Below, one piece after another: positions 1 to 64,000 of a DNA stretch of 64,000 nt. Within the stretch, counting starts at the first letter, position 1; each line of letters opens with the position of its first letter. The position numbers and the translations under genes are program-made. The stretch is taken from positions 124,001-188,000 of the forward strand of contig NZ_LBHJ01000003.1 in NCBI RefSeq assembly GCF_001006305.1, given 5' to 3'. Source of the stretch: Silvibacterium bohemicum. Its GTDB lineage: Bacteria > Acidobacteriota > Terriglobia > Terriglobales > Acidobacteriaceae. The notes below the pieces were generated by a model. It saw only the letters and a list, made by a program, of their open reading frames with translations, was not told the DNA's origin and made no database searches.

Positions 1-1908
1 GCGCCCCATCCTGGCGATCCCGAATACGATGACGATGGCTACGACGACACACCCAAAGCCATCAATGGAGACAAGGTTACCAAGCCATCTCCCGATGGCA
101 AATGGGAGGCCTTCGTCGAGAACTACAACGTCTGCATCCGCGCCAAGGGGCAGCCGGACAAAGTCTTCCTGAGTCAGGACGGCTCGGAAGGGAACTACTA
201 TGCCTTCGACACGCTCACCTGGTCCCCCGATTCTTCGCATCTGGTGGCGTATCGCATTCGCCCCGGCTATAAACGCGAGATTCACTACGTGGAGTCGTCG
301 CCGGCCGACCAGTTGCAGCCGAAGTCGTCATCCATGGTCTATCCCAAGCCGGGAGATGTTCTTGCGTTGCCCCAGCCGGTGTTGTTCGGCATCGCGCCGA
401 ATCGGCAGTTTTCAATCGCTAACGACCTGTTTCCCAATCCGTATGAAATGACCACCCCGGTGTGGTGGAAGGACAGCCGCGGATTCACCTTCGAATACAA
501 CCAGCGCGGCCACCAGGTCTATCGCGTGATCGAGGTGGATGCTACGAACGGGCGAGTACGCACGCTGGTTGAGGAGTTGAGTGGAACCTTCATCAACTAT
601 GAGCCTCTGGTTCCGGACCAGTTCGATACCGGCAAGAAGGTTCGCGTGGATATAGCCGATGGCAAGGAGATAGTCTGGGCGTCGGAGCGCGATGGATGGG
701 AGCACCTCTATCTCTATGACGCCGCCACCGGCAAGGTGAAGAATCAGATCACCAAGGGCGCCTGGGTGGTTCGCGCCGTCGATCATGTCGATCCTGAGAA
801 GCGGCAGATATGGTTCGAGGCCAGCGGTGTGGATGCGGGGAAAGATCCGTATTACACGCATCCCTACCGCATTAACTTCGACGGCACCGGTCTTACGTCT
901 CTATCGGCACAGGATGCCGACCATCGCGTGGTCTTCTCGTCCGATGGCAAGTATTCTCTCGATCTTTATTCCACGCTGGAGAACCCTCCGGTTTTGGAGC
1001 TGTATAAGACGGACTCGCACAACGCCGCTGCGGACAAGCCTGTGGCAACGATTGAGCAGGCCGATGTGCGCCGGCTTCTCGAAGCAGGATGGAGACCGCC
1101 GGAGGTCTTCACTGCCAAAGGGCGCGACGGCAAGACGGATATCTGGGGAGTGATCTACAAGCCGGCGAACTTTGATCCGCATAAGAAGTATCCGGTGATC
1201 GAATCGATCTACGCCGGACCGCAAGGGTCGTTTGTTCCTAAGGAATTCGGAGTGTACGCGCAGCCGCTGACCGAGCTGGGATTCGTGGTGGTGCAGATCG
1301 ACGGCATGGGCACAAACAACCGCTCCCGCGCCTTTCACGATGTCACGTACCAAAATCTGAAAGACGCGGGATTCGCCGATCGCATCCTGTGGCACCAGGC
1401 AGCCGCGAAAAAATATCCGTGGTATGACATCTCGAATGTCGGCATCTTCGGCACCTCATCCGGTGGGCAAAGCTCGATGGGCGCGCTGCTCTTCCATCCC
1501 GAGTTCTACAAGGTTGCTGTCTCCAACAGCGGTTGCCACGACAATCGCATGGACAAGATCTGGTGGAACGAGCAGTGGATGGGCTGGCCGGTAGGACCGC
1601 AGTACGCGGCGTCTTCCAATGTCGACAATGCGCACCTGTTGCAAGGCAAGCTCATGCTGGTGGTCGGCGAGATGGATAAGAATGTCGACCCCTCCAGCAC
1701 CTTTCAGGTCGTGAATGCATTGATCAAAGCTAACAAGACCTTTAGCCTGCTGGTCGTTCCAGGCGGTGGACATGGCGCAGGCGGCGACTACGGCCAGCGC
1801 ATGCTTGAAGATTTCTTCGTGCAGAACGTGCTGGGGCAGGCGCCTCCCGATTGGAATAATCCCGATGACGGCAGGGTAAGCGATACGAAGGCGGCTGACA
1901 CGAAGTAG
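1..1908 (+). CDS. S9B prolyl oligopeptidase / dipeptidyl-peptidase IV-like serine peptidase, 5' end missing
   Basis: The reading frame is open from base 1, so the N-terminus lies outside the window; 635 codons are visible. The first two thirds match the beta-propeller part of DPP IV-type peptidases (repeated blades such as SPDGKWEAF and [11 protein letters not shown]). The C-terminal third is an alpha/beta hydrolase domain. Its catalytic triad is visible: nucleophile Ser in GTSSGG (1456-1458), Asp in GEMDKNVD (1675-1677) and His in GGGHG (1771-1773). Family members cleave X-Pro dipeptides from peptide N-termini and are usually periplasmic or secreted; the signal peptide cannot be seen here. 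It stands next to a DUF885 peptidase and a hydroxyproline degradation operon, which would fit use of proline-rich peptides, although it is on the opposite strand. Family assignment is firm; exact substrate is not. Confidence 0.9.
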
Positions 1909-1954
1909 GCTTACCTTCAGCGGCTCATTGAAACTTTTTCCAAATTTAGATCCC

Positions 1955-2040
1955 GTCATTCTGAACGTAGTGAAGAATCTCAGCGATGTTTATCATGAAG
2001 CATCGCCGAGATTCTTCCTCCCTTTGTCCGTCAGAATGAC
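1955..2040. repeat. imperfect inverted-repeat intergenic element, copy 1
   Basis: The left arm begins GTCATTCTGAACGTAGTGAA and is answered by a right arm ending in CGTCAGAATGAC; the inner parts AGAATCTC and GAGATTCT also pair. It fills the spacer between two converging peptidase genes. A second copy lies at 31283-31367. Aligning the left arm here with the reverse complement of the right arm there gives 27 matches over 31 bases. The inverted symmetry suggests a transcribed hairpin or a short non-autonomous element. It could act as a bidirectional terminator, but there is no clean T-run. Confidence 0.7.
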
Positions 2041-2073
2041 GCTTGTTATGGGGATTGTGTCGATCGCATAACG

Positions 2074-3831
2074 CTATCGCTGTTTCTCGATCCACTCGCG
2101 CATGCGAGTGTCGAAGACATCGAGTGGCAACGGGCCTTCGGCGAGCACGGCGTCGTGGAAGCCCCGAATATTGAACTTCGGTCCTAATTCTTTTCGCGCG
2201 AGTGAGCGCATTTCTAGAATCTTCATCTGGCCCATCTTGTAGGCGAGCGCCTGGCCCGGCCATGCGATGTAGCGATCCACTTCACTCTCGATGTTCTTTT
2301 CATCCATCGCAGTGTGGTCGCGAAAGAACTGGATCATCTGATCGCGCGTCCAGTGATCCTGATGCACGCCGGTATCGACGACGAGCCTTATCGAGCGCCA
2401 CATCTCGTTGCCTAACCGGCCATATTCGCTGTACGGGTCGCGGTAGAAGCCGACTTCTTTGCCGAGGCGCTCGGCATACAGCGCCCATCCTTCTGAATAG
2501 GCGTTATAGTCGCCGAACTTGCGGAAGGGCGGCAGGTCTTTGCGCTCCTGTGCGATCGAGAACTGCATGTGGTGTCCGGGAATGCCCTCGTGGTATGCGA
2601 TGGCTTCCACATTGAGCAGCAGGCGATGTGTCGGATCGTACTCGTTGACGTTGATGCGGCCTGGACGATTCGCCGCGCCGGGCGAATAGTCGGCAGGCAC
2701 GGCATCCGGGGCGCGAAAGGCATCCATCGGCACAACTTCAAGTTTGTTCTCCGGCAGGTGCGCAAAAAGTTGCGGCAGCTTCGCATACATCTGATCGGCA
2801 TAGTGCTGATAAAGGCCTAGGATCTGCGCCCCCGAGCTGCCATAGAGCTTGGGATCTTTGCGGATGTGCTCGTTGAAGCTCTTCACATCGGCATAACCCT
2901 GGGCCTTCGCGATCGCCAGCATCTGAGCGTCGAGCTCCTTCACCTGCGCCAGCCCCATCGCATGAATCTGCTCCGGCGTGAGGTCGGTGGTGGTCATCTC
3001 CTTCACCGCTTCGCGATAGCGCGCATCGCCATCGGGCAACGCCCACACCCCGAAATCGGCGCGTCCGTGCGGCGCATATTCGTCGCGTACAAACGTTGCG
3101 AATTTCGCATAGGTAGGGATTACGTCGATGCGGATCGCGTCCTCGATCACCTGCTTCAATCGACGCTGATCGGTGGCTGAAATCGCTGCCGGAAATTTTT
3201 GGATTGGCTCAGCAAACGGGCTCTCACTCACCGGCTTGTCGGCAATATCCTGGCATTCGGCGGCGACTTTTTCGAGCAGGTAGCGCGGCGGCATCAGGTG
3301 GTCGTGCAGACCGAGGTGCATGTCGTGGGTGATGTCGGTGAAGGCTGTAGGCAGCTGCCGCAGCCTCGACAGGTAGTTCTCGTAATCCTTGACGGTATCG
3401 AACGGCATCTGCGATGGCATCGATGCGTAATCGAGATGCGGCCCGTTCATCTGGTTCACCGGCATCTCCCAATTCTTGAACGGAGCGCCGTCGATCCTGC
3501 GCTGCAGGGTGCGCAGGATCAGGGTGCGATTGAGTCGTCCTTCATCGCTCAGCGTCGCGGGATCGATGGCTTCGAATTGCTGCAGCGCTTCCTTCGCATG
3601 CGCGACCTCGCGCGCAAAGGCGGCGGGAGAGTAGTCGTTCAATCGATCGTTGTAGCGCGTATCGCCGACGTAGGTAGCCGTTTCGGGATTGGTCTTCAGC
3701 TCATATTGCCACTCGGTGTCGAGAGCATCGTTGAGATGCGCATCCTCGTTTGTGGCGGCTACAGATTGAGCGAACGATGGCGAAAATAGAATTGCGGATA
3801 GACAGGCGACAGAGACGATTCTGCGGAACAC
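2074..3831 (-). CDS. DUF885 family zinc peptidase, exported
   Basis: This encodes about 585 aa with the DUF885 hallmark HEGIPGHH, an HExxGHH-type zinc site, roughly 70 percent along, followed by a conserved segment with EGWALYAERLG. Family members are putative metallo-carboxypeptidases or dipeptidases, usually exported. The GTG at 3829-3831 is preferred as start because AAGGGAG lies 4 bases upstream and the product then opens directly with a signal peptide (VFRRIVSVACLSAILFSPSFAQ, cut after SFA). An in-frame ATG at 3858 would add nine residues ahead of the signal and has no visible ribosome site. The gene lies just downstream of the hydroxyproline operon on the same strand, separated by about 110 bases, so it may be read from the same transcript. 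Confidence 0.88.
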   Translation of the reverse strand: MFRRIVSVACLSAILFSPSFAQSVAATNEDAHLNDALDTEWQYELKTNPETATYVGDTRYNDRLNDYSPAAFAREVAHAKEALQQFEAIDPATLSDEGRLNRTLILRTLQRRIDGAPFKNWEMPVNQMNGPHLDYASMPSQMPFDTVKDYENYLSRLRQLPTAFTDITHDMHLGLHDHLMPPRYLLEKVAAECQDIADKPVSESPFAEPIQKFPAAISATDQRRLKQVIEDAIRIDVIPTYAKFATFVRDEYAPHGRADFGVWALPDGDARYREAVKEMTTTDLTPEQIHAMGLAQVKELDAQMLAIAKAQGYADVKSFNEHIRKDPKLYGSSGAQILGLYQHYADQMYAKLPQLFAHLPENKLEVVPMDAFRAPDAVPADYSPGAANRPGRINVNEYDPTHRLLLNVEAIAYHEGIPGHHMQFSIAQERKDLPPFRKFGDYNAYSEGWALYAERLGKEVGFYRDPYSEYGRLGNEMWRSIRLVVDTGVHQDHWTRDQMIQFFRDHTAMDEKNIESEVDRYIAWPGQALAYKMGQMKILEMRSLARKELGPKFNIRGFHDAVLAEGPLPLDVFDTRMREWIEKQR

Positions 3832-3943
3832 GAAGCTCCCTTCGTAGTTGCAAGTCATCGAGAAGCGATGCAGGCATTCTACAGAGGGGAAGCTGTTGCG
3901 CCGCGCCCGTCTTGAGGAAACGAACCCATCTTCTAACGAATAT

Positions 3944-5530
3944 TTATGAAGGGATGGTCTCCCGCGTCATCTCGCCGTTGACCATGCGCAGTACTCCGAG
4001 CGGATTTTCATTCTTCAGCTCTGTGGGAAGCGCGCTCTGCGGCAGGTTCTGATAGCAGACCGGTCGCGCGAAGCGGAAGATGGCCATGCTGCCGACCGAC
4101 GTGACTCGGCTGTCGGAGGTCGCAGGGAACGGCCCGCCGTGAACCATCGCATGGCAGACCTCGACGCCGGTGGGATAGCCGTTGAAGATCACGCGTCCCA
4201 CCTTGCGTTCGAGGATGGCAATGAGTTCCTGATGCGCGGCGAGGTCCTCTTCTGTGCCCAGCAGCGTTGCGGTGAGATGGCCCTGCAGCGCGCGCGCCGC
4301 TTCCAGCATCTGTTTTTCCTCTTTGCAGGTGACGAGCAGGGTGGTGGGGCCGAAGATCTCTTCCGTGAGTGCGGGATTGCTCAGCAAGTCAGCGGCTTCA
4401 GTTTCGAGAAGCGCTGCAGTGGTCTTTGATCCAGCGGATGCATTGGCGGATTCGAATCCAACCCGCACACCGGCAGTCGCCGCTCTGTGTTCCAAACCAC
4501 TCCGATAGTGAGCCGCGATCCCCGGCGTGAGCATAGAGAACTCGGGCAGCTCGGCGGCGCGCTTGCGCAGCTGTTCTGAGAGCTTGTCTGCGTTCTCAGA
4601 CTTGGGCAGAAGCACCAATCCTGGCTTGGTGCAGAACTGCCCCGCGCCCAGCGTGTAAGAGGCGGTGAGCTCGGCGGCGACTTTTTCGTACTGCTGCAAT
4701 GCACCGGGAAGGATGAAGACCGGATTGGAGCTGCTCATCTCAGTGAAGCAGGGGATGGGCTCCGGGCGATTCGCGCACAGCTGCATCAATGCCTTGCCCG
4801 CTGCGAGCGAGCCGGTGAATCCCACGGCTTTGATCAGCGGATGCTGAACGAGCCGCTGTCCTACGTGAATGCCCGAATCGAAAAGCAGTGAGAAGACGCC
4901 GGGGTGCAGACCGCATGCTTTCACGCTGTCGCGAACCGCGTTGCCTACCAGTTCGCTGGTTCCGGGATGCGCCGGATGAGCCTTGACGACAACCGTGTTG
5001 CCGGCCGCGAGCGCCGAAGCCGTATCGCCGCCTGCAACAGAAAATGCGAGAGGGAAATTGCTCACGCCGAAGACCGCTACGGGGCCTATCGGCAGCAGCA
5101 TCGAGCGAATATCGGGGCGGGGCAGCGGTTTGCGGTCGGGCAGAGCCGTGTCGATGCGCGGACCTGTCCACGAGCCTTCTTCGGCCACATCGGCAAAGAG
5201 CCGCAGTTGATTGACGGTGCGGGCCAACTCCCCTTGCAGGCGTGCGACCGGCAGAGCGGTTTCGAGATTCGCACGCTCGATCACTGCATCGGCAATAGCC
5301 TGGATATTGTCTGCGATGGTGCGCAGAAAGTGCGCGCGTTCTTTGCCGGAGAGCTTGCGGTAGCTCGGGAATGCCTCTTCCGCGAGCAGAGCCGCGCGAT
5401 CCACGTCCTCAGGGCCGGCCGATACGAAGCGTGCTTCCAGCTTCTCGCCGGTGGCTGGATTGATGCCGTAAAACTCCGCGCCCGATGCGGAACCATATTT
5501 ATTGCCGAGAAGAGATAAGCCGGTAAACAT
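3944..5530 (-). CDS. 2-oxoglutarate semialdehyde (2,5-dioxovalerate) dehydrogenase, NAD(P)+
   Basis: This is a 528-aa aldehyde dehydrogenase. The catalytic Cys is in GQFCTKPGLV and the general-base Glu in the FTEMSSSNP segment, a form typical of the ketoglutarate-semialdehyde dehydrogenase subfamily. Ribosome site GGAG lies about eight bases before the ATG. It would oxidise 2-oxoglutarate semialdehyde to 2-oxoglutarate, the last step of hydroxyproline breakdown (also shared with pentose and glucarate routes). It follows the deaminase gene by 24 bases and is the last of four co-directional genes that together make the whole pathway, which is why this substrate is favoured over other aldehydes. 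Confidence 0.88.
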   Translation of the reverse strand: MFTGLSLLGNKYGSASGAEFYGINPATGEKLEARFVSAGPEDVDRAALLAEEAFPSYRKLSGKERAHFLRTIADNIQAIADAVIERANLETALPVARLQGELARTVNQLRLFADVAEEGSWTGPRIDTALPDRKPLPRPDIRSMLLPIGPVAVFGVSNFPLAFSVAGGDTASALAAGNTVVVKAHPAHPGTSELVGNAVRDSVKACGLHPGVFSLLFDSGIHVGQRLVQHPLIKAVGFTGSLAAGKALMQLCANRPEPIPCFTEMSSSNPVFILPGALQQYEKVAAELTASYTLGAGQFCTKPGLVLLPKSENADKLSEQLRKRAAELPEFSMLTPGIAAHYRSGLEHRAATAGVRVGFESANASAGSKTTAALLETEAADLLSNPALTEEIFGPTTLLVTCKEEKQMLEAARALQGHLTATLLGTEEDLAAHQELIAILERKVGRVIFNGYPTGVEVCHAMVHGGPFPATSDSRVTSVGSMAIFRFARPVCYQNLPQSALPTELKNENPLGVLRMVNGEMTRETIPS

Positions 5531-5554
5531 TCGTGATTCTCCGTGGTTTGGGGG

Positions 5555-6478
5555 TTACCGCGCGGCGTGCGCAAATGCAACTTCGTGGATGGTAGGACGA
5601 CTCTCGAGGGCTTGAAGGACGATGCGTTTCGTCTCTGCCAACTCGTCACCAGTAATCTCCAGGCGAGGCGGCCGCACGCGCGCGCTTCCCACTCCCACCT
5701 GCTCTTGAACATATTTGATGAGCTGGATGAACTTGGGCACGGTGTCCATGCGCAGCAGCGGCAGAAACCACTTGTAAAGGTCGAAGGCTTCTTTCGATTT
5801 GCCTTCGAGAGCGAGATTGAAGAGGGCCACCGACTCAGCAGGAAAGGCATTCACCAGTCCCGCGACCCATCCGGTTGCGCCCATGGCGATGCCTTCCACG
5901 ATGGCGTCGTCCACGCCGACGAAAATCTTGAGGCGATCGCCGAGCAGCGCTCGAATCGCGGAGACCCGCCGCACATCGGTGCTCGATTCTTTTACCGCGG
6001 CGAAGTTCTCATGCTCACCGGCCAGCTCAACGATCTGCTCCGGGACAAAATCCGTTCCATAAGCGACGGGATTGTTGTAGAGCATGCAGGAGAGCGGCGT
6101 GGCCTTAAAGATGGCAGCGATGTGCGCCTTCATCTCGCGCCAGTCGCCGCGATAAACATAGGGCGGCAGCACCATGAGCCCGGAGCAGCCCGCATCGGCC
6201 GCGGATTTCGCAAGGCTAATGGCGTCTGCCGTCGAGAGCGCGGAGATTGCGGAGACGATGGGGACCGTTTTGCCCGCGGTCGCGACAATATTCTTCAGGA
6301 TGGAAACTTTTTCGCCGGAAGTGAGCGTAGCCGCTTCCCCCAGCGAGCCCAGCATCACCAGCCCGGAGCAGCCGTTCGCGACCATCCACTCGGCGTGATG
6401 GCGCATGAACGTGTGATCGACGCCAAGTTTTTCGTCGAAGGCGGTGGTCATCGCCGGCATCACGCCAAACCAGTTCAT
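5555..6478 (-). CDS. DHDPS-family 1-pyrroline-4-hydroxy-2-carboxylate deaminase
   Basis: This is a 307-aa dihydrodipicolinate synthase/N-acetylneuraminate lyase-family barrel. The Schiff-base Lys is in AAVKESS and the active-site Tyr in LYNNPVAYG; GSLGEAATLT near residue 45 matches the conserved substrate loop. In the hydroxyproline pathway this family removes water and ammonia from 1-pyrroline-4-hydroxy-2-carboxylate to give 2-oxoglutarate semialdehyde. That function is inferred from position between the oxidoreductase and the semialdehyde dehydrogenase. GGAGA sits six to seven bases before the ATG. A true dihydrodipicolinate synthase for lysine synthesis would be the alternative, but the neighbours argue against it. 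Confidence 0.85.
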   Translation of the reverse strand: MNWFGVMPAMTTAFDEKLGVDHTFMRHHAEWMVANGCSGLVMLGSLGEAATLTSGEKVSILKNIVATAGKTVPIVSAISALSTADAISLAKSAADAGCSGLMVLPPYVYRGDWREMKAHIAAIFKATPLSCMLYNNPVAYGTDFVPEQIVELAGEHENFAAVKESSTDVRRVSAIRALLGDRLKIFVGVDDAIVEGIAMGATGWVAGLVNAFPAESVALFNLALEGKSKEAFDLYKWFLPLLRMDTVPKFIQLIKYVQEQVGVGSARVRPPRLEITGDELAETKRIVLQALESRPTIHEVAFAHAAR

Positions 6479-6583
6479 CGTCGGTCTCCAATAGTTCCAG
6501 TATCAAAATTATCAGCTTGCTGTGTGTCGCGTGGGTAAAGGGCCAAATTGAGGGGCCTGCTGTTCCATCCGATGCTCGGGGCT

Positions 6584-7690
6584 CTAGATCATGAAGCGCG
6601 ATGGGAGATAGGGTTCTCTGCCGATTTTGGAGGGCCGCTGCAAGACTGTGTCGGCGAGCAAATGCGCGGTCGCAAGGGAGGTAGTTATTCCCAGACCCTC
6701 GTGGCCGGTGGCTAAGAGCAGCGTGGCATCTTCTGTAGGTCCGATCAACGGCAGCTTGTCGGGCGTGGCTGCACGAAATCCGGTCCAGGCGCGGACTTGT
6801 AAGAGTTTGCTTAAACCCGGCATGTATTCGTCAGCGCGTTGCAGCATCGCATCGAGGATCTCGGCATCGATCTCCGGATGCATGGCCGTGTACTGGCGCG
6901 AGGAGCCGATCAATAGCTGCCCCGAGCGGCGCGGCTGCACGTTGAAGGCAACGGAGTCGGTTGCCACAGAGTGCGCGCTCTGCAGATAGCCAAGCTCGAC
7001 CAGCTGGTGGTGCGCATAGCCCGGATAAGATTCCGCGAGCACCAGATGGCCTTTGCGCGGCTTGATGGGCAGCTTGGGCAACAAAGAAACAGCGGCTACG
7101 CCATTGGCGATGACGATGTGCGCGGCGGAGATCTTCGTTCCTTCACCGAGAGTGACTTCGCCTCGTCTTACGCTCGTGACGGATTTGCCGGGAAGAATCT
7201 CCGCGCCATGCTGCTGCGCGGTAGCGATCAGATAGGCCGTCGCATGCGGCGGCGAGAGCACCGCGTCTTCGGGCGCGAGCAGCGCGCCATGCAGCGGACG
7301 AAGGTTCGGCTCGGCTTCGGCAAGTGCCTCGGTGTCGAGAATCTGCGATGGAATGCCGGCATCCGCGTAAAGCTTGTGTTTGCGGCGAACTTCCTCCATC
7401 TCGGCTTCGTCGGCTGCCAGCCATAGCGTGCCGCACCGATCGTATTCAATGTCGCTGGGAAGGGACGCGGAGAGCGCATGCCAGAGCTGCTGCGAGTAGC
7501 GGGTGAGAGCGAGCTGAGCTACGGAGTTGTCCATGACCACGACGTGGCCCATGGCCGCGCCAGTTGCTCCGCTGGCAGGACTGTCTCGTTCGACGACCAG
7601 CACGCGCAAGCCTTCTGCTGCGAACTGAGCGGCACACGCCGCGCCGACGATTCCCGCGCCAATGACTACGACATCATAAGTTGCGCTCAT
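6584..7690 (-). CDS. FAD-dependent D-amino-acid (D-hydroxyproline) oxidoreductase
   Basis: This 368-aa DAO-family flavoprotein opens with the dinucleotide-binding motif VVIGAGIVGAACA and VVERD at the end of the second strand; the C-terminal part has GFRAATPDKLPLIG and GHEGLGIT, usual for this family. It would oxidise cis-4-hydroxy-D-proline to 1-pyrroline-4-hydroxy-2-carboxylate. Its ATG overlaps the stop codon of the upstream epimerase gene (ATGA at 7687-7690), indicating translational coupling. It is a single-subunit form; no separate small ferredoxin-like subunits of the heteromeric dehydrogenase are present nearby. Sarcosine or glycine oxidase activity cannot be excluded from sequence alone. 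Confidence 0.88.
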   Translation of the reverse strand: MSATYDVVVIGAGIVGAACAAQFAAEGLRVLVVERDSPASGATGAAMGHVVVMDNSVAQLALTRYSQQLWHALSASLPSDIEYDRCGTLWLAADEAEMEEVRRKHKLYADAGIPSQILDTEALAEAEPNLRPLHGALLAPEDAVLSPPHATAYLIATAQQHGAEILPGKSVTSVRRGEVTLGEGTKISAAHIVIANGVAAVSLLPKLPIKPRKGHLVLAESYPGYAHHQLVELGYLQSAHSVATDSVAFNVQPRRSGQLLIGSSRQYTAMHPEIDAEILDAMLQRADEYMPGLSKLLQVRAWTGFRAATPDKLPLIGPTEDATLLLATGHEGLGITTSLATAHLLADTVLQRPSKIGREPYLPSRFMI

Positions 7691-8640
7691 GCTGTGATAC
7701 CTGCACGAAACGGATCGTTCGCGTCGAAGATCAGCGACGACTCGGCGATGACGTATGCCGTTCCTGTGATGCTGGGCAGGATGCGGCCGTCGACGATCTG
7801 GATTTCGCCCTCAAATACAGTGCCGAGAATGCCCTCCTGCCGCCAGAGCTGTCCTGGCTTCAACTTGCCGTCGGCGGCCATGCAGGCCATCTTGGCGCTG
7901 GTTCCTGTACCGCACGGGGAGCGATCGTAGGCTTTGCCGGGGCAGAGGACGAAATTGCGGCTGTCCGCATTGCCATTCGATGGAGGCCCGAACAACTCGA
8001 TGTGGTCGATCTCTTTCCCGTCGTCACCGGTGACCCCACTGGCTGCGAGAGCATTGCGCGCCGCCCAGCTGAAGGCGGTGAGCTGCTCCACATTTTGCAG
8101 GGTCAGCGGCAGGGGGTGGTCTTCGACCAGATAGAACCAGTTGCCGCCCCAGGCGATATCGCCGCGTACCTCGCCGCAATTCGGAACCATCACCGGTACA
8201 TTTTTCCGGCTGCGGTAACTGGGCACATTGCGCACCGTTACTTTGCCGGAATTGTGCAGCGTGGAGCTGACTACGCCCACCGGCGTCTCGATGCGATGAG
8301 TTCCGGCGCCGATCCTGCCCATGTGAGCGAGCGTGGCCACCAAGCCGATAGTTCCATGGCCGCACATGCCCAGATAGCCGACATTGTTGAAGAAGATGAC
8401 ACCTGCGGCGCAGCTTGAATCTTCGGGCTCGCAGAGGAGCGCGCCCACCAGCACATCCGAGCCGCGCGGCTCGTTTACCACTGCGGACCGGAAGTCGTCA
8501 TGGTGCGTGCGAAGCCGCTCCAGGCGCTGCTGCAGTGGGCCGGCACCGATATCAGGGCCTCCGGCAATCACCAGCCGTGTCGGTTCGCCAGCGGTGTGCG
8601 AATCGATCACCTCGATTCGCTGCGTCAATAGTTTGTTCAT
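7687..8640 (-). CDS. 4-hydroxyproline 2-epimerase (proline racemase family)
   Basis: This is a 317-aa proline racemase-family enzyme. Both catalytic cysteines are present: one in MCGHGTIGLV and the second in SPCGTGTSAKM. Two cysteines mark racemases and epimerases; the related trans-3-hydroxyproline dehydratase has Thr at the second place. It would convert trans-4-hydroxy-L-proline to cis-4-hydroxy-D-proline, opening the pathway completed by the three downstream genes. It is the first gene of the operon, and the 176-base gap to the divergent phosphofructokinase gene must hold both promoters. Proline racemase is the alternative; operon context makes the epimerase much more likely. Confidence 0.88.
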   Translation of the reverse strand: MNKLLTQRIEVIDSHTAGEPTRLVIAGGPDIGAGPLQQRLERLRTHHDDFRSAVVNEPRGSDVLVGALLCEPEDSSCAAGVIFFNNVGYLGMCGHGTIGLVATLAHMGRIGAGTHRIETPVGVVSSTLHNSGKVTVRNVPSYRSRKNVPVMVPNCGEVRGDIAWGGNWFYLVEDHPLPLTLQNVEQLTAFSWAARNALAASGVTGDDGKEIDHIELFGPPSNGNADSRNFVLCPGKAYDRSPCGTGTSAKMACMAADGKLKPGQLWRQEGILGTVFEGEIQIVDGRILPSITGTAYVIAESSLIFDANDPFRAGITA

Positions 8641-8816
8641 CGTGACAGAGCTTCTTTGCCGGAGACTTGCGACACCCCTCGATCTTAACCCGGCCGCTTC
8701 CGGCGCACGCGACGGTGCGGAGAGCCCCCTGCCGCGAGATCACCGCGTGGATTTTGCATCGCGACGCCGGGCCGTTATCATCGCTGCGGAGAACTTTTCC
8801 CGAGGAGAGCATAACG

Positions 8817-9851
8817 ATGCGAGTTGGTCTGTTGACGGGCGGCGGAGACTGTCCGGGTCTGAATGCCGTGATTCATGCGGTGGTAAAGAAGGGAATCAAC
8901 CACTACGGCGACGAGTTCGTGGGATTTCTGGAAGGCTGGCGCGGCGTGCTGGACAACAACACCATTCCGCTCACGCTCGAAAAGGTCGACGGCATCCTGA
9001 CCGAGGGCGGCACCATTCTGCGCACCTCGCGCACCAACGTGCGCAAGATCGAGGGCGGCATTCAGAAGTGCGTCGAGGTTATCAAGGCCAACAAACTCGA
9101 TGCGCTGATCGCCATCGGTGGCGACGACACGCAGTCGGTGACCAACGCGCTCATCCAGGCGGGCGTGCCCGGAGTGGGCGTTCCGAAGACCATCGACAAC
9201 GATCTCAACGGCACCGATGTCTGCTTCGGCTTCGACACCGCGGTGAGCATCGCGACCGAGGCCGTCGATCGCCTGCATACCACGGCTGAAGCGCACAACC
9301 GCGTCATCGTGTGCGAGGTGATGGGCCGCGACGCGGGCTGGATCGCCCTGACTGCCGGAGTCGCCGGGAACGCCCACGTCGTTCTGGTTCCCGAGAAGCC
9401 GATCGATCTCGATCACGTCTGCGCGCTGCTCAAGTACAACCACGATCACGGCAAGAAGTACGGCATCGTGGTTGTGGCTGAAGGCGCGAAGCTGCCCACC
9501 GGTGCCCAGGCGACGGTCGGCGAGAAAGTCGACTCCTTCGGACACGCGCGGCTGAGCGGCATCGGCCAGGCGCTGGCGGAAGAGATCGAGAAGCGGACCG
9601 GCTACGAGACGCGCTCCGTCAATCTGGGCCACACCCAGCGCGGCGGCACGCCCTCGGCGTACGACCGCATGCTGGCTACGCGCTACGGCCTTGCCGCCAT
9701 CGACATGGTTCACAAGGGCGAGTTCGGCCGACTGGTCGTGCTGCACGGGACCAAGATCGAGAGCATTCCGCTGGCGGAAGCCATCTCCAAGAACCGCACG
9801 GTGGACGATAGCTTCCTCGAAATCCTGAGCGGTTTGGAGCCGAAGGTTTAG
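8817..9851 (+). CDS. pfp: 6-phosphofructokinase, probably pyrophosphate-dependent
   Basis: This 344-aa PFKA-family enzyme has the conserved N-terminal LLTGGGDCPGLNAVI. The start ATG has GAGGAG about seven bases upstream; the frame is open further upstream but without support. Residue numbering happens to match E. coli PfkA: Asp103-Asp104 in IGGDDT and Lys124 in PKTIDND. ATP-dependent enzymes usually have Gly104 and Gly124, while Asp104 with Lys124 is the signature of pyrophosphate-dependent enzymes, which work reversibly between fructose 6-phosphate and fructose 1,6-bisphosphate. The phosphoryl donor is thus predicted to be PPi, by family rule and not by experiment. It stands alone, divergent from the hydroxyproline operon. 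Confidence 0.9.
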   Translation: MRVGLLTGGGDCPGLNAVIHAVVKKGINHYGDEFVGFLEGWRGVLDNNTIPLTLEKVDGILTEGGTILRTSRTNVRKIEGGIQKCVEVIKANKLDALIAIGGDDTQSVTNALIQAGVPGVGVPKTIDNDLNGTDVCFGFDTAVSIATEAVDRLHTTAEAHNRVIVCEVMGRDAGWIALTAGVAGNAHVVLVPEKPIDLDHVCALLKYNHDHGKKYGIVVVAEGAKLPTGAQATVGEKVDSFGHARLSGIGQALAEEIEKRTGYETRSVNLGHTQRGGTPSAYDRMLATRYGLAAIDMVHKGEFGRLVVLHGTKIESIPLAEAISKNRTVDDSFLEILSGLEPKV

Positions 9852-9878
9852 GTCAATCAGCGAAACGAAGTAACGGAG

Positions 9879-10456
9879 GGAGCAGGGGCCTTCAGGCCCC
9901 TGAATCCTTGATCGACATGAAGACACTTCAGCCCCGGAAGTATTGAGGCATAGGATCCATTCCGCCTCTTCCCGCTGACGAACACGGATAGGCGTCTGCC
10001 CTCAACGCCAGCCCTGCCCGCATCGGATTTTCCTCGATATAGCGGACGCAGTCCGTGTATCTCTGTTCGCTCGAAATTTGGCTCTCATTGAAGCTCCGCA
10101 TCCAGACGTCTAGCTTGCTTTTGAGCCGGAAAGAAAATCCGCCTTTGATAAATTGCATTGCCTTTTCGAGGAGATTTCCGGGACAGGCGTGAGTAATGCG
10201 TGAAAATGATCGGGCATGATGATGAACGCGTGGAGAAGAAATTTTCCCTGTTTGCGGTAATCGAGGATCGTTTCTTCGAACAATCGCGCGTTGGTTTCGA
10301 CCTGAAAAAGACGCCGGCGTTGGGCGGTGACAGCGGTGACGAAATAGGTCCGGGTTTCCTGGGGCACCAGGCGCATCCTGGCAGCATACGCGGAAAGCCC
10401 AGGGCTGAAGCCCTTTTTAATTACGCCTGATTCAGGGGCCTGAAGGCCCCTGCTCC
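9879..10456. mobile_element. REP-type element: RAYT transposase remnant between perfect 28-bp inverted repeats
   Basis: Bases 9879-9906 and 10429-10456 are exact reverse complements over 28 bases. Each end is itself a hairpin, AGGGGCCT-TC-AGGCCCCT, as in REP sequences mobilised by Y1/HUH transposases. A frameshifted REP-associated tyrosine transposase gene (9928-10376, minus strand) lies between them. A second smaller hairpin, AGGGCT-GA-AGCCCT followed by TTTT, sits just inside the right end (10401-10418). The element is 578 bp long. I saw no other copy of the hairpin in the window. Confidence 0.75.
9928..10376 (-). pseudogene. REP-associated tyrosine (HUH) transposase, frameshifted
   Basis: The N-terminal part (10376 to about 10165) carries TYFVTAVTAQRR and the HUH motif in IIMPDHFHALL. 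The C-terminal part is in another frame from about 10165 to 9928, with IKGGFSFRLKSK and RYIEENPMRAGLA, which holds the usual tyrosine and Asn-Pro region. The two halves join smoothly if one base is restored near 10160-10170 (after EIS, where the family normally continues LEKAMQFIKGG). One missing base therefore splits the gene. The product would normally be a small single-strand transposase acting on REP hairpins, which fits the flanking repeats. A sequencing error is possible. Confidence 0.78.
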
Positions 10457-10808
10457 TTCCTGGTAAACCTCGGTTCTTCCTCCCGCCTAGGCTTCTGCTC
10501 CCGCCTCGAGGCCTTAGCGGCAGCGGTGGGTCTCGTATGGGGAATCAGCTATCCAACCTGCACAAAATATTGGGTAACCGTCGGTTACTTACCGCAAGAT
10601 GTCTCTGCTTTTTGCTCCAGCAAACGCTGGAGTCTCCCCGAATACTCCCACCGGCTACTGAAAATCCTTGAATAAGGGGGTGAAAACACGGTATAAGCAG
10701 GTCGCTGGCCTATTCGGTATCTGCGTTAACTAACCTATAACGTCTTCGATCCAGATCCGGTTACCTGGCTGCGAACCTTAAAGATTCCGAGCACCGCGGG
10801 AGCGACAT
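10457..10808. other. intergenic region with two short palindromes, no gene
   Basis: No credible coding sequence is seen. Two perfect inverted repeats stand out: GTAACC-GTC-GGTTAC at 10574-10588, and CTCCAGC-AAAC-GCTGGAG at 10615-10632. Neither is followed by a T-run, so they are not typical terminators. They could be operator sites or leader structures for the HTH gene starting at 10809, but this is only a suggestion. Confidence 0.4.
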
Positions 10809-11111
10809 ATGAAGTCTTCGACGGCACGCACCAACGAGATTCGCGAGGTCATGGATATACGGCAGGCGGCGGACTACCTGGGCATCAGTCCGGACACGCT
10901 CTACAAGTATGCTTCCGAATCCTTTATCCCCGCGTTCAAGCTGGGCAATCGTTGGCGGTTCAAGAAATCGCGTCTCGATGAATGGATGGACCGGCAGTCC
11001 GGAGTCCAGGCCGTTCCTGAGCCGAAGCCGGCTCGCCCGCGCCAGAAAAAGCCGGTGCGCGGCACCACGCGCGTGGGCAGCCGCCGCGCCGGGGCGCTCA
11101 AGGCTTCGTAA
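10809..11111 (+). CDS. excisionase/MerR-like helix-turn-helix DNA-binding protein
   Basis: This encodes 100 aa. Residues 16-65 form a HTH_17-type domain: DIRQAADYLGISPDTLYKY is the helix-turn-helix, followed by the wing segment FKLGNRWRFKKSRLDEWM. The rest is a basic tail rich in Arg, Lys and Pro that may add unspecific DNA contact. GGGAG lies about seven bases ahead of the ATG. The gene stands alone before the pepP-accB-accC operon on the same strand, 145 bases upstream. Proteins of this shape serve as phage excisionases or as small chromosomal regulators. Here no integrase is adjacent, so a chromosomal role is more likely, possibly on the lipid operon. Confidence 0.75.
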   Translation: MKSSTARTNEIREVMDIRQAADYLGISPDTLYKYASESFIPAFKLGNRWRFKKSRLDEWMDRQSGVQAVPEPKPARPRQKKPVRGTTRVGSRRAGALKAS

Positions 11112-11256
11112 TTCTTGTCGCATCGTAGTTTTTCCCTGGACAGCAGTTTCCATTCGACCCAATCGAAAGCCGAGGATTCGCGGAACCCAGGTTCTGGGGC
11201 GCTCCCGCCACGAAAACCGCGCAATCTGAAACAATCAAGTTAGAAAGAAGTCTTCC

Positions 11257-12338
11257 ATGAATGAAGGATTGCGTCTGCGCGCGCTGCGCAAGAGCATGGC
11301 TGCGCTGCAGGTTGAAGCTCTGATCGTTACCCACCTCCCCGATGTTCGCTATCTGAGCGGATTCACGGGCTCGAACGCGGCTCTGGTCGTTACCGCTTCG
11401 AAGGCGGTTCTGTTCACCGACAGCCGCTACATCGTCCAGGCCAAGGAAGAGACGCAGGCGGCGCGGGTGGTGATCGCCAAGCAGTCGGCGCTCAAGGAAG
11501 CGTGCGCGCTGCTCGAAGCGTCTGCCCAGGGTGCGAGCTTCGACCCGCAGGATACTACGGTGGCCCAGCTCGCGGCCATGCGGGGCGCGCTCACCGGCAA
11601 ACGCCGGCGGTCGTTCTTCGCGCCACTCGCAAAGCCGGTCGTCTCCGAGTTGCGCATGGTCAAGGACGCGGACGAGCAGAAGGCGATGGCCAAGGCTGCG
11701 GACCTAGGCAATCGTATCTTTGAGGCAACTGTGCCGCACATCCAGAGCGGTGTGCCGGAGACCGAAGTCGCCGCGGGGCTGGAGTTCTTTGCGCGCAGCA
11801 TGGGTGCTGAGGCCATGTCGTTTGAAACCATTGTGGCTTCGGGGCCTCGGTCGTCTCTGCCGCACGGCCGCGCCAGCGCCCGCAAGCTGCCGCGCAAGGG
11901 CTTCGTAACATTGGACTTCGGTGTTATCCTCAAAGGTTATTGTTCGGATATGACCCGCACCGTGCACCTGGGAAAAGCGGGCAGGGAAGAAAAGCGGGCG
12001 TATGCCGCTGTTCTCGCTGCGCAGCAGGCGGCAGTTGCAGCTGTTGGGCCGGGAGTAACCTGCGGTGAGGTCGACGAGGCGGCCCGCAGTATCCTGCATG
12101 AGGCGGGTTTGGGACGATACTTTACGCACTCCACCGGCCACGGTGTCGGACTGGAGATTCATGAGTATCCGCGGATTGCCGCGGGGCAGACGCTGGAACT
12201 GAAACCGGGTATGGTAATTACCATCGAACCCGGCATTTATCTGGCGGGTAAGTTCGGAATACGCATCGAAGATATGGTTGTAGTGACTGACCGCGGCCAT
12301 AAGGTGCTGACACCGGTGAATAAAGAGCTGATCGAACT

Positions 12339-12342
<4 letters not shown>
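11257..12342 (+). CDS. pepP: Xaa-Pro aminopeptidase (M24B, aminopeptidase P family)
   Basis: This is 361 aa with an N-terminal creatinase-like domain (residues 1-130: VTHLPDVRYLSGFTGSNAALV) and a C-terminal pita-bread peptidase domain. The five metal ligands are all visible: Asp in LDFGVILKGYCSD (two), His in STGHGVGLEIHE, Glu in TIEPGIYL and Glu in IRIEDMVVV. It removes the N-terminal residue before proline in the cytoplasm and needs two divalent metals. The stop codon overlaps the accB start (CTATGA), so it is co-translated with the fatty-acid genes. Neighbourhood of an aminopeptidase P with accB-accC is conserved well beyond this phylum, for instance in Bacillus. Confidence 0.92.
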
Positions 12343-12947
<605 letters not shown>

Positions 12948-12985
12948 GCCGGCCACAGTTTTTTCGAAGAATCTGATCGGAAATT

Positions 12986-14341
12986 ATGTTTCGAAAAGTA
13001 TTGATCGCCAATCGCGGCGAGATCGCACTGCGCGTCATCTGCGCCTGCAAAGAAATGGGAATTCGCACTGTCGCCGTCTACAGCGAGGCTGACCGGCACT
13101 CGCTGCACGTGCGCTTCGCCGATGAGGCTATCTGCATTGGGCCGCCGCGCTCCGCGGAGAGCTATCTCAACGTTCCTGCCGTCATCAGCGCCGCCGAGAT
13201 CGCCGATGTCGACGCCATTCATCCCGGATACGGCCTGTTGAGCGAGAACGCCAACTTCGCCGAGGTCTGCCGCGCGTCGAATATCAAGTTCATCGGTCCG
13301 CCGCCGGAAGTGACGCGACTGATGGGCGAAAAAGAAAAAGCGCGGCAGGCGATGAAGCGCGCGAAGGTGCCGATTCTTCCCGGTTCCGACGGTGTGATTC
13401 AGTCTGAAGGCGAGGCGCTGGAGTGGGCCAGGTCGATCGGCTATCCCGTGATTCTCAAAGCTACTGCCGGCGGCGGCGGGCGAGGCATGCGCGTATGCCG
13501 CTCGGCCGACGAACTGCCCGGGCTCTTTCAGGCCGCATCGAGCGAAGCAGCCAATGCCTTCGGTAACGGCGACCTGTACATGGAGAAGTTCATCGAGCGT
13601 CCGCGCCACATCGAGTTTCAGGTGCTGGCCGATCAGCACGGCACGGTGCTCTCGCTCGGAGAACGCGAATGCTCGATCCAGCGCCGCCACCAGAAGCTCA
13701 TTGAGGAAGCTCCGTCACTGCAGGTCACGCCGAAGCTGCGCGAGGATATTGCGAAGACGCTGAAGCGCTCGCTCGAAAATGTCGGCTATCAAAATGCTGG
13801 GACCGTCGAGTTCCTGATGGATGAGGACGGCAAGCTTTACTTCATCGAGATGAACACCCGCATTCAAGTGGAGCATCCGGTGACGGAGATGGTTACGGGT
13901 ATCGATCTGGTGAAGGCGCAGCTGCGCATCGCCTGCGGCGAGAAGCTGTCGGAGATATTGCCCAACCCCATCCAGATTCGCGGCCATGCCATCGAGTGCC
14001 GCATCAACGCCGAGCATCCGGAGAAGTTCACTCCCTCTGCGGGCAAGATCACCGCGTTCAACGTGCCCGGCGGCAACGGCGTGCGCGTGGATACGGCGCA
14101 ATACGGCGAAGGCGTGGTGCCTCCTTACTACGACTCGTTGATCGCCAAGCTGATTACCCATGGCAGCGATCGCGAAGAGGCCATGCAGCGCATGAAGCGC
14201 GCACTGGATATGTTTGTGGTGCAGGGAATTCACACCACCATCCCGCTGCACCGGAAGATCTTCGACGACGAAGAATTCCGTTCCGGCCAGTTCGATACCA
14301 AGTTCATGGAACGCTTCTTCGAGCGGCAGGGAAAGAGCTAA
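12986..14341 (+). CDS. accC: acetyl-CoA carboxylase biotin carboxylase subunit
   Basis: This is 451 aa, the normal length. It begins with [18 protein letters not shown], a near-invariant start. The ATP-grasp domain has the Gly-rich loop [11 protein letters not shown] and the active site [18 protein letters not shown], including the Glu-Asn-Arg residues that bind ATP and bicarbonate. It carboxylates biotin on AccB using ATP and bicarbonate. It follows accB by 38 bases on the same strand and closes the three-gene operon; accA and accD (carboxyltransferase) are not in the window. Confidence 0.96.
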
Positions 14342-14394
14342 GGCCGATCTCTCCCCGCCTCCATTACCGCTGGGATTCACCTGAAGAGCCGGAG

Positions 14395-15171
14395 TTAGGA
14401 AATTCCTTCGAGATCCAAGATCATTTTGACGGTTGCCTCGGGCTCCGTCAGCATGCACAGGTGCGTTGTGTCGAGTGTGGTGATCCGAACCTCCGGGTCC
14501 CAGGCCAGCCGCTTCATGATGCTGTCAAACGGCTCCCCGGTATTGGCGATGCAACGAACGTAGCTCATCCGGACATGGGACGGCCGCGGGATCACTTTCG
14601 CCGGCTCGAAGAGCGTCCGCCACGGCTGATTGACGAGCCGCGGCGACATGAATTCGATCAGCGCGGGGTCCGTAATTTGTAAATACTCGAAGGGAAGCGG
14701 AGGAACCGGGCGATCCTCGTCTTTCGCGGCCTGGAAATAGGCGCGGTTTTCCGCGGGAAGAATGTCGACCAGACCCTCTCCATCTACGGGAACGAAGGCG
14801 TCAAGGTAGATGATCGATCGGATCTTATCGGGGATGCGCGCGAGAACGCCGGTGCCGACCATGCCGCCGTAGCTTTGACAGACGAGCGTTACATCCTGAA
14901 AACCTTCCATCTCAATGTGAGCGACGATATCTTCAATATGGTTCGATAGGTCCGCCGTTCCATTGCCCACATGACGCCGCTCTCCGAGGCCGGTCAGTGT
15001 CGGTGTTGTGACCACATGCCCACGGTCTTGAAGCGCCGGTGCAACATAATGCCATAACCATCCCCCGCACCATCCGCCATGAACCAATACGAAGGTACGC
15101 TTTTCATCCTTCGCCGTTCGCTGCTCTTTGCCGGGCCTAACATTTACTTCCGTCAAGTGTCTCTTCTCCAT
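14395..15171 (-). CDS. alpha/beta hydrolase, hydroxynitrile lyase / salicylate esterase-like
   Basis: This is 258 aa. The fold opens with FVLVHGGWCGGWLWHYVAPALQ, an oxyanion-hole HGG block. The nucleophile elbow is VCQSYGGMVG, with Ser as nucleophile and Cys replacing the usual first Gly. The catalytic His is in LDTTHLCML near the C-terminus. This small-esterase group includes plant methyl-salicylate esterases, hydroxynitrile lyases and the bacterial EstC. Residues 1-22 before the fold look poorly conserved; an internal start may be used. It stands alone, divergent from thiE, and the substrate cannot be told. Confidence 0.85.
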   Translation of the reverse strand: MEKRHLTEVNVRPGKEQRTAKDEKRTFVLVHGGWCGGWLWHYVAPALQDRGHVVTTPTLTGLGERRHVGNGTADLSNHIEDIVAHIEMEGFQDVTLVCQSYGGMVGTGVLARIPDKIRSIIYLDAFVPVDGEGLVDILPAENRAYFQAAKDEDRPVPPLPFEYLQITDPALIEFMSPRLVNQPWRTLFEPAKVIPRPSHVRMSYVRCIANTGEPFDSIMKRLAWDPEVRITTLDTTHLCMLTEPEATVKMILDLEGIS

Positions 15172-15318
15172 CGTGAACTGTCTACGCCGGCGTCATCCAA
15201 GAAGTTTACGGATGAACATCGCCGTATTTTTAAGACACGGCGCTGTCCGATTTATTCCGCGGCTTTGCTGCGGCGGCTGGAGGTGCATCCGGACGGAGCG
15301 GCCTATAAACTGAAGGGG

Positions 15319-15984
15319 ATGTCTTTTCAGGCGGCTCCTTCCGCATTCCGTCCCGTCCCCGCGCTCTATCCCATTCTCGATGCCTCGTTTCTTCCGGCCG
15401 CCGTCGCCGAGAGGCATGCGCGGCTGCGCGGGCTGGTCAGCGAGCTGGCCGATGCGGGAGTGCGAATCCTGCAATACCGAAACAAGCAGGGAAGCGAGGC
15501 CGATATTCTGGCCGACGCCCTCGTCATGCGGGACGCCGCAGGCTCGCGGTTGAAGCTCATCCTCAATGATTGGCCGGCAATCGCGGTGCAGGCAGGCTTC
15601 GATGGCGTGCATGTGGGCCAGACCGACATGGGGCCTGCGCTGGCGCGAGAGATCGTGGGCAGCGAACGCATCGTGGGTGTCTCGACGCACAATGAGGCGC
15701 AGCTTCGCGACGCTGACCTGGAGCCGGTCGACTACATTGCCGTCGGGCCGGTCTTTGCGACGCAGAGCAAGGCCAATCCGGACCCGGCGATTGGCCTTGA
15801 AGGCGTAAGGCTGGCCCGCAGCCTCACCCACAAGCCGCTGATTGCCATCGGTGGAATTACGCTGGAGACAGCGGCGCAGGTTCGCGATGCAGGCGCGGAT
15901 TCCATCGCACTGATCTCGGCGATCTTCTCACCGCGAGGAAACCCCGCGAAATTAGCCAAAGATTTTCTTCACATTCTTTTGTAG
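15319..15984 (+). CDS. thiE: thiamine-phosphate synthase
   Basis: This encodes about 221 aa, normal for ThiE. Motifs in order are ILQYRNKQGS (pyrimidine-diphosphate site), LILNDWPAIAVQAGFDGVHVG, VGVSTHN, DYIAVGPVFAT, and IAIGGITLETAAQVRDAGAD (phosphate-binding end of the barrel). It joins hydroxymethylpyrimidine diphosphate and thiazole phosphate into thiamine phosphate in the cytoplasm. The start is uncertain: the ATG used here follows AAGGGG too closely, and an in-frame GTG 30 bases upstream is no better placed. No TPP riboswitch motif is visible in the 150-base leader, and no other thiamine gene is adjacent. Confidence 0.9.
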   Translation: MSFQAAPSAFRPVPALYPILDASFLPAAVAERHARLRGLVSELADAGVRILQYRNKQGSEADILADALVMRDAAGSRLKLILNDWPAIAVQAGFDGVHVGQTDMGPALAREIVGSERIVGVSTHNEAQLRDADLEPVDYIAVGPVFATQSKANPDPAIGLEGVRLARSLTHKPLIAIGGITLETAAQVRDAGADSIALISAIFSPRGNPAKLAKDFLHILL

Positions 15985-16209
15985 AACATTCAGGCACATT
16001 CTTTGACATCCCATTCGATCCGCGCATCCCATCACAAACTATTTGCTGACAGATACTTTTTCTGTAGCGTCCTCATCCGTTCGGGAACTGCTGTGCGTAC
16101 TCCGATGTGCAGAAAGAAGCCCAGAGAGTAAGCCTGGCCGCGGGAGAGATCGCGCCCTTTTTGTTTTGTGATACGGCTGATGACTAATCGACAGCATCTT
16201 ACAAGCACT

Positions 16210-16350
16210 ATGAAAAAGGTTCTGCTTGGACTAATCCTATTTAGCTGCCTGGCACCCATAGCATCCCAGGCTCAGGTGGTTGTAGTCGTACATCGCCATC
16301 ATCACCGTCGCCATTATCACCATCACTACCATCATCCTTATGGCAGATAG
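16210..16350 (+). CDS. small secreted histidine-rich peptide
   Basis: This short frame encodes 46 aa. Residues 1-22 form a clear signal peptide (MKKVLLGLILFSCLAPIAS with an A-x-A type cut at SQA). The mature part is about 25 residues: a run of five Val, then 10 His mixed with Arg and Tyr. Such a peptide would bind divalent metals such as Ni, Cu or Zn in the periplasm. No homologue is recognised and the ribosome site is weak, so coding status is moderate. The sharp contrast between an ideal signal peptide and a His-rich tail is the main support. Confidence 0.5.
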   Translation: MKKVLLGLILFSCLAPIASQAQVVVVVHRHHHRRHYHHHYHHPYGR

Positions 16351-16857
16351 CGAGTAGCCAGATCGCTACTACGCTGGCACCTGCGTCCTTTCGATAGTGA
16401 AGGGTGTGGCAGGGAACTCGTGCCGTGTGTCCAGTCGCGCTTGCAGAGAGCGCGGCTGGCCCCTACACGCTGGGTACCCGAGGTATGTCTCCACGATCTC
16501 TGGCGGCGCTGCTTCCGATAGGTACTTTGAACGCCGTTCGCCAAACTACCCCCGTCCTGAGTAGAAACGAGATTCAATCACCTACCACGCTGCAGCCCAG
16601 CTTCGGCTGAGACCTCTTAAAACCCATGCATCGCTCGGCGGCGTAGTGTAGTTACATCCGCGCCTGAGCAAAGGTCTATCTGATCCTTTTCGCGCGTTGC
16701 GGGCGAACCGGGCTGAGACGGCATATGAACATCAAGAGGCACTGACGAGCTGGCCACGGAAATTCATATCCGTTATTCTTTGGTTAGTGGTCTGTCGAGC
16801 TTGTTCTTCTTTCAATTTGCTTGGATCTCTCAGACTCGCGGCCTTGCTTCAAAAGAT
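16351..16857. other. intergenic region without recognised features
   Basis: About 500 bases between the His-rich peptide and the end of the permease gene. I see only short, poorly coding frames and no tRNA, strong hairpin or repeat. Confidence 0.4.
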
Positions 16858-19356
16858 TTAATCCTCACGCAGGGCGATGATCGGATCGACACGCGCGGCC
16901 CTTCTCGCAGGGAGATAACAGGCCAGCCATGCGATGCCAACCAGGCAAATCGCTACCAATCCATATGTAACCGGATCGGTGGCTTTTACGCCGTAGAGGA
17001 ATCGGCTGATCAGGCGCGTGAGCCCAAAGGCCATACCCGCTCCAATCACTACACCGAACGCGGCAAGCTTCAAGCCCAGCCCGGAGACCATGCCGATGAT
17101 CCTGCCGGGTTGCGCACCCAGCGCCATGCGGATTCCGATCTCATGTGTGCGCTGGGTCACAAAGTACGAGATGACCCCGTAAATGCCCATGGCCGCCAGA
17201 AGAGCAGCGACCGCGGCAAACAGGCCCATAAGCCGCATATAGAAACGAGAATCGCTGATGGAATCGGCGAGAGCATCCTGCATGGTCATCACATCGGTCA
17301 CCGGCTGGTCGGCATCGAGTGCGGTCACGGCCTTTTTTACAGCGGCCACCAGCTGCGCATTGCCGCCGGTAAAGCCCGGCGGCGTGCGCAGCAGAAGAGT
17401 CTGGTGAAGCTGTTGCTCTATCGAGCCGCCAAAAAACAGATCCGGTTGCTGAAGATACGAGAAATACATAAAGGGCAGCGCTTCTTGCTGCACACCGTAA
17501 TTGGCAATATCGCCGACGACACCCACAATCTGCCTCGGCTGCTGTCCTGCCTCTGAATCGCCTGCGCCTCGCACCGTGATTTGATGCCCGAGCGGATTTT
17601 CATTCGGGAAATATCTCTGGGCAAACTTCTGGCTGATGACCACACTCCACTGCCGGTCTTTGACATCGTGCTCATCGAGGTAGCGGCCGCGAAGTAGCGG
17701 AATCGTCAACGCCTGGAAGAATCCGGGACTGACGATGTAGGAGCCTGCCCATGGCCGTTGGTCTTCAGGAGGTGCGGGTCTACCCTCAATCGTGAAGCCT
17801 CGTTCCGCTCCACCGTAGGTCGGCAGATTGCTGACAAATCCAGCAGATTGCACGCCGGGGATTGCGTCGATCCGCTCCATCAGCTGTTTATAAAAAGCCG
17901 GAACCAACGGCGATAGCCTGCCCATTTCGCTTCCCGGAATGTTTTCGACGTACTTTCCTCCGGCAGGCAATTGCACCTGCATGGTCAGCACCTGTTTCGG
18001 ATCGAATCCCGGATCGGTCTGCTGCAGGCTGAGAACGCTGCGAATCATAAGGCCGGCGCCGACCAGCAACACCATGGCTAGAGCGACCTCCGCCACGGCG
18101 AGTACATGACGGCTATAACCTCGCGAGGCCGTTGAGGTTCGGCGATCTCCCTTCTGCAGGGCGAGATTGAGGTCTGCACGAGACGCCTGGATGGCCGGCA
18201 TTAACCCGAAGAGAAATGCTGTGCAGAGAGAAACAGTGAGTGTGAACAGCAGTACGCGGCTGTCTAAATTGATGCTTTGCGCGTTGGGAAAATCACCTGC
18301 GAGAGTACGGAAGAGAGCGATGCCGGCGATGGTGAGTCCGACGCCCAGCGCGCCTCCCGCCAGAGCCAGCAGTGCGCTTTCGGTAAGCATCTGCCGCACC
18401 AGGCGGCTGCGTCCTGCTCCAAGCGCCGCACGCACGGCATATTCTTTCCTGCGCGTTTCCGTCCGCGATTGAAAGAGGTTCGCGACATTCACGCAGGCGA
18501 TGAGCAGAACGAAGGTCACAGCGCCGAAGAGTGGATAGAGCGTCTTGCCCATCTCTCCGAACAATTCCTTTTGCAGCGGAACAAGTCTCTCTCCTACCCC
18601 TTTATTCGTTTTTGGGTAAGCCGCTTCGAGTCGCTTTGCGACCACATCCATCTGCCGCTGTGCCTGCTCGATCGATACGCCGGGCTTCATCCGGGCTATC
18701 GGCATAAGCCAATGATCGTCGCGACGGATATAACGATCCTCGTAAGGATTGATCGGCCACCAGAGGTCGATATGATCTCCATAAAACGGAGAAAAGCCGG
18801 CGGGCATCACGCCCACAATCGTCGAAGTAATGCCCTGGATCGTGAACGTCTTTCCCAGCACCGAAGGATCGCTATGGAAGCGGCGCTTCCAGTAGGCGTG
18901 GCTGATCACGATGGTTTGCGAATTCTCATGCAGATCCTTCTGGACGAAGACGCGCCCGAGGATCGGCCCCACCTGCAGCACATTGAAGAATGTCGGCGTG
19001 ACGTATTGCATCCGGATCGGGTCGGGCTGGCCGGTGCCGGAGATGCTGGAGGTGACGGTGTTGCTGGTGAGAGCGATGTCGTCGAAAACGGTGTTGTGAT
19101 GTTTGAAATCTTCCAGCTCGGCAATCGGAGGAGGAACGCGCCAGTCGGGATGCCCGGGAGCCGTCTCCCACAGCACCATCAGCCGCTCGGGATGGTCATA
19201 AGGCAACGGACGATAGAGGATTGCGTTGAGCACACTGAAAATAGTGCTGTTGGCTCCAATGCCGAGGGCAAGCGAGATGACAACCACGGCCACAAATCCA
19301 GGTGTCTTAGCTAACCCTCGAAACCCATACCGGATATCCTGCATAAGTGAGTGCAT
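16858..19356 (-). CDS. MacB/FtsX-type ABC permease of the acidobacterial orphan (ADOP) family
   Basis: This encodes about 832 aa. The layout is a short N-terminal segment DIRYGFRGLAKTPGF, a first TM helix (VAVVVISLALGIGANSTIFSV), a large periplasmic MacB_PCD domain, an FtsX block of three TM helices, a second periplasmic domain, and a second FtsX block ending in YLPARRAARVDPIIALRED. That is a fused double permease without its own ATPase, a class much expanded in Acidobacteria. The ATG at 19354-19356 is chosen because GGAGGT lies 12 bases upstream and DIRYGFR is the family start; the frame also runs 17 residues further. No ATP-binding partner is adjacent. The substrate is unknown; export of macrolides, peptides or lipoproteins is possible. 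Confidence 0.9.
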   Translation of the reverse strand: MHSLMQDIRYGFRGLAKTPGFVAVVVISLALGIGANSTIFSVLNAILYRPLPYDHPERLMVLWETAPGHPDWRVPPPIAELEDFKHHNTVFDDIALTSNTVTSSISGTGQPDPIRMQYVTPTFFNVLQVGPILGRVFVQKDLHENSQTIVISHAYWKRRFHSDPSVLGKTFTIQGITSTIVGVMPAGFSPFYGDHIDLWWPINPYEDRYIRRDDHWLMPIARMKPGVSIEQAQRQMDVVAKRLEAAYPKTNKGVGERLVPLQKELFGEMGKTLYPLFGAVTFVLLIACVNVANLFQSRTETRRKEYAVRAALGAGRSRLVRQMLTESALLALAGGALGVGLTIAGIALFRTLAGDFPNAQSINLDSRVLLFTLTVSLCTAFLFGLMPAIQASRADLNLALQKGDRRTSTASRGYSRHVLAVAEVALAMVLLVGAGLMIRSVLSLQQTDPGFDPKQVLTMQVQLPAGGKYVENIPGSEMGRLSPLVPAFYKQLMERIDAIPGVQSAGFVSNLPTYGGAERGFTIEGRPAPPEDQRPWAGSYIVSPGFFQALTIPLLRGRYLDEHDVKDRQWSVVISQKFAQRYFPNENPLGHQITVRGAGDSEAGQQPRQIVGVVGDIANYGVQQEALPFMYFSYLQQPDLFFGGSIEQQLHQTLLLRTPPGFTGGNAQLVAAVKKAVTALDADQPVTDVMTMQDALADSISDSRFYMRLMGLFAAVAALLAAMGIYGVISYFVTQRTHEIGIRMALGAQPGRIIGMVSGLGLKLAAFGVVIGAGMAFGLTRLISRFLYGVKATDPVTYGLVAICLVGIAWLACYLPARRAARVDPIIALRED

Positions 19357-19622
19357 AGTTCGGCCGCTACCTCCAACGACGGTTACAGTATCTGCACTTC
19401 TAGCCAATGTCTATGGGATAATTCGTTCCTCCGAGCGCGACTCATGCATCTCTCTAACGCGGCGAAAACGCCGAATTCTCTTCCCCTGGATATTGGTTTA
19501 GGACCCTTTGAGTCAGCCATCCATGAGTGGTTTGACGATTTTTCACCAAAAGGGTATCGAGGCCAAGGCATTGAAATCGGCGTTCAAGGGCAGTACTCTC
19601 TCAATGAGAGCTTTCCTCGGCC

Positions 19623-20021
19623 TTGAGACTTCCTTTGTATCCTCGCGACAGTCGTCATCTCCGGCAAATCCTGACGATCGTCTTGCCGCTCCTGCTGGGA
19701 GCGATGATCCTGTTGTGGGGGACGGGATATAAGGTTTCTCTCTATAAGGTGAAGGCCGACGCGAACGCCTCAGCTCCCGCCAAACTATGCACTCGCTCGA
19801 GTGATATTGCAAAAAGCGATGTCGACACGGCAGTCGCAGACCATGGGGCCATTCAGGCGCAGCTATTATCCGAACTTCTGTCTTTTTCCGACAGCGAATC
19901 AAGGGCCGCTCATCCCCTCTCCTCTCGATCCGACCTTGTTCTCGTTCCCTGCTCGTTCCATCCCACAATCTCGGTCAATCGTCGACCACCTCCGGCCGAA
20001 TCGCGTCTTCTGCTCGCATAG
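19623..20021 (+). CDS. hypothetical small single-TM protein upstream of RND efflux genes
   Basis: This frame begins at a TTG and gives 132 aa. The first 20 residues are basic, followed by one strong TM helix (about residues 17-37, TIVLPLLLGAMILLWGTGYK). The rest is Ser/Ala-rich and polar with APAKLCTRSSD. No family is recognised. Stop codons close the frame just upstream, so TTG is the only usable start. It lies 67 bases before the efflux operon on the same strand and could be its first gene. Coding status is moderate. Confidence 0.45.
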   Translation: MRLPLYPRDSRHLRQILTIVLPLLLGAMILLWGTGYKVSLYKVKADANASAPAKLCTRSSDIAKSDVDTAVADHGAIQAQLLSELLSFSDSESRAAHPLSSRSDLVLVPCSFHPTISVNRRPPPAESRLLLA

Positions 20022-20088
20022 CTGCTGAGTTCTCCTTCAGCGGCTTTGTTCTCAATCGGAACGACTCGCTTCAAGGAAGGTTCATCTC

Positions 20089-21339
20089 ATGCGCTCCCGG
20101 CGTTGGCTTGCTCTCGCAGCCTTTTGTCAGCTTGCGATTTTCTTTGTGTTTGTGTGTGGCTGTCACCGTCGGTCTGACGATTCCACAGCCGACAATTCTG
20201 CCCAGCCTCCAACGGTCTCCGTCGTCACCGTCCGCACCGGCTTCATCGCGAGTCAACTGACGGTAGCGGGAGTTTTCCAGCCGTTTCAGGAGGTCGATGT
20301 CCACGGCAAAGTCTCCGGATACATCCGCCACATTTATGTGGACATCGGAGACCGCGTGAGGCAGGGACAGACGCTGGCGGTTCTCGAAGTTCCTGAGTTG
20401 CAGGCCGAGGTCGCGGGAGCGCAGGCCGGCGTTACGCAGACGGAAGAGACGATTCAGCGATTGCGGGAGGAAGTAGCGCGAGAACAGGCTGGTTATGCGG
20501 CTGTGCATGCCAACTATCTGCGTCTGAAGCAGGCATCCGATCAGCAGCCGGGACTGGTGGCCGCGCAGGAGCTTGAAGATGCGCTGGCCAAAGATCAGAC
20601 TGCCGCCGCGCAGGTGAGCGCTGCAAAATCGGCCGTCGCGGCGAGCCAGGGACAGCTTGGTGTTTCGCGCGCCGAAAGCCAGCGTGTCAGCAGCATGGAG
20701 CAATACGCAACCATCACTGCGCCATATAACGGCGTGGTGACCATGCGCTATGCGGACACGGGAGCACTCATCCCAGCGGGGACGGCGGAGGGACTGAACC
20801 AGGCGGTTGTCCGTCTCGCGCAGAGTGACCTGCTTCGATTGCGGATGCCTGTTCCGGAGCGCGACGTTCCGATGGTGCATATCGGTTCCGTGGTCAGTGT
20901 GCACGTCCAGGCCACGGGACAGCAGTTTGCCGGCACGGTTGTTCGTTTCTCCCGCGACGTATCCAACACGACGAGAACCATGATGACCGAGGTCGACGTC
21001 AAGAATCCCGACTTGACGCTGACTCCGGGAATGTATGCGGACGTCACTTTTAATCTTGAAGAGAAGAAGAATGCGTTGATCGTTCCCGCGGTTGCAGTCA
21101 TACCGGGCGATCAGCCGGCTGTGATGCTCATCGACAGCAGCAATCAAGTCGAGAAGCGGTCTGTCGAACTGGGCATCAGCGGATCGAACCAGCAGGAGGT
21201 GACATCGGGCCTAAGCCCGGGCGACCGAGTTGTTATTGGAGGATCGGCTACGCTGCAGCCGGGCGAGAAAGTCAATCCGCAGCAGGCGCCGAACGACCTG
21301 GTCGAGTATCAGGGGACACCAGAGAAGGGTGGTAAATAG
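20089..21339 (+). CDS. RND efflux periplasmic adaptor (membrane fusion protein)
   Basis: This is 416 aa. The N-terminus has a hydrophobic stretch ending in VCGC, which may act as a lipoprotein signal, with Cys as the first mature residue. It continues with the HlyD/AcrA features: a barrel-sandwich half motif VHGKVSGYIRHIYVDIGDRVRQGQTLAVLE, a coiled-coil hairpin (about residues 105-200, rich in Ala, Gln and Glu), the second lipoyl half ITAPYNGVVTMRYAD, and beta-barrel and membrane-proximal domains. It bridges the inner-membrane pump encoded next to the outer-membrane channel. It is two bases ahead of the pump gene. Confidence 0.93.
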   Translation: MRSRRWLALAAFCQLAIFFVFVCGCHRRSDDSTADNSAQPPTVSVVTVRTGFIASQLTVAGVFQPFQEVDVHGKVSGYIRHIYVDIGDRVRQGQTLAVLEVPELQAEVAGAQAGVTQTEETIQRLREEVAREQAGYAAVHANYLRLKQASDQQPGLVAAQELEDALAKDQTAAAQVSAAKSAVAASQGQLGVSRAESQRVSSMEQYATITAPYNGVVTMRYADTGALIPAGTAEGLNQAVVRLAQSDLLRLRMPVPERDVPMVHIGSVVSVHVQATGQQFAGTVVRFSRDVSNTTRTMMTEVDVKNPDLTLTPGMYADVTFNLEEKKNALIVPAVAVIPGDQPAVMLIDSSNQVEKRSVELGISGSNQQEVTSGLSPGDRVVIGGSATLQPGEKVNPQQAPNDLVEYQGTPEKGGK

Positions 21340-21341
21340 CC

Positions 21342-24300
21342 ATGTCCTTCTTTGCGATCCGTTATCCCTATTTCATTCTCATGGTCTGCCTGACCATCAT
21401 CGTGGTCGGGGTTGCTGCCATCCTCAGTATGCCCGTCGATCTCTTTCCGCCTATTAATATTCCCGTCGTAGTTGTCGCCACGTTCTATTCCGGCATGCCG
21501 CCGGAGCAGATCGAGTCCGATATTACAGATAGCGACGAGCGCTTCTTCACCCTGGGCAGCAATATCGACCACATTGAATCGCGCTCCATGTCGGGCGTCA
21601 GCCTGATCAAGATTTATTTTCAGCCCGGCACAGATCCCACAGCGGCAGTGAGCAATATATCGAATCTCGCAATGGCTAACCTGCGCCGCCTGCCGCCGGG
21701 GACCTTGCCGCCTGTTGTTCTCAGCTTCGATGCTGCGAATCTTCCCGTATGCCTCATCACGCTTAAGGGCGCAGGAATGAGTCAGACGCAGCTTAAAGAC
21801 GTGGCGCAGTTCACGGTGCGCAACCAGGTGGCAAACGTCCCGGGCGCTTCTGTTCCCCAGCCTTATGGCGGAACTTATCGCCAGATCATGGTGTACGTCG
21901 ATCCGCTCAAGCTGGAAGCGTCGCAGCTCGGCGTTATGGATGTGGTACATGCCATCAACGAGTCGAATCTCATCCTGCCTGCCGGCGATGTCCGCATCGG
22001 TCCGAAAGACTACAACATTTACGCCAACAGCCAGGTGCCCGCTCCCAACGACGTCAACTCGATACCACTGAAAACTGTCGGCAACGCTTCCATTCTTGTC
22101 GGGGATGTTGGACATGCTGTCGACGGCGGCCAGCTGCAGACCAATATCGTGCGCGTCGATGGACAGCATTCGGTGTACATCCCGGTTCTCAAGCAGGGCG
22201 GAGACTCGAACACCATCACCATTGTCAACGGCATTCGCAAAGCCACGGCGCATCTGCTCGATATCCCGTCTCAGTTGAAGACCAGTGTGGTTTTCGATCA
22301 ATCAGTCTTCGTCAAAACCGCCATCAAGAATGTAATCAGCGAGGGAGCGATCGGGCTTTGCCTCACCGGCATCATGATTCTGCTTTTCCTCGGCAATTTT
22401 CGCGCAACCATCGCCGTGATGTTGTCGATCCCGATCTCTTGCATCGCCACATTCCTGATCCTCAAAGCCTTCGGTGACTCGATCAACACCATGGTCTTAG
22501 GCGGTATGGCACTCGTGCTTTCGCGCCTCATCGACAACTCGGTGGTCGTGCTCGAAAACATCTTTCGTCATTTCGAGATGGGCTCCGACAGCGTGAAGGC
22601 ATCCCAGGAAGGGGGCAAGGAAGTACAACTTGCGGTGCTGGCCGCTACGTTCAGCACCGCGATTGTATTCTTCCCGGTGGTGCTGCTCACCGGGGTCAGC
22701 AAATATCTCTTCACCGCGCTGGCGCTGGCTGTGGTCATTGCGCTCTTCTGCTCTTACGTCGTGGCGATGACCGTGGTCCCGCTCTTCTGCTCCAAATTCA
22801 TCAAGCACACCGGGCATGAAAACGCACATGAGGCTGCGACGAAAGACGATCCTGCACCCGAACATATGCAGGGCGGTCGCGGGCAGAAGAACCCGTTCGC
22901 CAAGGTCGTCTATTTCTTCAACCAGGGCTTTGGCGGGCTGCAGCGCCGTTACGACGGTGCGATTCGATACTGCCTCGAAAGACCAGCGCTGGTGGTGATT
23001 GTCTTCAGCATCTTTGTTGTCGTGAGCTTTGCGCTCTCACCGTTCCTTGGCCGGGCCTATTTTCCCCGAACCGATCCCGGCCAATTCGTCATCAGTGTGA
23101 AAGCGCCTACCGGCACACGGCTCGAGCTCACCGATCAATACATCGGCCGCGTTGAAGACGAAGTTCGTTCTGTCATTGCCGCGAAGGATCTCAACATGAT
23201 CGTTTCGAATATCGGAGTGTCTCCGGATCTTTCCGCGATCTATACGCCGAACTCGGGTATGCACACAGCCTTCGTCCAGGTGAGTCTGAACGAAGACCAC
23301 AGCCTCAGCAGCTTTGCGTATATGCAGCGCGTACGAAAAAAACTCTCCGCCGATCTGCCTGAAGTTCAGACCTACTTTCAGACAGGCGGCCTGGTCGATT
23401 CCATCGTCAACCAGGGCTTGCCGGCGCCTTTCGACATCCAGGTGAGCAGCAACAACATGGAAGGCGGTTATGCGATTGCGCAGCAAATCACTCAGAGGAT
23501 GCGCGGCCTGCGTGGGGTCAACGATGTTCTTATCCCGCAGGATATCGATTATCCCGGACTCGCTCTCAATATCAATCGGGAGCAGGCCAGCCTGGAAGGA
23601 CTGACGCCGAAGACCATCGTCGACAGCGTGATTACTGCGATGACCTCGAACGGCATGGTAGCTCCGAGCTATTGGATCGATCCGAAGACGGGGAACAACT
23701 ACATGCTTACGGTTCAATATCCGGAGTCACAGGTACAAACACTGAATGACTTCAAGCAGATTCCGCTGCGATCGGCAGATGGGAAGAGCACCACACCGCT
23801 GGAAACGGTGGCGTCGATCAAGTCGATCAACACTCCCACCGAGGTCGATCACTATCAACTTCGTCGCGTCTTCGATATCTACGTAATGCCGAAATCGGAG
23901 GACCTCTCTACCATCGGAGACCGCGTGAGCGGGATCGTCGCAGGAATACATCCACCGAAAGGCACAGTCCTCACCGTTCGCGGATCGGTAAATAACATGA
24001 AAGAGTCCTTTCAGGACTTCGCCATCGGCCTGATCCTTTCCATCATTCTTGTCTTTCTCATTCTCATGGCGCAATTTGCCTCCTTCGTCGATCCCTTCAT
24101 CATCCTGCTGGCTATCCCGCCAGGCCTATCCGGTGTGATTCTCTTTTTGCTGGTCACACACACCACGCTCAACATCATGAGCCTTATGGGAGTGCTCATG
24201 ATGACCGGCATCGTCGTGTCGGACAGCATTCTTATCGTGGAGTTCGTCGGGCAGCTTCGTGAGCAGGGTTACAAGCTGGAGGATGCGATTATCACCGCGT

Positions 24301-24560
24301 GCAAGGTGCGCCTCAGGCCGATCCTGATGACCACGCTGGCAACCGTGCTGGGCCTGATCCCTATGGCCCTCGCTCTCGAGGCCGGGAGCGAACAGTATGC
24401 GCCGCTCGCGCGAGCCATCCTCGGCGGTCTCACCGTATCCGGAATCGTAACCGTCTTTCTGGTGCCCAGCGCCTACCTTCTGATTCACCGGCGCAGGGAA
24501 GCGCGCGACGAGGGAAAGCATCCCCAGATGCCTGCGCAGGAAAACGAGGCCACGGCATGA
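21342..24560 (+). CDS. RND multidrug efflux transporter (AcrB/MexB-like, HAE1 family)
   Basis: This is 1072 aa, the full RND length with 12 TM helices expected and two periplasmic loops. It starts FFAIRYPYFILMVCLTIIVVG (TM1) and then PVDLFPPINIPVVVV, the usual entry to the porter domain. GGMALVLSRLIDNSVVVLEN in TM4 is notable: the usual proton-relay Asp-Asp pair reads Arg-Leu-Ile-Asp, so only one Asp is retained. GLNxSGI-like text in the second half has MTGIVVSDSILIVEFVGQLREQG. It pumps substrates outward with proton flux, together with the adaptor and outer-membrane genes on either side. Its stop overlaps the next gene (ATGA). Confidence 0.95.
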   Translation: MSFFAIRYPYFILMVCLTIIVVGVAAILSMPVDLFPPINIPVVVVATFYSGMPPEQIESDITDSDERFFTLGSNIDHIESRSMSGVSLIKIYFQPGTDPTAAVSNISNLAMANLRRLPPGTLPPVVLSFDAANLPVCLITLKGAGMSQTQLKDVAQFTVRNQVANVPGASVPQPYGGTYRQIMVYVDPLKLEASQLGVMDVVHAINESNLILPAGDVRIGPKDYNIYANSQVPAPNDVNSIPLKTVGNASILVGDVGHAVDGGQLQTNIVRVDGQHSVYIPVLKQGGDSNTITIVNGIRKATAHLLDIPSQLKTSVVFDQSVFVKTAIKNVISEGAIGLCLTGIMILLFLGNFRATIAVMLSIPISCIATFLILKAFGDSINTMVLGGMALVLSRLIDNSVVVLENIFRHFEMGSDSVKASQEGGKEVQLAVLAATFSTAIVFFPVVLLTGVSKYLFTALALAVVIALFCSYVVAMTVVPLFCSKFIKHTGHENAHEAATKDDPAPEHMQGGRGQKNPFAKVVYFFNQGFGGLQRRYDGAIRYCLERPALVVIVFSIFVVVSFALSPFLGRAYFPRTDPGQFVISVKAPTGTRLELTDQYIGRVEDEVRSVIAAKDLNMIVSNIGVSPDLSAIYTPNSGMHTAFVQVSLNEDHSLSSFAYMQRVRKKLSADLPEVQTYFQTGGLVDSIVNQGLPAPFDIQVSSNNMEGGYAIAQQITQRMRGLRGVNDVLIPQDIDYPGLALNINREQASLEGLTPKTIVDSVITAMTSNGMVAPSYWIDPKTGNNYMLTVQYPESQVQTLNDFKQIPLRSADGKSTTPLETVASIKSINTPTEVDHYQLRRVFDIYVMPKSEDLSTIGDRVSGIVAGIHPPKGTVLTVRGSVNNMKESFQDFAIGLILSIILVFLILMAQFASFVDPFIILLAIPPGLSGVILFLLVTHTTLNIMSLMGVLMMTGIVVSDSILIVEFVGQLREQGYKLEDAIITACKVRLRPILMTTLATVLGLIPMALALEAGSEQYAPLARAILGGLTVSGIVTVFLVPSAYLLIHRRREARDEGKHPQMPAQENEATA

Positions 24561-26008
24561 GGAGCGCTCTTATCGGTCTTTTAGTTTTGACTCCTTCAGT
24601 GTGCGGCGCGCAAAACAGCTCTGTTTCACTGCCACCTGCACCTGGCCCTGCTCCGCTTGTCTTCAGCCTCAACCGGTTGTCAGATGGTCCTGCGTCGCTG
24701 GCAATGCGAACCACAAATAGTTCGGAAGAAAACACCGGCCAATCGAATGTCTCTGCGCAGGATGCATCGGCCGTACGCATCAGCCGAGCCGATGCCGAGC
24801 GCGAGGCGATCCAGAAAAATCCGCGCATCACCGCCAGTCGCCTGGTCGCGCTTGCAGCGGGACAGGTCACGCGCGAAACGCGGTCCGCCGAACTACCGCA
24901 AATCACTGCAGCCATCACCGCGGAGAAAGCGGAGGATGGGAGCCGCATCGGAGCCGGAGAGCTCACCGACTCCCGCCTTTACACGCATGCAGGAACAGGC
25001 GGTGGCCTAAGTCAGCTCATCACTGACTTCGGACATACAAGCAATTTGGTGGCGAGCAATCGCCTGCAGCAGAAGGCGCAGGACGAGGCGGCTCTGGCCA
25101 CGCAACAGGATGTGCTGCTCGCAACCGATCAGGCTTTCTATCGCCTGCTGAATGCACAGTCTCTGCTCAATGTGGCCAGCGCGACCGTGCAAGCCAGGCA
25201 GGAAGTTCAAACTCTCACCGCGGCTCTGGTCAAGAATCAATTGAAGAGCGACCTCGATCTGAATGTCGCATCGGCAGATCTATCGCAGTCGCAGCTGCTT
25301 CAACTCGATGCGGAAAATGCAGTTCAGTCCGCGAGCGCAGCGCTCGCCGCAGTGCTGGCTGCTCCGCCGGACACGCTTTATCAGGCAATTGAAGATTCGG
25401 ACGCTGCTCTTCCACTGCCTCCTGTGCAGGGCAGCACGGCTGCGCTGAATGCCGGAGCCCAGTCACAGCGGCCGGACCTGCAGATGGCTCGCCTGAATGT
25501 TCAGGCCGACCAGAAATTCGCACGAGCGCAGGAGCTGCAGCATCTGCCCAGCATCTCCGCTCTGGCGATTGGAGGCATCACGCCAGTGGGTCCTGATGGG
25601 ATTTTCGTACCCAACTGGTACGCGGCCGGCGGTGTGAACCTATCCGTTCCCATCTTCACCGGACTGCGCATCACCGCCCAAGCTGAGGAGGCACGACTAC
25701 GACAGCACGCTGCCGAGAAGCAGGCGCAGGACTTGTCTGACAACATCGGGCGCGACGTCCGTGTGGCAGCACTTAATGCCGCAACCGCCTTCCGGCGTAT
25801 CAGTGTGGCGGATCAGTTCAGGACAGAGACCGCGCAGGCCCTGGCCTTCGCGCAGACCAGATATAAGCTCGGACTGAGCTCCATTGTGGAACTCAGCCAG
25901 GCGCAACTGCAAAGCACCCAGGCAGCTGTGTCAGCAGTCAACGCGCATTACGACTATCTGCTCGCGATGCGCACCCTTGACTATGTGCGCGGGCAGATCT
26001 CTCCATGA
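24557..26008 (+). CDS. TolC-family outer-membrane efflux protein
   Basis: This encodes 483 aa. The ATG at 24557 overlaps the pump stop codon, and the product then starts with a signal peptide MRSALIGLLVLTPSVCGAQ; the frame is open further upstream inside the pump gene but this is a shadow. Two OEP repeats are visible: the first with helices ISRADAEREAIQKNPRI to TLTAALVKNQLKSDLDL, the second with AQSQRPDLQMARLNVQADQ and FAQTRYKLGLSSIVELSQAQL. It forms the outer-membrane channel of the tripartite pump and closes the operon. Confidence 0.92.
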   Translation: MRSALIGLLVLTPSVCGAQNSSVSLPPAPGPAPLVFSLNRLSDGPASLAMRTTNSSEENTGQSNVSAQDASAVRISRADAEREAIQKNPRITASRLVALAAGQVTRETRSAELPQITAAITAEKAEDGSRIGAGELTDSRLYTHAGTGGGLSQLITDFGHTSNLVASNRLQQKAQDEAALATQQDVLLATDQAFYRLLNAQSLLNVASATVQARQEVQTLTAALVKNQLKSDLDLNVASADLSQSQLLQLDAENAVQSASAALAAVLAAPPDTLYQAIEDSDAALPLPPVQGSTAALNAGAQSQRPDLQMARLNVQADQKFARAQELQHLPSISALAIGGITPVGPDGIFVPNWYAAGGVNLSVPIFTGLRITAQAEEARLRQHAAEKQAQDLSDNIGRDVRVAALNAATAFRRISVADQFRTETAQALAFAQTRYKLGLSSIVELSQAQLQSTQAAVSAVNAHYDYLLAMRTLDYVRGQISP

Positions 26009-26029
26009 GTCCGGAATGCGTTCCTGTTT

Positions 26030-27685
26030 TCACTCAGTGGTCGGGTGTTTCTCTGTTCCCTCATCAGACGTATGGATCAGAATCGGGAATACCGCTCGCA
26101 GATCGCCCGATTCTTTGCACTTGTTGTACTGTTCCAGGGATTTCGCAAGAATGCTCTCTTGGGGCATCAGGTTCCGGGGCAAGAGGAGATCGCGAACGGC
26201 ATTGGCGCGCCGGCCCGCAAGCTTTTCGTTCGAGTCTCCCGGGGCATGGATGGCCTGGCAGTCTGCCGATCCCAGCAAGATCAGCAGGTCTCCGGTCCGG
26301 GCTCCCTGGCCCTCCGCGCTGCTGGCCAGACCGGCGATCGTCTTGCCGGGCTGCGGAACATCATCGGAATAGGCTGAAAAGTCTTTGATCGGCGGGAGCG
26401 GAATCGCTGTCACCTGGATGCTTGTCTTCTGTACGGGCGGATTCGTATCGGTCACTTTCGGCGGGGCCGATACCCGGTAACACACCACCATCACAGCCCA
26501 TAGCAGAATCGCAACCGAGAACAAGGTGTTCATTGGCGACTCCACCAGCTTGCTGCTGCCTTCATGTTTTTTCTGCTCGCCGGTTCCAGTAGCATCTACC
26601 GCGCCGTTCGATCCGCGCCTCGTCTCCCGCCAGCCGAACAACACAGCAAACGCGCCAGCCGCCGCGAACAGCGCCAGCACGAAGTAGAAGCTGGACGGAT
26701 CCAAGCGGGATAAGTGGTCTGCCTCTTTGATTGCCGCGGCTGCCAGGCCTGCCGCGCCCAGTGGCGCCGCAGTGGCCGGATGTTCCTTCGCCACCCGTCC
26801 GGCGACGATGATCGCCGCTGCGATCAGGATCACCACCACCACTCCCGCAACTCCCCACGGGAAGGGAGAGCCGCGCGAATCCTGCTGCTTCTCCAAAAAT
26901 TGCTGTAGAGCCTTCTCCAGTTCGGGAGCGATCCGAAGCGTGGTCTGCGATGGAGCCACGTTTCCCGTCCCGTAGTTCCCGCCAACATCACCGCCCTGTC
27001 CGAAGCCGCGATCTCCGCAGCCCGCCGTTCGTCCGTCGCCACTCCCGGCGTGGTCCCCGCTCGCTTTATCGCAGGGATGGTCCAGACACTTGCACAGCGC
27101 AGACTTGCCGGCATCCGAAAGCTTCACGGTGGGCTGCGTGATGGGACGTGTTGCGCGCGAACCGGCGAATCCCAGTTCCGCCAGCGCGATCATCAGGACC
27201 AGCTCCAGCATTCGCCGTGAACTCGTTCTACGAAGCAGCCGGAACTCCTCTATCCAGAAGACTGGCTCATGACGATCGGCTGGAGCTGGCCGTTCTGACC
27301 TGGCTGAGCCCTCTGTATCTGAATCTTGAGTCGGATCTTGTGTCTCGCTTTTCGAAGTCCCCTCGGCTCCGGACTTTTCAGGCGAGGACGAGGCCGTTTT
27401 AGCACGCCGCTTCCTCGGAGTCAGTGCTTCGTGTGGCCGGAGCAAGATCGAGATCAGCCCAGGCTCAAGGCTGACCAGTATGCCCCAGGAGAGCAGCGTC
27501 CAGGCCAACGTGATCTTCCAGGGAACTTGCAGCGCGTCGAGCAAAGCTGCAACTCCAAACGTCGCCAGGCCAAATCCGATGGCCCAGCCCAGAAGCCCTG
27601 CATCGATAGCATGTTCTTTGAGCAGAAATTCTCTATCGACTGGGTGCTCTTTGCCTACCCGCTTCTCATCAGGATCGCCAGCCAC
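26030..27685 (-). CDS. multi-TM protein with C-terminal OmpA-like domain, unknown function
   Basis: This is 551 aa with a GTG start preceded by an excellent GGAGGTGA at five to six bases. About six hydrophobic segments are seen: two near residues 27-85, one near 160-175 (LELVLMIALAELGFAG), one near 270 (WGVAGVVVVILIAAAIIVAG), one near 330 (FYFVLALFAAAGAFAVLFGW) and one near 390 (LFSVAILLWAVMVVC). Between them are a charged Ser/Glu-rich loop and a Gly/Asp/Cys-rich loop (about 195-245). The last 150 residues resemble an OmpA/MotB peptidoglycan-binding fold: LLILLGSADCQAIH then NEKLAGRRANAVRDLLL. This suggests an inner-membrane protein that touches the cell wall. I do not recognise the family. 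It is convergent with the tolC gene. Confidence 0.75.
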   Translation of the reverse strand: MAGDPDEKRVGKEHPVDREFLLKEHAIDAGLLGWAIGFGLATFGVAALLDALQVPWKITLAWTLLSWGILVSLEPGLISILLRPHEALTPRKRRAKTASSSPEKSGAEGTSKSETQDPTQDSDTEGSARSERPAPADRHEPVFWIEEFRLLRRTSSRRMLELVLMIALAELGFAGSRATRPITQPTVKLSDAGKSALCKCLDHPCDKASGDHAGSGDGRTAGCGDRGFGQGGDVGGNYGTGNVAPSQTTLRIAPELEKALQQFLEKQQDSRGSPFPWGVAGVVVVILIAAAIIVAGRVAKEHPATAAPLGAAGLAAAAIKEADHLSRLDPSSFYFVLALFAAAGAFAVLFGWRETRRGSNGAVDATGTGEQKKHEGSSKLVESPMNTLFSVAILLWAVMVVCYRVSAPPKVTDTNPPVQKTSIQVTAIPLPPIKDFSAYSDDVPQPGKTIAGLASSAEGQGARTGDLLILLGSADCQAIHAPGDSNEKLAGRRANAVRDLLLPRNLMPQESILAKSLEQYNKCKESGDLRAVFPILIHTSDEGTEKHPTTE

Positions 27686-28011
27686 CTGATCACCTCCGAA
27701 AATGCAGAATCGAAAAGTACGTCAGAAGGGAATTACATTCGGGGAGTGGTTGCCGCACACCGCAGGTTCCCTTGCCGGATTGCTTGGGCCCATGTCGATC
27801 TGAAAAGACAGCAGTAAGCGGAAGACGAGAATCCTATCACGGGGATCAGCCGCTGGTTAGGACCTGATTGCGGAGATCCTAAGTTCTCTTTCGCCGGTGC
27901 GTTGAGCGGTAATTCCTTTTCCACGAAGCGCTTGGATTGTGTTTCGTGAAGTGAAGGGTTTCGAGAAAGATATGGCGCGGCTGTATATTTTCTTGTAGAA
28001 CAAACTTAAAC
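27686..28011. other. divergent intergenic region
   Basis: These 326 bases separate two divergent genes and should hold both promoters. A strong ribosome site for the left gene lies at its very edge. Apart from that I see no clear operator, repeat or small gene. Confidence 0.4.
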
Positions 28012-29574
28012 GTGGCTATCCGCACCGCATCCCCTCAATCCCCAGCAGCTTCCGGTAAGTCCCAATCAGCCCAACCTCATCTGGTGCAGGGACTTGGTCT
28101 TTTCAGCGCTACCGCCATCGTGATGGGGTCGATGATCGGCTCGGGAATCTTCATCGTCCCGGCGGATATCAGCCGCGGCGTGGGATCTCCGGCGTTGCTC
28201 ATCGCCGCCTGGCTGGTGACCGCGGCGATGACCCTGATCGGCGCCCTCAGCTATGGCGAGATGGCCGCCATGATGCCCAGCGCCGGCGGCCAGTATGTCT
28301 TTCTACGCGAAGCCTTAGGCCCGATGTGGGGCTTTCTCTACGGCTGGACGCTCTTTCTCGTCATTCAGTGCGGCACCATCGCCGCTGTCGGCGTGGCCTT
28401 CGGCAAATTTCTCGGCGTCTTTTTTCCTGGCGTCTCCGCATCGCACTGGCTCTGGCATATCGCGCACGTGCCCGCACTGCGCGTCGGTCCGATGGTGTTG
28501 GGCAACATGGATATCGGCCTCAATACTGCGAATCTGGCCGGTATCGTGGTCATCCTTCTGCTCACCGCCGTAAATATCTTCGGCGTGCGCCTGGGAGCCC
28601 TGGTCCAGAACGTCTTCACCACGGCGAAGACGGCGGCACTGCTGGGGCTGGTGATCTTCGGATTCTGGCTGGGCCGCAACCCGGTAGCGATTCACGCTAA
28701 CTTCGGAGCGAATTTCTGGAAGGGCGCGGGCTTCGGCACGCTGCATCCCTTGCAGGTAGGCGTGGGCGGTCCCATCGCGATGGTCGGGCTCTTCGCCATT
28801 GTCGCCGTGGTGCAGACCGGCTCGCTCTTCTCGGCGGACTCCTGGAATAACGTGACATTTGCCGGCGCCGAGGTGAAGAATCCTCGCCGCAATCTGCCGC
28901 TCTCTTTGGCTCTCGGAACCGGGTTAGTGCTGGCGCTGTATATCCTGTCTAACTTCGTCTATCTGGTGGCGCTGCCTCTGCACGGCGATCCCAATGGCGC
29001 GACGGTCTTTGCGCGCGGCATTCAATATGCCTCCGAAGACCGCGTGGCGACCGCTGTATTGCAGCAGATATTTCCAATCGGCGGCGCTCAGCTGATGGCC
29101 GCAGCAATCCTGGTCTCGACCTTCGGCTGCATCAATGGATTGGCGCTGGCCGGGGCGCGCGTCTACTACGCGATGAGCCGGGACGGCCTGTTCTTCAAGT
29201 CGGTGGGCAAGCTGCATCCGAAATATAAAACGCCGGTCGCGGCGTTGATCGTGCAGGCGGTGTGGACTTGCTTCCTCTGCTTATCCGGTTCCTACGGGCA
29301 GCTGCTCGACTACACCATGTTCGCGGCGCTGCTGTTTTATATCCTTACCATCGGAAGCCTGTTCGTTCTGCGCCGCAAACGGCCCCACGCGGAGAGGCCG
29401 TATAAGGCGATCGGTTATCCGGTGCTGCCTGCGATCTATATCCTGATGGCTGCCTGGATATGTATCGTACTATTGCGTTACAAGCCTCAGTACACATGGC
29501 CCGGCCTGTTGCTGGTGCTGCTCGGAGTGCCGGTCTTTCTGCTCTGGAGAAGAAATCTCCGGAACGCCGGATAA
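28012..29574 (+). CDS. APC-superfamily amino-acid permease
   Basis: This is 520 aa from a GTG start. About 12 TM helices are predicted. The first helix contains GSMIGSGIFIVPADISRG, the conserved substrate-binding unwound region of APC transporters, and GALSYGEMAAMMPSAGGQYVFLRE follows. ITGAxL-type helix 8 to 10 features appear as AGARVYYAMSRDGLFFKSVGKLHPKYKTP, very typical for LAT/CAT-like permeases. It takes up or exchanges amino acids at the inner membrane. It is followed 49 bases later by a second permease, probably in the same transcript. The substrate is not predictable. Confidence 0.9.
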   Translation: MAIRTASPQSPAASGKSQSAQPHLVQGLGLFSATAIVMGSMIGSGIFIVPADISRGVGSPALLIAAWLVTAAMTLIGALSYGEMAAMMPSAGGQYVFLREALGPMWGFLYGWTLFLVIQCGTIAAVGVAFGKFLGVFFPGVSASHWLWHIAHVPALRVGPMVLGNMDIGLNTANLAGIVVILLLTAVNIFGVRLGALVQNVFTTAKTAALLGLVIFGFWLGRNPVAIHANFGANFWKGAGFGTLHPLQVGVGGPIAMVGLFAIVAVVQTGSLFSADSWNNVTFAGAEVKNPRRNLPLSLALGTGLVLALYILSNFVYLVALPLHGDPNGATVFARGIQYASEDRVATAVLQQIFPIGGAQLMAAAILVSTFGCINGLALAGARVYYAMSRDGLFFKSVGKLHPKYKTPVAALIVQAVWTCFLCLSGSYGQLLDYTMFAALLFYILTIGSLFVLRRKRPHAERPYKAIGYPVLPAIYILMAAWICIVLLRYKPQYTWPGLLLVLLGVPVFLLWRRNLRNAG

Positions 29575-29623
29575 AGCTGCGAGATTTAAGAATTTTTTTG
29601 GAAGAGTGGAGAACAGCCTAAGC

Positions 29624-31255
29624 ATGGCTCAACTACTGGCGAAGAAACGAATCGAAGCGCTGATGGCCGAGGCCGACGACGGAGGCGAAACTCTCGCCCG
29701 CGTTCTGGGCCCTGTCCAACTGACGCTGTTGGGGATCGGCGCGGTTATCGGCGCGGGCATTTTTGTTCTGTCCGGCCTGGGAGCGCACAAAGCAGGGCCG
29801 GCCTTGATGCTGGCCTTTGTGCTTTCCGGCTTCGGATGCGCCTTTGCCGGGCTCTGCTATGCGGAGTTCGCCGCCATGATTCCCCTCGCCGGCTCCGCTT
29901 ATACCTACGCCTACGCCACGCTGGGCGAGCTGTTCGCCTGGATCATCGGATGGGATCTGACGCTCGAGTACGCCATGGGCGCGAGCACCGTATCGTCGGG
30001 ATGGTCGAATCATTTTGTCGAGCTGCTGAACATCTTTCATCTGCGTTTTCCGCTGTGGCTGGCCTATGACCATTGGACGGGACTGCGCCGGGCCACCGAT
30101 ATGGTCGCCCGCCAGATGCTCGCCTCCTCTCATCCGGAGCTGGTTCCCGGAACCATGGCCTTCAGCAATGCGCTGGATGCGCTCAAAGCCGCGGCTCCGG
30201 CAGCTCTGACCACGCAGGCCCACGCGCTGCTCAATGCGCCGCATATCTTCGGCCTCGAGTTCGGCTTCAACCTTCCTGCTTTTCTCATCGCGCTGGTCGT
30301 GACCGCGGTGCTGGTCGTCGGCATTGAAGAGTCGGCGAAGTTCAACTCGCTGATCGTCGGATTGAAAATCTTCGTCGTTCTCTTCGTGCTGGCTCTCGGC
30401 TCGCACTACATCACCAAGTCGAACTGGGGCTCGGACTGGCATAGCTTCGCACCCTTCGGCGTGGGCGGCATCGGGCTGGCGGCGGGACTGATCTTTTTCT
30501 CCTACATCGGCTTCGACGCCGTCTCGACCACAGCGCAGGAGTGCAAGAATCCGCAGCGCGATCTGCCTATCGGCATCATCGCTTCGCTGGCCATCTGCAC
30601 GCTGCTCTATATCGGAGTGGCCGCGGTGCTCACCGGCATGGTGCCGTGGCAGGAAGTGAATATCGAAGCGCCTATCGCGCGCGCCTTCCTCGACCACAAC
30701 CTGGCCTGGGCCTCGGACATCATCACCCTGGGCGCGCTGGCCGGTCTCACCAGCGTGATGCTGGTGATGCTTCTCGGGCAATCGCGCGTGCTCTTTGCCA
30801 TGGCGCATGACGGATTGCTGCCGCGCAAGTTCTTCGGCGATGTCCACCCGCGCTTTCGTACGCCGTGGAAGGGAACCATTATGGCCGGCATCGTCGCCGC
30901 CATCGTGGGCAGCGTCACGCCCATCGACAAGATAGGCGACATGGTCAATATCGGAACACTGCTGGCCTTTGTCATGGTGTGCATCGCGATCATGGTGCTG
31001 CGCGTGAAGGACAAGGATCGTCCACGTCCCTTCCGCACACCGCTGGCCTGGCCGATACCGGTCGTGCCGGTGCTGGGCATCCTCTTCAACGGCTACATGA
31101 TGTACACGCTGGGCAAGTGGAACTGGATTCGCCTGATCGTCTGGCTGATCGTAGGACTGTTCGTCTACTTCCTCTACAGCCGCCATCACAGCAAGGTGCA
31201 GCATGCGATTCTGAAGAAGGCTGGCTTCGCCGATCCAAATGAGGCTGGGTTTTAA
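29624..31255 (+). CDS. APC-superfamily amino-acid permease (cationic amino-acid transporter-like)
   Basis: This is 543 aa from the ATG at 29624, with GGAGA about 12 bases upstream; a GTG 18 bases earlier is also in frame. The first helix shows LLGIGAVIGAGIFVLSGLGA and the loop then reads AGLCYAEFAAMIPLAGSAYTYAYATLGE, typical for CAT-type transporters. Two features distinguish it from its neighbour: a 55-residue extra loop (about 150-210) and the motif SYIGFDAVSTTAQECKNPQRDLP, highly typical of cationic amino-acid transporters. It is the second of two consecutive permease genes; they are divergent enough not to be a recent duplication. Confidence 0.9.
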   Translation: MAQLLAKKRIEALMAEADDGGETLARVLGPVQLTLLGIGAVIGAGIFVLSGLGAHKAGPALMLAFVLSGFGCAFAGLCYAEFAAMIPLAGSAYTYAYATLGELFAWIIGWDLTLEYAMGASTVSSGWSNHFVELLNIFHLRFPLWLAYDHWTGLRRATDMVARQMLASSHPELVPGTMAFSNALDALKAAAPAALTTQAHALLNAPHIFGLEFGFNLPAFLIALVVTAVLVVGIEESAKFNSLIVGLKIFVVLFVLALGSHYITKSNWGSDWHSFAPFGVGGIGLAAGLIFFSYIGFDAVSTTAQECKNPQRDLPIGIIASLAICTLLYIGVAAVLTGMVPWQEVNIEAPIARAFLDHNLAWASDIITLGALAGLTSVMLVMLLGQSRVLFAMAHDGLLPRKFFGDVHPRFRTPWKGTIMAGIVAAIVGSVTPIDKIGDMVNIGTLLAFVMVCIAIMVLRVKDKDRPRPFRTPLAWPIPVVPVLGILFNGYMMYTLGKWNWIRLIVWLIVGLFVYFLYSRHHSKVQHAILKKAGFADPNEAGF

Positions 31256-31282
31256 GACAACCGCCTGCCTCTTTAGATAACA

Positions 31283-31367
31283 TCATTCTGACGACCAACG
31301 GGAGGAAGAATCCCAGCGCGGCAGGCGTACCAGCAGCGCTGAGATTCTTCGCTTCGCTCAAAATGAC
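31283..31367. repeat. imperfect inverted-repeat intergenic element, copy 2
   Basis: The left arm TCATTCTGACG and inner GGAAGAATCCCAGCG are answered by GCTGAGATTCTTCGCTTCGC and AAAATGA on the right. The right arm, reverse complemented, matches the left arm of the element at 1955 in 27 of 31 positions. Like copy 1 it sits between converging genes. Confidence 0.68.
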
Positions 31368-31419
31368 GCACACATGATGCCAGAGCGGATCTAATTCTAG
31401 ATCTGCGGGAATTCAGTCG

Positions 31420-32400
31420 CTACAGCGTGTCATAGACGACGGTGACGAACATTGCCGGCGTCATTCTGCCTTTTCCCCAGGTGCTATCGAGGTCTGCCGT
31501 GGGCTTTTGTGCGATTGCCTGTTCGAGCGACTGCCCTGCAATCTTCAGCTTCTCGACGCGGTTGGCGACGGTGGCCAGCATCTCTCTATAAGTCGAAAGA
31601 GCAGCTTTGTCGCCTAGCTCGCCGTGGCCGGGCACGATCTTGGTCTTGTCGTCGGCCAGCGCGATGACTTCGTCAACCCCGCGGATCATGCCGTTGATGG
31701 TGCCTCCCGAGCTATCGTCGATGAGCGGGTACGTGCCGTTGAACCAGAGATCGCCCGCATGGATCACATTCGCGTTTGCGAAGTGAACATAGATGTCGGA
31801 ATCGGTGTGCGCGTTCGGGGTGTGCGCCAGGTGAATCTCATCGTTGTCGTAGAAGAGCTTCTGCTTGTCGAGGAAGGTCGCCTGCGGCAGCGCGGCGGTT
31901 GGCGACGGCGGAAAGGTCGCGTTCAGGATCTTCACAGTCTGCGTCGTAGACAGGCGGAGCCTGGTATTTTCGTGGGCGACGATGAAAGCTCCGGCGTCGT
32001 GCATTGCCGCATTGCCATCGGTGTGATCGAAGTGCCAGTGGGTATTGATGAGCAGCTTCAGAGGATGCGCATCCAGCTTTTCCAACGCTTCGCGGATGCG
32101 CGGCGCGGCCGTGGCTACGCTGGAATCGATCATCAGCTTGCCGTCAGGTCCGATGTGAACCACGACGTTGCCGCCCACCCCCTGCAGGAGAAAAACGGTG
32201 TCGGTCAGCTTGGTGGTCTTGATCGGGGTGGTCGCACCGGCGGCGTGAAAGCTCTGAATGAGACTGGGCTGAGCCGCTGGTTCCTGCTGCGTTGATGCCT
32301 GCTGAGCAAAGAGCCGTGGCATCCTCGCGGCGAAGAGGGCCGCTCCAGCCGCGGTGGCTGAAGTCTTCAGGAAGTTTCGTCTGGTGGTCATATTCATCAT
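31420..32400 (-). CDS. metallo-beta-lactamase-fold hydrolase with Tat signal
   Basis: This is 326 aa. The N-terminus carries a Tat signal (TTRRNFLKTSATAAGAALFAA), so the folded protein is exported to the periplasm. The MBL metal motif is NTHWHFDHTDGNA (HxHxDH), with more ligands in AHENTRL, NVIHAGDLWFNGTYP (His and Asp) and VPGHGELGDK. The family includes SoxH-like, quinoprotein-relay and glyoxalase II-type hydrolases, and periplasmic B-type lactamases; nothing narrows the substrate. No partner is nearby, and the gene converges with the permease pair. Confidence 0.87.
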   Translation of the reverse strand: MMNMTTRRNFLKTSATAAGAALFAARMPRLFAQQASTQQEPAAQPSLIQSFHAAGATTPIKTTKLTDTVFLLQGVGGNVVVHIGPDGKLMIDSSVATAAPRIREALEKLDAHPLKLLINTHWHFDHTDGNAAMHDAGAFIVAHENTRLRLSTTQTVKILNATFPPSPTAALPQATFLDKQKLFYDNDEIHLAHTPNAHTDSDIYVHFANANVIHAGDLWFNGTYPLIDDSSGGTINGMIRGVDEVIALADDKTKIVPGHGELGDKAALSTYREMLATVANRVEKLKIAGQSLEQAIAQKPTADLDSTWGKGRMTPAMFVTVVYDTL

Positions 32401-32482
32401 TCGAGTTTGACCTAGCGGTGCTGACCCTGTGCTGATTCAGATAGATGCCGAATTTCAGCCCCTGGGTCTCGACGATATCCGG

Positions 32483-32809
32483 CTAAAACAGGCCGGGCGG
32501 CAGGTTCAAGCCGCCCAGCATACCCTGCATGCTCGATTTCAGGAGATCTTCGGCGCGGCGTCCTGCTTCGTTGAAGGCCGCGGCGATCAAGTCTTCGAGC
32601 ATTTCGAGGTCGGTGCTGCTTCCACTGAGGCCGGCCACGGCTGCGGGATCGATGGTGACCTTGAGCACTTCTTTCTTGCCGTTCATCTTGACGGTGACGG
32701 CTCCGCCGCCGGAAGAGGCCTCGACGATGCTCTGGCTCAGCTTCTGCTGCATCTGCTCCTGCATCTCTTTGGCCTGGCCGAGCATTTCCTGAATCTTGAA
32801 TGGGTTCAC
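32483..32809 (-). CDS. ybaB: YbaB/EbfC family nucleoid-associated protein
   Basis: This is 108 aa. The GTG start has AGGAG seven bases upstream; the frame extends into dnaX but that is a shadow. The YbaB fold is clear: a long N-terminal helix (IQEMLGQAKEMQEQMQQKL), the strand motif GGGAVTVKMNGKKEVLKVTIDP, then a helical C-terminus DLEMLEDLIAAAFNEAGRRAE. It binds DNA as a dimer with tweezer-like geometry. It follows dnaX by 13 bases, the classic dnaX-ybaB pair; recR, often next, is not present here. Confidence 0.93.
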   Translation of the reverse strand: MNPFKIQEMLGQAKEMQEQMQQKLSQSIVEASSGGGAVTVKMNGKKEVLKVTIDPAAVAGLSGSSTDLEMLEDLIAAAFNEAGRRAEDLLKSSMQGMLGGLNLPPGLF

Positions 32810-32822
32810 GAGTCGACTCCTG

Positions 32823-34970
32823 TTACTTTCCTTCACGTAGATCGAGGACGCTGCGTACTTCCGCCCCAAACAGCTCCTGCGCCTGCTTGACCAGCGGATT
32901 TGCGAGCGCCATCGCCTGGATGCTCCCGGTTGCCGCAGGCTTCGCAGCCAATCGCGGGCCGGAGGAACTGCTTGCCGCACTGGCCTCGCCCGGAATGAAG
33001 GTGAGCTTCCGGTTTACGCCGATGGCGCGCAGCGCGCTCTTACAGATCTTATCCGCCTCCGCATTGATGGTGAGGCCGAGCATGGTCTTCTTGATACCGA
33101 CTTCGACCTCGATGCCGCCGCCCTTTTCGCGCCACTGACCGGCAGAGAGCAGAACCGCGGCCGTGCTGTGTCCCTGAGCTTCGAGAGCGGTCGAGATGGT
33201 ATCGCGGATCAGGTCGAGATCCAGCGAGTCGCTTGGGTCGGCTGCCAGAGCCAAAGCTCCCGAGGTGGTTTCAGAGGCGACGGGAGCTTTGATCGAAGTC
33301 GCGAGCTCGAGAGGCGCTGCCATGGCGAGCGATGAGACGGTGCTCACCGGATCGCTCACGACGACAGTCTCGGTCACGCGAATTTCAGCAATCGGCCGGC
33401 CGGCAATTGGGGCCGATGTCGGGGTTGAGGATATGGCGGCAATTGGGGCCGGAGCTTGTTCTTCGAGGAAATCTTCAATCGGGTCGGCGACCGCGACAGA
33501 TGCCGGGACTCGATCCAAAACGCGCTCAGAAGTCATCGCAACAGCGACAGGTGTCGGCAATGGAGCTGCCGGAGTTGGTGTCGCGGCCTCGCTCGTGATC
33601 TTGCGATTGCGGTCGGCGTCGAAGGGCGAGAAGGCCGGTTTTGATGGCTCCGGTGTGCGCGGCGCTGGGGATACGGCTGGCGAAGCAGTCGTAGTCCTTG
33701 GCTGCGCTGTCGAGCCTGCTGCGGGCGATGTTCTTGGCGCAGAAGACGGCGTCTGCGAACGCGCCGGCTGAGGCAATGCGCCTCCGCCGGTTGCCGATCT
33801 TGCCGGCGACGCAGGCAGCTTGCTGAGCAGCTCTTCGATGGGCAGCAGGCGGGTGAGGTGAACCAGCTTGATCAGCCCCAGTTCGAGGTGGAAGCGCTGT
33901 TCCTGGCGATAGTTCAGCTCATCGAAGGTGCGCAGCATGATCTGCAGGAAGCGGGTGAGATCTTCTTCGGAGAAGAGCAGTGCGGAGCGCGCCGCTCGCG
34001 CCCGCTCGTCTGGCGATATCTGCAGCAGCTCGGAGTTTTCACCGCCGATGCGCGCCATCAAAACGTTTCTCAGATAGCGGACGAACTGCCGGGCGAGCTG
34101 CGACGGGCTGTTGCCTGCATTCAGCAGGCGATTCAGCTCCTCGATGACTGTCGCGGTCTGGCCTTCGCCGATGGCATCCATCAGACGCTCGAAGACGGCG
34201 TTGGGAACGGTGCCCATCAGCTCGCGAATCTGCTCCGCATCCAGACGCGGCTGGCCGTCTTCAACCGGAGCGGAGGCGATGGCCTGGTCCATGATCGATA
34301 AGGCATCTCTCATCGATCCGTCGCCCGCTTCGGCGAGCAGCGCGAGCGCCGCGTCTTCCGCGGTGATGCCCTCTTTGGCGGCGATATCGCGAAGCTGCGC
34401 CAGAATGTCGTCGAACTTTACGGCGTGAAAGCTGAAATGCTGGCAGCGCGAGCGGATGGTCTGCGGAATATCCTCAGGCTGCGTGGTCGCCATCATGAAG
34501 ACGACATGGTCGGGCGGCTCTTCGAGCGTCTTCAGGAGCGCGTTGAAGGCCGCATCGGTGATCTGATGGGCTTCGTCGAGGATGTAGATCTTGTAGCGGT
34601 CGCGCGCTGGGCGATAGCGGGCGGCATCGCGCAGCTCGCGGATCTCATCAATGCCGCGATTGGTGGCCGCGTCGATCTCGATCACATCGACAGCGTTGCC
34701 GGCGCGGATCTCGGTGCAGGATTCGCAGATGGCGCACGGTTCGGGCGTGGGGCGCTGGGCCGAACCGATTTCGGTGCGGCAGTTGAGCGCCATGGCCAGG
34801 ATGCGGGCGATGGTGGTTTTGCCGATCCCTCGATGGCCGGAGAAGATGTATCCGTGAGCGATGCGGCCCTGGGACAGCGCATTCAACAGCGTGCGGGTGA
34901 CGTGATCCTGACCGGCAACGTCGGAAAAACGCTGCGGCCGATATTTGCGAGCTAGAACCTGATAAGCCAT
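32823..34970 (-). CDS. dnaX: DNA polymerase III subunit gamma/tau
   Basis: This is 715 aa. The AAA+ part shows Walker A (GHRGIGKTTIARIL), a zinc site with CAICESC plus an upstream Cys, Walker B (ILDEAHQITDAAFNALLK), and sensor regions; it starts MAYQVLARKYRPQRFSDVAGQ, the invariant opening. After residue 390 come a long Pro/Ala/Ser-rich linker (to about 560) and a tau-like C-terminal domain. It loads the beta clamp. I saw no A-rich slippery site of the E. coli kind in the linker region, so only the full-length form is annotated. Confidence 0.96.
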   Translation of the reverse strand: MAYQVLARKYRPQRFSDVAGQDHVTRTLLNALSQGRIAHGYIFSGHRGIGKTTIARILAMALNCRTEIGSAQRPTPEPCAICESCTEIRAGNAVDVIEIDAATNRGIDEIRELRDAARYRPARDRYKIYILDEAHQITDAAFNALLKTLEEPPDHVVFMMATTQPEDIPQTIRSRCQHFSFHAVKFDDILAQLRDIAAKEGITAEDAALALLAEAGDGSMRDALSIMDQAIASAPVEDGQPRLDAEQIRELMGTVPNAVFERLMDAIGEGQTATVIEELNRLLNAGNSPSQLARQFVRYLRNVLMARIGGENSELLQISPDERARAARSALLFSEEDLTRFLQIMLRTFDELNYRQEQRFHLELGLIKLVHLTRLLPIEELLSKLPASPARSATGGGALPQPARSQTPSSAPRTSPAAGSTAQPRTTTASPAVSPAPRTPEPSKPAFSPFDADRNRKITSEAATPTPAAPLPTPVAVAMTSERVLDRVPASVAVADPIEDFLEEQAPAPIAAISSTPTSAPIAGRPIAEIRVTETVVVSDPVSTVSSLAMAAPLELATSIKAPVASETTSGALALAADPSDSLDLDLIRDTISTALEAQGHSTAAVLLSAGQWREKGGGIEVEVGIKKTMLGLTINAEADKICKSALRAIGVNRKLTFIPGEASAASSSSGPRLAAKPAATGSIQAMALANPLVKQAQELFGAEVRSVLDLREGK

Positions 34971-35025
34971 TGTCGAAAATCTGATTGTATCGGCTAGGCG
35001 GGGATCGTGGCACGCCGGGGGCGTC

Positions 35026-35478
35026 TCAGCTCGAATGATCGGAGAGTGTGACGATCAGACCCGATTTGCGTCTTGGTTCCGGCAGCAGAATAGTTATTCC
35101 ACGATCGAAGGTGACGAGATGTCCCTGATGATGGATCGCTAACGCCAGAAGGTATGCATCTGTTGTTTGCTGGTGACCGGAGACGGATTGTCCGATCGAT
35201 GCAACCGCTTCGGGAAAGCTTAGATCATCGATCAGGAAATGGTGATAGGGACTTTCGATATTCCGACGGAGCAGCGCGGTGGCTTCGGCCGGACTCGGGG
35301 ATTCATTGGCAAAGGTTCGGTTGGAGACGATACGAACGAAGGCCAGCTGCGTTATCGCACATGTCGCCCAGCCCTTCTTTTCATTGACCTTGAACCACTC
35401 CAGCGCGGGGGGATGGTGGCGATGAGGCCGCCAGAGCAGAGCGATGAGGGTGTTCACGTCCAGGAGCGCTATCGACAC
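35026..35478 (-). CDS. vapC: PIN-domain ribonuclease toxin (VapC-like)
   Basis: This is 150 aa from a GTG start. The PIN acidic residues are in ALLDVNTLIAL (first Asp), the Thr-Asp pair TTDAYLLALA and VTFDRG. It would cleave RNA, commonly tRNA or rRNA, when free of its antitoxin. Its start overlaps the end of the antitoxin gene by ten bases, so the two are co-translated. The central part LIDDLSFPE is normal for TA-system PIN proteins of this size. Confidence 0.85.
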   Translation of the reverse strand: MSIALLDVNTLIALLWRPHRHHPPALEWFKVNEKKGWATCAITQLAFVRIVSNRTFANESPSPAEATALLRRNIESPYHHFLIDDLSFPEAVASIGQSVSGHQQTTDAYLLALAIHHQGHLVTFDRGITILLPEPRRKSGLIVTLSDHSS

Positions 35479-35729
35479 TTGAGTGCATCTTCCACTTCTT
35501 CCGCATCCAATTGGTCCTGGATCTTGCGAATATGCTCCAGCGTTACGACCGGGCTATCGGCCGGAGGATCGAATACATGCAGGCCATGAACGATTTTCGT
35601 TTTCACAGGCCGGTTTGCGCCCCTCCGGATCAGCTCCGAGGCGGCGCGGCCGAGGCTGATTTTGCGGCCTTCGGCGAATTGCTTCACTTGCTCTAAAACG
35701 TCGTCGTCGAGCGAAAGCGTGGTTCTCAT
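35469..35729 (-). CDS. ribbon-helix-helix antitoxin partner of the PIN toxin
   Basis: This is 86 aa from the ATG at 35727-35729; a TTG 36 bases earlier is in frame. The first 45 residues form a ribbon-helix-helix domain: the strand MRTTLSLDDDVLEQVKQFAE followed by KISLGRAASELIRRGA. The C-terminal part (VFDPPADSPVVTLEHIRKIQ) would bind and silence the PIN toxin. Such proteins repress their own operon. Confidence 0.8.
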   Translation of the reverse strand: MRTTLSLDDDVLEQVKQFAEGRKISLGRAASELIRRGANRPVKTKIVHGLHVFDPPADSPVVTLEHIRKIQDQLDAEEVEDALKCR

Positions 35730-35857
35730 CCTCTGATTGTCATCACTTCGATTAGTTGATGTCAAGAATGAGATTGCACATCATTTCCGTCTGTTGATGC
35801 GTAGTCCGGGTTTTGATGCGAATGCCTGTTTCCCGCTCCATCCACTATCCTGACGGC

Positions 35858-36409
35858 ATGGACGCCTCGACTCCAATTCTCCGCTATCGCACCGCGACGG
35901 GCGATGACATTCCCGCGCTGCAGGAGCTGATCGAGCTTTCGGTGAGGGAGCTGCAGGCCGGTGATTATTCGCAGCAGCAGATCGACGGGGCGCTCGGCAC
36001 CTATCTTGGCGTGGACTCGCAGCTGATCGCCGACGGAACCTACTTCGCCGTGGAGGCAGAAGCGGGAACGTTCGTCGCCTGCGGGGGATGGAGTCGCCGC
36101 AAGACGCTCTTCGGCGCGGATCGAAGGCCGGATCGCGATGCCTCACTGCTCGATCCTCAGGTCGATGCAGCAAAGATTCGCGCCTTCTTCGTTCATCCGG
36201 AATGGGCGCGGCAGGGAATCGGCAGCCGGATTCTGGAGTTGTGCGAAGAGGCGGCGCGCCGCGAAGGATTTACCCGCTTCGAGATGGGCGCGACGCTGAC
36301 CGGCGTCCCGCTCTATCGCCGATGGGGCTACCGGGAGGTGGAGCGCGTTGAGGCGCCCCTCGCGAACGGATTAACGCTGCCCATTGTTCGCATGACGAAA
36401 AGCGATTAG
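35858..36409 (+). CDS. GNAT-family N-acetyltransferase
   Basis: This is 183 aa from the ATG at 35858, chosen because the fold begins at RYRTATGDDIPALQELI; the frame runs 15 residues further upstream. The acetyl-CoA-binding motif A is visible as IRAFFVHPEWARQGIGSRILELCEEAA (with Gln-Gly-Ile-Gly), followed by VPLYRRWGYREVER, the typical end of the fold. It transfers an acetyl group to an amine; the substrate is unknown. It is convergent with the SET gene. Confidence 0.85.
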   Translation: MDASTPILRYRTATGDDIPALQELIELSVRELQAGDYSQQQIDGALGTYLGVDSQLIADGTYFAVEAEAGTFVACGGWSRRKTLFGADRRPDRDASLLDPQVDAAKIRAFFVHPEWARQGIGSRILELCEEAARREGFTRFEMGATLTGVPLYRRWGYREVERVEAPLANGLTLPIVRMTKSD

Positions 36410-36450
36410 GAAGTCCTGATCAAAGTCTTCGCTGTATCCTGCGAAGCGAG

Positions 36451-36960
36451 CTACTTGCCGCCAACCGCTCGTTTCTTTCCCGCCGGCTTGGCTTGTGTCT
36501 GCTTCTTTGCGGCCTTCTTCGCCTCGGCTCGCTTGGCGGCACGGGCACGCTTCTTGATCTCGTCGGGCGAGTACATCGACTTGCGGCAGTTGGCGGAGCC
36601 GCAGTTGCAGAGAGCCGCGTCGTCGTCGCCGTCGTAGAGGTTGTAGTCGTAGGTCAGCTCTTCTCCCGCGGCGATATTGCGCAGCGAGGAGATCCAGACG
36701 CGGCCTTTGAGCTCTTTCGTCTCGCAGTTCGGGTCGCAGGAGTGGTTGATGAACATGGCGAGACCGAAGCCGTCGATGACTTTGTCGCCGTTGCCCAGGC
36801 CGAAGAGGTAGGTGGTGGGGGAATCCTGATATTTTTCGTCGGCGCGCTCTTTGGAGATGTGCGGGCCGGTGTATTCGACGATGCGTGTGCGCTTGGAGAT
36901 CGGCCCGGTGGTGTAGCAGCCGGCGGCATGAATGGCGGACGAGCGAATGATCAGAGGCAT
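36451..36960 (-). CDS. SET-domain protein lysine methyltransferase with histone H1-like tail
   Basis: This is 169 aa. Nearly the whole length is a compact SET domain: an N-terminal SAIHAAGCYTTGPISKRTRIVEYTG, the cofactor and pseudoknot motif AMFINHSCDPNC, and GEELTYDYNL. It is followed by a post-SET zinc triad, CNCGSANC. The final 35 residues are Lys/Ala-rich (KKRARAAKRAEAKKAAKKQ), like a bacterial histone H1-type tail. It should transfer methyl from S-adenosylmethionine to a lysine of some protein. The tail could tether it to nucleic acid or be its own target. SET genes in free-living bacteria are uncommon but known. Confidence 0.9.
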   Translation of the reverse strand: MPLIIRSSAIHAAGCYTTGPISKRTRIVEYTGPHISKERADEKYQDSPTTYLFGLGNGDKVIDGFGLAMFINHSCDPNCETKELKGRVWISSLRNIAAGEELTYDYNLYDGDDDAALCNCGSANCRKSMYSPDEIKKRARAAKRAEAKKAAKKQTQAKPAGKKRAVGGK

Positions 36961-37030
36961 GAGACGTTTCTCGCCGAGTATACAGCCCTTTTGAGGAGTG
37001 GACGGTCTAAACTAGAAGAGAGCCTTTCGT

Positions 37031-37729
37031 ATGTCCGCTGCAAAAAATCTTCGAATGTTGGTGCTGCCACTGTTGCTGGGCACTGTGCCGGTCTTCGGAT
37101 TGCAGCAGAGCGCTCCGCCTCTGGCTCCAGCGCCACAAACCGCTCCGCCAAGGCCTCCCTATCAGACTCCTGGGCCACCGGCGAAGAAGCCGAGCACGGC
37201 TGAAGAGAATCCCTTCCCGGAAGACATCTCGCGCAAGGCTGCGGAAGGAGGCGATCCTTCTGCTCCTAACGCTCCATCGGCTCCGTCGCCGTCATCCCCC
37301 AGTTCGCCTGGCGACAAGCCTCCAGCTTCATCGGACAAGCCGGCTGCGCCCGGCGACGATGCCTCCTCCAGCCGCAGCAAGTTCCAGGGGCTGGGCGATG
37401 TCGCCGATGGCGATCGCACCTCGGACGGAGCGGGCGGATATGTGCTCAATCCCAAGCTCGCGGCTGATGACGTGAAGATTGGCGGGTTCTATCTCGACCG
37501 CCGCGATTACAAGGGAGCCTACGTGCGTTACAAAGAGGCGACCCTGGTAAATCCCGAAAGCGCAGACGCGGTTTTCGGATTGGCCGAGGCGGCTCGCGGC
37601 CTGGATCACAAGGACGAAGCGATCCAGAACTACCGCATTTATCTCGACGCCTTTCCCGACGCCAAGAAGGCAAAGGAAGCCCGGAAGGCCTTGGCTTCTC
37701 TGGGTGCGCCTGCCGACGCCGCGAAGTAG
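37031..37729 (+). CDS. exported tetratricopeptide-repeat protein with Pro/Ser-rich linker
   Basis: This is 232 aa. Residues 1-24 look like a signal peptide (RMLVLPLLLGTVPVFG). Residues 25-120 are a low-complexity Pro/Ala/Ser region. The last 80 residues hold about two TPR-like helical pairs: KIGGFYLDRRDYKGAYVRYKEA and ADAVFGLAEAARGLDHKDEAIQNYRIYLDAFP, ending KKAKEARKALASL. Such proteins serve as periplasmic scaffolds. It is divergent from the SET gene across 70 bases. Confidence 0.8.
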   Translation: MSAAKNLRMLVLPLLLGTVPVFGLQQSAPPLAPAPQTAPPRPPYQTPGPPAKKPSTAEENPFPEDISRKAAEGGDPSAPNAPSAPSPSSPSSPGDKPPASSDKPAAPGDDASSSRSKFQGLGDVADGDRTSDGAGGYVLNPKLAADDVKIGGFYLDRRDYKGAYVRYKEATLVNPESADAVFGLAEAARGLDHKDEAIQNYRIYLDAFPDAKKAKEARKALASLGAPADAAK

Positions 37730-37809
37730 GTCGTAGCAGGTAAGTCACTGCTGCCTCCATGCGGCGATCACACGCAAAACATCGACGACGCTTCGATGGT
37801 CCGAGTAGA

Positions 37810-38385
37810 GTGTCTGCTGTGAACCCGGGATTTCAGAAGCTGTCCGATGCCTACGCCCGGAAACTCGCCGGCAAAAGCTGCGCAGAATGCGGAGCCCATC
37901 CCGGCGGCGATCCTGCCTTGTGGTCTGCGCAGGATGTCGTTGAGCATCTGACGCTGACCTATCAGAGCAGCATCGCGCATGTCGAGAAATACAGCCAGCG
38001 GGGATTGCCGACGACCAGGAAGGCGCGCTGGAGGGAGACGGCGGCGAGGCTTCTGGTCATAGATTTAGGCTACTTTCCTCGCGGCACCGCTTCACCGGAA
38101 TTCGTCTGTCCCGGCCGCCGCGGCCTGGCTCCAATGGATGGCGACGCGCTCGGGAAACTTCTGCGTAACGAGCTGGCTCGTCTCGATGCCGCCCTGATTC
38201 AATGCGAGGAACTCTTCGGAAAAGGACGCATCGCCTCCCACTTCCGCTTCGGTCCGCTGACCACCGTTCAATGGAGTACCTTCCACATCGTGCACGGCCG
38301 CCATCATCTGGCGCAGATCTTCCGGGCTGAAAAGAAGATGCAGGTTGATCTTCAGGTTAAGGGAAGAACTTCAAGTACCAGTTGA
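37810..38385 (+). CDS. DinB-like / DUF1569 family protein
   Basis: This is about 191 aa from the GTG at 37810; an ATG 51 bases earlier and a GTG 9 bases later are also possible. It has the four-helix DinB/DUF1569 pattern: WSAQDVVEHLTLTYQSSIAHVEKY early (first His) and LTTVQWSTFHIVHGRHHLAQI late (the H..HH metal set). Members are metal-binding proteins, some of them thiol-dependent transferases. The substrate is not known. Its last 29 bases overlap the convergent prepilin peptidase gene. Confidence 0.78.
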   Translation: MSAVNPGFQKLSDAYARKLAGKSCAECGAHPGGDPALWSAQDVVEHLTLTYQSSIAHVEKYSQRGLPTTRKARWRETAARLLVIDLGYFPRGTASPEFVCPGRRGLAPMDGDALGKLLRNELARLDAALIQCEELFGKGRIASHFRFGPLTTVQWSTFHIVHGRHHLAQIFRAEKKMQVDLQVKGRTSSTS

Positions 38386-39253
38386 TGGTTTGCGGCCCGG
38401 CAAAGATGGCATAAATGGCGGCGACGCCGAGGAATGCTCCAAGCGGAACGCGTATGTTGCCGGCGGTTCCGCGACCGCGCCGCATGCGAACGATCCCGTA
38501 AAAAGCTCCCAGGATCACCGCCAGAAACAAGATGAGCAGCGCATCCGCAGCTCCCAACCAGGCTGCGAGCATGGCGAAGAACTTGGCGTCGCCGAGCCCC
38601 ATGCCTTCGCGTCTGCGTACCAGCCAGTAGACCGTTCGAATAAGCAGGATCAACCCGGCCGCCGCCGCCGCCCACAGCAGGGACATCCCCGCCGCATGCA
38701 GACGGTCGGGCCAGCCGTTGACTGTTCCTGCCGCCTCCCACAGGATGCCGAGAAAAATGCCGGGGAGGGTAAACGCGTCGGGGAGCAGCATGGTCTCCGC
38801 ATCCATAACGGCGAGTCCCAGGACGAGAAAGCAGAGGATGGCCATCGCTACCGCCGCGGGGGTCGCTCCGAAGGCGAAAAAACACAGCAACCAGAGGAGC
38901 GCAGTCGCCAGTTCCACCGCCGGATAGCGCCAGGAGATTGTGTCTCCACAGCTGCGGCAGCGCCCGCGCAGGAGCGCGTAGCTAAGCAGGGGAATGTTGT
39001 CGCGAGGCTGGATGGAGCGTCCGCAACGCGGACAATGAGAGGGCGGATGAACGATGGACTCATGCCGGGGCAGCCGTGCGATGCAGACATTGAGAAAGCT
39101 GCCGAAGGCCAGACCCAGCAGCGCGACGAAGATTCCGATGAGCAGATTGAGGACCAGCACCGGCGGTAGTATACGCGGCGGCCGGGTCCGGGGATGCGAT
39201 TCGGGAATTGCCGTGCTGGAATTGCCGTGCTGCCGATTCCAGGCTTGGATCAT
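38357..39253 (-). CDS. pilD: prepilin peptidase / N-methyltransferase (type IV leader peptidase, A24)
   Basis: This is 298 aa. Motifs in order are GSFLNVCIARLP after TM1; the zinc finger CPRC...CRSC (residues about 75-104); the first catalytic Asp in AVMDAETMLLPD; and the second in GMGLGDAKFFAMLAAWLG (GxGD). About eight TM helices follow. It removes the leader from type IV pilins and pseudopilins and methylates the new N-terminus. The first 31 residues are poorly conserved; a GTG start near VLVLNLLIG is an alternative. No pilus genes are adjacent. It is divergent from mazG across 27 bases. Confidence 0.92.
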   Translation of the reverse strand: MIQAWNRQHGNSSTAIPESHPRTRPPRILPPVLVLNLLIGIFVALLGLAFGSFLNVCIARLPRHESIVHPPSHCPRCGRSIQPRDNIPLLSYALLRGRCRSCGDTISWRYPAVELATALLWLLCFFAFGATPAAVAMAILCFLVLGLAVMDAETMLLPDAFTLPGIFLGILWEAAGTVNGWPDRLHAAGMSLLWAAAAAGLILLIRTVYWLVRRREGMGLGDAKFFAMLAAWLGAADALLILFLAVILGAFYGIVRMRRGRGTAGNIRVPLGAFLGVAAIYAIFAGPQTINWYLKFFP

Positions 39254-39280
39254 CCGCAGAGGTCGGTTAGACTAAAGGCA

Positions 39281-40189
39281 ATGGGGCCGAGCGAGAAATC
39301 CATTCAAGATAGCTCTGGCCTTGGCGATCCTGTCCCCCACAATTTCAGTCGAGTCGATCCGGGTCCCGGTTTTGCCGAGGCGGTAAGCATCATGGAGCGG
39401 CTGCGCGCGCCGGGCGGCTGCCCCTGGGACCGCGAACAGGACTTCGATTCCATCCGAAAATTTACGCTCGAAGAGACCTATGAGGTCTTCGACGCCATCG
39501 AGCGCCGCGATTGGCCCGCACTGCAGGACGAGCTGGGCGATCTGTTGCTGCAGGTGCTCTTTTACGCGCAGATGGCTTCAGAGGCCGGGTATTTTTCCGT
39601 CGATGACGTGACGCGGGGCCTGAGCCGCAAGCTGGTCCGTCGTCATCCCCACGTTTTTGGGGAAGAGGCCGCCGCGGCGGCAGGGAATTCTGCGACAGGT
39701 CTCAGCGTAGACGGCATCGATTCGAAGCAGGTCCTGCGCAACTGGGACGAGATCAAGAAGCTGGAGAAATCCCAGGCGCCGCCATCTGAGGAAGGCCGGC
39801 TGGAGAGTGTTTCGCGCTCCATGCCCGCTCTCAGCGAAGCCGCGAAGCTGGGGTCGAAGGCTGCCAAGGCCGGCTTCGACTGGCCGGATGTCGCAGGCCT
39901 GTTCGACAAGCTGCGGGAAGAGACAGCCGAGCTCGAAGCCGAGGTTCCCGAGGGGCAACCGAATTCGTCTCAAGCGAAGGAAGAGCTTGGAGATCTGCTA
40001 TTTACGGCTGTAAACCTGGCGCGCCACTTGAAGATCGATCCGGAGCTGGCGCTGCGCGATGCGAACGCGAAATTCCGTTCCCGTTTCCGCACTATGGAGA
40101 CGGAGAGTCCCAGGTTGCTGGAAGAACTTTCTGCCGATGAATTAGAAGCCCTGTGGGCGAGTGCCAAGCAAAGAGAGCGCCACTCGTGA
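39281..40189 (+). CDS. mazG: nucleoside triphosphate pyrophosphohydrolase
   Basis: This is 302 aa from the ATG at 39281, with AAAGG just ahead. Two MazG repeats are seen, each with the EExxE...ExxD metal motif: LEETYEVFDAIE with DELGDLLLQVLFYA, and LREETAELEAE with KEELGDLLFTAVNLARH. The GGCPWDREQ segment at about residue 45 is typical. It hydrolyses non-canonical or surplus NTPs to NMP and PPi. Its stop overlaps the next start (GTGA at 40186), so the three genes from here to 42167 form a coupled operon. Confidence 0.93.
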   Translation: MGPSEKSIQDSSGLGDPVPHNFSRVDPGPGFAEAVSIMERLRAPGGCPWDREQDFDSIRKFTLEETYEVFDAIERRDWPALQDELGDLLLQVLFYAQMASEAGYFSVDDVTRGLSRKLVRRHPHVFGEEAAAAAGNSATGLSVDGIDSKQVLRNWDEIKKLEKSQAPPSEEGRLESVSRSMPALSEAAKLGSKAAKAGFDWPDVAGLFDKLREETAELEAEVPEGQPNSSQAKEELGDLLFTAVNLARHLKIDPELALRDANAKFRSRFRTMETESPRLLEELSADELEALWASAKQRERHS

Positions 40190-41049
40190 TTGCTGAAAGT
40201 CCGTTGACTGCAGAAGAAACGTTCCAGACCCGGGACGGCCGCACCATTCAGATTCGCACCTGCGAAAGCTTTGAAGAGCTAGACGCCTGCGTCCAGTTAC
40301 AGGTAGAAACCTGGGGCTACGCCGATGGCGATGTGATCCCGCGCCGGGCCTTTATTGTTGCTCGAAGGATAGGCGGCCAAGTCATTGGTGCATTTAATGT
40401 TAGCGCATCCGAAAAGAGCGATCCGGAGAATGGAAGCCTTATAGGCTTCGCCATGGCCCTGCCCGGGATTCGCAGCCGGGAAAATGCCTCTCCAATGCCT
40501 TATCTGCACTCGCACATGCTGGCGGTGCGGGCGGCCTATCGCAATGATGGAGTGGGCCGCCGGCTCAAGCTTTTCCAACGGATTGAGGCGCTTCGTCGGG
40601 GAATCGAGTTGATGGAGTGGACCTTCGATCCTCTGGAGATCAAGAATTCTTTCCTCAATATCCACAGGCTGGGCGCGATAGTTCGCAGTTATACACCAAA
40701 CTTTTATGGTGTATCCTCTTCTCGTCTGCAGGGCGGACTGCCTACGGATCGCCTGCACGCTGAGTGGCACCTGCGATCCGCGCGCGTGGAAGCGTCGCTT
40801 ACCGGGAAATCATCGCAACCTGGCACTATCGAAGAAACCATTCTGATTCCTCACCAGATCGGCGAATGGAAGTCTTCGCAAGAACATATAGGCCGCGCTC
40901 TCGCGGTACAGAGGGAAAACCGCCAGCGTTTCGAGTCTGCGTTTTCACGCGGACTGACCGTCATCGGTTTTCGCAAGGATGTGGAAGGCAACGGCATCTT
41001 TGAACTAGCACCTTTTGAAGACCAACCTTTTGAGACCAGAGGTTTATGA
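40186..41049 (+). CDS. GNAT-superfamily acyltransferase (COG3375-like) coupled to menC/NSAR
   Basis: This is 287 aa from a GTG overlapping the mazG stop. It has a GNAT core: FEELDACVQLQVETWGY with IPRRAFIVARRIGGQVIGAFN, then the acyl-CoA motif SHMLAVRAAYRNDGVGRRLKLFQR and WTFDPLEIKNSFLNIHRLGA. This larger GNAT type often stands beside an OSBS/NSAR-family enolase, where it is thought to acylate amino acids. Its own stop overlaps the start of the next gene (ATGA), so the pair is translated together. Confidence 0.83.
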   Translation: MIAESPLTAEETFQTRDGRTIQIRTCESFEELDACVQLQVETWGYADGDVIPRRAFIVARRIGGQVIGAFNVSASEKSDPENGSLIGFAMALPGIRSRENASPMPYLHSHMLAVRAAYRNDGVGRRLKLFQRIEALRRGIELMEWTFDPLEIKNSFLNIHRLGAIVRSYTPNFYGVSSSRLQGGLPTDRLHAEWHLRSARVEASLTGKSSQPGTIEETILIPHQIGEWKSSQEHIGRALAVQRENRQRFESAFSRGLTVIGFRKDVEGNGIFELAPFEDQPFETRGL

Positions 41050-42167
41050 GAATTGACGCGATCTTTCTTCGGGAACTCCACATTCCGCTTGTCCAGCCCT
41101 TCGAAACCAGCTTTGGAGTAACCACCGATCGCCGGGTCCTGCTTGTCGAATTGAAGGCCGAGGGCTTTACCGGCTGGGGCGAGTGTGTGGCCGGCGAGCA
41201 TCCTTATTTCTCCGATGAGACAGTCGATACCGCCTGGCACGTAATTATCAACGACCTCGCGCCGGTACTGGCCTCTGCCGAACCTGAGCATGCCGGGAAG
41301 ATTCCGCTCCTGTTCAAGCAGGTTCGCGGCCACCGCATGGCCAAGGCCGCGCTCGAGAACTCGGTATGGGATCTCGAAGCGCAGATGCGCGGCATCTCTC
41401 TGGCCGATCTCTTGGGCGGAGTCAGAGAGACGATTCCCTGCGGCGTCTCGATCGGTATCCAGCCTACTTTGGAGAGACAGCTTGCGGAGGTCGAGAAAGA
41501 GCTTGCGGCGGGTTACCAGCGGATCAAGCTGAAGTGCAAGCCAGGCTGGGATACGAAAATTTTTGAGGCGGTGCGCAATCGCTGGCCGGATATCATGCTG
41601 AGCTGCGATGCCAATTCCGCCTACCGCCTGAAGGATGCGGACGACATCCGCAGCTGGGACGCCTTCCATCTGCTCATGATCGAGCAGCCGCTCTGGTACG
41701 ACGATTTCTATTACCACTCCATGCTGCAAAAGCAGCTGGCGACGCCTATCTGCCTGGACGAATCGATCCGCAACCGCCGCGACGCGCTGGCAGCCATCGA
41801 GATGGACTCCTGCCGCATCATCAACATCAAGAACGGCCGCGTGGGTGGATTCAGCGAGGCCATCGCAGTCCACAATGCGGCGCACGAGCGCGGCATCCCG
41901 GTGTGGTGCGGCGGCATGCTTGAGACCGGCATCGGACGGTCGCATAACATCGCGCTTTCGTCGCTCGAAAACTTCAGCCTGCCCGGCGATGTCTCCGCCT
42001 CAAAGCGCTATTGGAAAGAAGACATCATCGAGCCCGCGGTTGAGGTCTCGAATCGTGGCGAGATCGCGGTGCCCACCACGCCGGGTCGCGGCTTCGAAGT
42101 CCGCGAAGACCTCATCGAGAAGCTTACGGTGCGCAAGGAAGAGATCAGGGCCTTGGCGCTAGCCTAG
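41046..42167 (+). CDS. menC: o-succinylbenzoate synthase / N-succinylamino-acid racemase family enzyme
   Basis: This is 373 aa, enolase superfamily, muconate-lactonising subgroup. It opens RIDAIFLRELHIPLVQPFETSFG as in OSBS. The catalytic Lys pair is IKLKCKPG, the three metal ligands are in SCDANSAY, IEQPL and CLDESI, and the second catalytic Lys lies in IINIKNGRVGG. The family carries two activities: menaquinone synthesis (OSBS) and N-succinylamino-acid racemase. No other men gene is adjacent, and the coupled upstream GNAT acyltransferase resembles the Geobacillus arrangement for D-amino-acid conversion. A racemase role, or both, is therefore possible; the symbol reflects the family. Confidence 0.85.
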   Translation: MRIDAIFLRELHIPLVQPFETSFGVTTDRRVLLVELKAEGFTGWGECVAGEHPYFSDETVDTAWHVIINDLAPVLASAEPEHAGKIPLLFKQVRGHRMAKAALENSVWDLEAQMRGISLADLLGGVRETIPCGVSIGIQPTLERQLAEVEKELAAGYQRIKLKCKPGWDTKIFEAVRNRWPDIMLSCDANSAYRLKDADDIRSWDAFHLLMIEQPLWYDDFYYHSMLQKQLATPICLDESIRNRRDALAAIEMDSCRIINIKNGRVGGFSEAIAVHNAAHERGIPVWCGGMLETGIGRSHNIALSSLENFSLPGDVSASKRYWKEDIIEPAVEVSNRGEIAVPTTPGRGFEVREDLIEKLTVRKEEIRALALA

Positions 42168-42169
42168 GC

Positions 42170-42613
42170 CTAGATTCTCTCCATCTTCTGTTTGCCAATA
42201 AATCCAAGATGCGTGTGCCCGAAGCCGGAGCTGTACTTCAGGCCAAAGCCAAGTGCGCGGTCGAGGCCGATGTGCGCGATCCAGATCAGTGCGTAGGGCA
42301 ACACGTCCGGGTGATGGACCAGCAATGCGAGCGGCACCAGCAGAAGCGGCAGAATATAGCTGTGCACAGCGTTGTAGGCGGCTGCTCCTACACGCGGACC
42401 CGCCAGGTATCCCAACATCGAAAGATCGGGCGCGAGGAAGAGAATCGCGAAGAGGATCCACGACGCGTGCTGATGGCCATACAAAAAGATGGCGAGCATG
42501 AAGGCGGAGAAGCCTTCGAGGCGCAGCAAGACTTGTACATATCCTGTGGCCGCTCCTGCAATGGGCTGTGTCATGGGATGGCCAGCGTCAGTCTTCGTGT
42601 CAATTGCAGTCAT
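42170..42613 (-). CDS. DUF4260 family membrane protein
   Basis: This is 147 aa with four TM helices: GFSAFMLAIFLYGHQH, SWILFAILFLAPDLSMLGYL, HSYILPLLLVPLALLVHH and YALIWIAHIGLDRALGFGLKY. The ending LKYSSGFGHTHLGFIGK is a DUF4260 hallmark. Function is unknown. It may start at residue 14 (MTQPIAGAATGY). It converges on menC with only two bases between. Confidence 0.85.
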   Translation of the reverse strand: MTAIDTKTDAGHPMTQPIAGAATGYVQVLLRLEGFSAFMLAIFLYGHQHASWILFAILFLAPDLSMLGYLAGPRVGAAAYNAVHSYILPLLLVPLALLVHHPDVLPYALIWIAHIGLDRALGFGLKYSSGFGHTHLGFIGKQKMERI

Positions 42614-42794
42614 GCATCACAGCGTACACGTTAGGTGCCGCTGCGGAATTGGGAACCGTGGAGTATCCGATCGAATACTGGAAATGTCGCAGCTCGAACA
42701 TTTCAAAGGGAGCAGACATTGACCGCAACGCCATCTCCTTTTAAACTCACAAGAGTGCGTCGGACAGATTAGCGATGCGCGCTACCGCAAGCAT

Positions 42795-42868
42795 TGCCCC
42801 CTCGTTCAATGGTAGGACATCTGCCTCTGGAGCAGAGTATCGGGGTTCGAATCCCTGGGGGGCAACCA
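42795..42868 (+). tRNA. tRNA-Gln (anticodon CTG)
   Basis: All parts of the cloverleaf are seen. The acceptor TGCCCCC (42795-42801) pairs with GGGGGCA; the D arm has GTTCAATGGTAGGAC; the anticodon arm TCTGC-CTCTGGA-GCAGA carries anticodon CTG; the T arm is CGGGG-TTCGAAT-CCCTG. Discriminator A is followed by an encoded CCA (42866-42868). U1 at the 5' end fits glutamine tRNAs. Its 3' half is the likely attachment site for the integrase gene that follows about 200 bases downstream. Confidence 0.93.
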
Positions 42869-43065
42869 ATGCACTATTTCCCGGCACTTCCCAGCACCTC
42901 CTCGCACTCAGCCGCTTGTTTATTTTCAGCAAGTTAGCTGATTTTGCGTCCCAGGAGGTCCATTGCAGTTCCACCCGAGCCAAGTGTTTGTGTGGGTACG
43001 GATGTGGGTATAGCTTCCCAAAAATGTGGGTATCGAGAATACCCAGCGATTTGGAGGGAAGTTTT

Positions 43066-44292
43066 ATGGCACTGACAATTAGGGAAATCGACACAGCAAG
43101 ACCGACGACCAAGCAGTACAAACTGGCAGACAGCAAAGGTCTCTGTCTTCTCGTTGTTCCTTCAGGGGTGAAGCTCTGGCGCTGGCGCTATCGCTTCGAG
43201 GGCAAGGAGAAGATGATGGCGTTCGGAGAGTATCCAGAGGTTGGTCTCAAAGAGGCTCGGGAACTCCATAGTGAAGCGCGCAAGCAATGGTCCGCTGGCA
43301 TCGATCCAATGGCCGAACGCAAGGCAGTCGTTGAGGCCAAACAAAACGAAGAGCGCGGGCAACAACGTCAGGCGGAGAATAGCTTCGAATCCATCGCCCG
43401 CGATTGGTGGAAGTGGTGGCATGTTGGCAAGTCTCCGCGTCATGCAGAGACTGTCATGCTCCGTTTGGAAGCCGACGTATTTCCCGCCTACGGCCACAAG
43501 GACATGGAAAAGGTCACGCCCATGGACATTCGGGATGTGATGTTGGGAGTCGAAGGGCGTGGATCAAGAGACGTAGCCAAACGCATCCACGAGACAACCG
43601 GCCAGATATTCCGGTACGCCATCGCCCATGGCAAGGCGACGCGTAATCCGGCGGCCGATTTCAAACCCAGAGATATCCTGCTCCAGGCAAAGTCGGAAAA
43701 CTTCGCTCGAGTGGATGTGAAGGACCTACCTGAACTATTGGCCAAAATGGACGATTATTGGGGGGACGCGATCACCCGCTTTGCCCTGAAGCTTGTCGCA
43801 TACACCTTTGTGCGTACCAGCGAACTCATCGAGGCGCCCTGGCCAGAGTTCGACCTGAACAACGCCGTGTGGGTCATTCCGCCTGAACGCATGAAGATGG
43901 GCACGACGCATATCGTTCCATTGTCTCGGCAGGCGGTTGAAGTACTGCGGGCGCTCAAATTGCTGACAGGAAACGGGCGTCTGCTGTTTCCTGGAGCGAT
44001 GGACAAGACCAAGCCAATGAGCAACAACACAATCCTGGGCGCGCTGTACCGTCTCGGATACAAAGATCGCATGACGGGTCACGGCTTTCGTGGACTAGCG
44101 TCAACGATTTTGAATGAGAATGAATTCGACGAGGCGCACGTAGAGATGCAACTTGCACACCTGAAGCGCAATAAAGTCGCTGCCGCCTACAATCATGCGA
44201 AATATCTGAAGCAGAGAACAGTCATGATGCAGTGGTGGGCTGATTATCTCGATGCTCAGCTTGCACTCGGTCGAAAGTCGTTGGCCGCATGA
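43066..44292 (+). CDS. P4-type tyrosine site-specific integrase
   Basis: This is 408 aa from the ATG at 43066, with GGAGGG seven bases upstream. Residues 1-90 are the DUF4102/arm-binding domain (LTIREIDTARPTTKQYKLADSKGL, WRWRYRFEGKEKMMAFGEYP). A core-binding domain follows, then the catalytic domain: Arg in AYTFVRTSELI, His-x-x-Arg in GHGFRGLASTIL, His in LAHLKRNKV and Tyr in YNHAKYL. Such enzymes insert genomic islands at the 3' end of tRNA genes. The gene begins 197 bases after a tRNA-Gln and points away from it, the usual layout at an island edge. It appears intact. Confidence 0.95.
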   Translation: MALTIREIDTARPTTKQYKLADSKGLCLLVVPSGVKLWRWRYRFEGKEKMMAFGEYPEVGLKEARELHSEARKQWSAGIDPMAERKAVVEAKQNEERGQQRQAENSFESIARDWWKWWHVGKSPRHAETVMLRLEADVFPAYGHKDMEKVTPMDIRDVMLGVEGRGSRDVAKRIHETTGQIFRYAIAHGKATRNPAADFKPRDILLQAKSENFARVDVKDLPELLAKMDDYWGDAITRFALKLVAYTFVRTSELIEAPWPEFDLNNAVWVIPPERMKMGTTHIVPLSRQAVEVLRALKLLTGNGRLLFPGAMDKTKPMSNNTILGALYRLGYKDRMTGHGFRGLASTILNENEFDEAHVEMQLAHLKRNKVAAAYNHAKYLKQRTVMMQWWADYLDAQLALGRKSLAA

Positions 44293-44347
44293 CCCTCAGT
44301 CAGTGAAGGCGCTGGGGCGATATGACTGTGTCTCAGGTAACGCTTGT

Positions 44348-44692
44348 CTACCTGGGCGCGCCAATTCGCTCCAGCGCCCACTGTCTGACCTCGGATCTGA
44401 CCCAGGCCACAGCTCGGTTTCCGATCCGTACGGGCGCCGGAAAGCTCTTTTCTCGAATCAACAAGTAAAGGCAGGACTTCGAAAGTCCTGTCATTGCTTT
44501 GACTCCGGAGAGACGCAGGAATGTCACCTCGTCGGGACTGCTAGAGCTTCCATTTTGGCTAGCCTCCGCGGGCTTCTCGGAGTGGAGCATCCTCGTGATG
44601 ACTAGGGGCGAGGACGATGGAAACGAAGGATCATCACGCTTCACGTGAGACAGGCCGGGGATTGTTCTGTTTCTGGTAAGAGCGCTTGGCAT
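44348..44692 (-). CDS. alpA: AlpA-type phage/island regulatory protein
   Basis: This is about 114 aa from the ATG at 44690-44692; the frame extends 14 residues further. The C-terminal 60 residues form the AlpA winged HTH: EVTFLRLSGVKAMTGLSKSC, YLLIREKSFPAPVRIGNRAVAW and VRSEVRQWALERI. AlpA-type proteins switch on integrase or excision genes in P4-like islands. The N-terminal half is Ser/Pro-rich and poorly conserved. It converges on the integrase with 55 bases between. Confidence 0.75.
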   Translation of the reverse strand: MPSALTRNRTIPGLSHVKRDDPSFPSSSPLVITRMLHSEKPAEASQNGSSSSPDEVTFLRLSGVKAMTGLSKSCLYLLIREKSFPAPVRIGNRAVAWVRSEVRQWALERIGAPR

Positions 44693-45377
44693 GCTTAACC
44701 CCTTCGGTTGCTGGGAACGTTTATACGGTTTCACATAAAAAGAGCGAGAGCTTCGAATCAGAATCTCATCAGAGGTGAGCTTCGAGATTAGCCACCCTAG
44801 TCATTGCGTCGCAGCGTCTTCTCCAGCGATTCTTGTACTTGATTTTCACGTTTGTCATAAATCCCCTCACTTCTTGCGATTTGTTTCCCTCTGGTTCGGA
44901 GTCCAAAAGTCGGTCCTCCAATTCGTACCAAAGGTTTAGCTCAGCTCCGAAACTCGGTCAAATTTGATGTGGCGTTGGAAAATTTCCTTTGGCGAATGAC
45001 GGCGAAACCCGTGGAACGAGGAGGGGACATGCGGAATGTCACCCGGTTTTTGTCATCCCGTTCTGAGAGAGGCGCCGATTCTGACTGACCTTGTCGTTCA
45101 CATCGATTAATCATGTTTAAGTCAGCCGTATGCTGACTTCGCGTTTGAGGGGCGCTCGAAAACATCTCGCAGTTGCCGTGGCAATATCCGTCCTTGAGTC
45201 CATGCGGGCTTGCTCTATGGGTGAGATATTGGGGACATGTTCGGGTGATTCCTTGGTCAACAGCGCTTTGTCCCAGTCTGCTGGGGAGCCATGTCCCTTG
45301 CAGATTATGGGTATATAGATAGGCCATGCATGGGCCTTGAAGGACGAATGGGAGCATTTCTAAATGGGTACGAGTTC
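44693..45377. other. sparsely coding island region
   Basis: No convincing gene is seen here. One perfect hairpin, AAGTCAGC-CGTAT-GCTGACTT, lies at 45119-45139 without a T-run. A minus-strand frame at 44941-45357 is open for 138 codons but has no recognisable motif and is probably chance. The region looks like decayed island sequence. Confidence 0.45.
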
Positions 45378-45568
45378 CCTGAAGAGCTGCAAATTAGTGT
45401 CACGAGTTTGAGACGTCGGCGAGTCCTTCGTCAGGGCCACCGTCTATCAAGGTTGGCCCCCTCGTGCGCTATCGTCCCGAAGCTCTAGACCTGTGGGTCG
45501 AAGAATTGCCCAAGGGGGGACCGACGAGAAGCGGATGCCTGTACCTCGTCCTCGTCCGCGGTTGGTGA
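45378..45568 (+). pseudogene. decayed HTH (excisionase/AlpA-like) gene fragment
   Basis: From about 45440 to the TGA at 45566-45568 one frame reads PSIKVGPLVRYRPEALDLWV, then EELPKGG, the typical wing and C-terminal helix of small excisionase-type HTH proteins. The preceding part (LQISVTSLRRRRVLRQGHR from about 45390) is in another frame, as if a base were lost or gained near 45430. The start is not recognisable. It is another sign of wear in the island. Confidence 0.45.
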
Positions 45569-46432
45569 GGGGCTGAGTGCCATCTACCTTGATTTGAGAG
45601 CAAGCGAGTCCATGTCGAGTAGAGGAAATCGAAGGCTCTCTTTGGTATAGGTTTGAGCCATCATTGGCACAAATGACTCACTGTGCTTTCGGATCATGTC
45701 CTCCGAAGGGGATCACAATGCGTCTGATTTAATGGGCTCCGAATGGCTCACATGGTCTTGCAGATTTGAGTCTTGAGGAAGTTGGAGGTGGATCGGGATC
45801 GGCCCGACGCATGAAGGTCTCGGAGTTTACCGAATCTTGCCTAAGTCGTTATGAAAACAGGGTACTTTCGCTGGGTGAAATCCCCAAAAGCCAGCTTTTA
45901 AGCAACCATTTTTCGCGTATTGGCAGTTTAACGGCAGCTAGATTTTGCGTTCTTCGCCGGCCCATTTTGTCTCTCCTGAGTCGTTCCTGAATTTCGACCA
46001 GGGACGATGACTGAAACGGGAAAGAATACACACTCCATTTATTTGGACCAGCGTGGGTTTGGTCCACTGTCAGGTTGTTACTGGAAAAATCTGCGACTAG
46101 GCGCTCTTCATCGCTCATCATCGCCCGAAGTGATGACGATTGCGTGGTCGCTGTAGCCGGAAACTCTGTTGCCGGAGCAATGGTCCTCCATGCTTGCCTG
46201 CGCGTTCAACCTGCCACAACACATCCCGGCGATGCGTGACTCCGGCAACGCCATTCGACGCGCCATTCCGAGCCAAAAGCGCCAGCTCCTTTCAATTGAG
46301 CATCGGCACCCTGGACTTGGCTCGGCTCATAGTGCACATTTCAGTGAGAAGATGGGATATAGCATTGGTGCTTTGAGGTGCAACCATGCACTCCCGAGTG
46401 AGAAAGGAGGAGCCATTTCCCAATCGCTTCCC
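45569..46432. other. sparsely coding island region upstream of Crp/Fnr gene
   Basis: About 860 bases without a recognised gene. Short frames at 45766-45990 (+) and 45849-46121 (-) carry no family motif. A purine-rich AAAGGAGG at 46403-46410 is the best ribosome-like site before the regulator but lies 22 bases ahead of its first ATG. Confidence 0.4.
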
Positions 46433-47131
46433 ATGGTCTTGCATGCTGAGAGCTGCCTGTTATGCAAAGTGAGGCAACCAGGCTGGTTTTGCGATCTTCC
46501 CCCTCTGGCTCTGGCAGAATACGATGCGATGAGTGTGCATGTCATGGCACCAATCGGCACCACCCTGTTCGCTGAACGGCAGCCCTCACTCGGTGTCTCC
46601 ATCGTCTGCTTTGGCCAAGTCAAGCTCACCAAATCCTCACCGAATGGTAAGACATTGCTGGTGAGGGTTGCGAAATCCGGAGACGTTCTAGGATTGAGTG
46701 CAGCCCTCTCGAAAACTCCTTATGAGGTCACGGCGGAGACCCTCGAATATTGTCAGATAAAGACATTTCGTCGCGAGGATTTTCTTCAGTTCCTGAAACA
46801 TCATGTAGAAGGTAGTCTGCATGCTGCCGAGAGCCTCAACAAGGATTATCGTGCTGCTTTGATTGACGCTTGTCGCTTGGCGCTTTCGAGCTCAATTGCA
46901 GGGAGAATGGCCCATCTTCTAATACAGCTGGCGAGCGAGAGTGGCACATGGCAGGATGCTGAACCGTCGATCCACATGTCACTCAAACACGAAGACCTTT
47001 CCTCCATGCTCGCTTGCTCACGAGAAACCGTTTCAAGAGTCTTGAGCGACCTCAAGCACAAAGGCATCATCGCGGTAACGGGAACCAGGACGACGGTACT
47101 CCGGAAATATGCACTTGAATCCCTAACCTGA
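46433..47131 (+). CDS. Crp/Fnr-family regulator with N-terminal cysteine cluster
   Basis: This is about 232 aa. The frame is open far upstream; I chose the ATG at 46433 because it gives normal family length and places the cysteines at the N-terminus, as in FNR. An ATG at 46352 is an alternative. Residues 6-18 read ESCLLCKVRQPGWFC, a C-x2-C-x7-C set that could bind an iron-sulfur cluster. A cyclic-nucleotide-fold domain follows (VSIVCFGQVKLTKSSPNGK, VAKSGDVLGLSAALS), then the HTH with DLSSMLACSRETVSRVLSDLKHKGII. It may sense oxygen or NO. A perfect Crp-type palindrome lies 380 bases downstream. Confidence 0.85.
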   Translation: MVLHAESCLLCKVRQPGWFCDLPPLALAEYDAMSVHVMAPIGTTLFAERQPSLGVSIVCFGQVKLTKSSPNGKTLLVRVAKSGDVLGLSAALSKTPYEVTAETLEYCQIKTFRREDFLQFLKHHVEGSLHAAESLNKDYRAALIDACRLALSSSIAGRMAHLLIQLASESGTWQDAEPSIHMSLKHEDLSSMLACSRETVSRVLSDLKHKGIIAVTGTRTTVLRKYALESLT

Positions 47132-47550
47132 CTGAGTCGCCGGCGCTTCCCGGATTCGGTTCTTGCCCGGACGGAGCGCGTCTATGTCGGCGCAGAGCGT
47201 CTTGTTTACTCAAGAGCTGCCAGATTGCGATATTTACGCGTGTGCGTTGCTCATGCTGCCGAACACGGGCAAGCTTGTAGCGACGAGGGCAAGCCTGGAA
47301 CACTCGATAATCGCCAGCACGATCAGAGGAGGACAGTTGATTCTTGTCCCGTATCCAGGGCAGGCAGAGTGCTCGTTGCACTTTCCGATAAGGATAGGGG
47401 CGCTGGGACAATTGGTGCAGGCTTTCGAGCCGGGCGTAGGCTGAACTCTGAAGGTCATCGGCGTTCTCTCCTCTGCCAACAGTATCTGTCAGGTGAGAAC
47501 GAATGGGCTGTGACTGTTGTCACAAACTTTGTCACAGTTTCGTAAGATTG
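47132..47550. other. intergenic region with Crp-type palindrome
   Basis: No recognised gene. A frame of 93 codons (47163-47444, +) has no known motif. The only notable element is the palindrome at 47509-47524. Confidence 0.4.
47509..47524. promoter_or_regulatory. perfect Crp/Fnr-type palindrome TGTGA-N6-TCACA
   Basis: The 16 bases TGTGACTGTTGTCACA match the Crp consensus half-sites exactly. A further half-site GTCACAG follows at 47531-47537. It lies 378 bases after a Crp/Fnr gene and just before an AraC gene fragment, so its original target may have decayed. Confidence 0.6.
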
Positions 47551-47725
47551 GGGGGCATGCGGGCCGATCGAGTACCTGCTGCATTGGAGGATGACCCTGG
47601 CCAAGGATGAGCTACGCCGCGGGACGCGGAGCGTCGGCGAGATCGCCTTGGCCATTGGCTTCCAGTCTTCGAGCGCGTTAAATACGGCGTTCATCCGAGC
47701 TGTGGCCGTGTGCGGCAGATCTTGA
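47551..47725 (+). pseudogene. AraC-family regulator, C-terminal fragment
   Basis: In one frame the sequence reads GPIEYLLHWRMTLAKDELRR and then SVGEIALAIGFQSSSALNTA to a TGA at 47723-47725. This is the second helix-turn-helix of the AraC DNA-binding domain, in the form usual for the AraC_binding/cupin subgroup. All of the ligand-binding domain and the first HTH are missing, and the normal C-terminal residues after the second helix are cut short. It is a truncated remnant, most likely left by island rearrangement. Confidence 0.7.
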
Positions 47726-47777
47726 ATTGCAAAATTCTCGGTGGGTACTAATTCGTTTCGCGAAAGCCGCAGTGACT

Positions 47778-48914
47778 TTACTCTTCATCCCCTGGTGGCA
47801 ATTTACCCGTGCGTCCATTTTTGTGCGGCGTGAGGGTACGAAGGACAGACCAGAGTTGATGTGCAGGTTTGCGACGATTACCCGAGTTATGCGGCAGATC
47901 GGGAAGCGATACTTCACCTTTGTGCCTTCGAGTCGCCACTTCGATTCCGAAGCGGGCAGCCGTCTCCTCAGGATTGCCGAGTTCCGTCGCCATCGGCAGA
48001 TTCAGCTTCTGCCAGGCTTTGAGTCCTCCCTCGAGCACCCACACCTTGGATATTCCCTTGTGGCGCAGCGAGACAGCGGCGCGTGCGCTGGTCATTTCCT
48101 TCGAAGACGAGCAGTACAACACAATATCGACATCGTCGGGAACATGAACTTTACTGGAGGTGCGCAATCGCGCCGGGTTGATGCGAATCGCGCCGGGTAT
48201 GCCCGGGGTCGTGTCCGGCAGGGCGTCGGCCTCCAGGAGTATGAGATCCAGAACCGCGACCTTCCTCCCGGCCGCAAGCTTTTCCTGGAGGAGTGCCGGT
48301 GAAATGGTTCGGATACGGAGTTGATGCACCATGAGAAACAGCTCCCAGGCTCTCCACAGCAAATAGCAGGCGAATGGAATACCAAGGACGATCGCCAGTG
48401 CCCCACTCGCACGATTCAACTCTGCGGCCACGACATTCACGCGGTCGGCAAACAGATATCCAATCAGGCAATAGGCGGAAGACCAGAGAAGCGCGCCGAC
48501 CGCATCGAACAAGAGAAACTCGATGGCCCCCGCGCCCTCCATTCCCGACAGGGGAGGCATGACTCCATCAAGCCCGGGGATGAATTTTGCCACCATGAGA
48601 GTGCGCAATCCCCATCGCGCAAACACGTCTCTTGCCCTCTGGGCGCAGTAGCGACGGTCCGTGCTGAAGCTGCACAGAATCCGCAGAATGCGACTGCCCC
48701 ACAAGCGGCCGGCTTCAAACCACGCAAAATCCGCTAACAGGCATCCTACAACTCCGGTCAGAATGATTGCCGGAAGACTCAGTTTGCCGCTTTCCCCCAG
48801 GGCGCCAGCCATCATCAAAAGGAGGACGGCAGGTACCGGCAGGCACATCTGGCGGGCAAAGACCGCGATAAGAATAACCGGATACGTCAGAAAGGAAATA
48901 TGGCTGATGGACAT
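47778..48914 (-). CDS. DedA-family membrane protein fused to a rhodanese domain
   Basis: This is 378 aa. Residues 1-195 are a DedA/VTT domain: VILIAVFARQMCLPVPAVLLLM, LLADFAWFEAGRLWG and the hallmark VAKFIPGLDGVMPPLSGM, with a typical final helix. Residues about 205-320 form a rhodanese domain with VAVLDLI, GAIRINPARL, a Cys loop LYCSSSKEMTSARA and VWVLEGGLKAWQ. DedA proteins are lipid scramblase or transporter-like; rhodaneses handle sulfur. The C-terminal 50 residues are basic and unstructured. It is the last gene of the mla operon, starting 14 bases after the frameshifted mlaD reading. Confidence 0.88.
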   Translation of the reverse strand: MSISHISFLTYPVILIAVFARQMCLPVPAVLLLMMAGALGESGKLSLPAIILTGVVGCLLADFAWFEAGRLWGSRILRILCSFSTDRRYCAQRARDVFARWGLRTLMVAKFIPGLDGVMPPLSGMEGAGAIEFLLFDAVGALLWSSAYCLIGYLFADRVNVVAAELNRASGALAIVLGIPFACYLLWRAWELFLMVHQLRIRTISPALLQEKLAAGRKVAVLDLILLEADALPDTTPGIPGAIRINPARLRTSSKVHVPDDVDIVLYCSSSKEMTSARAAVSLRHKGISKVWVLEGGLKAWQKLNLPMATELGNPEETAARFGIEVATRRHKGEVSLPDLPHNSGNRRKPAHQLWSVLRTLTPHKNGRTGKLPPGDEE

Positions 48915-48927
48915 GTGCTCTTTCAGG

Positions 48928-50297
48928 CTATCGTGAAGATGCCTTGAGCAACACGATGCAGACCCCGTCCCAGCTCGCCTTATGGACCGTAGGCGGTGGC
49001 ACTGCGCGCAGCGGCACCGTCCCGATGTTCTGAGTGTCGAGTTGGAACCGGGTGTGCAGGTAGTGGCTTACCAGGATGGCGCGAGTGCGGGAATCTGCGA
49101 GCTGGCTTCCCGGATCGCCAGCCGTAGAATACCCTTCGATCACCAGAGGGCCTTCGACCGCCGCATCGCCAAACTGGGCGATCGCTCGATCGATCTGTGT
49201 CTTTCCCGCCGGAGATAGAACTTCGCTTCCATCCTTCTCTCGCTCGAAGAGTTCCGCCGTCGAGAGCCAGCGCGAGGATTACCAGTATTGGTGAACAGCT
49301 TGTCTGTTCGGTACGTGGTCGGATCCAGAGTCGCCAGCGAATAGTACCCGCGATGTTTGAAGAAACCCCGGAAGAAGAACTCATGCTTCAGCGCCTCGGT
49401 GTCCTCAGCCATATTTCCCGTGGCCTGATTCAAATTCGAGAGCGACTCCTGGATGTTGCCTGCGGCGTCGACGCCCTGCTCGTCCGGACCGAGAGCGGTC
49501 GTGAGGGTCTGATGAAGCTGCTGCGAGGTCGCATCGAGATTGCGGGCAGCGCTCTGTACGTTCGACATCGTTTGATCGGCCCTCTGGCCAAGCCCACGCG
49601 ATTGCAGATCGGAGACCAGGGCGTCAGCCTGTCCGGAGGCATGATTGAGTGATGTTGTGGCTTGCTTCGCGTTTACGACCGCCTGCCGGACATTTGTCGC
49701 TGTTGTTTCATCCCGCAGCAGCATTCCGATCGTACCCTTTCCCTGCTTCAGTCCGACGACGAGATCATTGGCGTTATCGACGGTAGTCGTCACGGCATCG
49801 AGGGTTCCATTGAGCTTGTCTGCAACGGTTTTCATCGTTCCACTCGCACTATTCAGCAACCCTGTGCTCTTCTCCAAAAGATCCGCCATATCGATCGGCT
49901 CCGTGCTGGGGAGTGTAGAGGATGGTGCAGCTTCGGGGGCCGTGGCACTACCCTGATGGATCAGCAGGAATTTGTCGCCCACGACGCCTTCCGTGGCGAT
50001 GGTGACCATCGAATCTGTCCTGACCAGACCACGAACCCGCTGCTCGATTCTCAGCTTGAGGCGAAATCGCGAGGATGGGGAGTTGGGAACCGCGATATCT
50101 GTAACCTCGCCGGAATCGAAACCCGCGACACTTACCTTCGAGCCTTTCGCCAACCCGTCGACGTTCGCGAATTCCGTATAAAGCTCGATGTGTCTGGCAA
50201 AAGCCGTGTGCTGGTTCCCGATCAGAAAAATGGCCAGCGTAAACAGGGCCGTGCCCGCCACGACGAATATTCCGATGGTGATATTGCGATTCCACAT
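48928..50297 (-). pseudogene. mlaD: MlaD-like MCE-domain lipid-transport protein, frameshift before OmpA-like end
   Basis: The first frame runs from the ATG at 50297. It has a TM anchor (NITIGIFVVAGTALFTLAIFLIG), an MCE domain (LYTEFANVDGLAKGSKVSVAGFDSG, residues 35-120) and a long helical region (about 140-330). At about 49268, after TNTGNPRA, this frame goes into unrelated sequence and stops at 49140. The next frame continues instead with LSTAELFERE and, to 48928, an OmpA-like segment (VIEGYSTAGDPGSQLADSRT). One missing base explains this. The MCE part would carry phospholipids across the periplasm. If real, the frameshift yields about 385 aa with a wrong 43-residue tail. A sequencing error is possible. 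Confidence 0.8.
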
Positions 50298-51041
50298 TTA
50301 TGACTCCCCAACCAGCATCCGAACGGTCTCGTTTTCATGGTGCTCAAGCTCTTGGGGCGTACCCAGAGCCGCCAGCCTTCCCTGATCGAGGACCGCGAAA
50401 CGATCACCGACACGTCTCGCGCAGTGCACGTCATGCGTGACAATCACCATGGTGGTGTGGTGTTTGGTCTTCTGTTCGAGCAGCAGATCGTCGATCTCGG
50501 AAGCGGTAATGCGATCGAGTCCGCTACTAGGTTCATCGATCAGGAGAATCTGCGGCTCAAACACCAGCGCTCGCGCGAGACCGGCGCGCTTCTGCATTCC
50601 ACCCGAGAGTTCGACCGGCATCTTGCCTTTATCGTCCGCGAGCCCGACCTGGCCGAGGACGTGATCGATGATCACCTCGATCTCCTGCTTCGATTTGTCA
50701 GTGAGTCGCCGAAGCGGCAGAGCCAGATTGTCATGCAGGGTCAGCGAATCGAAAAGAGCCGCGCTTTGGAAGAGAAAACCCATCTTACGGCGCACCCGCG
50801 AAAGCTCCTTGCGTTCGAGCTGCGTGATGTCGTCTTCGTCGATGGAAATGCGGCCGGCATCCGGCTTCAGAAGCGCGATCATCAATTTGAGTGTGACGCT
50901 CTTGCCGGTTCCACTGCGGCCCAGCACGCAAATCGCTTCGCCGCGAGCAACAGAAAAGGAAACATCGCGCAGCACCTGTTTCTTTCCAAACGACTTCGAG
51001 ACGTGATCGAGCGCAATGGCAGTATCTTGGGTCTCGTTCAT
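50298..51041 (-). CDS. mlaF: MlaF-type phospholipid ABC transporter ATPase
   Basis: This is 247 aa. Walker A is GRSGTGKSVTLKL, the signature LSGGMQKRAGLARALVFEPQ, Walker B ILLIDEPSSGLD and the switch His in VTHDVH. It powers the MCE lipid transporter. Its ATG overlaps the mlaE stop (ATGA), and its TAA is directly followed by the mlaD ATG with no gap, so E-F-D are tightly coupled. Confidence 0.93.
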   Translation of the reverse strand: MNETQDTAIALDHVSKSFGKKQVLRDVSFSVARGEAICVLGRSGTGKSVTLKLMIALLKPDAGRISIDEDDITQLERKELSRVRRKMGFLFQSAALFDSLTLHDNLALPLRRLTDKSKQEIEVIIDHVLGQVGLADDKGKMPVELSGGMQKRAGLARALVFEPQILLIDEPSSGLDRITASEIDDLLLEQKTKHHTTMVIVTHDVHCARRVGDRFAVLDQGRLAALGTPQELEHHENETVRMLVGES

Positions 51042-51769
51042 ATCGCGCTCTCCGGAAATACAAGGAATATGATTTTGACCAAAATGACGTCCGCCAGGAT
51101 GATTAACAGCGAAGAGACAACGACGCTGCTCGTTGCCGCGCGGCCAATGCCCTCCGCGCCCTCATTCGTGCTGTAACCGAAGAAGGAGGAGACCGTCCCG
51201 ATGATGAAACCGAACACCGCTGTCTTCAAAGTGGGAGGGATAAAATTGGACCACTCGACGCCTGTAAAGGCACGTGTCACGTAGAGCTGGAGCGAGAGAT
51301 GGGACATGGCATACTCGGACACGAAGCCGCCGAGAAGACCACAGAAATCCATGAAGGTCGTTAGCAGGGGCATGACCAGAACGCATGCAACCACACGCGG
51401 GACAACCAGAAACTTGAAGGAGTCAATCGACAGCGCCTCGATCGCGTCGATCTGTTCGGTTGCTCGCATGTTGGCCAGCACGGCTCCGATGCTCGCTCCG
51501 ACCCGACCGGATACCAACAGGGCGGCAACGAGCGGGCCAATCTCGACAAAAAAAGAGAGGGACTGCAACTCCGGAATCATGGAGCTTGCGCCAAACGTCA
51601 CCAGCGTGCTGCGAGTGTGCAGCGTCATGACGACTCCTAACGCCAGACCCGACGCCGCGACCAGGGGCAGGGAACGCGCTCCCACCTCACCCATCTGACT
51701 CCATATCTGATCCAGTTCGAAAGGGAATCGGAAGACATTCGCGATCACCTTCAGGCCGAAGAGAGTCAC
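51038..51769 (-). CDS. mlaE: MlaE-type phospholipid ABC transporter permease
   Basis: This is 243 aa from a GTG at 51767-51769. It has five TM segments and the MlaE family blocks LPLVAASGLALGVVMTLH, EIGPLVAALLVSGRVGASIGAVLANMR, then EQIDAIEALSIDSFKFLVVPR and FFGYSTNEGAEGIGRAAT. It is the membrane permease of the lipid transporter. The N-terminal helix is short: the frame upstream still reads WAARILEFVGK, family-like, but closes at a TAG with no ATG or GTG before it. Either a rare start is used or the N-terminus has been clipped. Confidence 0.9.
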   Translation of the reverse strand: MTLFGLKVIANVFRFPFELDQIWSQMGEVGARSLPLVAASGLALGVVMTLHTRSTLVTFGASSMIPELQSLSFFVEIGPLVAALLVSGRVGASIGAVLANMRATEQIDAIEALSIDSFKFLVVPRVVACVLVMPLLTTFMDFCGLLGGFVSEYAMSHLSLQLYVTRAFTGVEWSNFIPPTLKTAVFGFIIGTVSSFFGYSTNEGAEGIGRAATSSVVVSSLLIILADVILVKIIFLVFPESAI

Positions 51770-52429
51770 CTTGCCAACGAATTCGAGAATTCTCGCCGCC
51801 CACTAATCCTTTCGCGTCTCGGTGAGCGGTGGAACGCTGGGGGGGAAAGCCACCAGTCCGCTCATCTTTGGATGAAAGCGGACTGCCACGATCCACAGGA
51901 TCTACCTGGAATTGCGCTCGCTATCAGACTAGGGGACGGCTATGCAGGCACTCTGTCCTGATTTGCTCACAGATTGTCGGCCAGGTGAGGCAGCGCCACA
52001 TTGGCAACCCAGATATCGGGCACCTGCATACAGGAAGCTAAAATCACGACCTCGGCGATGATCATTAGGCCATTGCTTCGGCATGAGTCGATCCATGACT
52101 CCGTTGTGAGATTGGTCTTCAACCGCGTGTCCGCCAGCACCGTAATCCAAACCCCGCAGGAAAAATGAAACCTAAGGCCAGCCGCGAACGATCTCGGCCT
52201 AAACGATACCGCTTGTGTTACGACTTGCTTCCGTCCGATCTGCCTAGCCGCTGTACCCTCTGAGCCAACATCTCGACAACGCTAGTCAATTTCATCAACC
52301 AAGTGCGGGGAGATCATCTGCTTCGCTGTTTGAACGAACGATGAGCAAAATAGAACAGATCGCTACTTCCTCCGATGCAATCCTGACGGTCTGAGGCGGG
52401 TGACCGCTCGGTGACGAGAGAGGTTGCGC
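51770..52429. other. divergent intergenic region between mla operon and porin
   Basis: About 660 bases with no recognised gene; it should contain the promoters of both. A direct repeat GGTGAC (52400-52405 and 52410-52415) lies just ahead of the porin ribosome site. A short stretch next to mlaE (51770-51800) still reads as family-like codons. Confidence 0.4.
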
Positions 52430-53716
52430 ATGAAGATCCGACAGTTGCCGCTTCTGTTTCTATTGTGTGGGTTTTGCTTGTTTGCTACCCCGGTCTTTTC
52501 CCAAAGCACGCAGGGAAAATCACTGAGAGGTCCGGATGCTCCCGAAGTAGGCCTGGATGGTCATCTCTTCGGCGACTGGGGCGGAAAACGAAGCGAATTG
52601 CAAGAGCGAGGAGTCAATTTCGACTTTATGTACATCTCGGACTCCCTCTGGAATATCAAGAGTGAGCAGAAAGAACGGCTTGCTAGTTGGAACCGAGTTC
52701 GCGGGACAATAGATATTGATTTCGGAAAACTAGACGGTCCGCAGGGGTTGTACTTCCATGCGACTGCTCTTTGGCAAGGGGGCGGAAATCTCGGGACATA
52801 TCTCGGCACCGAGACGAGCCCGAGCGGCATGTCCAGCTACAACCTCTTCCGTCTGGATTCATGGTGGGTCGAGAAGCAATGGTTCCATGACCGGGTCGCT
52901 TCTCGCATAGGTCAATTCGCCGGCCAGGACTTTTACGGAGATCAGGAATATGGGACCTCCTTCATCTTCGAGCCGATGGGATACGCCTTGGGCAATCTCT
53001 CCACAACATTCGAGACCGGCAGTCCTGGCTCAACCTCCGCGTTCGAAGTCAGCGTCGCACCCTTTCACAATGTTTATATCGCTTCCATGGTGCTCGCTGG
53101 AGACAGGCTTGCGTTCTTTCATAACCACACCGGTCTTGTTCCACAGTTCCGTGGAGCTCCGGTCAGCGTCTCGGAGATCGGATTCACTCCAGGCAAGAAG
53201 GGATTAGTGATGCGCCCCGCCGATGACGTCGTGTCTCGCAAGGGGTACTCCGGTGTCTATAAATTCGGCGCATCGTACAATCCCGGAAAGTTCACGACTG
53301 CCACTCACACGATCAGTTCGGGCGACTACCTCTTGTACTGGATGGCGAGCCAGGCTCTCTGGCGCGTTGATAAGACGGAAGGAAAGGGCTTAGACGTAAC
53401 AGCCGCCTATGACTGGAGTCCTGCGAACGTCAATAGCGACAACAGAGTGCTCACCGCAGGATTGCGATTCAACGAACCGTTGCCTCTCCCGATTCATAAC
53501 ACGATGTCTTTCGGATACGTGCGCAACAAACTCAACCCGCTATTCCTTCCGCCCGGGACTCCGCCCTACAAGGCGGAGCATGGACTTGAGTTCAATGCTC
53601 TGTTCAATATCAGACCGATGATTCTCTTCCAGCCCGTGATCCAGTATTACGCCAATGTGGGAGGAGGCATGCAAAGGGCGGTTGTTCTTGGCCTGAGAGG
53701 CAGAGTTGAGTTCTAG
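52430..53716 (+). CDS. OprB-type carbohydrate/solute-selective outer-membrane porin
   Basis: This is 428 aa from an ATG with GAGAGG six bases upstream. A signal peptide covers residues 1-25 (QLPLLFLLCGFCLFATPVFSQ). The mature start GLDGHLFGDWGGKRSELQERGVNFDFMY is the OprB family opening, and the rest alternates as beta strands, ending in the usual C-terminal aromatic residue (VLGLRGRVEF). It forms a channel for sugars or acids. It stands before an MFS carrier and TcuA/TcuB genes, so it may supply the same substrate across the outer membrane. Confidence 0.87.
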   Translation: MKIRQLPLLFLLCGFCLFATPVFSQSTQGKSLRGPDAPEVGLDGHLFGDWGGKRSELQERGVNFDFMYISDSLWNIKSEQKERLASWNRVRGTIDIDFGKLDGPQGLYFHATALWQGGGNLGTYLGTETSPSGMSSYNLFRLDSWWVEKQWFHDRVASRIGQFAGQDFYGDQEYGTSFIFEPMGYALGNLSTTFETGSPGSTSAFEVSVAPFHNVYIASMVLAGDRLAFFHNHTGLVPQFRGAPVSVSEIGFTPGKKGLVMRPADDVVSRKGYSGVYKFGASYNPGKFTTATHTISSGDYLLYWMASQALWRVDKTEGKGLDVTAAYDWSPANVNSDNRVLTAGLRFNEPLPLPIHNTMSFGYVRNKLNPLFLPPGTPPYKAEHGLEFNALFNIRPMILFQPVIQYYANVGGGMQRAVVLGLRGRVEF

Positions 53717-53922
53717 GTACATTCGTTGGCCCGGTGCATTTGGTCGCTGTTCAATATTGCTCAGATACGTCCTGCTGAACTTGTTAGCTTGTGCTGGTTA
53801 GTGTCCCAGAGATCCGGTCCAATCGAGACGGAGCCTAACTTCCGCAAACTGATTCGTTTTGGCCTCTTTTTGGCACGCAACAGTCGTGATATTTAGGCTG
53901 GTCCAGCACTACGCGAGGTGAG

Positions 53923-55278
53923 ATGGTGGCGACAACGTTGTTGGACAAATCGCAGGGTGCGCGGCACTCGGCAGCAGCGCGTATCGACCGCCTCCCGATC
54001 GGGTCATTTCAAAAACAGATCATGTGGCTGGTTGCCTATGTATTCTTCTTCGAGTTAGGAGACCTGAACAACTTTGGGTTCGCGGCACCGGAGCTTCGTA
54101 TTCAATGGAAGCTATCCATCGCCACGATCGGCCTCATCACTTCATCGGCCTTCATGGGCATGTTTGTGGGAGCGATAGCCGGAGGCTGGTTTTCGGACAA
54201 GGTTGGGCGCAAAAAGGCCCTGATCCTAACCACGATTTGCTACTCAATCTCTTCTCTCCTGAATGCCTTTGCCTGGAATGTACCTGGCCTGCTGGTGACA
54301 CGATTTTTGACGGGTGTAGGGCTTTCCGCGATGACAGTCGTCGCCATTACCTATATCAGCGAGATGTTCCCCGCCAAGAAGCGCGGTACGTATCAGGGCT
54401 GGGTCATGACGATTGGCCTCTTTGGAATACCCTTTTCCGCGCTTGTGGCCGGAGAACTGATTCCAAGGATCCATTACGGCTGGCGGCTGGTGTTCGTCTT
54501 CGGCGCACTGGGCTTATTCATGCCGTTGTTCTCCCGGAGACTCGAAGAGTCGCCGCGCTGGTACGAGAACCAGGGCCGGTTCGCCGAGGCAGATAAGGCT
54601 CTGGATCGGATTGAAGCGCGCAGCATCGCTGATTCCGGGCCTCTGCCGCCCCTTGGCGATGAGCCGGCGACGACAGGCAAGCACAGCAAGTTCAGCGATT
54701 TGTTTACCCCAACCTATCTGAAGCGCACCCTGATGCTGATCGGCGTCTACGTCTTCCAGACTCTCGGTCTTTTCGGATTCATGGCCTGGGTTCCAACGCT
54801 ATTGGCGGCGCGTGGTTTTCCCGTGGTGAAGTCACTGCTTTGGGTTTCCATCATGTACTTCGGCGCGCCGGTCGGAGCACTGATCGCGGCGATCATTTCC
54901 GATAAGTGGGAGCGAAAGTACCTGATTGCGATCACTTCGGTTGTCATTGCAGGTTTCGGCGTGGTGTATGGCCTCAGCAACGCGATGGTGCCAATCGTGA
55001 TCCTCGGCTTCTGCGTGGCGATGTTCATTCAGACCTTTGCCCCGCTGCTGTACGCCTACACCCCCGAGTGCTATCCGACCGAGATTCGCAGCTCGGGTTC
55101 CGGCGTCGCGTATGGCGCCGGCCGCCTGGCGAACAGTTTAGGACCCATGTTGATTGCTTTCCTATTTACGCACTACGGCTACAAGAGCGTATTTGTTTAT
55201 ATCGCCGCGACGTGGCTGCTGGTCGCTGTCATCATCACCGCATTTGGGCCGAAGACTAAAGATCGGGTGCTCGCATAA
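53923..55278 (+). CDS. MFS proton symporter, probable carboxylate uptake
   Basis: This is 451 aa with 12 TM helices. The typical MFS loop motif is GGWFSDKVGRKKALILTT between TM2 and TM3, and YISEMFPAKKRGTYQGWV and YTPECYPTEIRSSGSGVAYGAGR are hallmarks of the sugar/aromatic-acid/metabolite symporter group. It is followed 51 bases later by tcuA on the same strand. In Salmonella the equivalent place is taken by the MFS carrier TcuC, so a role in tricarboxylate uptake is likely but inferred from position. GAGGTGAG lies directly before the ATG. Confidence 0.88.
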   Translation: MVATTLLDKSQGARHSAAARIDRLPIGSFQKQIMWLVAYVFFFELGDLNNFGFAAPELRIQWKLSIATIGLITSSAFMGMFVGAIAGGWFSDKVGRKKALILTTICYSISSLLNAFAWNVPGLLVTRFLTGVGLSAMTVVAITYISEMFPAKKRGTYQGWVMTIGLFGIPFSALVAGELIPRIHYGWRLVFVFGALGLFMPLFSRRLEESPRWYENQGRFAEADKALDRIEARSIADSGPLPPLGDEPATTGKHSKFSDLFTPTYLKRTLMLIGVYVFQTLGLFGFMAWVPTLLAARGFPVVKSLLWVSIMYFGAPVGALIAAIISDKWERKYLIAITSVVIAGFGVVYGLSNAMVPIVILGFCVAMFIQTFAPLLYAYTPECYPTEIRSSGSGVAYGAGRLANSLGPMLIAFLFTHYGYKSVFVYIAATWLLVAVIITAFGPKTKDRVLA

Positions 55279-55329
55279 CCGCACACGCTGTTCCCGTTTA
55301 CGGGCGGCCCTGGCTTTCTGGAGACAACC

Positions 55330-56778
55330 ATGACGGACGGTTTATCGGGATTCGATGTTCTGGTGATAGGCGGAGGCAACGCAGCCATGGCTGCCGCCCT
55401 GAGCGCACGAGAGGGCGGGGCCACTGTGCTGGTCCTCGAGAGTGCGCCGAAGGATTTCCGCGCAGGAAATAGCCGGCACACCAGAGACCTGCGCTGCATG
55501 CACGACGCGCCGACCCCGGTGATGTCCGGAGCCTACACAGAGGATGAGTTTTACAAAGATATTTTGAGTGTCACCGGAGGCAAGACAGACGAAAAGCTGG
55601 CTCGCATGACGATTCGAGCTTCGACCGAGTGTACCGAGTGGATGAAACAGTATGGAGTTCGGTTCCAGCATGCGCTGGGTGGCACGCTGCAGCTGGGACG
55701 CACCAATGCGTTCTTTCTGGGCGGCGGCAAGGCCATGATGAACTCGTATTATGCAGCCGCAGAGAAAAGGGACATTAAAGTTGTTTACGATGCCGAGGTC
55801 GTTGACCTCGATGTTGTCGACGGCGAATTTCGGAGTGCCACCGTTCTCATTGGAGGCAGGACTGTTAAGGTAAGCGCGAAAGCCGTGGTGGCGGCTTCTG
55901 GCGGTTTTGAGGCAAACCTCGAGTGGCTAAAAGAAGCGTGGGGTCCGATAGCTGACAATTTTCTGATACGCGGCACGCCTTATAACAAGGGCAAAGTCCT
56001 GAAGCGATTGCTGGCGTTGGGGGTGGACTCCGTCGGCGATGCCAAAGCTGCTCACATGGTGGCCATCGACGCCCGCGCGCCGAAGTTCGACGGCGGCATC
56101 GTCACGCGGCTTGATTGTGTCTCCCTTGGGATTGTGGTGAATAACAAAGGCGAGCGCTTTTACGATGAAGGCGAGGACTTCTGGCCGAAGCGCTATGCCA
56201 TATGGGGCCGGTTGGTAGCAGAGCAGCCTGATCAGATCGGTCATTGCATCATTGACTCCAAGGCGATGGGGCAATTCATGCCCTCCGTATTTCCACCACT
56301 GGAGGCGCAGAGCATCGGCGAACTCGCAAAGCTGATGATGCTGCCTGTAGACGCCGTGGAAGCCACAGTGAAGGCATACAACGCGGCGGTTCAGCCGGGA
56401 ACGTTCAACCACGAAACCCTGGACGACTGTAAGACCGTTGGCTTGCATCCCGAGAAGACCCACTGGGCTCTTCGCATCGACAAGCCTCCGTTCTATGCCT
56501 ATGGACTGCGCCCAGGTCTTACGTTCACCTATCTGGGGGTAAAGGTGAACGAGCGCGCCATGGCACTGATGAAGGGCGGTGGTCGCTCCCGGAATATCTT
56601 CGCTGCTGGAGAGATCATGGTTGGCAACGTCCTTGGCAAAGGCTATGCGGCTGGCATCGGCGTCACCGTCGGTACCGTGTTTGGCAGGATCGCCGGCCGG
56701 GAGGCAGCGCTGGAGGCCCTCAACTGCGAAGACAGGGTCGTTGCAAAGGAAGAGGTCGCACATTATGCCGCAAGCTGA
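55330..56778 (+). CDS. tcuA: FAD-dependent tricarballylate dehydrogenase-like protein
   Basis: This is 482 aa with GGAG about six bases before the ATG. The FAD motif DVLVIGGGNAAMAAALSARE and the segment RAGNSRHTRDLRCM match TcuA. The fumarate-reductase-type flavin fold continues to the C-terminal FAD-closing motif IFAAGEIMVGNVLGKGYAAGIG. In Salmonella, TcuA oxidises tricarballylate to cis-aconitate and TcuB regenerates its flavin. Related flavoproteins use other substrates, so tricarballylate is the best but not certain guess. Confidence 0.87.
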   Translation: MTDGLSGFDVLVIGGGNAAMAAALSAREGGATVLVLESAPKDFRAGNSRHTRDLRCMHDAPTPVMSGAYTEDEFYKDILSVTGGKTDEKLARMTIRASTECTEWMKQYGVRFQHALGGTLQLGRTNAFFLGGGKAMMNSYYAAAEKRDIKVVYDAEVVDLDVVDGEFRSATVLIGGRTVKVSAKAVVAASGGFEANLEWLKEAWGPIADNFLIRGTPYNKGKVLKRLLALGVDSVGDAKAAHMVAIDARAPKFDGGIVTRLDCVSLGIVVNNKGERFYDEGEDFWPKRYAIWGRLVAEQPDQIGHCIIDSKAMGQFMPSVFPPLEAQSIGELAKLMMLPVDAVEATVKAYNAAVQPGTFNHETLDDCKTVGLHPEKTHWALRIDKPPFYAYGLRPGLTFTYLGVKVNERAMALMKGGGRSRNIFAAGEIMVGNVLGKGYAAGIGVTVGTVFGRIAGREAALEALNCEDRVVAKEEVAHYAAS

Positions 56779-57898
56779 ATTAATCGTGCTACCTGCCGAA
56801 TTACTCGCAGAAGGCCAACACCTGATGACGGTTTGCAATGCCTGCCGCTACTGCGAGGGATATTGTGCGGTTTGGAAGGCGATGGAGACGCGTCTCGTTT
56901 TCAAGGAGAGCGATCTCAATTATCTTTCTAATCTCTGCCACAACTGCGGTGAGTGCTACTACTCCTGCCAGTATGCCCCTCCGCACGAGTTTGCCATCAA
57001 TCCCCCGAAGACCTTGGCCAAGATCCGCCTCCATACCTACGAGCTGTATGCGTGGCCGGGACCCCTGGCGAAAGCCTTTCAGAATAATGGCCTGCTGGTC
57101 TCGCTACTTACCGTGGTGCTGCTCACCGGATCTATGGCCGCCGGCAGCTTGATGATGGGCGGTCGGCTGTTTGAGCCTGTCCACGACGGCAACTTCTACA
57201 AGATCATTCCTCATTCCGTCATGTCTTTGACGTTTGGTGTTGTCGGAGCGTTTGCGGCAGTTGCTCTGCTTATCGGCTTCCTTCGCTTCTGGCGCAACGT
57301 GGGCGAATCGTATTCCACGCTTGCGAATCCTCGGGCGCTGCTCCGGGCCGCAAAAGATGTGCTCACCATGACCAACCTTGATAACGATGGGGACGGCTGC
57401 AGCTATCCGACACAGACGAGTTCTGAGTCGTTGCGCTGGTTACATCACCTGACCTTCTACGGATTTCTGTCCTGCTTCATCGCCACCACGCTGGGCGCGA
57501 TTTATTACTACGTCCTGGGACAGCACGGACCCCCGGGTTATACGAGCCTGCCCGTCATCTTCGGCACCGTGGGAGGCATCGGCCTCATAGTCGGGCCGAT
57601 CGGTCTTCTCATCCTCATGCAGCGGCGCAATCGGGATATCGTCGACAAGAGCCAGAGCGGTATGGACGTGGCGTTTATCCTTCTGTTGGTGCTGATTGCT
57701 GTCACCGGATTCCTCCTGCTCGTGTTGCGCCAAAGCGCAGCAATGGGTGCTCTGTTGTTAGTCCATCTCAGTCTGGTTATGACACTCTTCCTGACCATCC
57801 CTTATGGCAAATTCGTCCATGGGATCTATCGTTCGGGGGCTTTGGTGAAGTGGGCACTGGAGCGCTCGCGCCAGACCAAGAGCAAAGTAGCTGCCTGA
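56765..57898 (+). CDS. tcuB: TcuB: iron-sulfur and membrane protein reoxidising TcuA
   Basis: This is 377 aa. Its ATG at 56765 lies inside the end of tcuA (14-base overlap), so the pair is coupled. Two ferredoxin-like Cys sets are visible: VCNACRYCEGYCAVW and LCHNCGECYYSCQYAPPHEF. From residue 110 on there are about six TM helices with His residues that may bind haem (SLRWLHHLTFYGF, LLVHLSLVM). It is expected to pass electrons from the TcuA flavin to the quinone pool. This matches known TcuB closely. Confidence 0.9.
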   Translation: MPQAELIVLPAELLAEGQHLMTVCNACRYCEGYCAVWKAMETRLVFKESDLNYLSNLCHNCGECYYSCQYAPPHEFAINPPKTLAKIRLHTYELYAWPGPLAKAFQNNGLLVSLLTVVLLTGSMAAGSLMMGGRLFEPVHDGNFYKIIPHSVMSLTFGVVGAFAAVALLIGFLRFWRNVGESYSTLANPRALLRAAKDVLTMTNLDNDGDGCSYPTQTSSESLRWLHHLTFYGFLSCFIATTLGAIYYYVLGQHGPPGYTSLPVIFGTVGGIGLIVGPIGLLILMQRRNRDIVDKSQSGMDVAFILLLVLIAVTGFLLLVLRQSAAMGALLLVHLSLVMTLFLTIPYGKFVHGIYRSGALVKWALERSRQTKSKVAA

Positions 57899-57958
57899 TC
57901 AATGGAAGGTCACCGGCTCTAACGCCGTTAAGCGCCATTTGATGTTTGCACGGAAAAT

Positions 57959-57990
57959 GAGCGATACGCCGGAGTTCCGGAGTATCGCTC
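57959..57990. terminator. strong hairpin between convergent tcuB and prpD-like genes
   Basis: The stem GAGCGATAC pairs with GTATCGCTC; after one mismatch CCGGA pairs with TCCGG across a two-base loop, giving 14 pairs. It lies midway between two converging stops, fitting a bidirectional terminator. There is no T-run, so another structural role is possible. Confidence 0.6.
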
Positions 57991-58021
57991 AGATTGTCTC
58001 AGCTGTTAAACACTCATCGTT

Positions 58022-59437
58022 TTAAGCGTGGGCGAGTGCTTCTTCAAAAGCCACATTGATGACCTTGGAGAGGCTCACTGCTTCTTGTGTGTCCAGATGC
58101 GCGACCGCGTTGACGATGGCTGCGCGCTGGTCCGCGCTCGCGTGGGAGGACGCAAGGCTATTGAATTTAGCCACGACTGTATCCCACGGCATCGGATGAG
58201 TGTAAAAGCCTTCATAGTCGTGCTTCTCGATGGTGAGCTTCTTCCCATCGTTGAGTTCAACCTGGATCCGGCACGGCATCTCCACAGGAAAACGATCGCT
58301 CATTGACTTGTCGGGACGGATGGTGACCTTCTGTAAGAGATCCTGGACATCCTGCTTGAGAATGCGTTTGGGATCGTATTGCGCTGGAGTGACTTCACCG
58401 TCGATCAGCGCTACTGCAATCATGTAGGGCAGACTATGATCCGCTTCTTCTTTGGTCTGGACATGCTGCTTGTTTCCGTCATTGCCGCCGCCGATGATGT
58501 TGTATGCAACATCGAAGATATCAACGCTCACGGTCTTGATATCTGACGCTTTGACGTGCTGGGTAGAGCGCAGTTCCAGGGCGGCCTCCATTGCGGTCTG
58601 CGCATGGAACTCCGCGTTGTACTTCTTGATGTTGGTCTTAAGAACGATCTCGAGGTCCTCTTTCGACCAGTCCAGCTCAAACTTTCCCGTGATGGCATCC
58701 ATCAGGCCGCCCTTGCCTTCGAAGACCTCCAGTGGACCCGTCACGCCGCGCTTGGCCAGGAACGCCGCGCTGGTCGCACCGTAAGCCATGTTGGGATATG
58801 CTAAACCCTTCCAATTGGAGAGATTACCCGACCGGGTAACGCGCAAGGCAACATACGACGCGCCGCTTATCGCGACGGCGTTCGCGACTCCCGCCTGATC
58901 CAGACCCAGTACCTTTGCCACGCCCGCGGCTACACCATATGCTCCTTGAACCGTGTGATCAAAACCCTTCGGACGCACCGGCGCGACATCGGACAGCCGG
59001 CACTGGACCTGGTACGCCACCGCCAGCGCGGTCAGGAAATCCTTGCCGCTCTTGCCCGCGTACTCGCTTGCCGCCAGTATCGACATCACGTTGTCGGCCG
59101 GGTGGCAGGTTTCATGTTTCGCGATATAGGAGTCCATGAAGTCCAAATAACGTTCGAGCGTGGAGTTATAGAACGCTGCGAGGACGGGTGAGCTTTTTCC
59201 GCCGCCGATCAGGCTGCTCAGAGGCTTGCCGCCGAATTCGTCCAGTTGCGCGTGCAATGCCTTGACCGGCGGCGCTTCCAGTGCTCCGATGGCGCAGCCG
59301 ATCGCATCGAGGGTGTGAATCTTGAGTTGTTGCCGTGCGTCCGCAGAGATGTCTTCATAACGCACACGCACGACAAAGGCCGCGAGTTGTTCTGCTAACG
59401 TCATCTTCTTCTTTGCATCGGATACTGTCGTAGGCAT
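58022..59437 (-). CDS. MmgE/PrpD family protein (2-methylcitrate dehydratase-like)
   Basis: This is 471 aa with AAGGAG seven bases before the ATG. The typical MmgE/PrpD all-helical first part reads LKIHTLDAIGCAIGALEAPPV and LERYLDFMDSYIAKHETCHPADN, followed by FDHTVQGAYGVAAGVAKVLGL, KGLAYPNMAYGATSAAFLAKRGVTGP and, later, PYMIAVALIDGEVT. The family includes 2-methylcitrate dehydratase, cis-aconitate decarboxylase and iminodisuccinate epimerase. It converges on tcuB. A dehydratase acting on the cis-aconitate made by TcuA would make chemical sense; this is inference. Confidence 0.87.
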   Translation of the reverse strand: MPTTVSDAKKKMTLAEQLAAFVVRVRYEDISADARQQLKIHTLDAIGCAIGALEAPPVKALHAQLDEFGGKPLSSLIGGGKSSPVLAAFYNSTLERYLDFMDSYIAKHETCHPADNVMSILAASEYAGKSGKDFLTALAVAYQVQCRLSDVAPVRPKGFDHTVQGAYGVAAGVAKVLGLDQAGVANAVAISGASYVALRVTRSGNLSNWKGLAYPNMAYGATSAAFLAKRGVTGPLEVFEGKGGLMDAITGKFELDWSKEDLEIVLKTNIKKYNAEFHAQTAMEAALELRSTQHVKASDIKTVSVDIFDVAYNIIGGGNDGNKQHVQTKEEADHSLPYMIAVALIDGEVTPAQYDPKRILKQDVQDLLQKVTIRPDKSMSDRFPVEMPCRIQVELNDGKKLTIEKHDYEGFYTHPMPWDTVVAKFNSLASSHASADQRAAIVNAVAHLDTQEAVSLSKVINVAFEEALAHA

Positions 59438-59939
59438 TGTGCTGCTCCTTGAGAAACGTGAATGTTGAGAATGGATTTTACAGACTGAGTGCGGCTCTTC
59501 AGCACTTTCAATCCGCTTCCTCTGGCGTGGTTATTCGTCCTAAAACGCGTACGACAAAAACTGCCTAAGTGTTCCAGATCGGTTTGCGGCAATCTGTTTC
59601 CTTTTGCTCATGGTGAGATCTCGCAGTTCGCAAGCGTGAAGGCAGATGTCGCACAGGCCGCAAGATTTTCCCACTCCTGCCGATTCGAGACCAAGCCCGT
59701 TGCGAGACAGATAGCTGGTGCGCTTTGCGATGGTGGCGCATGTCGGCGAAAAGCAGAGCGAGCCTCGATTTTGTCGAATTCTCTCGGAACTGACATGGCT
59801 AGGGAAAAGAGCTGAAAACGCAGGGAGGAACTCCGGCGGTGAATCTATAATGTTTGCAGCATTCCCTCCTGCTTGCTTCGCCTCGGAAGCGATCGAGCCT
59901 TCGTTTGATTGCCATTGGCACGACCGCCTTCGGGAAGGG
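59438..59939. other. divergent intergenic region with a TATAAT box
   Basis: About 500 bases between the divergent prpD-like and Crp/Fnr genes. A TATAAT at 59846-59851 lies about 90 bases before the regulator start and supports that start, though no good -35 match is seen. A frame is open through part of the region but reads as non-family sequence. Confidence 0.4.
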
Positions 59940-60605
59940 ATGGTTCAGATGGTTGAAACCTCAGAAGCTGTATTTGACGCAGCTGCGTTTCTCGAACAGG
60001 CTGGACTGGGACGAAGAATCGTCCAATTCAAGCCAAAGCGGACCTTCTTCTCGCAAGGAGGTCCAGCTGACTCCATCTTCTATCTTCAGAAAGGGCGCGC
60101 AAAACTCACGGTCGTTTCAAAAAACGGGAAAGAAGCAACGATCGCGCTCCTCTCCGAAGGCGAATTCGTCGGAGAGGAATCGCTCGCAACCGTGGGTGGG
60201 TTGCGTCTGGCGACTGCGACTGCCATCACCGCCTGTACAGCACTGAAGATAGAGAAGGAGGAGATGGTCCGCGTGATGCACGAGGAGCACGCCTTCTCCG
60301 ACCTGTTCCTGAGATTTCTGCTGGGACGCAGCATGAGAACCCAGGCCGATCTGGTCGATCAGCTTTTCAACTCAAGCGAAAAGCGGTTGGCGAGAATTCT
60401 TTTATTGATGGCGGAGTTTGGCAAGCCGGGAGAACCCGAAACATTGATTCCAGAGATCACGCAGGAAACTCTGGCAGAAATGATCGGAACTACCCGATCC
60501 CGAGTCAGTTTCTTCATGAACCGCTTTCGCAAGCTCGGCTTCATTGAATACAACGGTCGCATCCGGGTTCACAAGTCGTTGCTCAATGTGATTCTGCACG
60601 ACTGA
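59940..60605 (+). CDS. Crp/Fnr-family transcriptional regulator
   Basis: This is 221 aa from the ATG at 59940; a second ATG three codons on has better spacing to AAGGG. The frame continues far upstream but that part is not family-like. The cyclic-nucleotide fold is FFSQGGPADSIFYLQKGRAK, VVSKNGKEATIALLSEGEFVGEESL. The C-terminal HTH reads ITQETLAEMIGTTRSRVSFF, MNRFRKLGFIEYNGRIRVHK. There is no N-terminal Cys cluster, unlike the regulator at 46433, so a small-molecule signal is more likely. It may control neighbouring genes. Confidence 0.9.
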   Translation: MVQMVETSEAVFDAAAFLEQAGLGRRIVQFKPKRTFFSQGGPADSIFYLQKGRAKLTVVSKNGKEATIALLSEGEFVGEESLATVGGLRLATATAITACTALKIEKEEMVRVMHEEHAFSDLFLRFLLGRSMRTQADLVDQLFNSSEKRLARILLLMAEFGKPGEPETLIPEITQETLAEMIGTTRSRVSFFMNRFRKLGFIEYNGRIRVHKSLLNVILHD

Positions 60606-60815
60606 ATGATTTTCGCCATCCTGGCGCCATGCGCTTGCAGAAGTGCGGGAGACTTGCTATGCCGTCCCGACGGGTCTGGCAAACGCTGGGCCGAGGATCG
60701 GAGTTCACACTCTCTCAGAGTGAGCGGATATCTGAGGGCAATGTGGCTATTCGCATGCGACGACGCATCCAATGGGCAGCAGTAGCGCACTTTCGAAGTG
60801 CGGACGGGAGTTTGC

Positions 60816-61268
60816 ATGTATCACGCGATCGTCAAACGGATTGCCCTGCAAAACTTTCTGCGAGTGAATCGGAAGGATTATGCTCCGATCCTGAAGGGCT
60901 GTTCCCCTGATGTCCATCATCAGTTTGGCGGATATCATGCACTGGGCGGCGAGCGGCACGATCGTGAAGCGCTGGGACGATGGTTCGAACGCCTTGGCCG
61001 GCTGGCGCCAACTTTGCTGCTGACAGTTCATGATGTATGGGTGAAAGGCGGCCCCTGGAATACGACCGTCATCATGCGATGGTCCGCTGTACAGGATCTC
61101 CCGGACGGCTCACCCTATAACAACCACGGCGTTCACATCATTCGCATGCGTTGGGGCAAGGTGTTCGATATCGATGCAAACGAGGATTCTCAACTTGTTG
61201 CCGCATCCTTACAGATATGGGCCGCGCATGGAGTGAACGAAGCTCTTGCCGCTCCCATCCTGAGCTAG
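60816..61268 (+). CDS. SnoaL/NTF2-like fold protein
   Basis: This is 150 aa from an ATG with GGGAG five bases upstream. The cone-shaped alpha+beta fold of NTF2/SnoaL proteins is suggested by the N-terminal helix AIVKRIALQNFLRVNRKDYA, GGYHALGGERHDREALGRWFERLG and strands TVHDVWVKGGPWNTTVIMRW and HGVHIIRMRWGKVFDIDANED. Members are small enzymes or ligand-binding proteins. The substrate is unknown. It is followed by a small repetitive protein 43 bases later. Confidence 0.75.
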   Translation: MYHAIVKRIALQNFLRVNRKDYAPILKGCSPDVHHQFGGYHALGGERHDREALGRWFERLGRLAPTLLLTVHDVWVKGGPWNTTVIMRWSAVQDLPDGSPYNNHGVHIIRMRWGKVFDIDANEDSQLVAASLQIWAAHGVNEALAAPILS

Positions 61269-61311
61269 TAAGAACCACGGCATCGCACAAGGTCGAAGGA
61301 GAAAGGGACTT

Positions 61312-61527
61312 ATGACGCAGACGAAGGGTGCCACAGACGTAATCGGAATGGGCAGCACCGCGATGCGCGCACTGTTGGTCGGTGCATTCGCTCTTGGCGC
61401 AGCGGCGATTGGGGCATTTGCGGTAGGTGCAATGGCGATCGGGCGTTTGCGAGTCCTGGAAGCTCGCATTGAGAAGCTCTCCATTGGCACACTCACGGTG
61501 GACCATCTGAATGTGCGCTCGCGATAG
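61312..61527 (+). CDS. small Gly/Ala repeat protein with solenoid-like tail
   Basis: This is 71 aa. Residues 18-44 are a Gly-zipper-like hydrophobic repeat (LLVGAFALGAAAIGAFAVGA) of five-residue period, which continues as a more polar repeat (RLRVLEARIEKLSIGTLTVD). The pattern, alternating hydrophobic residues at a five-residue step, resembles a single sheet of a short beta-solenoid or a membrane-inserted repeat. I have seen similar unnamed small proteins in soil bacteria, but no function is assigned. Confidence 0.6.
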   Translation: MTQTKGATDVIGMGSTAMRALLVGAFALGAAAIGAFAVGAMAIGRLRVLEARIEKLSIGTLTVDHLNVRSR

Positions 61528-61932
61528 GAGATTGAAGGCGCGAGCTAGAGTGTGGGAGCAGATGACCAATTTGGGGAAACAATATAGGAACAATAACCCG
61601 TTTCCATGGGCGCTTACAGGACTTTTGGGAGCGACCACGGTCTTGTAAATCCACCAGTTAGCGGTAGCCCAGATTTTGACAGGTAGAGATTAGCGTTCAA
61701 ATCTGTCGGCCGCTAGAGGGTCCAATACCGATTTGCAGTGCGGACGATCCAGGATAGTAGAAGCGCTTCGTGCAGGTACTTTGTCTGTTTACGAAGGATT
61801 TGACCACCGATCCCTCTCCATCGATAAAGAAGCGAAATTCCAAGCCCCCATCACGCTGCACCCGAGCCTAGAATCAATTAGGCGGCATTTGACTGTGTCT
61901 AGGACGAGAATCTGTTGAGAGGGGCAATCAGC
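61528..61932. other. intergenic region without recognised features
   Basis: About 400 bases. A frame of 61 codons (61733-61918, +) shows no motif. I see no hairpin with a T-run and no repeat. Confidence 0.35.
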
Positions 61933-62574
61933 ATGACAACTGCAACTACGGTCGTTACGCTAGCTCGATTTGAGCAGGGGCTTAGCTGGGCCGATTTCCT
62001 GGTCAGCGCTACCGTCAATCGTGACAAGTTCGAGCAGAACTACAGCAACTCGGTGCTCACCGGGGAAGACATGAGCTTCTTCCGGAAAACCAGTGAACTC
62101 CCGAATGGCCCAAGAAAGTTGCTTGTCATAGCGGAGGCATGGTGTGGCGATGTTTACCGTGAGTTGCCCACCGCCATACACATCGCGGAGTCGGCTGGGA
62201 TGGGCCTGCGAATCTTCCTCCGTGACGAAAATCCCGACATCATGGGCGAATTTCTGAGCAACAACGGGAAGTCACGGGCCATTCCCGTGTTTGTTTTCTA
62301 TACAGCCGATACCAGGTACATCACGCATTTCACGGAACGGTCCGCGAGTGCTCATGCCGGGCTGGCGCTCGCCATCGAACAGGCGAAATTGAAACTGAAT
62401 CTGCCGGCGTCAGCATCCTTCGGGAACCTTCCCGATCCGGAGAGGCAACTGTTCCTTCAGGAAGTCATTTCGAGGATCGAGCCGCATGCCGATCAGTGGC
62501 GAAGAGATGCGGTTAGGGAAATTCGTCAGCGTTTGGCGACCGCCCTTCACTTACCGGATGCTTCCTACCGTTGA
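61933..62574 (+). CDS. thioredoxin-like protein with altered active site (WCGDV)
   Basis: This is 213 aa from an ATG preceded by GAGGGG. The fold matches the Thioredoxin_9 group: KLLVIAEAWCGDVYRELPTA, GLRIFLRDENPDIMGEFL and SRAIPVFVFYTADTRY. The usual active site WCGDC reads WCGDV, so the resolving Cys is replaced by Val and normal dithiol exchange is not possible. It could act as a monothiol or binding protein. The next gene, seven bases away, is a glutaredoxin-like protein with an intact CxxC. Confidence 0.85.
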   Translation: MTTATTVVTLARFEQGLSWADFLVSATVNRDKFEQNYSNSVLTGEDMSFFRKTSELPNGPRKLLVIAEAWCGDVYRELPTAIHIAESAGMGLRIFLRDENPDIMGEFLSNNGKSRAIPVFVFYTADTRYITHFTERSASAHAGLALAIEQAKLKLNLPASASFGNLPDPERQLFLQEVISRIEPHADQWRRDAVREIRQRLATALHLPDASYR

Positions 62575-62581
62575 GGATGAA

Positions 62582-62815
62582 ATGGTGAGGGAAGGTAAAA
62601 TTCCAATCGTGTATACCATCCGGGGCTGTGATGCTTGCACCAAGTTGCTGAAGAAATGGGACGCTGAGCGCATTGTCTATGACGAGCGCCGCGTGGAGCT
62701 CAGTCAGGCAACATTGAATGAAGCGCGTCAATATGGCAAGCTGGTGCCCATTGTCGTTTGGCCGGACGGCCGGGTTGAGCAGGGGTTCGGAGACAGTTTC
62801 GGCTGTTTCATCTGA
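62582..62815 (+). CDS. glutaredoxin-like protein
   Basis: This is 77 aa from an ATG with GAGG five bases upstream; an ATG 24 bases earlier overlaps the previous gene. The fold reads VYTIRGCDACTKLLKKWDAE, with the redox pair Cys-Asp-Ala-Cys, then a glutaredoxin-like YGKLVPIVVWPDGRVEQGF with the cis-Pro. It would reduce disulfides or mixed thiols in the cytoplasm. It forms a likely operon with the preceding thioredoxin-like gene. Confidence 0.82.
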   Translation: MVREGKIPIVYTIRGCDACTKLLKKWDAERIVYDERRVELSQATLNEARQYGKLVPIVVWPDGRVEQGFGDSFGCFI

Positions 62816-62937
62816 GAATGCGAGCCGGTATAAGTTGTAATTCGTCTTCGATCCGGCCGAAACTGCTACTCCAGAACGTATGCTTGTTTGCGACCTTTAA
62901 TGCATGGAGTTCTTGCCGGGGAGAAACCGGGTAGAGT

Positions 62938-63570
62938 TCATTGCAAAGAGGCTTTGACGACGAAATCGAAAATAGTCTGAGCAGATTTTGCGCTTAGCTC
63001 AAGCCCAAGCAAGGCGCGCACGATCTGCGGTGCTGTCAGAAGATTGATGATGAAATCGGGGTCGACGGTGTCCGGCAGTTCCCCGGCTGCCACGGCTTCC
63101 TGAACGACAGCGCAGCCTTCGGCCCGACGCGGCAGGAAAACATTCTCATAAAATGCCTTGCCCAGATTACGGTTGTCCTGAATCGCCACTAAGAGACGTA
63201 TAAATACGCGGCCATCGTCGCTCTTCAAAAACTCGGCGATTCGCAGGGTGTATTTCTGCAATCGCGCCAGCGGACTGCCGCGCTTTCCATAGGGCAAGAG
63301 TTCACGAGTGGTCTCCAGATACGCATCCAGCAGAATGGCCTGTTTGCTGTCCCACCAGCGATATAAGGTCGCTGTGCTGACACCGGCTTCGACAGCGATC
63401 TGCTGCATGGAGACTCCGTCAAATCCATCCTGCTTCAGCAGTCGAAAGGCTGTTTTCAAGATGGCCCTGCGCGTCTTTTCGCTCCGAGGACGACCTGCGG
63501 CTCGTTTTGGCGATCCGGATGCACGAACTATCGTCGCCTTCAACGGATCACTCCCATACGTAAACCCCAC
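62938..63570 (-). CDS. TetR-family transcriptional repressor
   Basis: This is 210 aa from a GTG at 63568-63570. A TTG nine codons later (63543) has a better ribosome site, GGGAG seven bases ahead. Residues 24-75 form the TetR HTH: GRPRSEKTRRAILKTAFRLL, DGFDGVSMQQIAVEAGVSTA and TLYRWWDSKQAILLDAYLE. The rest is the helical ligand-binding domain. It is divergent from an EmrB-type exporter, whose expression it probably represses until an inducing drug binds. Confidence 0.9.
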   Translation of the reverse strand: MGFTYGSDPLKATIVRASGSPKRAAGRPRSEKTRRAILKTAFRLLKQDGFDGVSMQQIAVEAGVSTATLYRWWDSKQAILLDAYLETTRELLPYGKRGSPLARLQKYTLRIAEFLKSDDGRVFIRLLVAIQDNRNLGKAFYENVFLPRRAEGCAVVQEAVAAGELPDTVDPDFIINLLTAPQIVRALLGLELSAKSAQTIFDFVVKASLQ

Positions 63571-63620
63571 AGGGCAAGTCAGTATACGAATCCATTATCC
63601 ATTGCCAGTCCGGTACAATA

Positions 63621-63640
63621 GAAACGAAAATCATCGTTTC
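63621..63640. promoter_or_regulatory. inverted repeat, probable TetR operator
   Basis: GAAACGA (63621-63627) and TCGTTTC (63634-63640) are a perfect 7-6-7 inverted repeat between the divergent tetR and exporter genes, 21 bases ahead of the exporter start. TACAAT at 63614-63619 overlaps its edge and may be a -10 box. Position and symmetry fit a repressor site for both genes. Confidence 0.65.
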
Positions 63641-63660
63641 GTAATTGCAAACGGAAAACC

Positions 63661-64000
63661 GTGAGCGCAGCGCCCAGTTCTCCTAATCCGGCCGCAGCAT
63701 GGACTCCCAGGGCAAATCCCTGGCTGATTGCCTTTGTAGTATCGCTGGCTGCTTTCATGGAAGTGCTCGACACCAGCATCGCAAACGTTGCGCTTCCGCA
63801 TATCGCCGGAAATCTGGGGGCGAGCAGCGACGAAAGCACCTGGGTGCTGACTTCCTATCTGGTATCCAATGCTATCGTTCTGCCAATCACGGGGTGGCTC
63901 GTATCGCTGGTGGGGCGAAAGCGGTTCTTTCTCGGCTGTATCTCCCTATTTACGGTGAGTTCTCTTCTCTGCGGCATAGCGCCTACGCTGCCGTTCCTGC
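63661..64000 (+). CDS. MFS drug exporter, EmrB/DHA2 family, 3' end missing
   Basis: The gene begins at a GTG at 63661 and runs off the right end; 113 codons are visible. The first TM helix reads LIAFVVSLAAFMEVLDTSIA, followed by NVALPHIAGNLGASSDESTW and VLTSYLVSNAIVLPITGWLV, the opening of 14-TM EmrB-type multidrug exporters, then VGRKRFFLGC in the first loop. It would pump hydrophobic compounds with proton flux. It is divergent from and probably controlled by the TetR gene on its left. Confidence 0.9.
   Translation, partial: MSAAPSSPNPAAAWTPRANPWLIAFVVSLAAFMEVLDTSIANVALPHIAGNLGASSDESTWVLTSYLVSNAIVLPITGWLVSLVGRKRFFLGCISLFTVSSLLCGIAPTLPFL

Follow-up and report, generated by a model that had tools for sequence, protein, structure and literature searches.

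The SET-domain gene and its product

The window analysed here, a stretch of 64,000 nucleotides of Silvibacterium bohemicum DNA, carries on its minus strand (36451..36960) a gene encoding a SET-domain protein lysine methyltransferase of 169 residues, which is the sole PF00856 match in the assembly. The Pfam profile covers residues 14-107 (36640..36921, minus strand, coordinates derived from the residues) with a score of 67.8 bits (cut-off 22.4, E 1.3e-18), and this is the single domain of the protein, none besides being found in the Pfam scan. The reading frame lies at the very position given by a first-pass annotation, and the motifs quoted there are all present on this strand, namely NHSCDPNC (residues 72-79, 36724..36747), GEELTYDY (residues 99-106, 36643..36666) and the post-SET sequence CNCGSANC (residues 118-125, 36586..36609), the latter presumably forming a zinc site together with C75. 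Among 119 distinct orthologues, at least 95% retain each of the motif residues N72, H73, C75, N78, C79, Y104, Y106, C118, C120 and C125; we take Y104 to be the switch position and Y106 the catalytic tyrosine. Also R126, M129 and E134, which lie just past the post-SET cysteines and were absent from that annotation, are at least 95% conserved.

At E <= 0.01 the protein matches 131 distinct PDB sequences, and its closest solved relatives by sequence are eukaryotic MLL/SET1-type enzymes (E 1e-19). An AlphaFold model built from a 37-row alignment (pLDDT 80.5, pTM 0.63) supports a SET fold, as judged from its similarity to MLL3 (Foldseek E 9.1e-11), to SETD8 (VIA Z 14.8, rmsd 2.1, 111 aligned) and to yeast COMPASS (VIA Z 14.7, rmsd 2.0, 121 aligned). 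The SET fold and the catalytic motifs are common to the window protein and to the eukaryotic SET1/COMPASS-MLL and SETD8 enzymes, which among the matches listed are 27-42% identical to it over 105-127 residues, and the alignments with MLL3 and yeast SET1 have the same post-SET CxCx4C; unlike these enzymes, the window protein is bacterial and has no further domain. The Pfam profile, the PDB matches, the conserved residues and the fold model thus all agree with the lysine methyltransferase assignment made in the first-pass annotation, and the gene product is very probably a SET-domain protein lysine methyltransferase of the ordinary class.

The SET gene is a widely conserved and usually single-copy core gene of the Acidobacteriaceae. 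Counting its own genome in each case, matches are found in seven of the nine genomes of the genus, the two misses being assemblies that are 72% and 89% complete, and in 166 of 200 genomes of the order, 164 of which belong to the same family; 156 of these 166 genomes have a single match. In a sample of the phylum 88 of 297 genomes have a SET match, and when a plasmid-borne SET protein (see below) was used as query against a sample of the window's own class, 233 of 399 genomes matched. One contig of the survey (L114) is labelled Rhodanobacteraceae while its genome, G478, seems to belong to the window's class, so that the label or the bin may err. A phage origin of the gene was considered and discarded, no record of the phage collection matching the SET protein. 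Among the open-access papers searched, we found none on SET enzymes in Acidobacteriota.

The basic C-terminal extension

The SET domain and post-SET motif are followed by a basic extension (residues 126-169, 36454..36585, minus strand), which starts with the conserved RxxM....E stretch and includes 12 lysine, 5 arginine and 10 alanine residues among its 44 positions; in the AlphaFold model its residues 132-156 form one helix. We have compared this region across 138 family loci, each with an open reading frame, which correspond to 119 distinct sequences, 113 of them fitting the pattern CxCGxxxC. The statistics of the tail omit the 19 identical rows and the six distinct rows without this pattern (one of which, L106, is truncated), and the counts on conserved columns rest on all 119 distinct orthologues. 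Among the 113 tails the length varies from 8 to 109 residues (median 34), the fraction of lysine plus arginine from 0.10 to 0.50 (median 0.36) and the proportion of lysine among these basic residues from 0 to 0.87 (median 0.45), the tails being Arg-rich as often as Lys-rich. The basic character stands out from the surrounding genes: the mean K+R fraction over the last 30 residues is 0.37 in the SET proteins versus 0.04-0.21 in nine neighbour families, a background from which reverse-strand loci were left out and in which ybaB contributes three sequences. On the other hand, the mean identity of the 119 orthologues to the window protein is 0.68 over residues 1-125 and 0.55 over residues 126-136 versus 0.21 over residues 137-169.

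The first-pass annotation had held that a tail not conserved in orthologues would count against its reading; the sequence does vary, but the basic charge is kept. As charge rather than sequence is maintained, this region is more readily understood as a tether than as an H1 domain or a target of methylation, and its composition across orthologues suggests that a basic nucleic-acid tether is a likelier role for the tail than self-methylation. Outside the family, 20 loci belonging to other families of the Acidobacteriota were compared: 11 fit the C-terminal pattern and continue for 6-27 residues beyond it, and the remaining 9 differ in their post-SET and stop four residues past its last cysteine. 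A tail strictly limited to the family is doubtful, since two loci of the class that are about 38% identical to the window protein (L274 and L278) likewise end in a basic tail of 37 residues. The basic tail is fast-evolving and lineage-typical, and occurs mainly in the family of the window.

Two other roles that have to be weighed for the extension concern its lysines and its likeness to histone H1. The enzyme could methylate its own tail, which the earlier annotation had proposed as one of its options, and the lysine-rich tail might then act as an autoregulatory switch; the window tail has 12 lysines, and in the parts of PMC3980110 that deal with NUE this chlamydial SET protein is described as automethylating. 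However, the tail lysines are replaced by arginine or lost in orthologues: the best kept, K143, is lysine in 57 of 119 and every other lysine of the window tail is lower, the tail of one orthologue (L012) has one lysine versus 14 arginines, and in two of the 113 (L096 and L107, with 8 and 10 residues) there is almost no tail. With lysines, length and sequence all varying, self-methylation is disfavoured and we regard such a switch as quite improbable. The extension could instead be a genuine chromatin module of the H1 type joined to the SET domain, so that the protein itself would package DNA. The Lys/Ala-rich composition noted at the outset for the window tail is confirmed, and certain orthologue tails reach 79-109 residues and are rich in K, R, A, P and S, but homology does not follow, as no Pfam match to the histone, H1 or Hc1 families is found in the window protein (E <= 1), nor to histone-type families in eight orthologues whose tails measure 47-88 residues (E <= 5). 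Taken with the modelled single helix, the median of 34 residues and the near equality of arginine and lysine among the 113 tails, these searches leave an H1-type module with little probability.

Gene neighbourhoods in the family and on plasmids

Upstream of the SET gene the window has a divergent gene for a TPR-like protein (37031..37729, plus strand), with a signal-like N-terminus as judged by eye and Pfam TPR matches below the cut-off. Downstream and codirectional with SET lies dnaX, encoding DNA polymerase III gamma/tau (32823..34970, minus strand, Pfam), and next past it the gene of the nucleoid-associated protein YbaB/EbfC (32486..32815, minus strand, YbaB_DNA_bd 9.9e-27); the interval between SET and dnaX holds a GNAT gene as well as a PIN-domain gene accompanied by a likely antitoxin gene (the latter pair at 35026-35765). 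Among the best 80 of 167 relatives' loci, a selection in which near relatives are consequently over-represented, the divergent TPR-like gene is found in 71 of the 77 loci with room for it, dnaX at no more than 3 kb downstream in 44 of 60 (always codirectional, 44 of 44), and the 6 kb downstream of SET include ybaB in 35 and recR in 31 of 48 loci. Since the gap from SET to dnaX in these best 80 of 167 varies from 71 to 2945 bp (median 616), the arrangement amounts to a conserved position and not to a tight operon. The dnaX-ybaB-recR block is common to many bacteria, and the nearness of ybaB is therefore weak evidence for a functional link. Opposite SET a plus-strand open frame of 236 codons (36493-37203) is observed, of a kind that recurs in 12 of 81 loci, the window included; it is probably a mirror of codon bias.

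The same block is informative where SET is missing. Among the matches listed, dnaX is present in 20 of 20 SET-less relatives, and in 18 regions examined there are six, from two genera (L209-L212 in g2, L213 and L214 in g14), in which SET alone is absent and the flanking block is kept, with menC, GNAT, mazG, pilD and TPR upstream and ybaB and recR with dnaX; in the other 12 of the 18 regions TPR was not found near dnaX. The absence of SET from an intact flanking block in some relatives indicates that the gene is dispensable. In 20 loci from other Acidobacteriota families, dnaX, ybaB, recR, TPR and the other block genes accompany SET in none (0/20, within 10-14 kb).

We have also searched for nucleoid proteins, both in the genomes and beside SET. 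The window's own genome has three HU genes; HU with a lysine-rich tail was considered as a substrate and rejected, as the three proteins have no such tail, and an Hc1 or histone-fold partner was likewise set aside, Hc1 and PF00808 histones not being found in this genome. The co-occurrence of HU with SET is uninformative, HU being present in 41 of 41 genomes searched, including the SET-less G012, G101 and G147. The first-pass annotation had suggested a search for linked HU- or H1-like genes in relatives, and the outcome is divided: none of the best 80 of 167 family loci has HU or H-NS near SET (0/80), and 12 of 30 plasmid loci have one or the other. HU or H-NS is also missing near SET in the 20 loci from other Acidobacteriota families and in 30 short loci of the class. 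Among the places listed, the sole family case seen by eye is L182 (G203:C108), with HU 3.8 kb upstream of SET, which we treat as chance and not as a meaningful linkage.

The plasmid loci come from a protein search that returned 46 plasmid records with SET relatives, 43 of which are from Paraburkholderia, Caballeronia or Burkholderia. We have analysed 30 of these loci, corresponding to 22 of the 25 rows listed in a first search and the next eight by rank in a second, with H6, H14 and H15 omitted as apparent near-duplicates and H89 as belonging to the same record as H6. The Paraburkholderia and Caballeronia proteins are 36-42% identical to the window protein over the SET domain (25 rows, among the matches listed) and share its post-SET CxCx4C in 30 of 30. 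In contrast to the window protein they have no basic tail, ending with 7-18 residues in 30 of 30, and have isoleucine (ELFIDY type) in place of the switch tyrosine Y104 (ELTYDY); from this substitution, the methylation state of their product may differ from that of the window enzyme.

At 10 of the 30 plasmid loci an HU gene, identified by profile, lies within 2.4 kb of SET (L227, in which HU is truncated, L228, L232, L235, L236, L238, L241, L242, L245 and L280), and at two others (L286 and L287) a divergent H-NS gene lies 115-117 bp from it; with the two queries neither was found at the remaining 18, the H-NS query being one sequence that may miss divergent H-NS. Four arrangements are seen, with HU upstream and codirectional, HU divergent, HU downstream and H-NS divergent, and when the 30 proteins are grouped into seven clades (70% single linkage) four clades have an HU or H-NS neighbour. 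On five plasmids the HU beside SET is the only HU place among the matches listed. At the highest HU density seen in 12 plasmid records, among the matches listed, the expectation for 30 loci is at most 0.79 HU neighbours versus the 10 observed, and the chance of HU occurring in at least three of seven clades is ~6e-4 at this top density, a calculation that ignores unequal clade sizes and accessory-gene clustering. Judged from coordinates alone, HU and a partial SET match are ~0.6 kb apart in NZ_CP051517, and the HU place among the matches listed is far from SET in NC_018696, NZ_AP023181 and NZ_CP155075. At two loci small proteins with no Pfam match at E <= 0.01 are encoded directly upstream of the plasmid SET and codirectional with it (L247:3565-3915 and L244:3566-3916).

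A simpler cause of this nearness would be co-transport on a plasmid island, as integrase, KfrA or DUF1488 genes are also present at several of these loci. The pairing with HU and H-NS lends support, though no proof, to the idea that the wider SET group acts on a nucleoid protein. As the plasmid proteins are ~40% identical to the window enzyme and have no basic tail, this nucleoid link may not carry over to it. Among the open-access papers searched, we found none treating SET together with HU or H-NS.

Possible substrates and role of the enzyme

Considering domain, tail and neighbourhoods jointly, we tentatively favour an intracellular SET enzyme with a nucleic-acid-tethering tail and a nucleoid protein as substrate, a reading we consider possible though somewhat short of probable. 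The intact SET-domain lysine N-methyltransferase would act inside its own cell, where the Arg/Lys-rich extension might serve as an electrostatic tether holding the enzyme on DNA or RNA and might thereby bring it to substrates bound to nucleic acid. With less confidence, the substrate may be a nucleoid-associated protein, HU or YbaB being the candidates in its own genome. A tyrosine at the SET switch position suggests low methylation states, and since Y104 is a tyrosine the substrate lysine would be mono- or dimethylated.

Prokaryotic precedents point in the same direction. The chlamydial cpnSET is reported to methylate the H1-like Hc1 of its own bacterium in the sections of PMC3980110 and PMC10117894 that concern it, and in the relevant part of PMC3980110 the DNA-binding protein MC1-alpha is reported as a substrate of the archaeal Go1-SET, whereas Hc1 was methylated by cpnSET but not by NUE. 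Both cpnSET and NUE are bacterial SET enzymes like the window protein, and Go1-SET, as portrayed in the same part of that source, is a prokaryotic SET that is archaeal, these likenesses resting on description and not on sequence. The settings differ: NUE appears in those passages as a secreted effector, the window's genome gave no Hc1 to match the substrate setting of cpnSET, and PF00808 histones were not found in it, a difference from the setting of Go1-SET.

The foremost candidate substrates of the window enzyme are nucleoid proteins and ribosomal proteins. In eukaryotes, ribosomal proteins and elongation factors are among the known targets of SET enzymes. The substrate here could likewise be a ribosomal protein or a translation factor, with the basic tail binding rRNA, as an often Arg-rich tail with a modelled helix would be no less suited to RNA than to DNA. 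Against this, the ten window neighbours scanned with Pfam include no translation gene and the plasmid relatives adjoin HU and H-NS genes, and we consider a translational substrate somewhat unlikely. The top PDB sequence matches are eukaryotic histone methyltransferases and the protein has a match, weak and far below cut-off, to the AnkI/LegAS4 model, which could suggest a secreted effector acting on host histones in the manner of NUE; but the occurrence of SET in most genomes of the family, usually in single copy and in conserved synteny with dnaX, and relatives whose isolate or species names point to free-living Acidobacteriaceae, make this very improbable.

To return to a nucleoid-protein substrate, the first-pass annotation had raised the possibility of a bacterial chromatin-marking system. 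Such a system is a plausible candidate reading, to which the plasmid relatives lend more support than the tail does. In its broadest form, with the SETs of the wider group as native writers of lysine methylation on HU, H-NS and YbaB, represented in Acidobacteriaceae by a core gene whose product has a DNA-tethering tail, and on Burkholderiaceae megaplasmids by HU-SET or H-NS-SET pairs, we hold a chromatin mark to be rather doubtful. The core SET of Acidobacteriaceae and its plasmid relatives beside HU or H-NS offer small gene pairs that would allow direct tests outside infection models.
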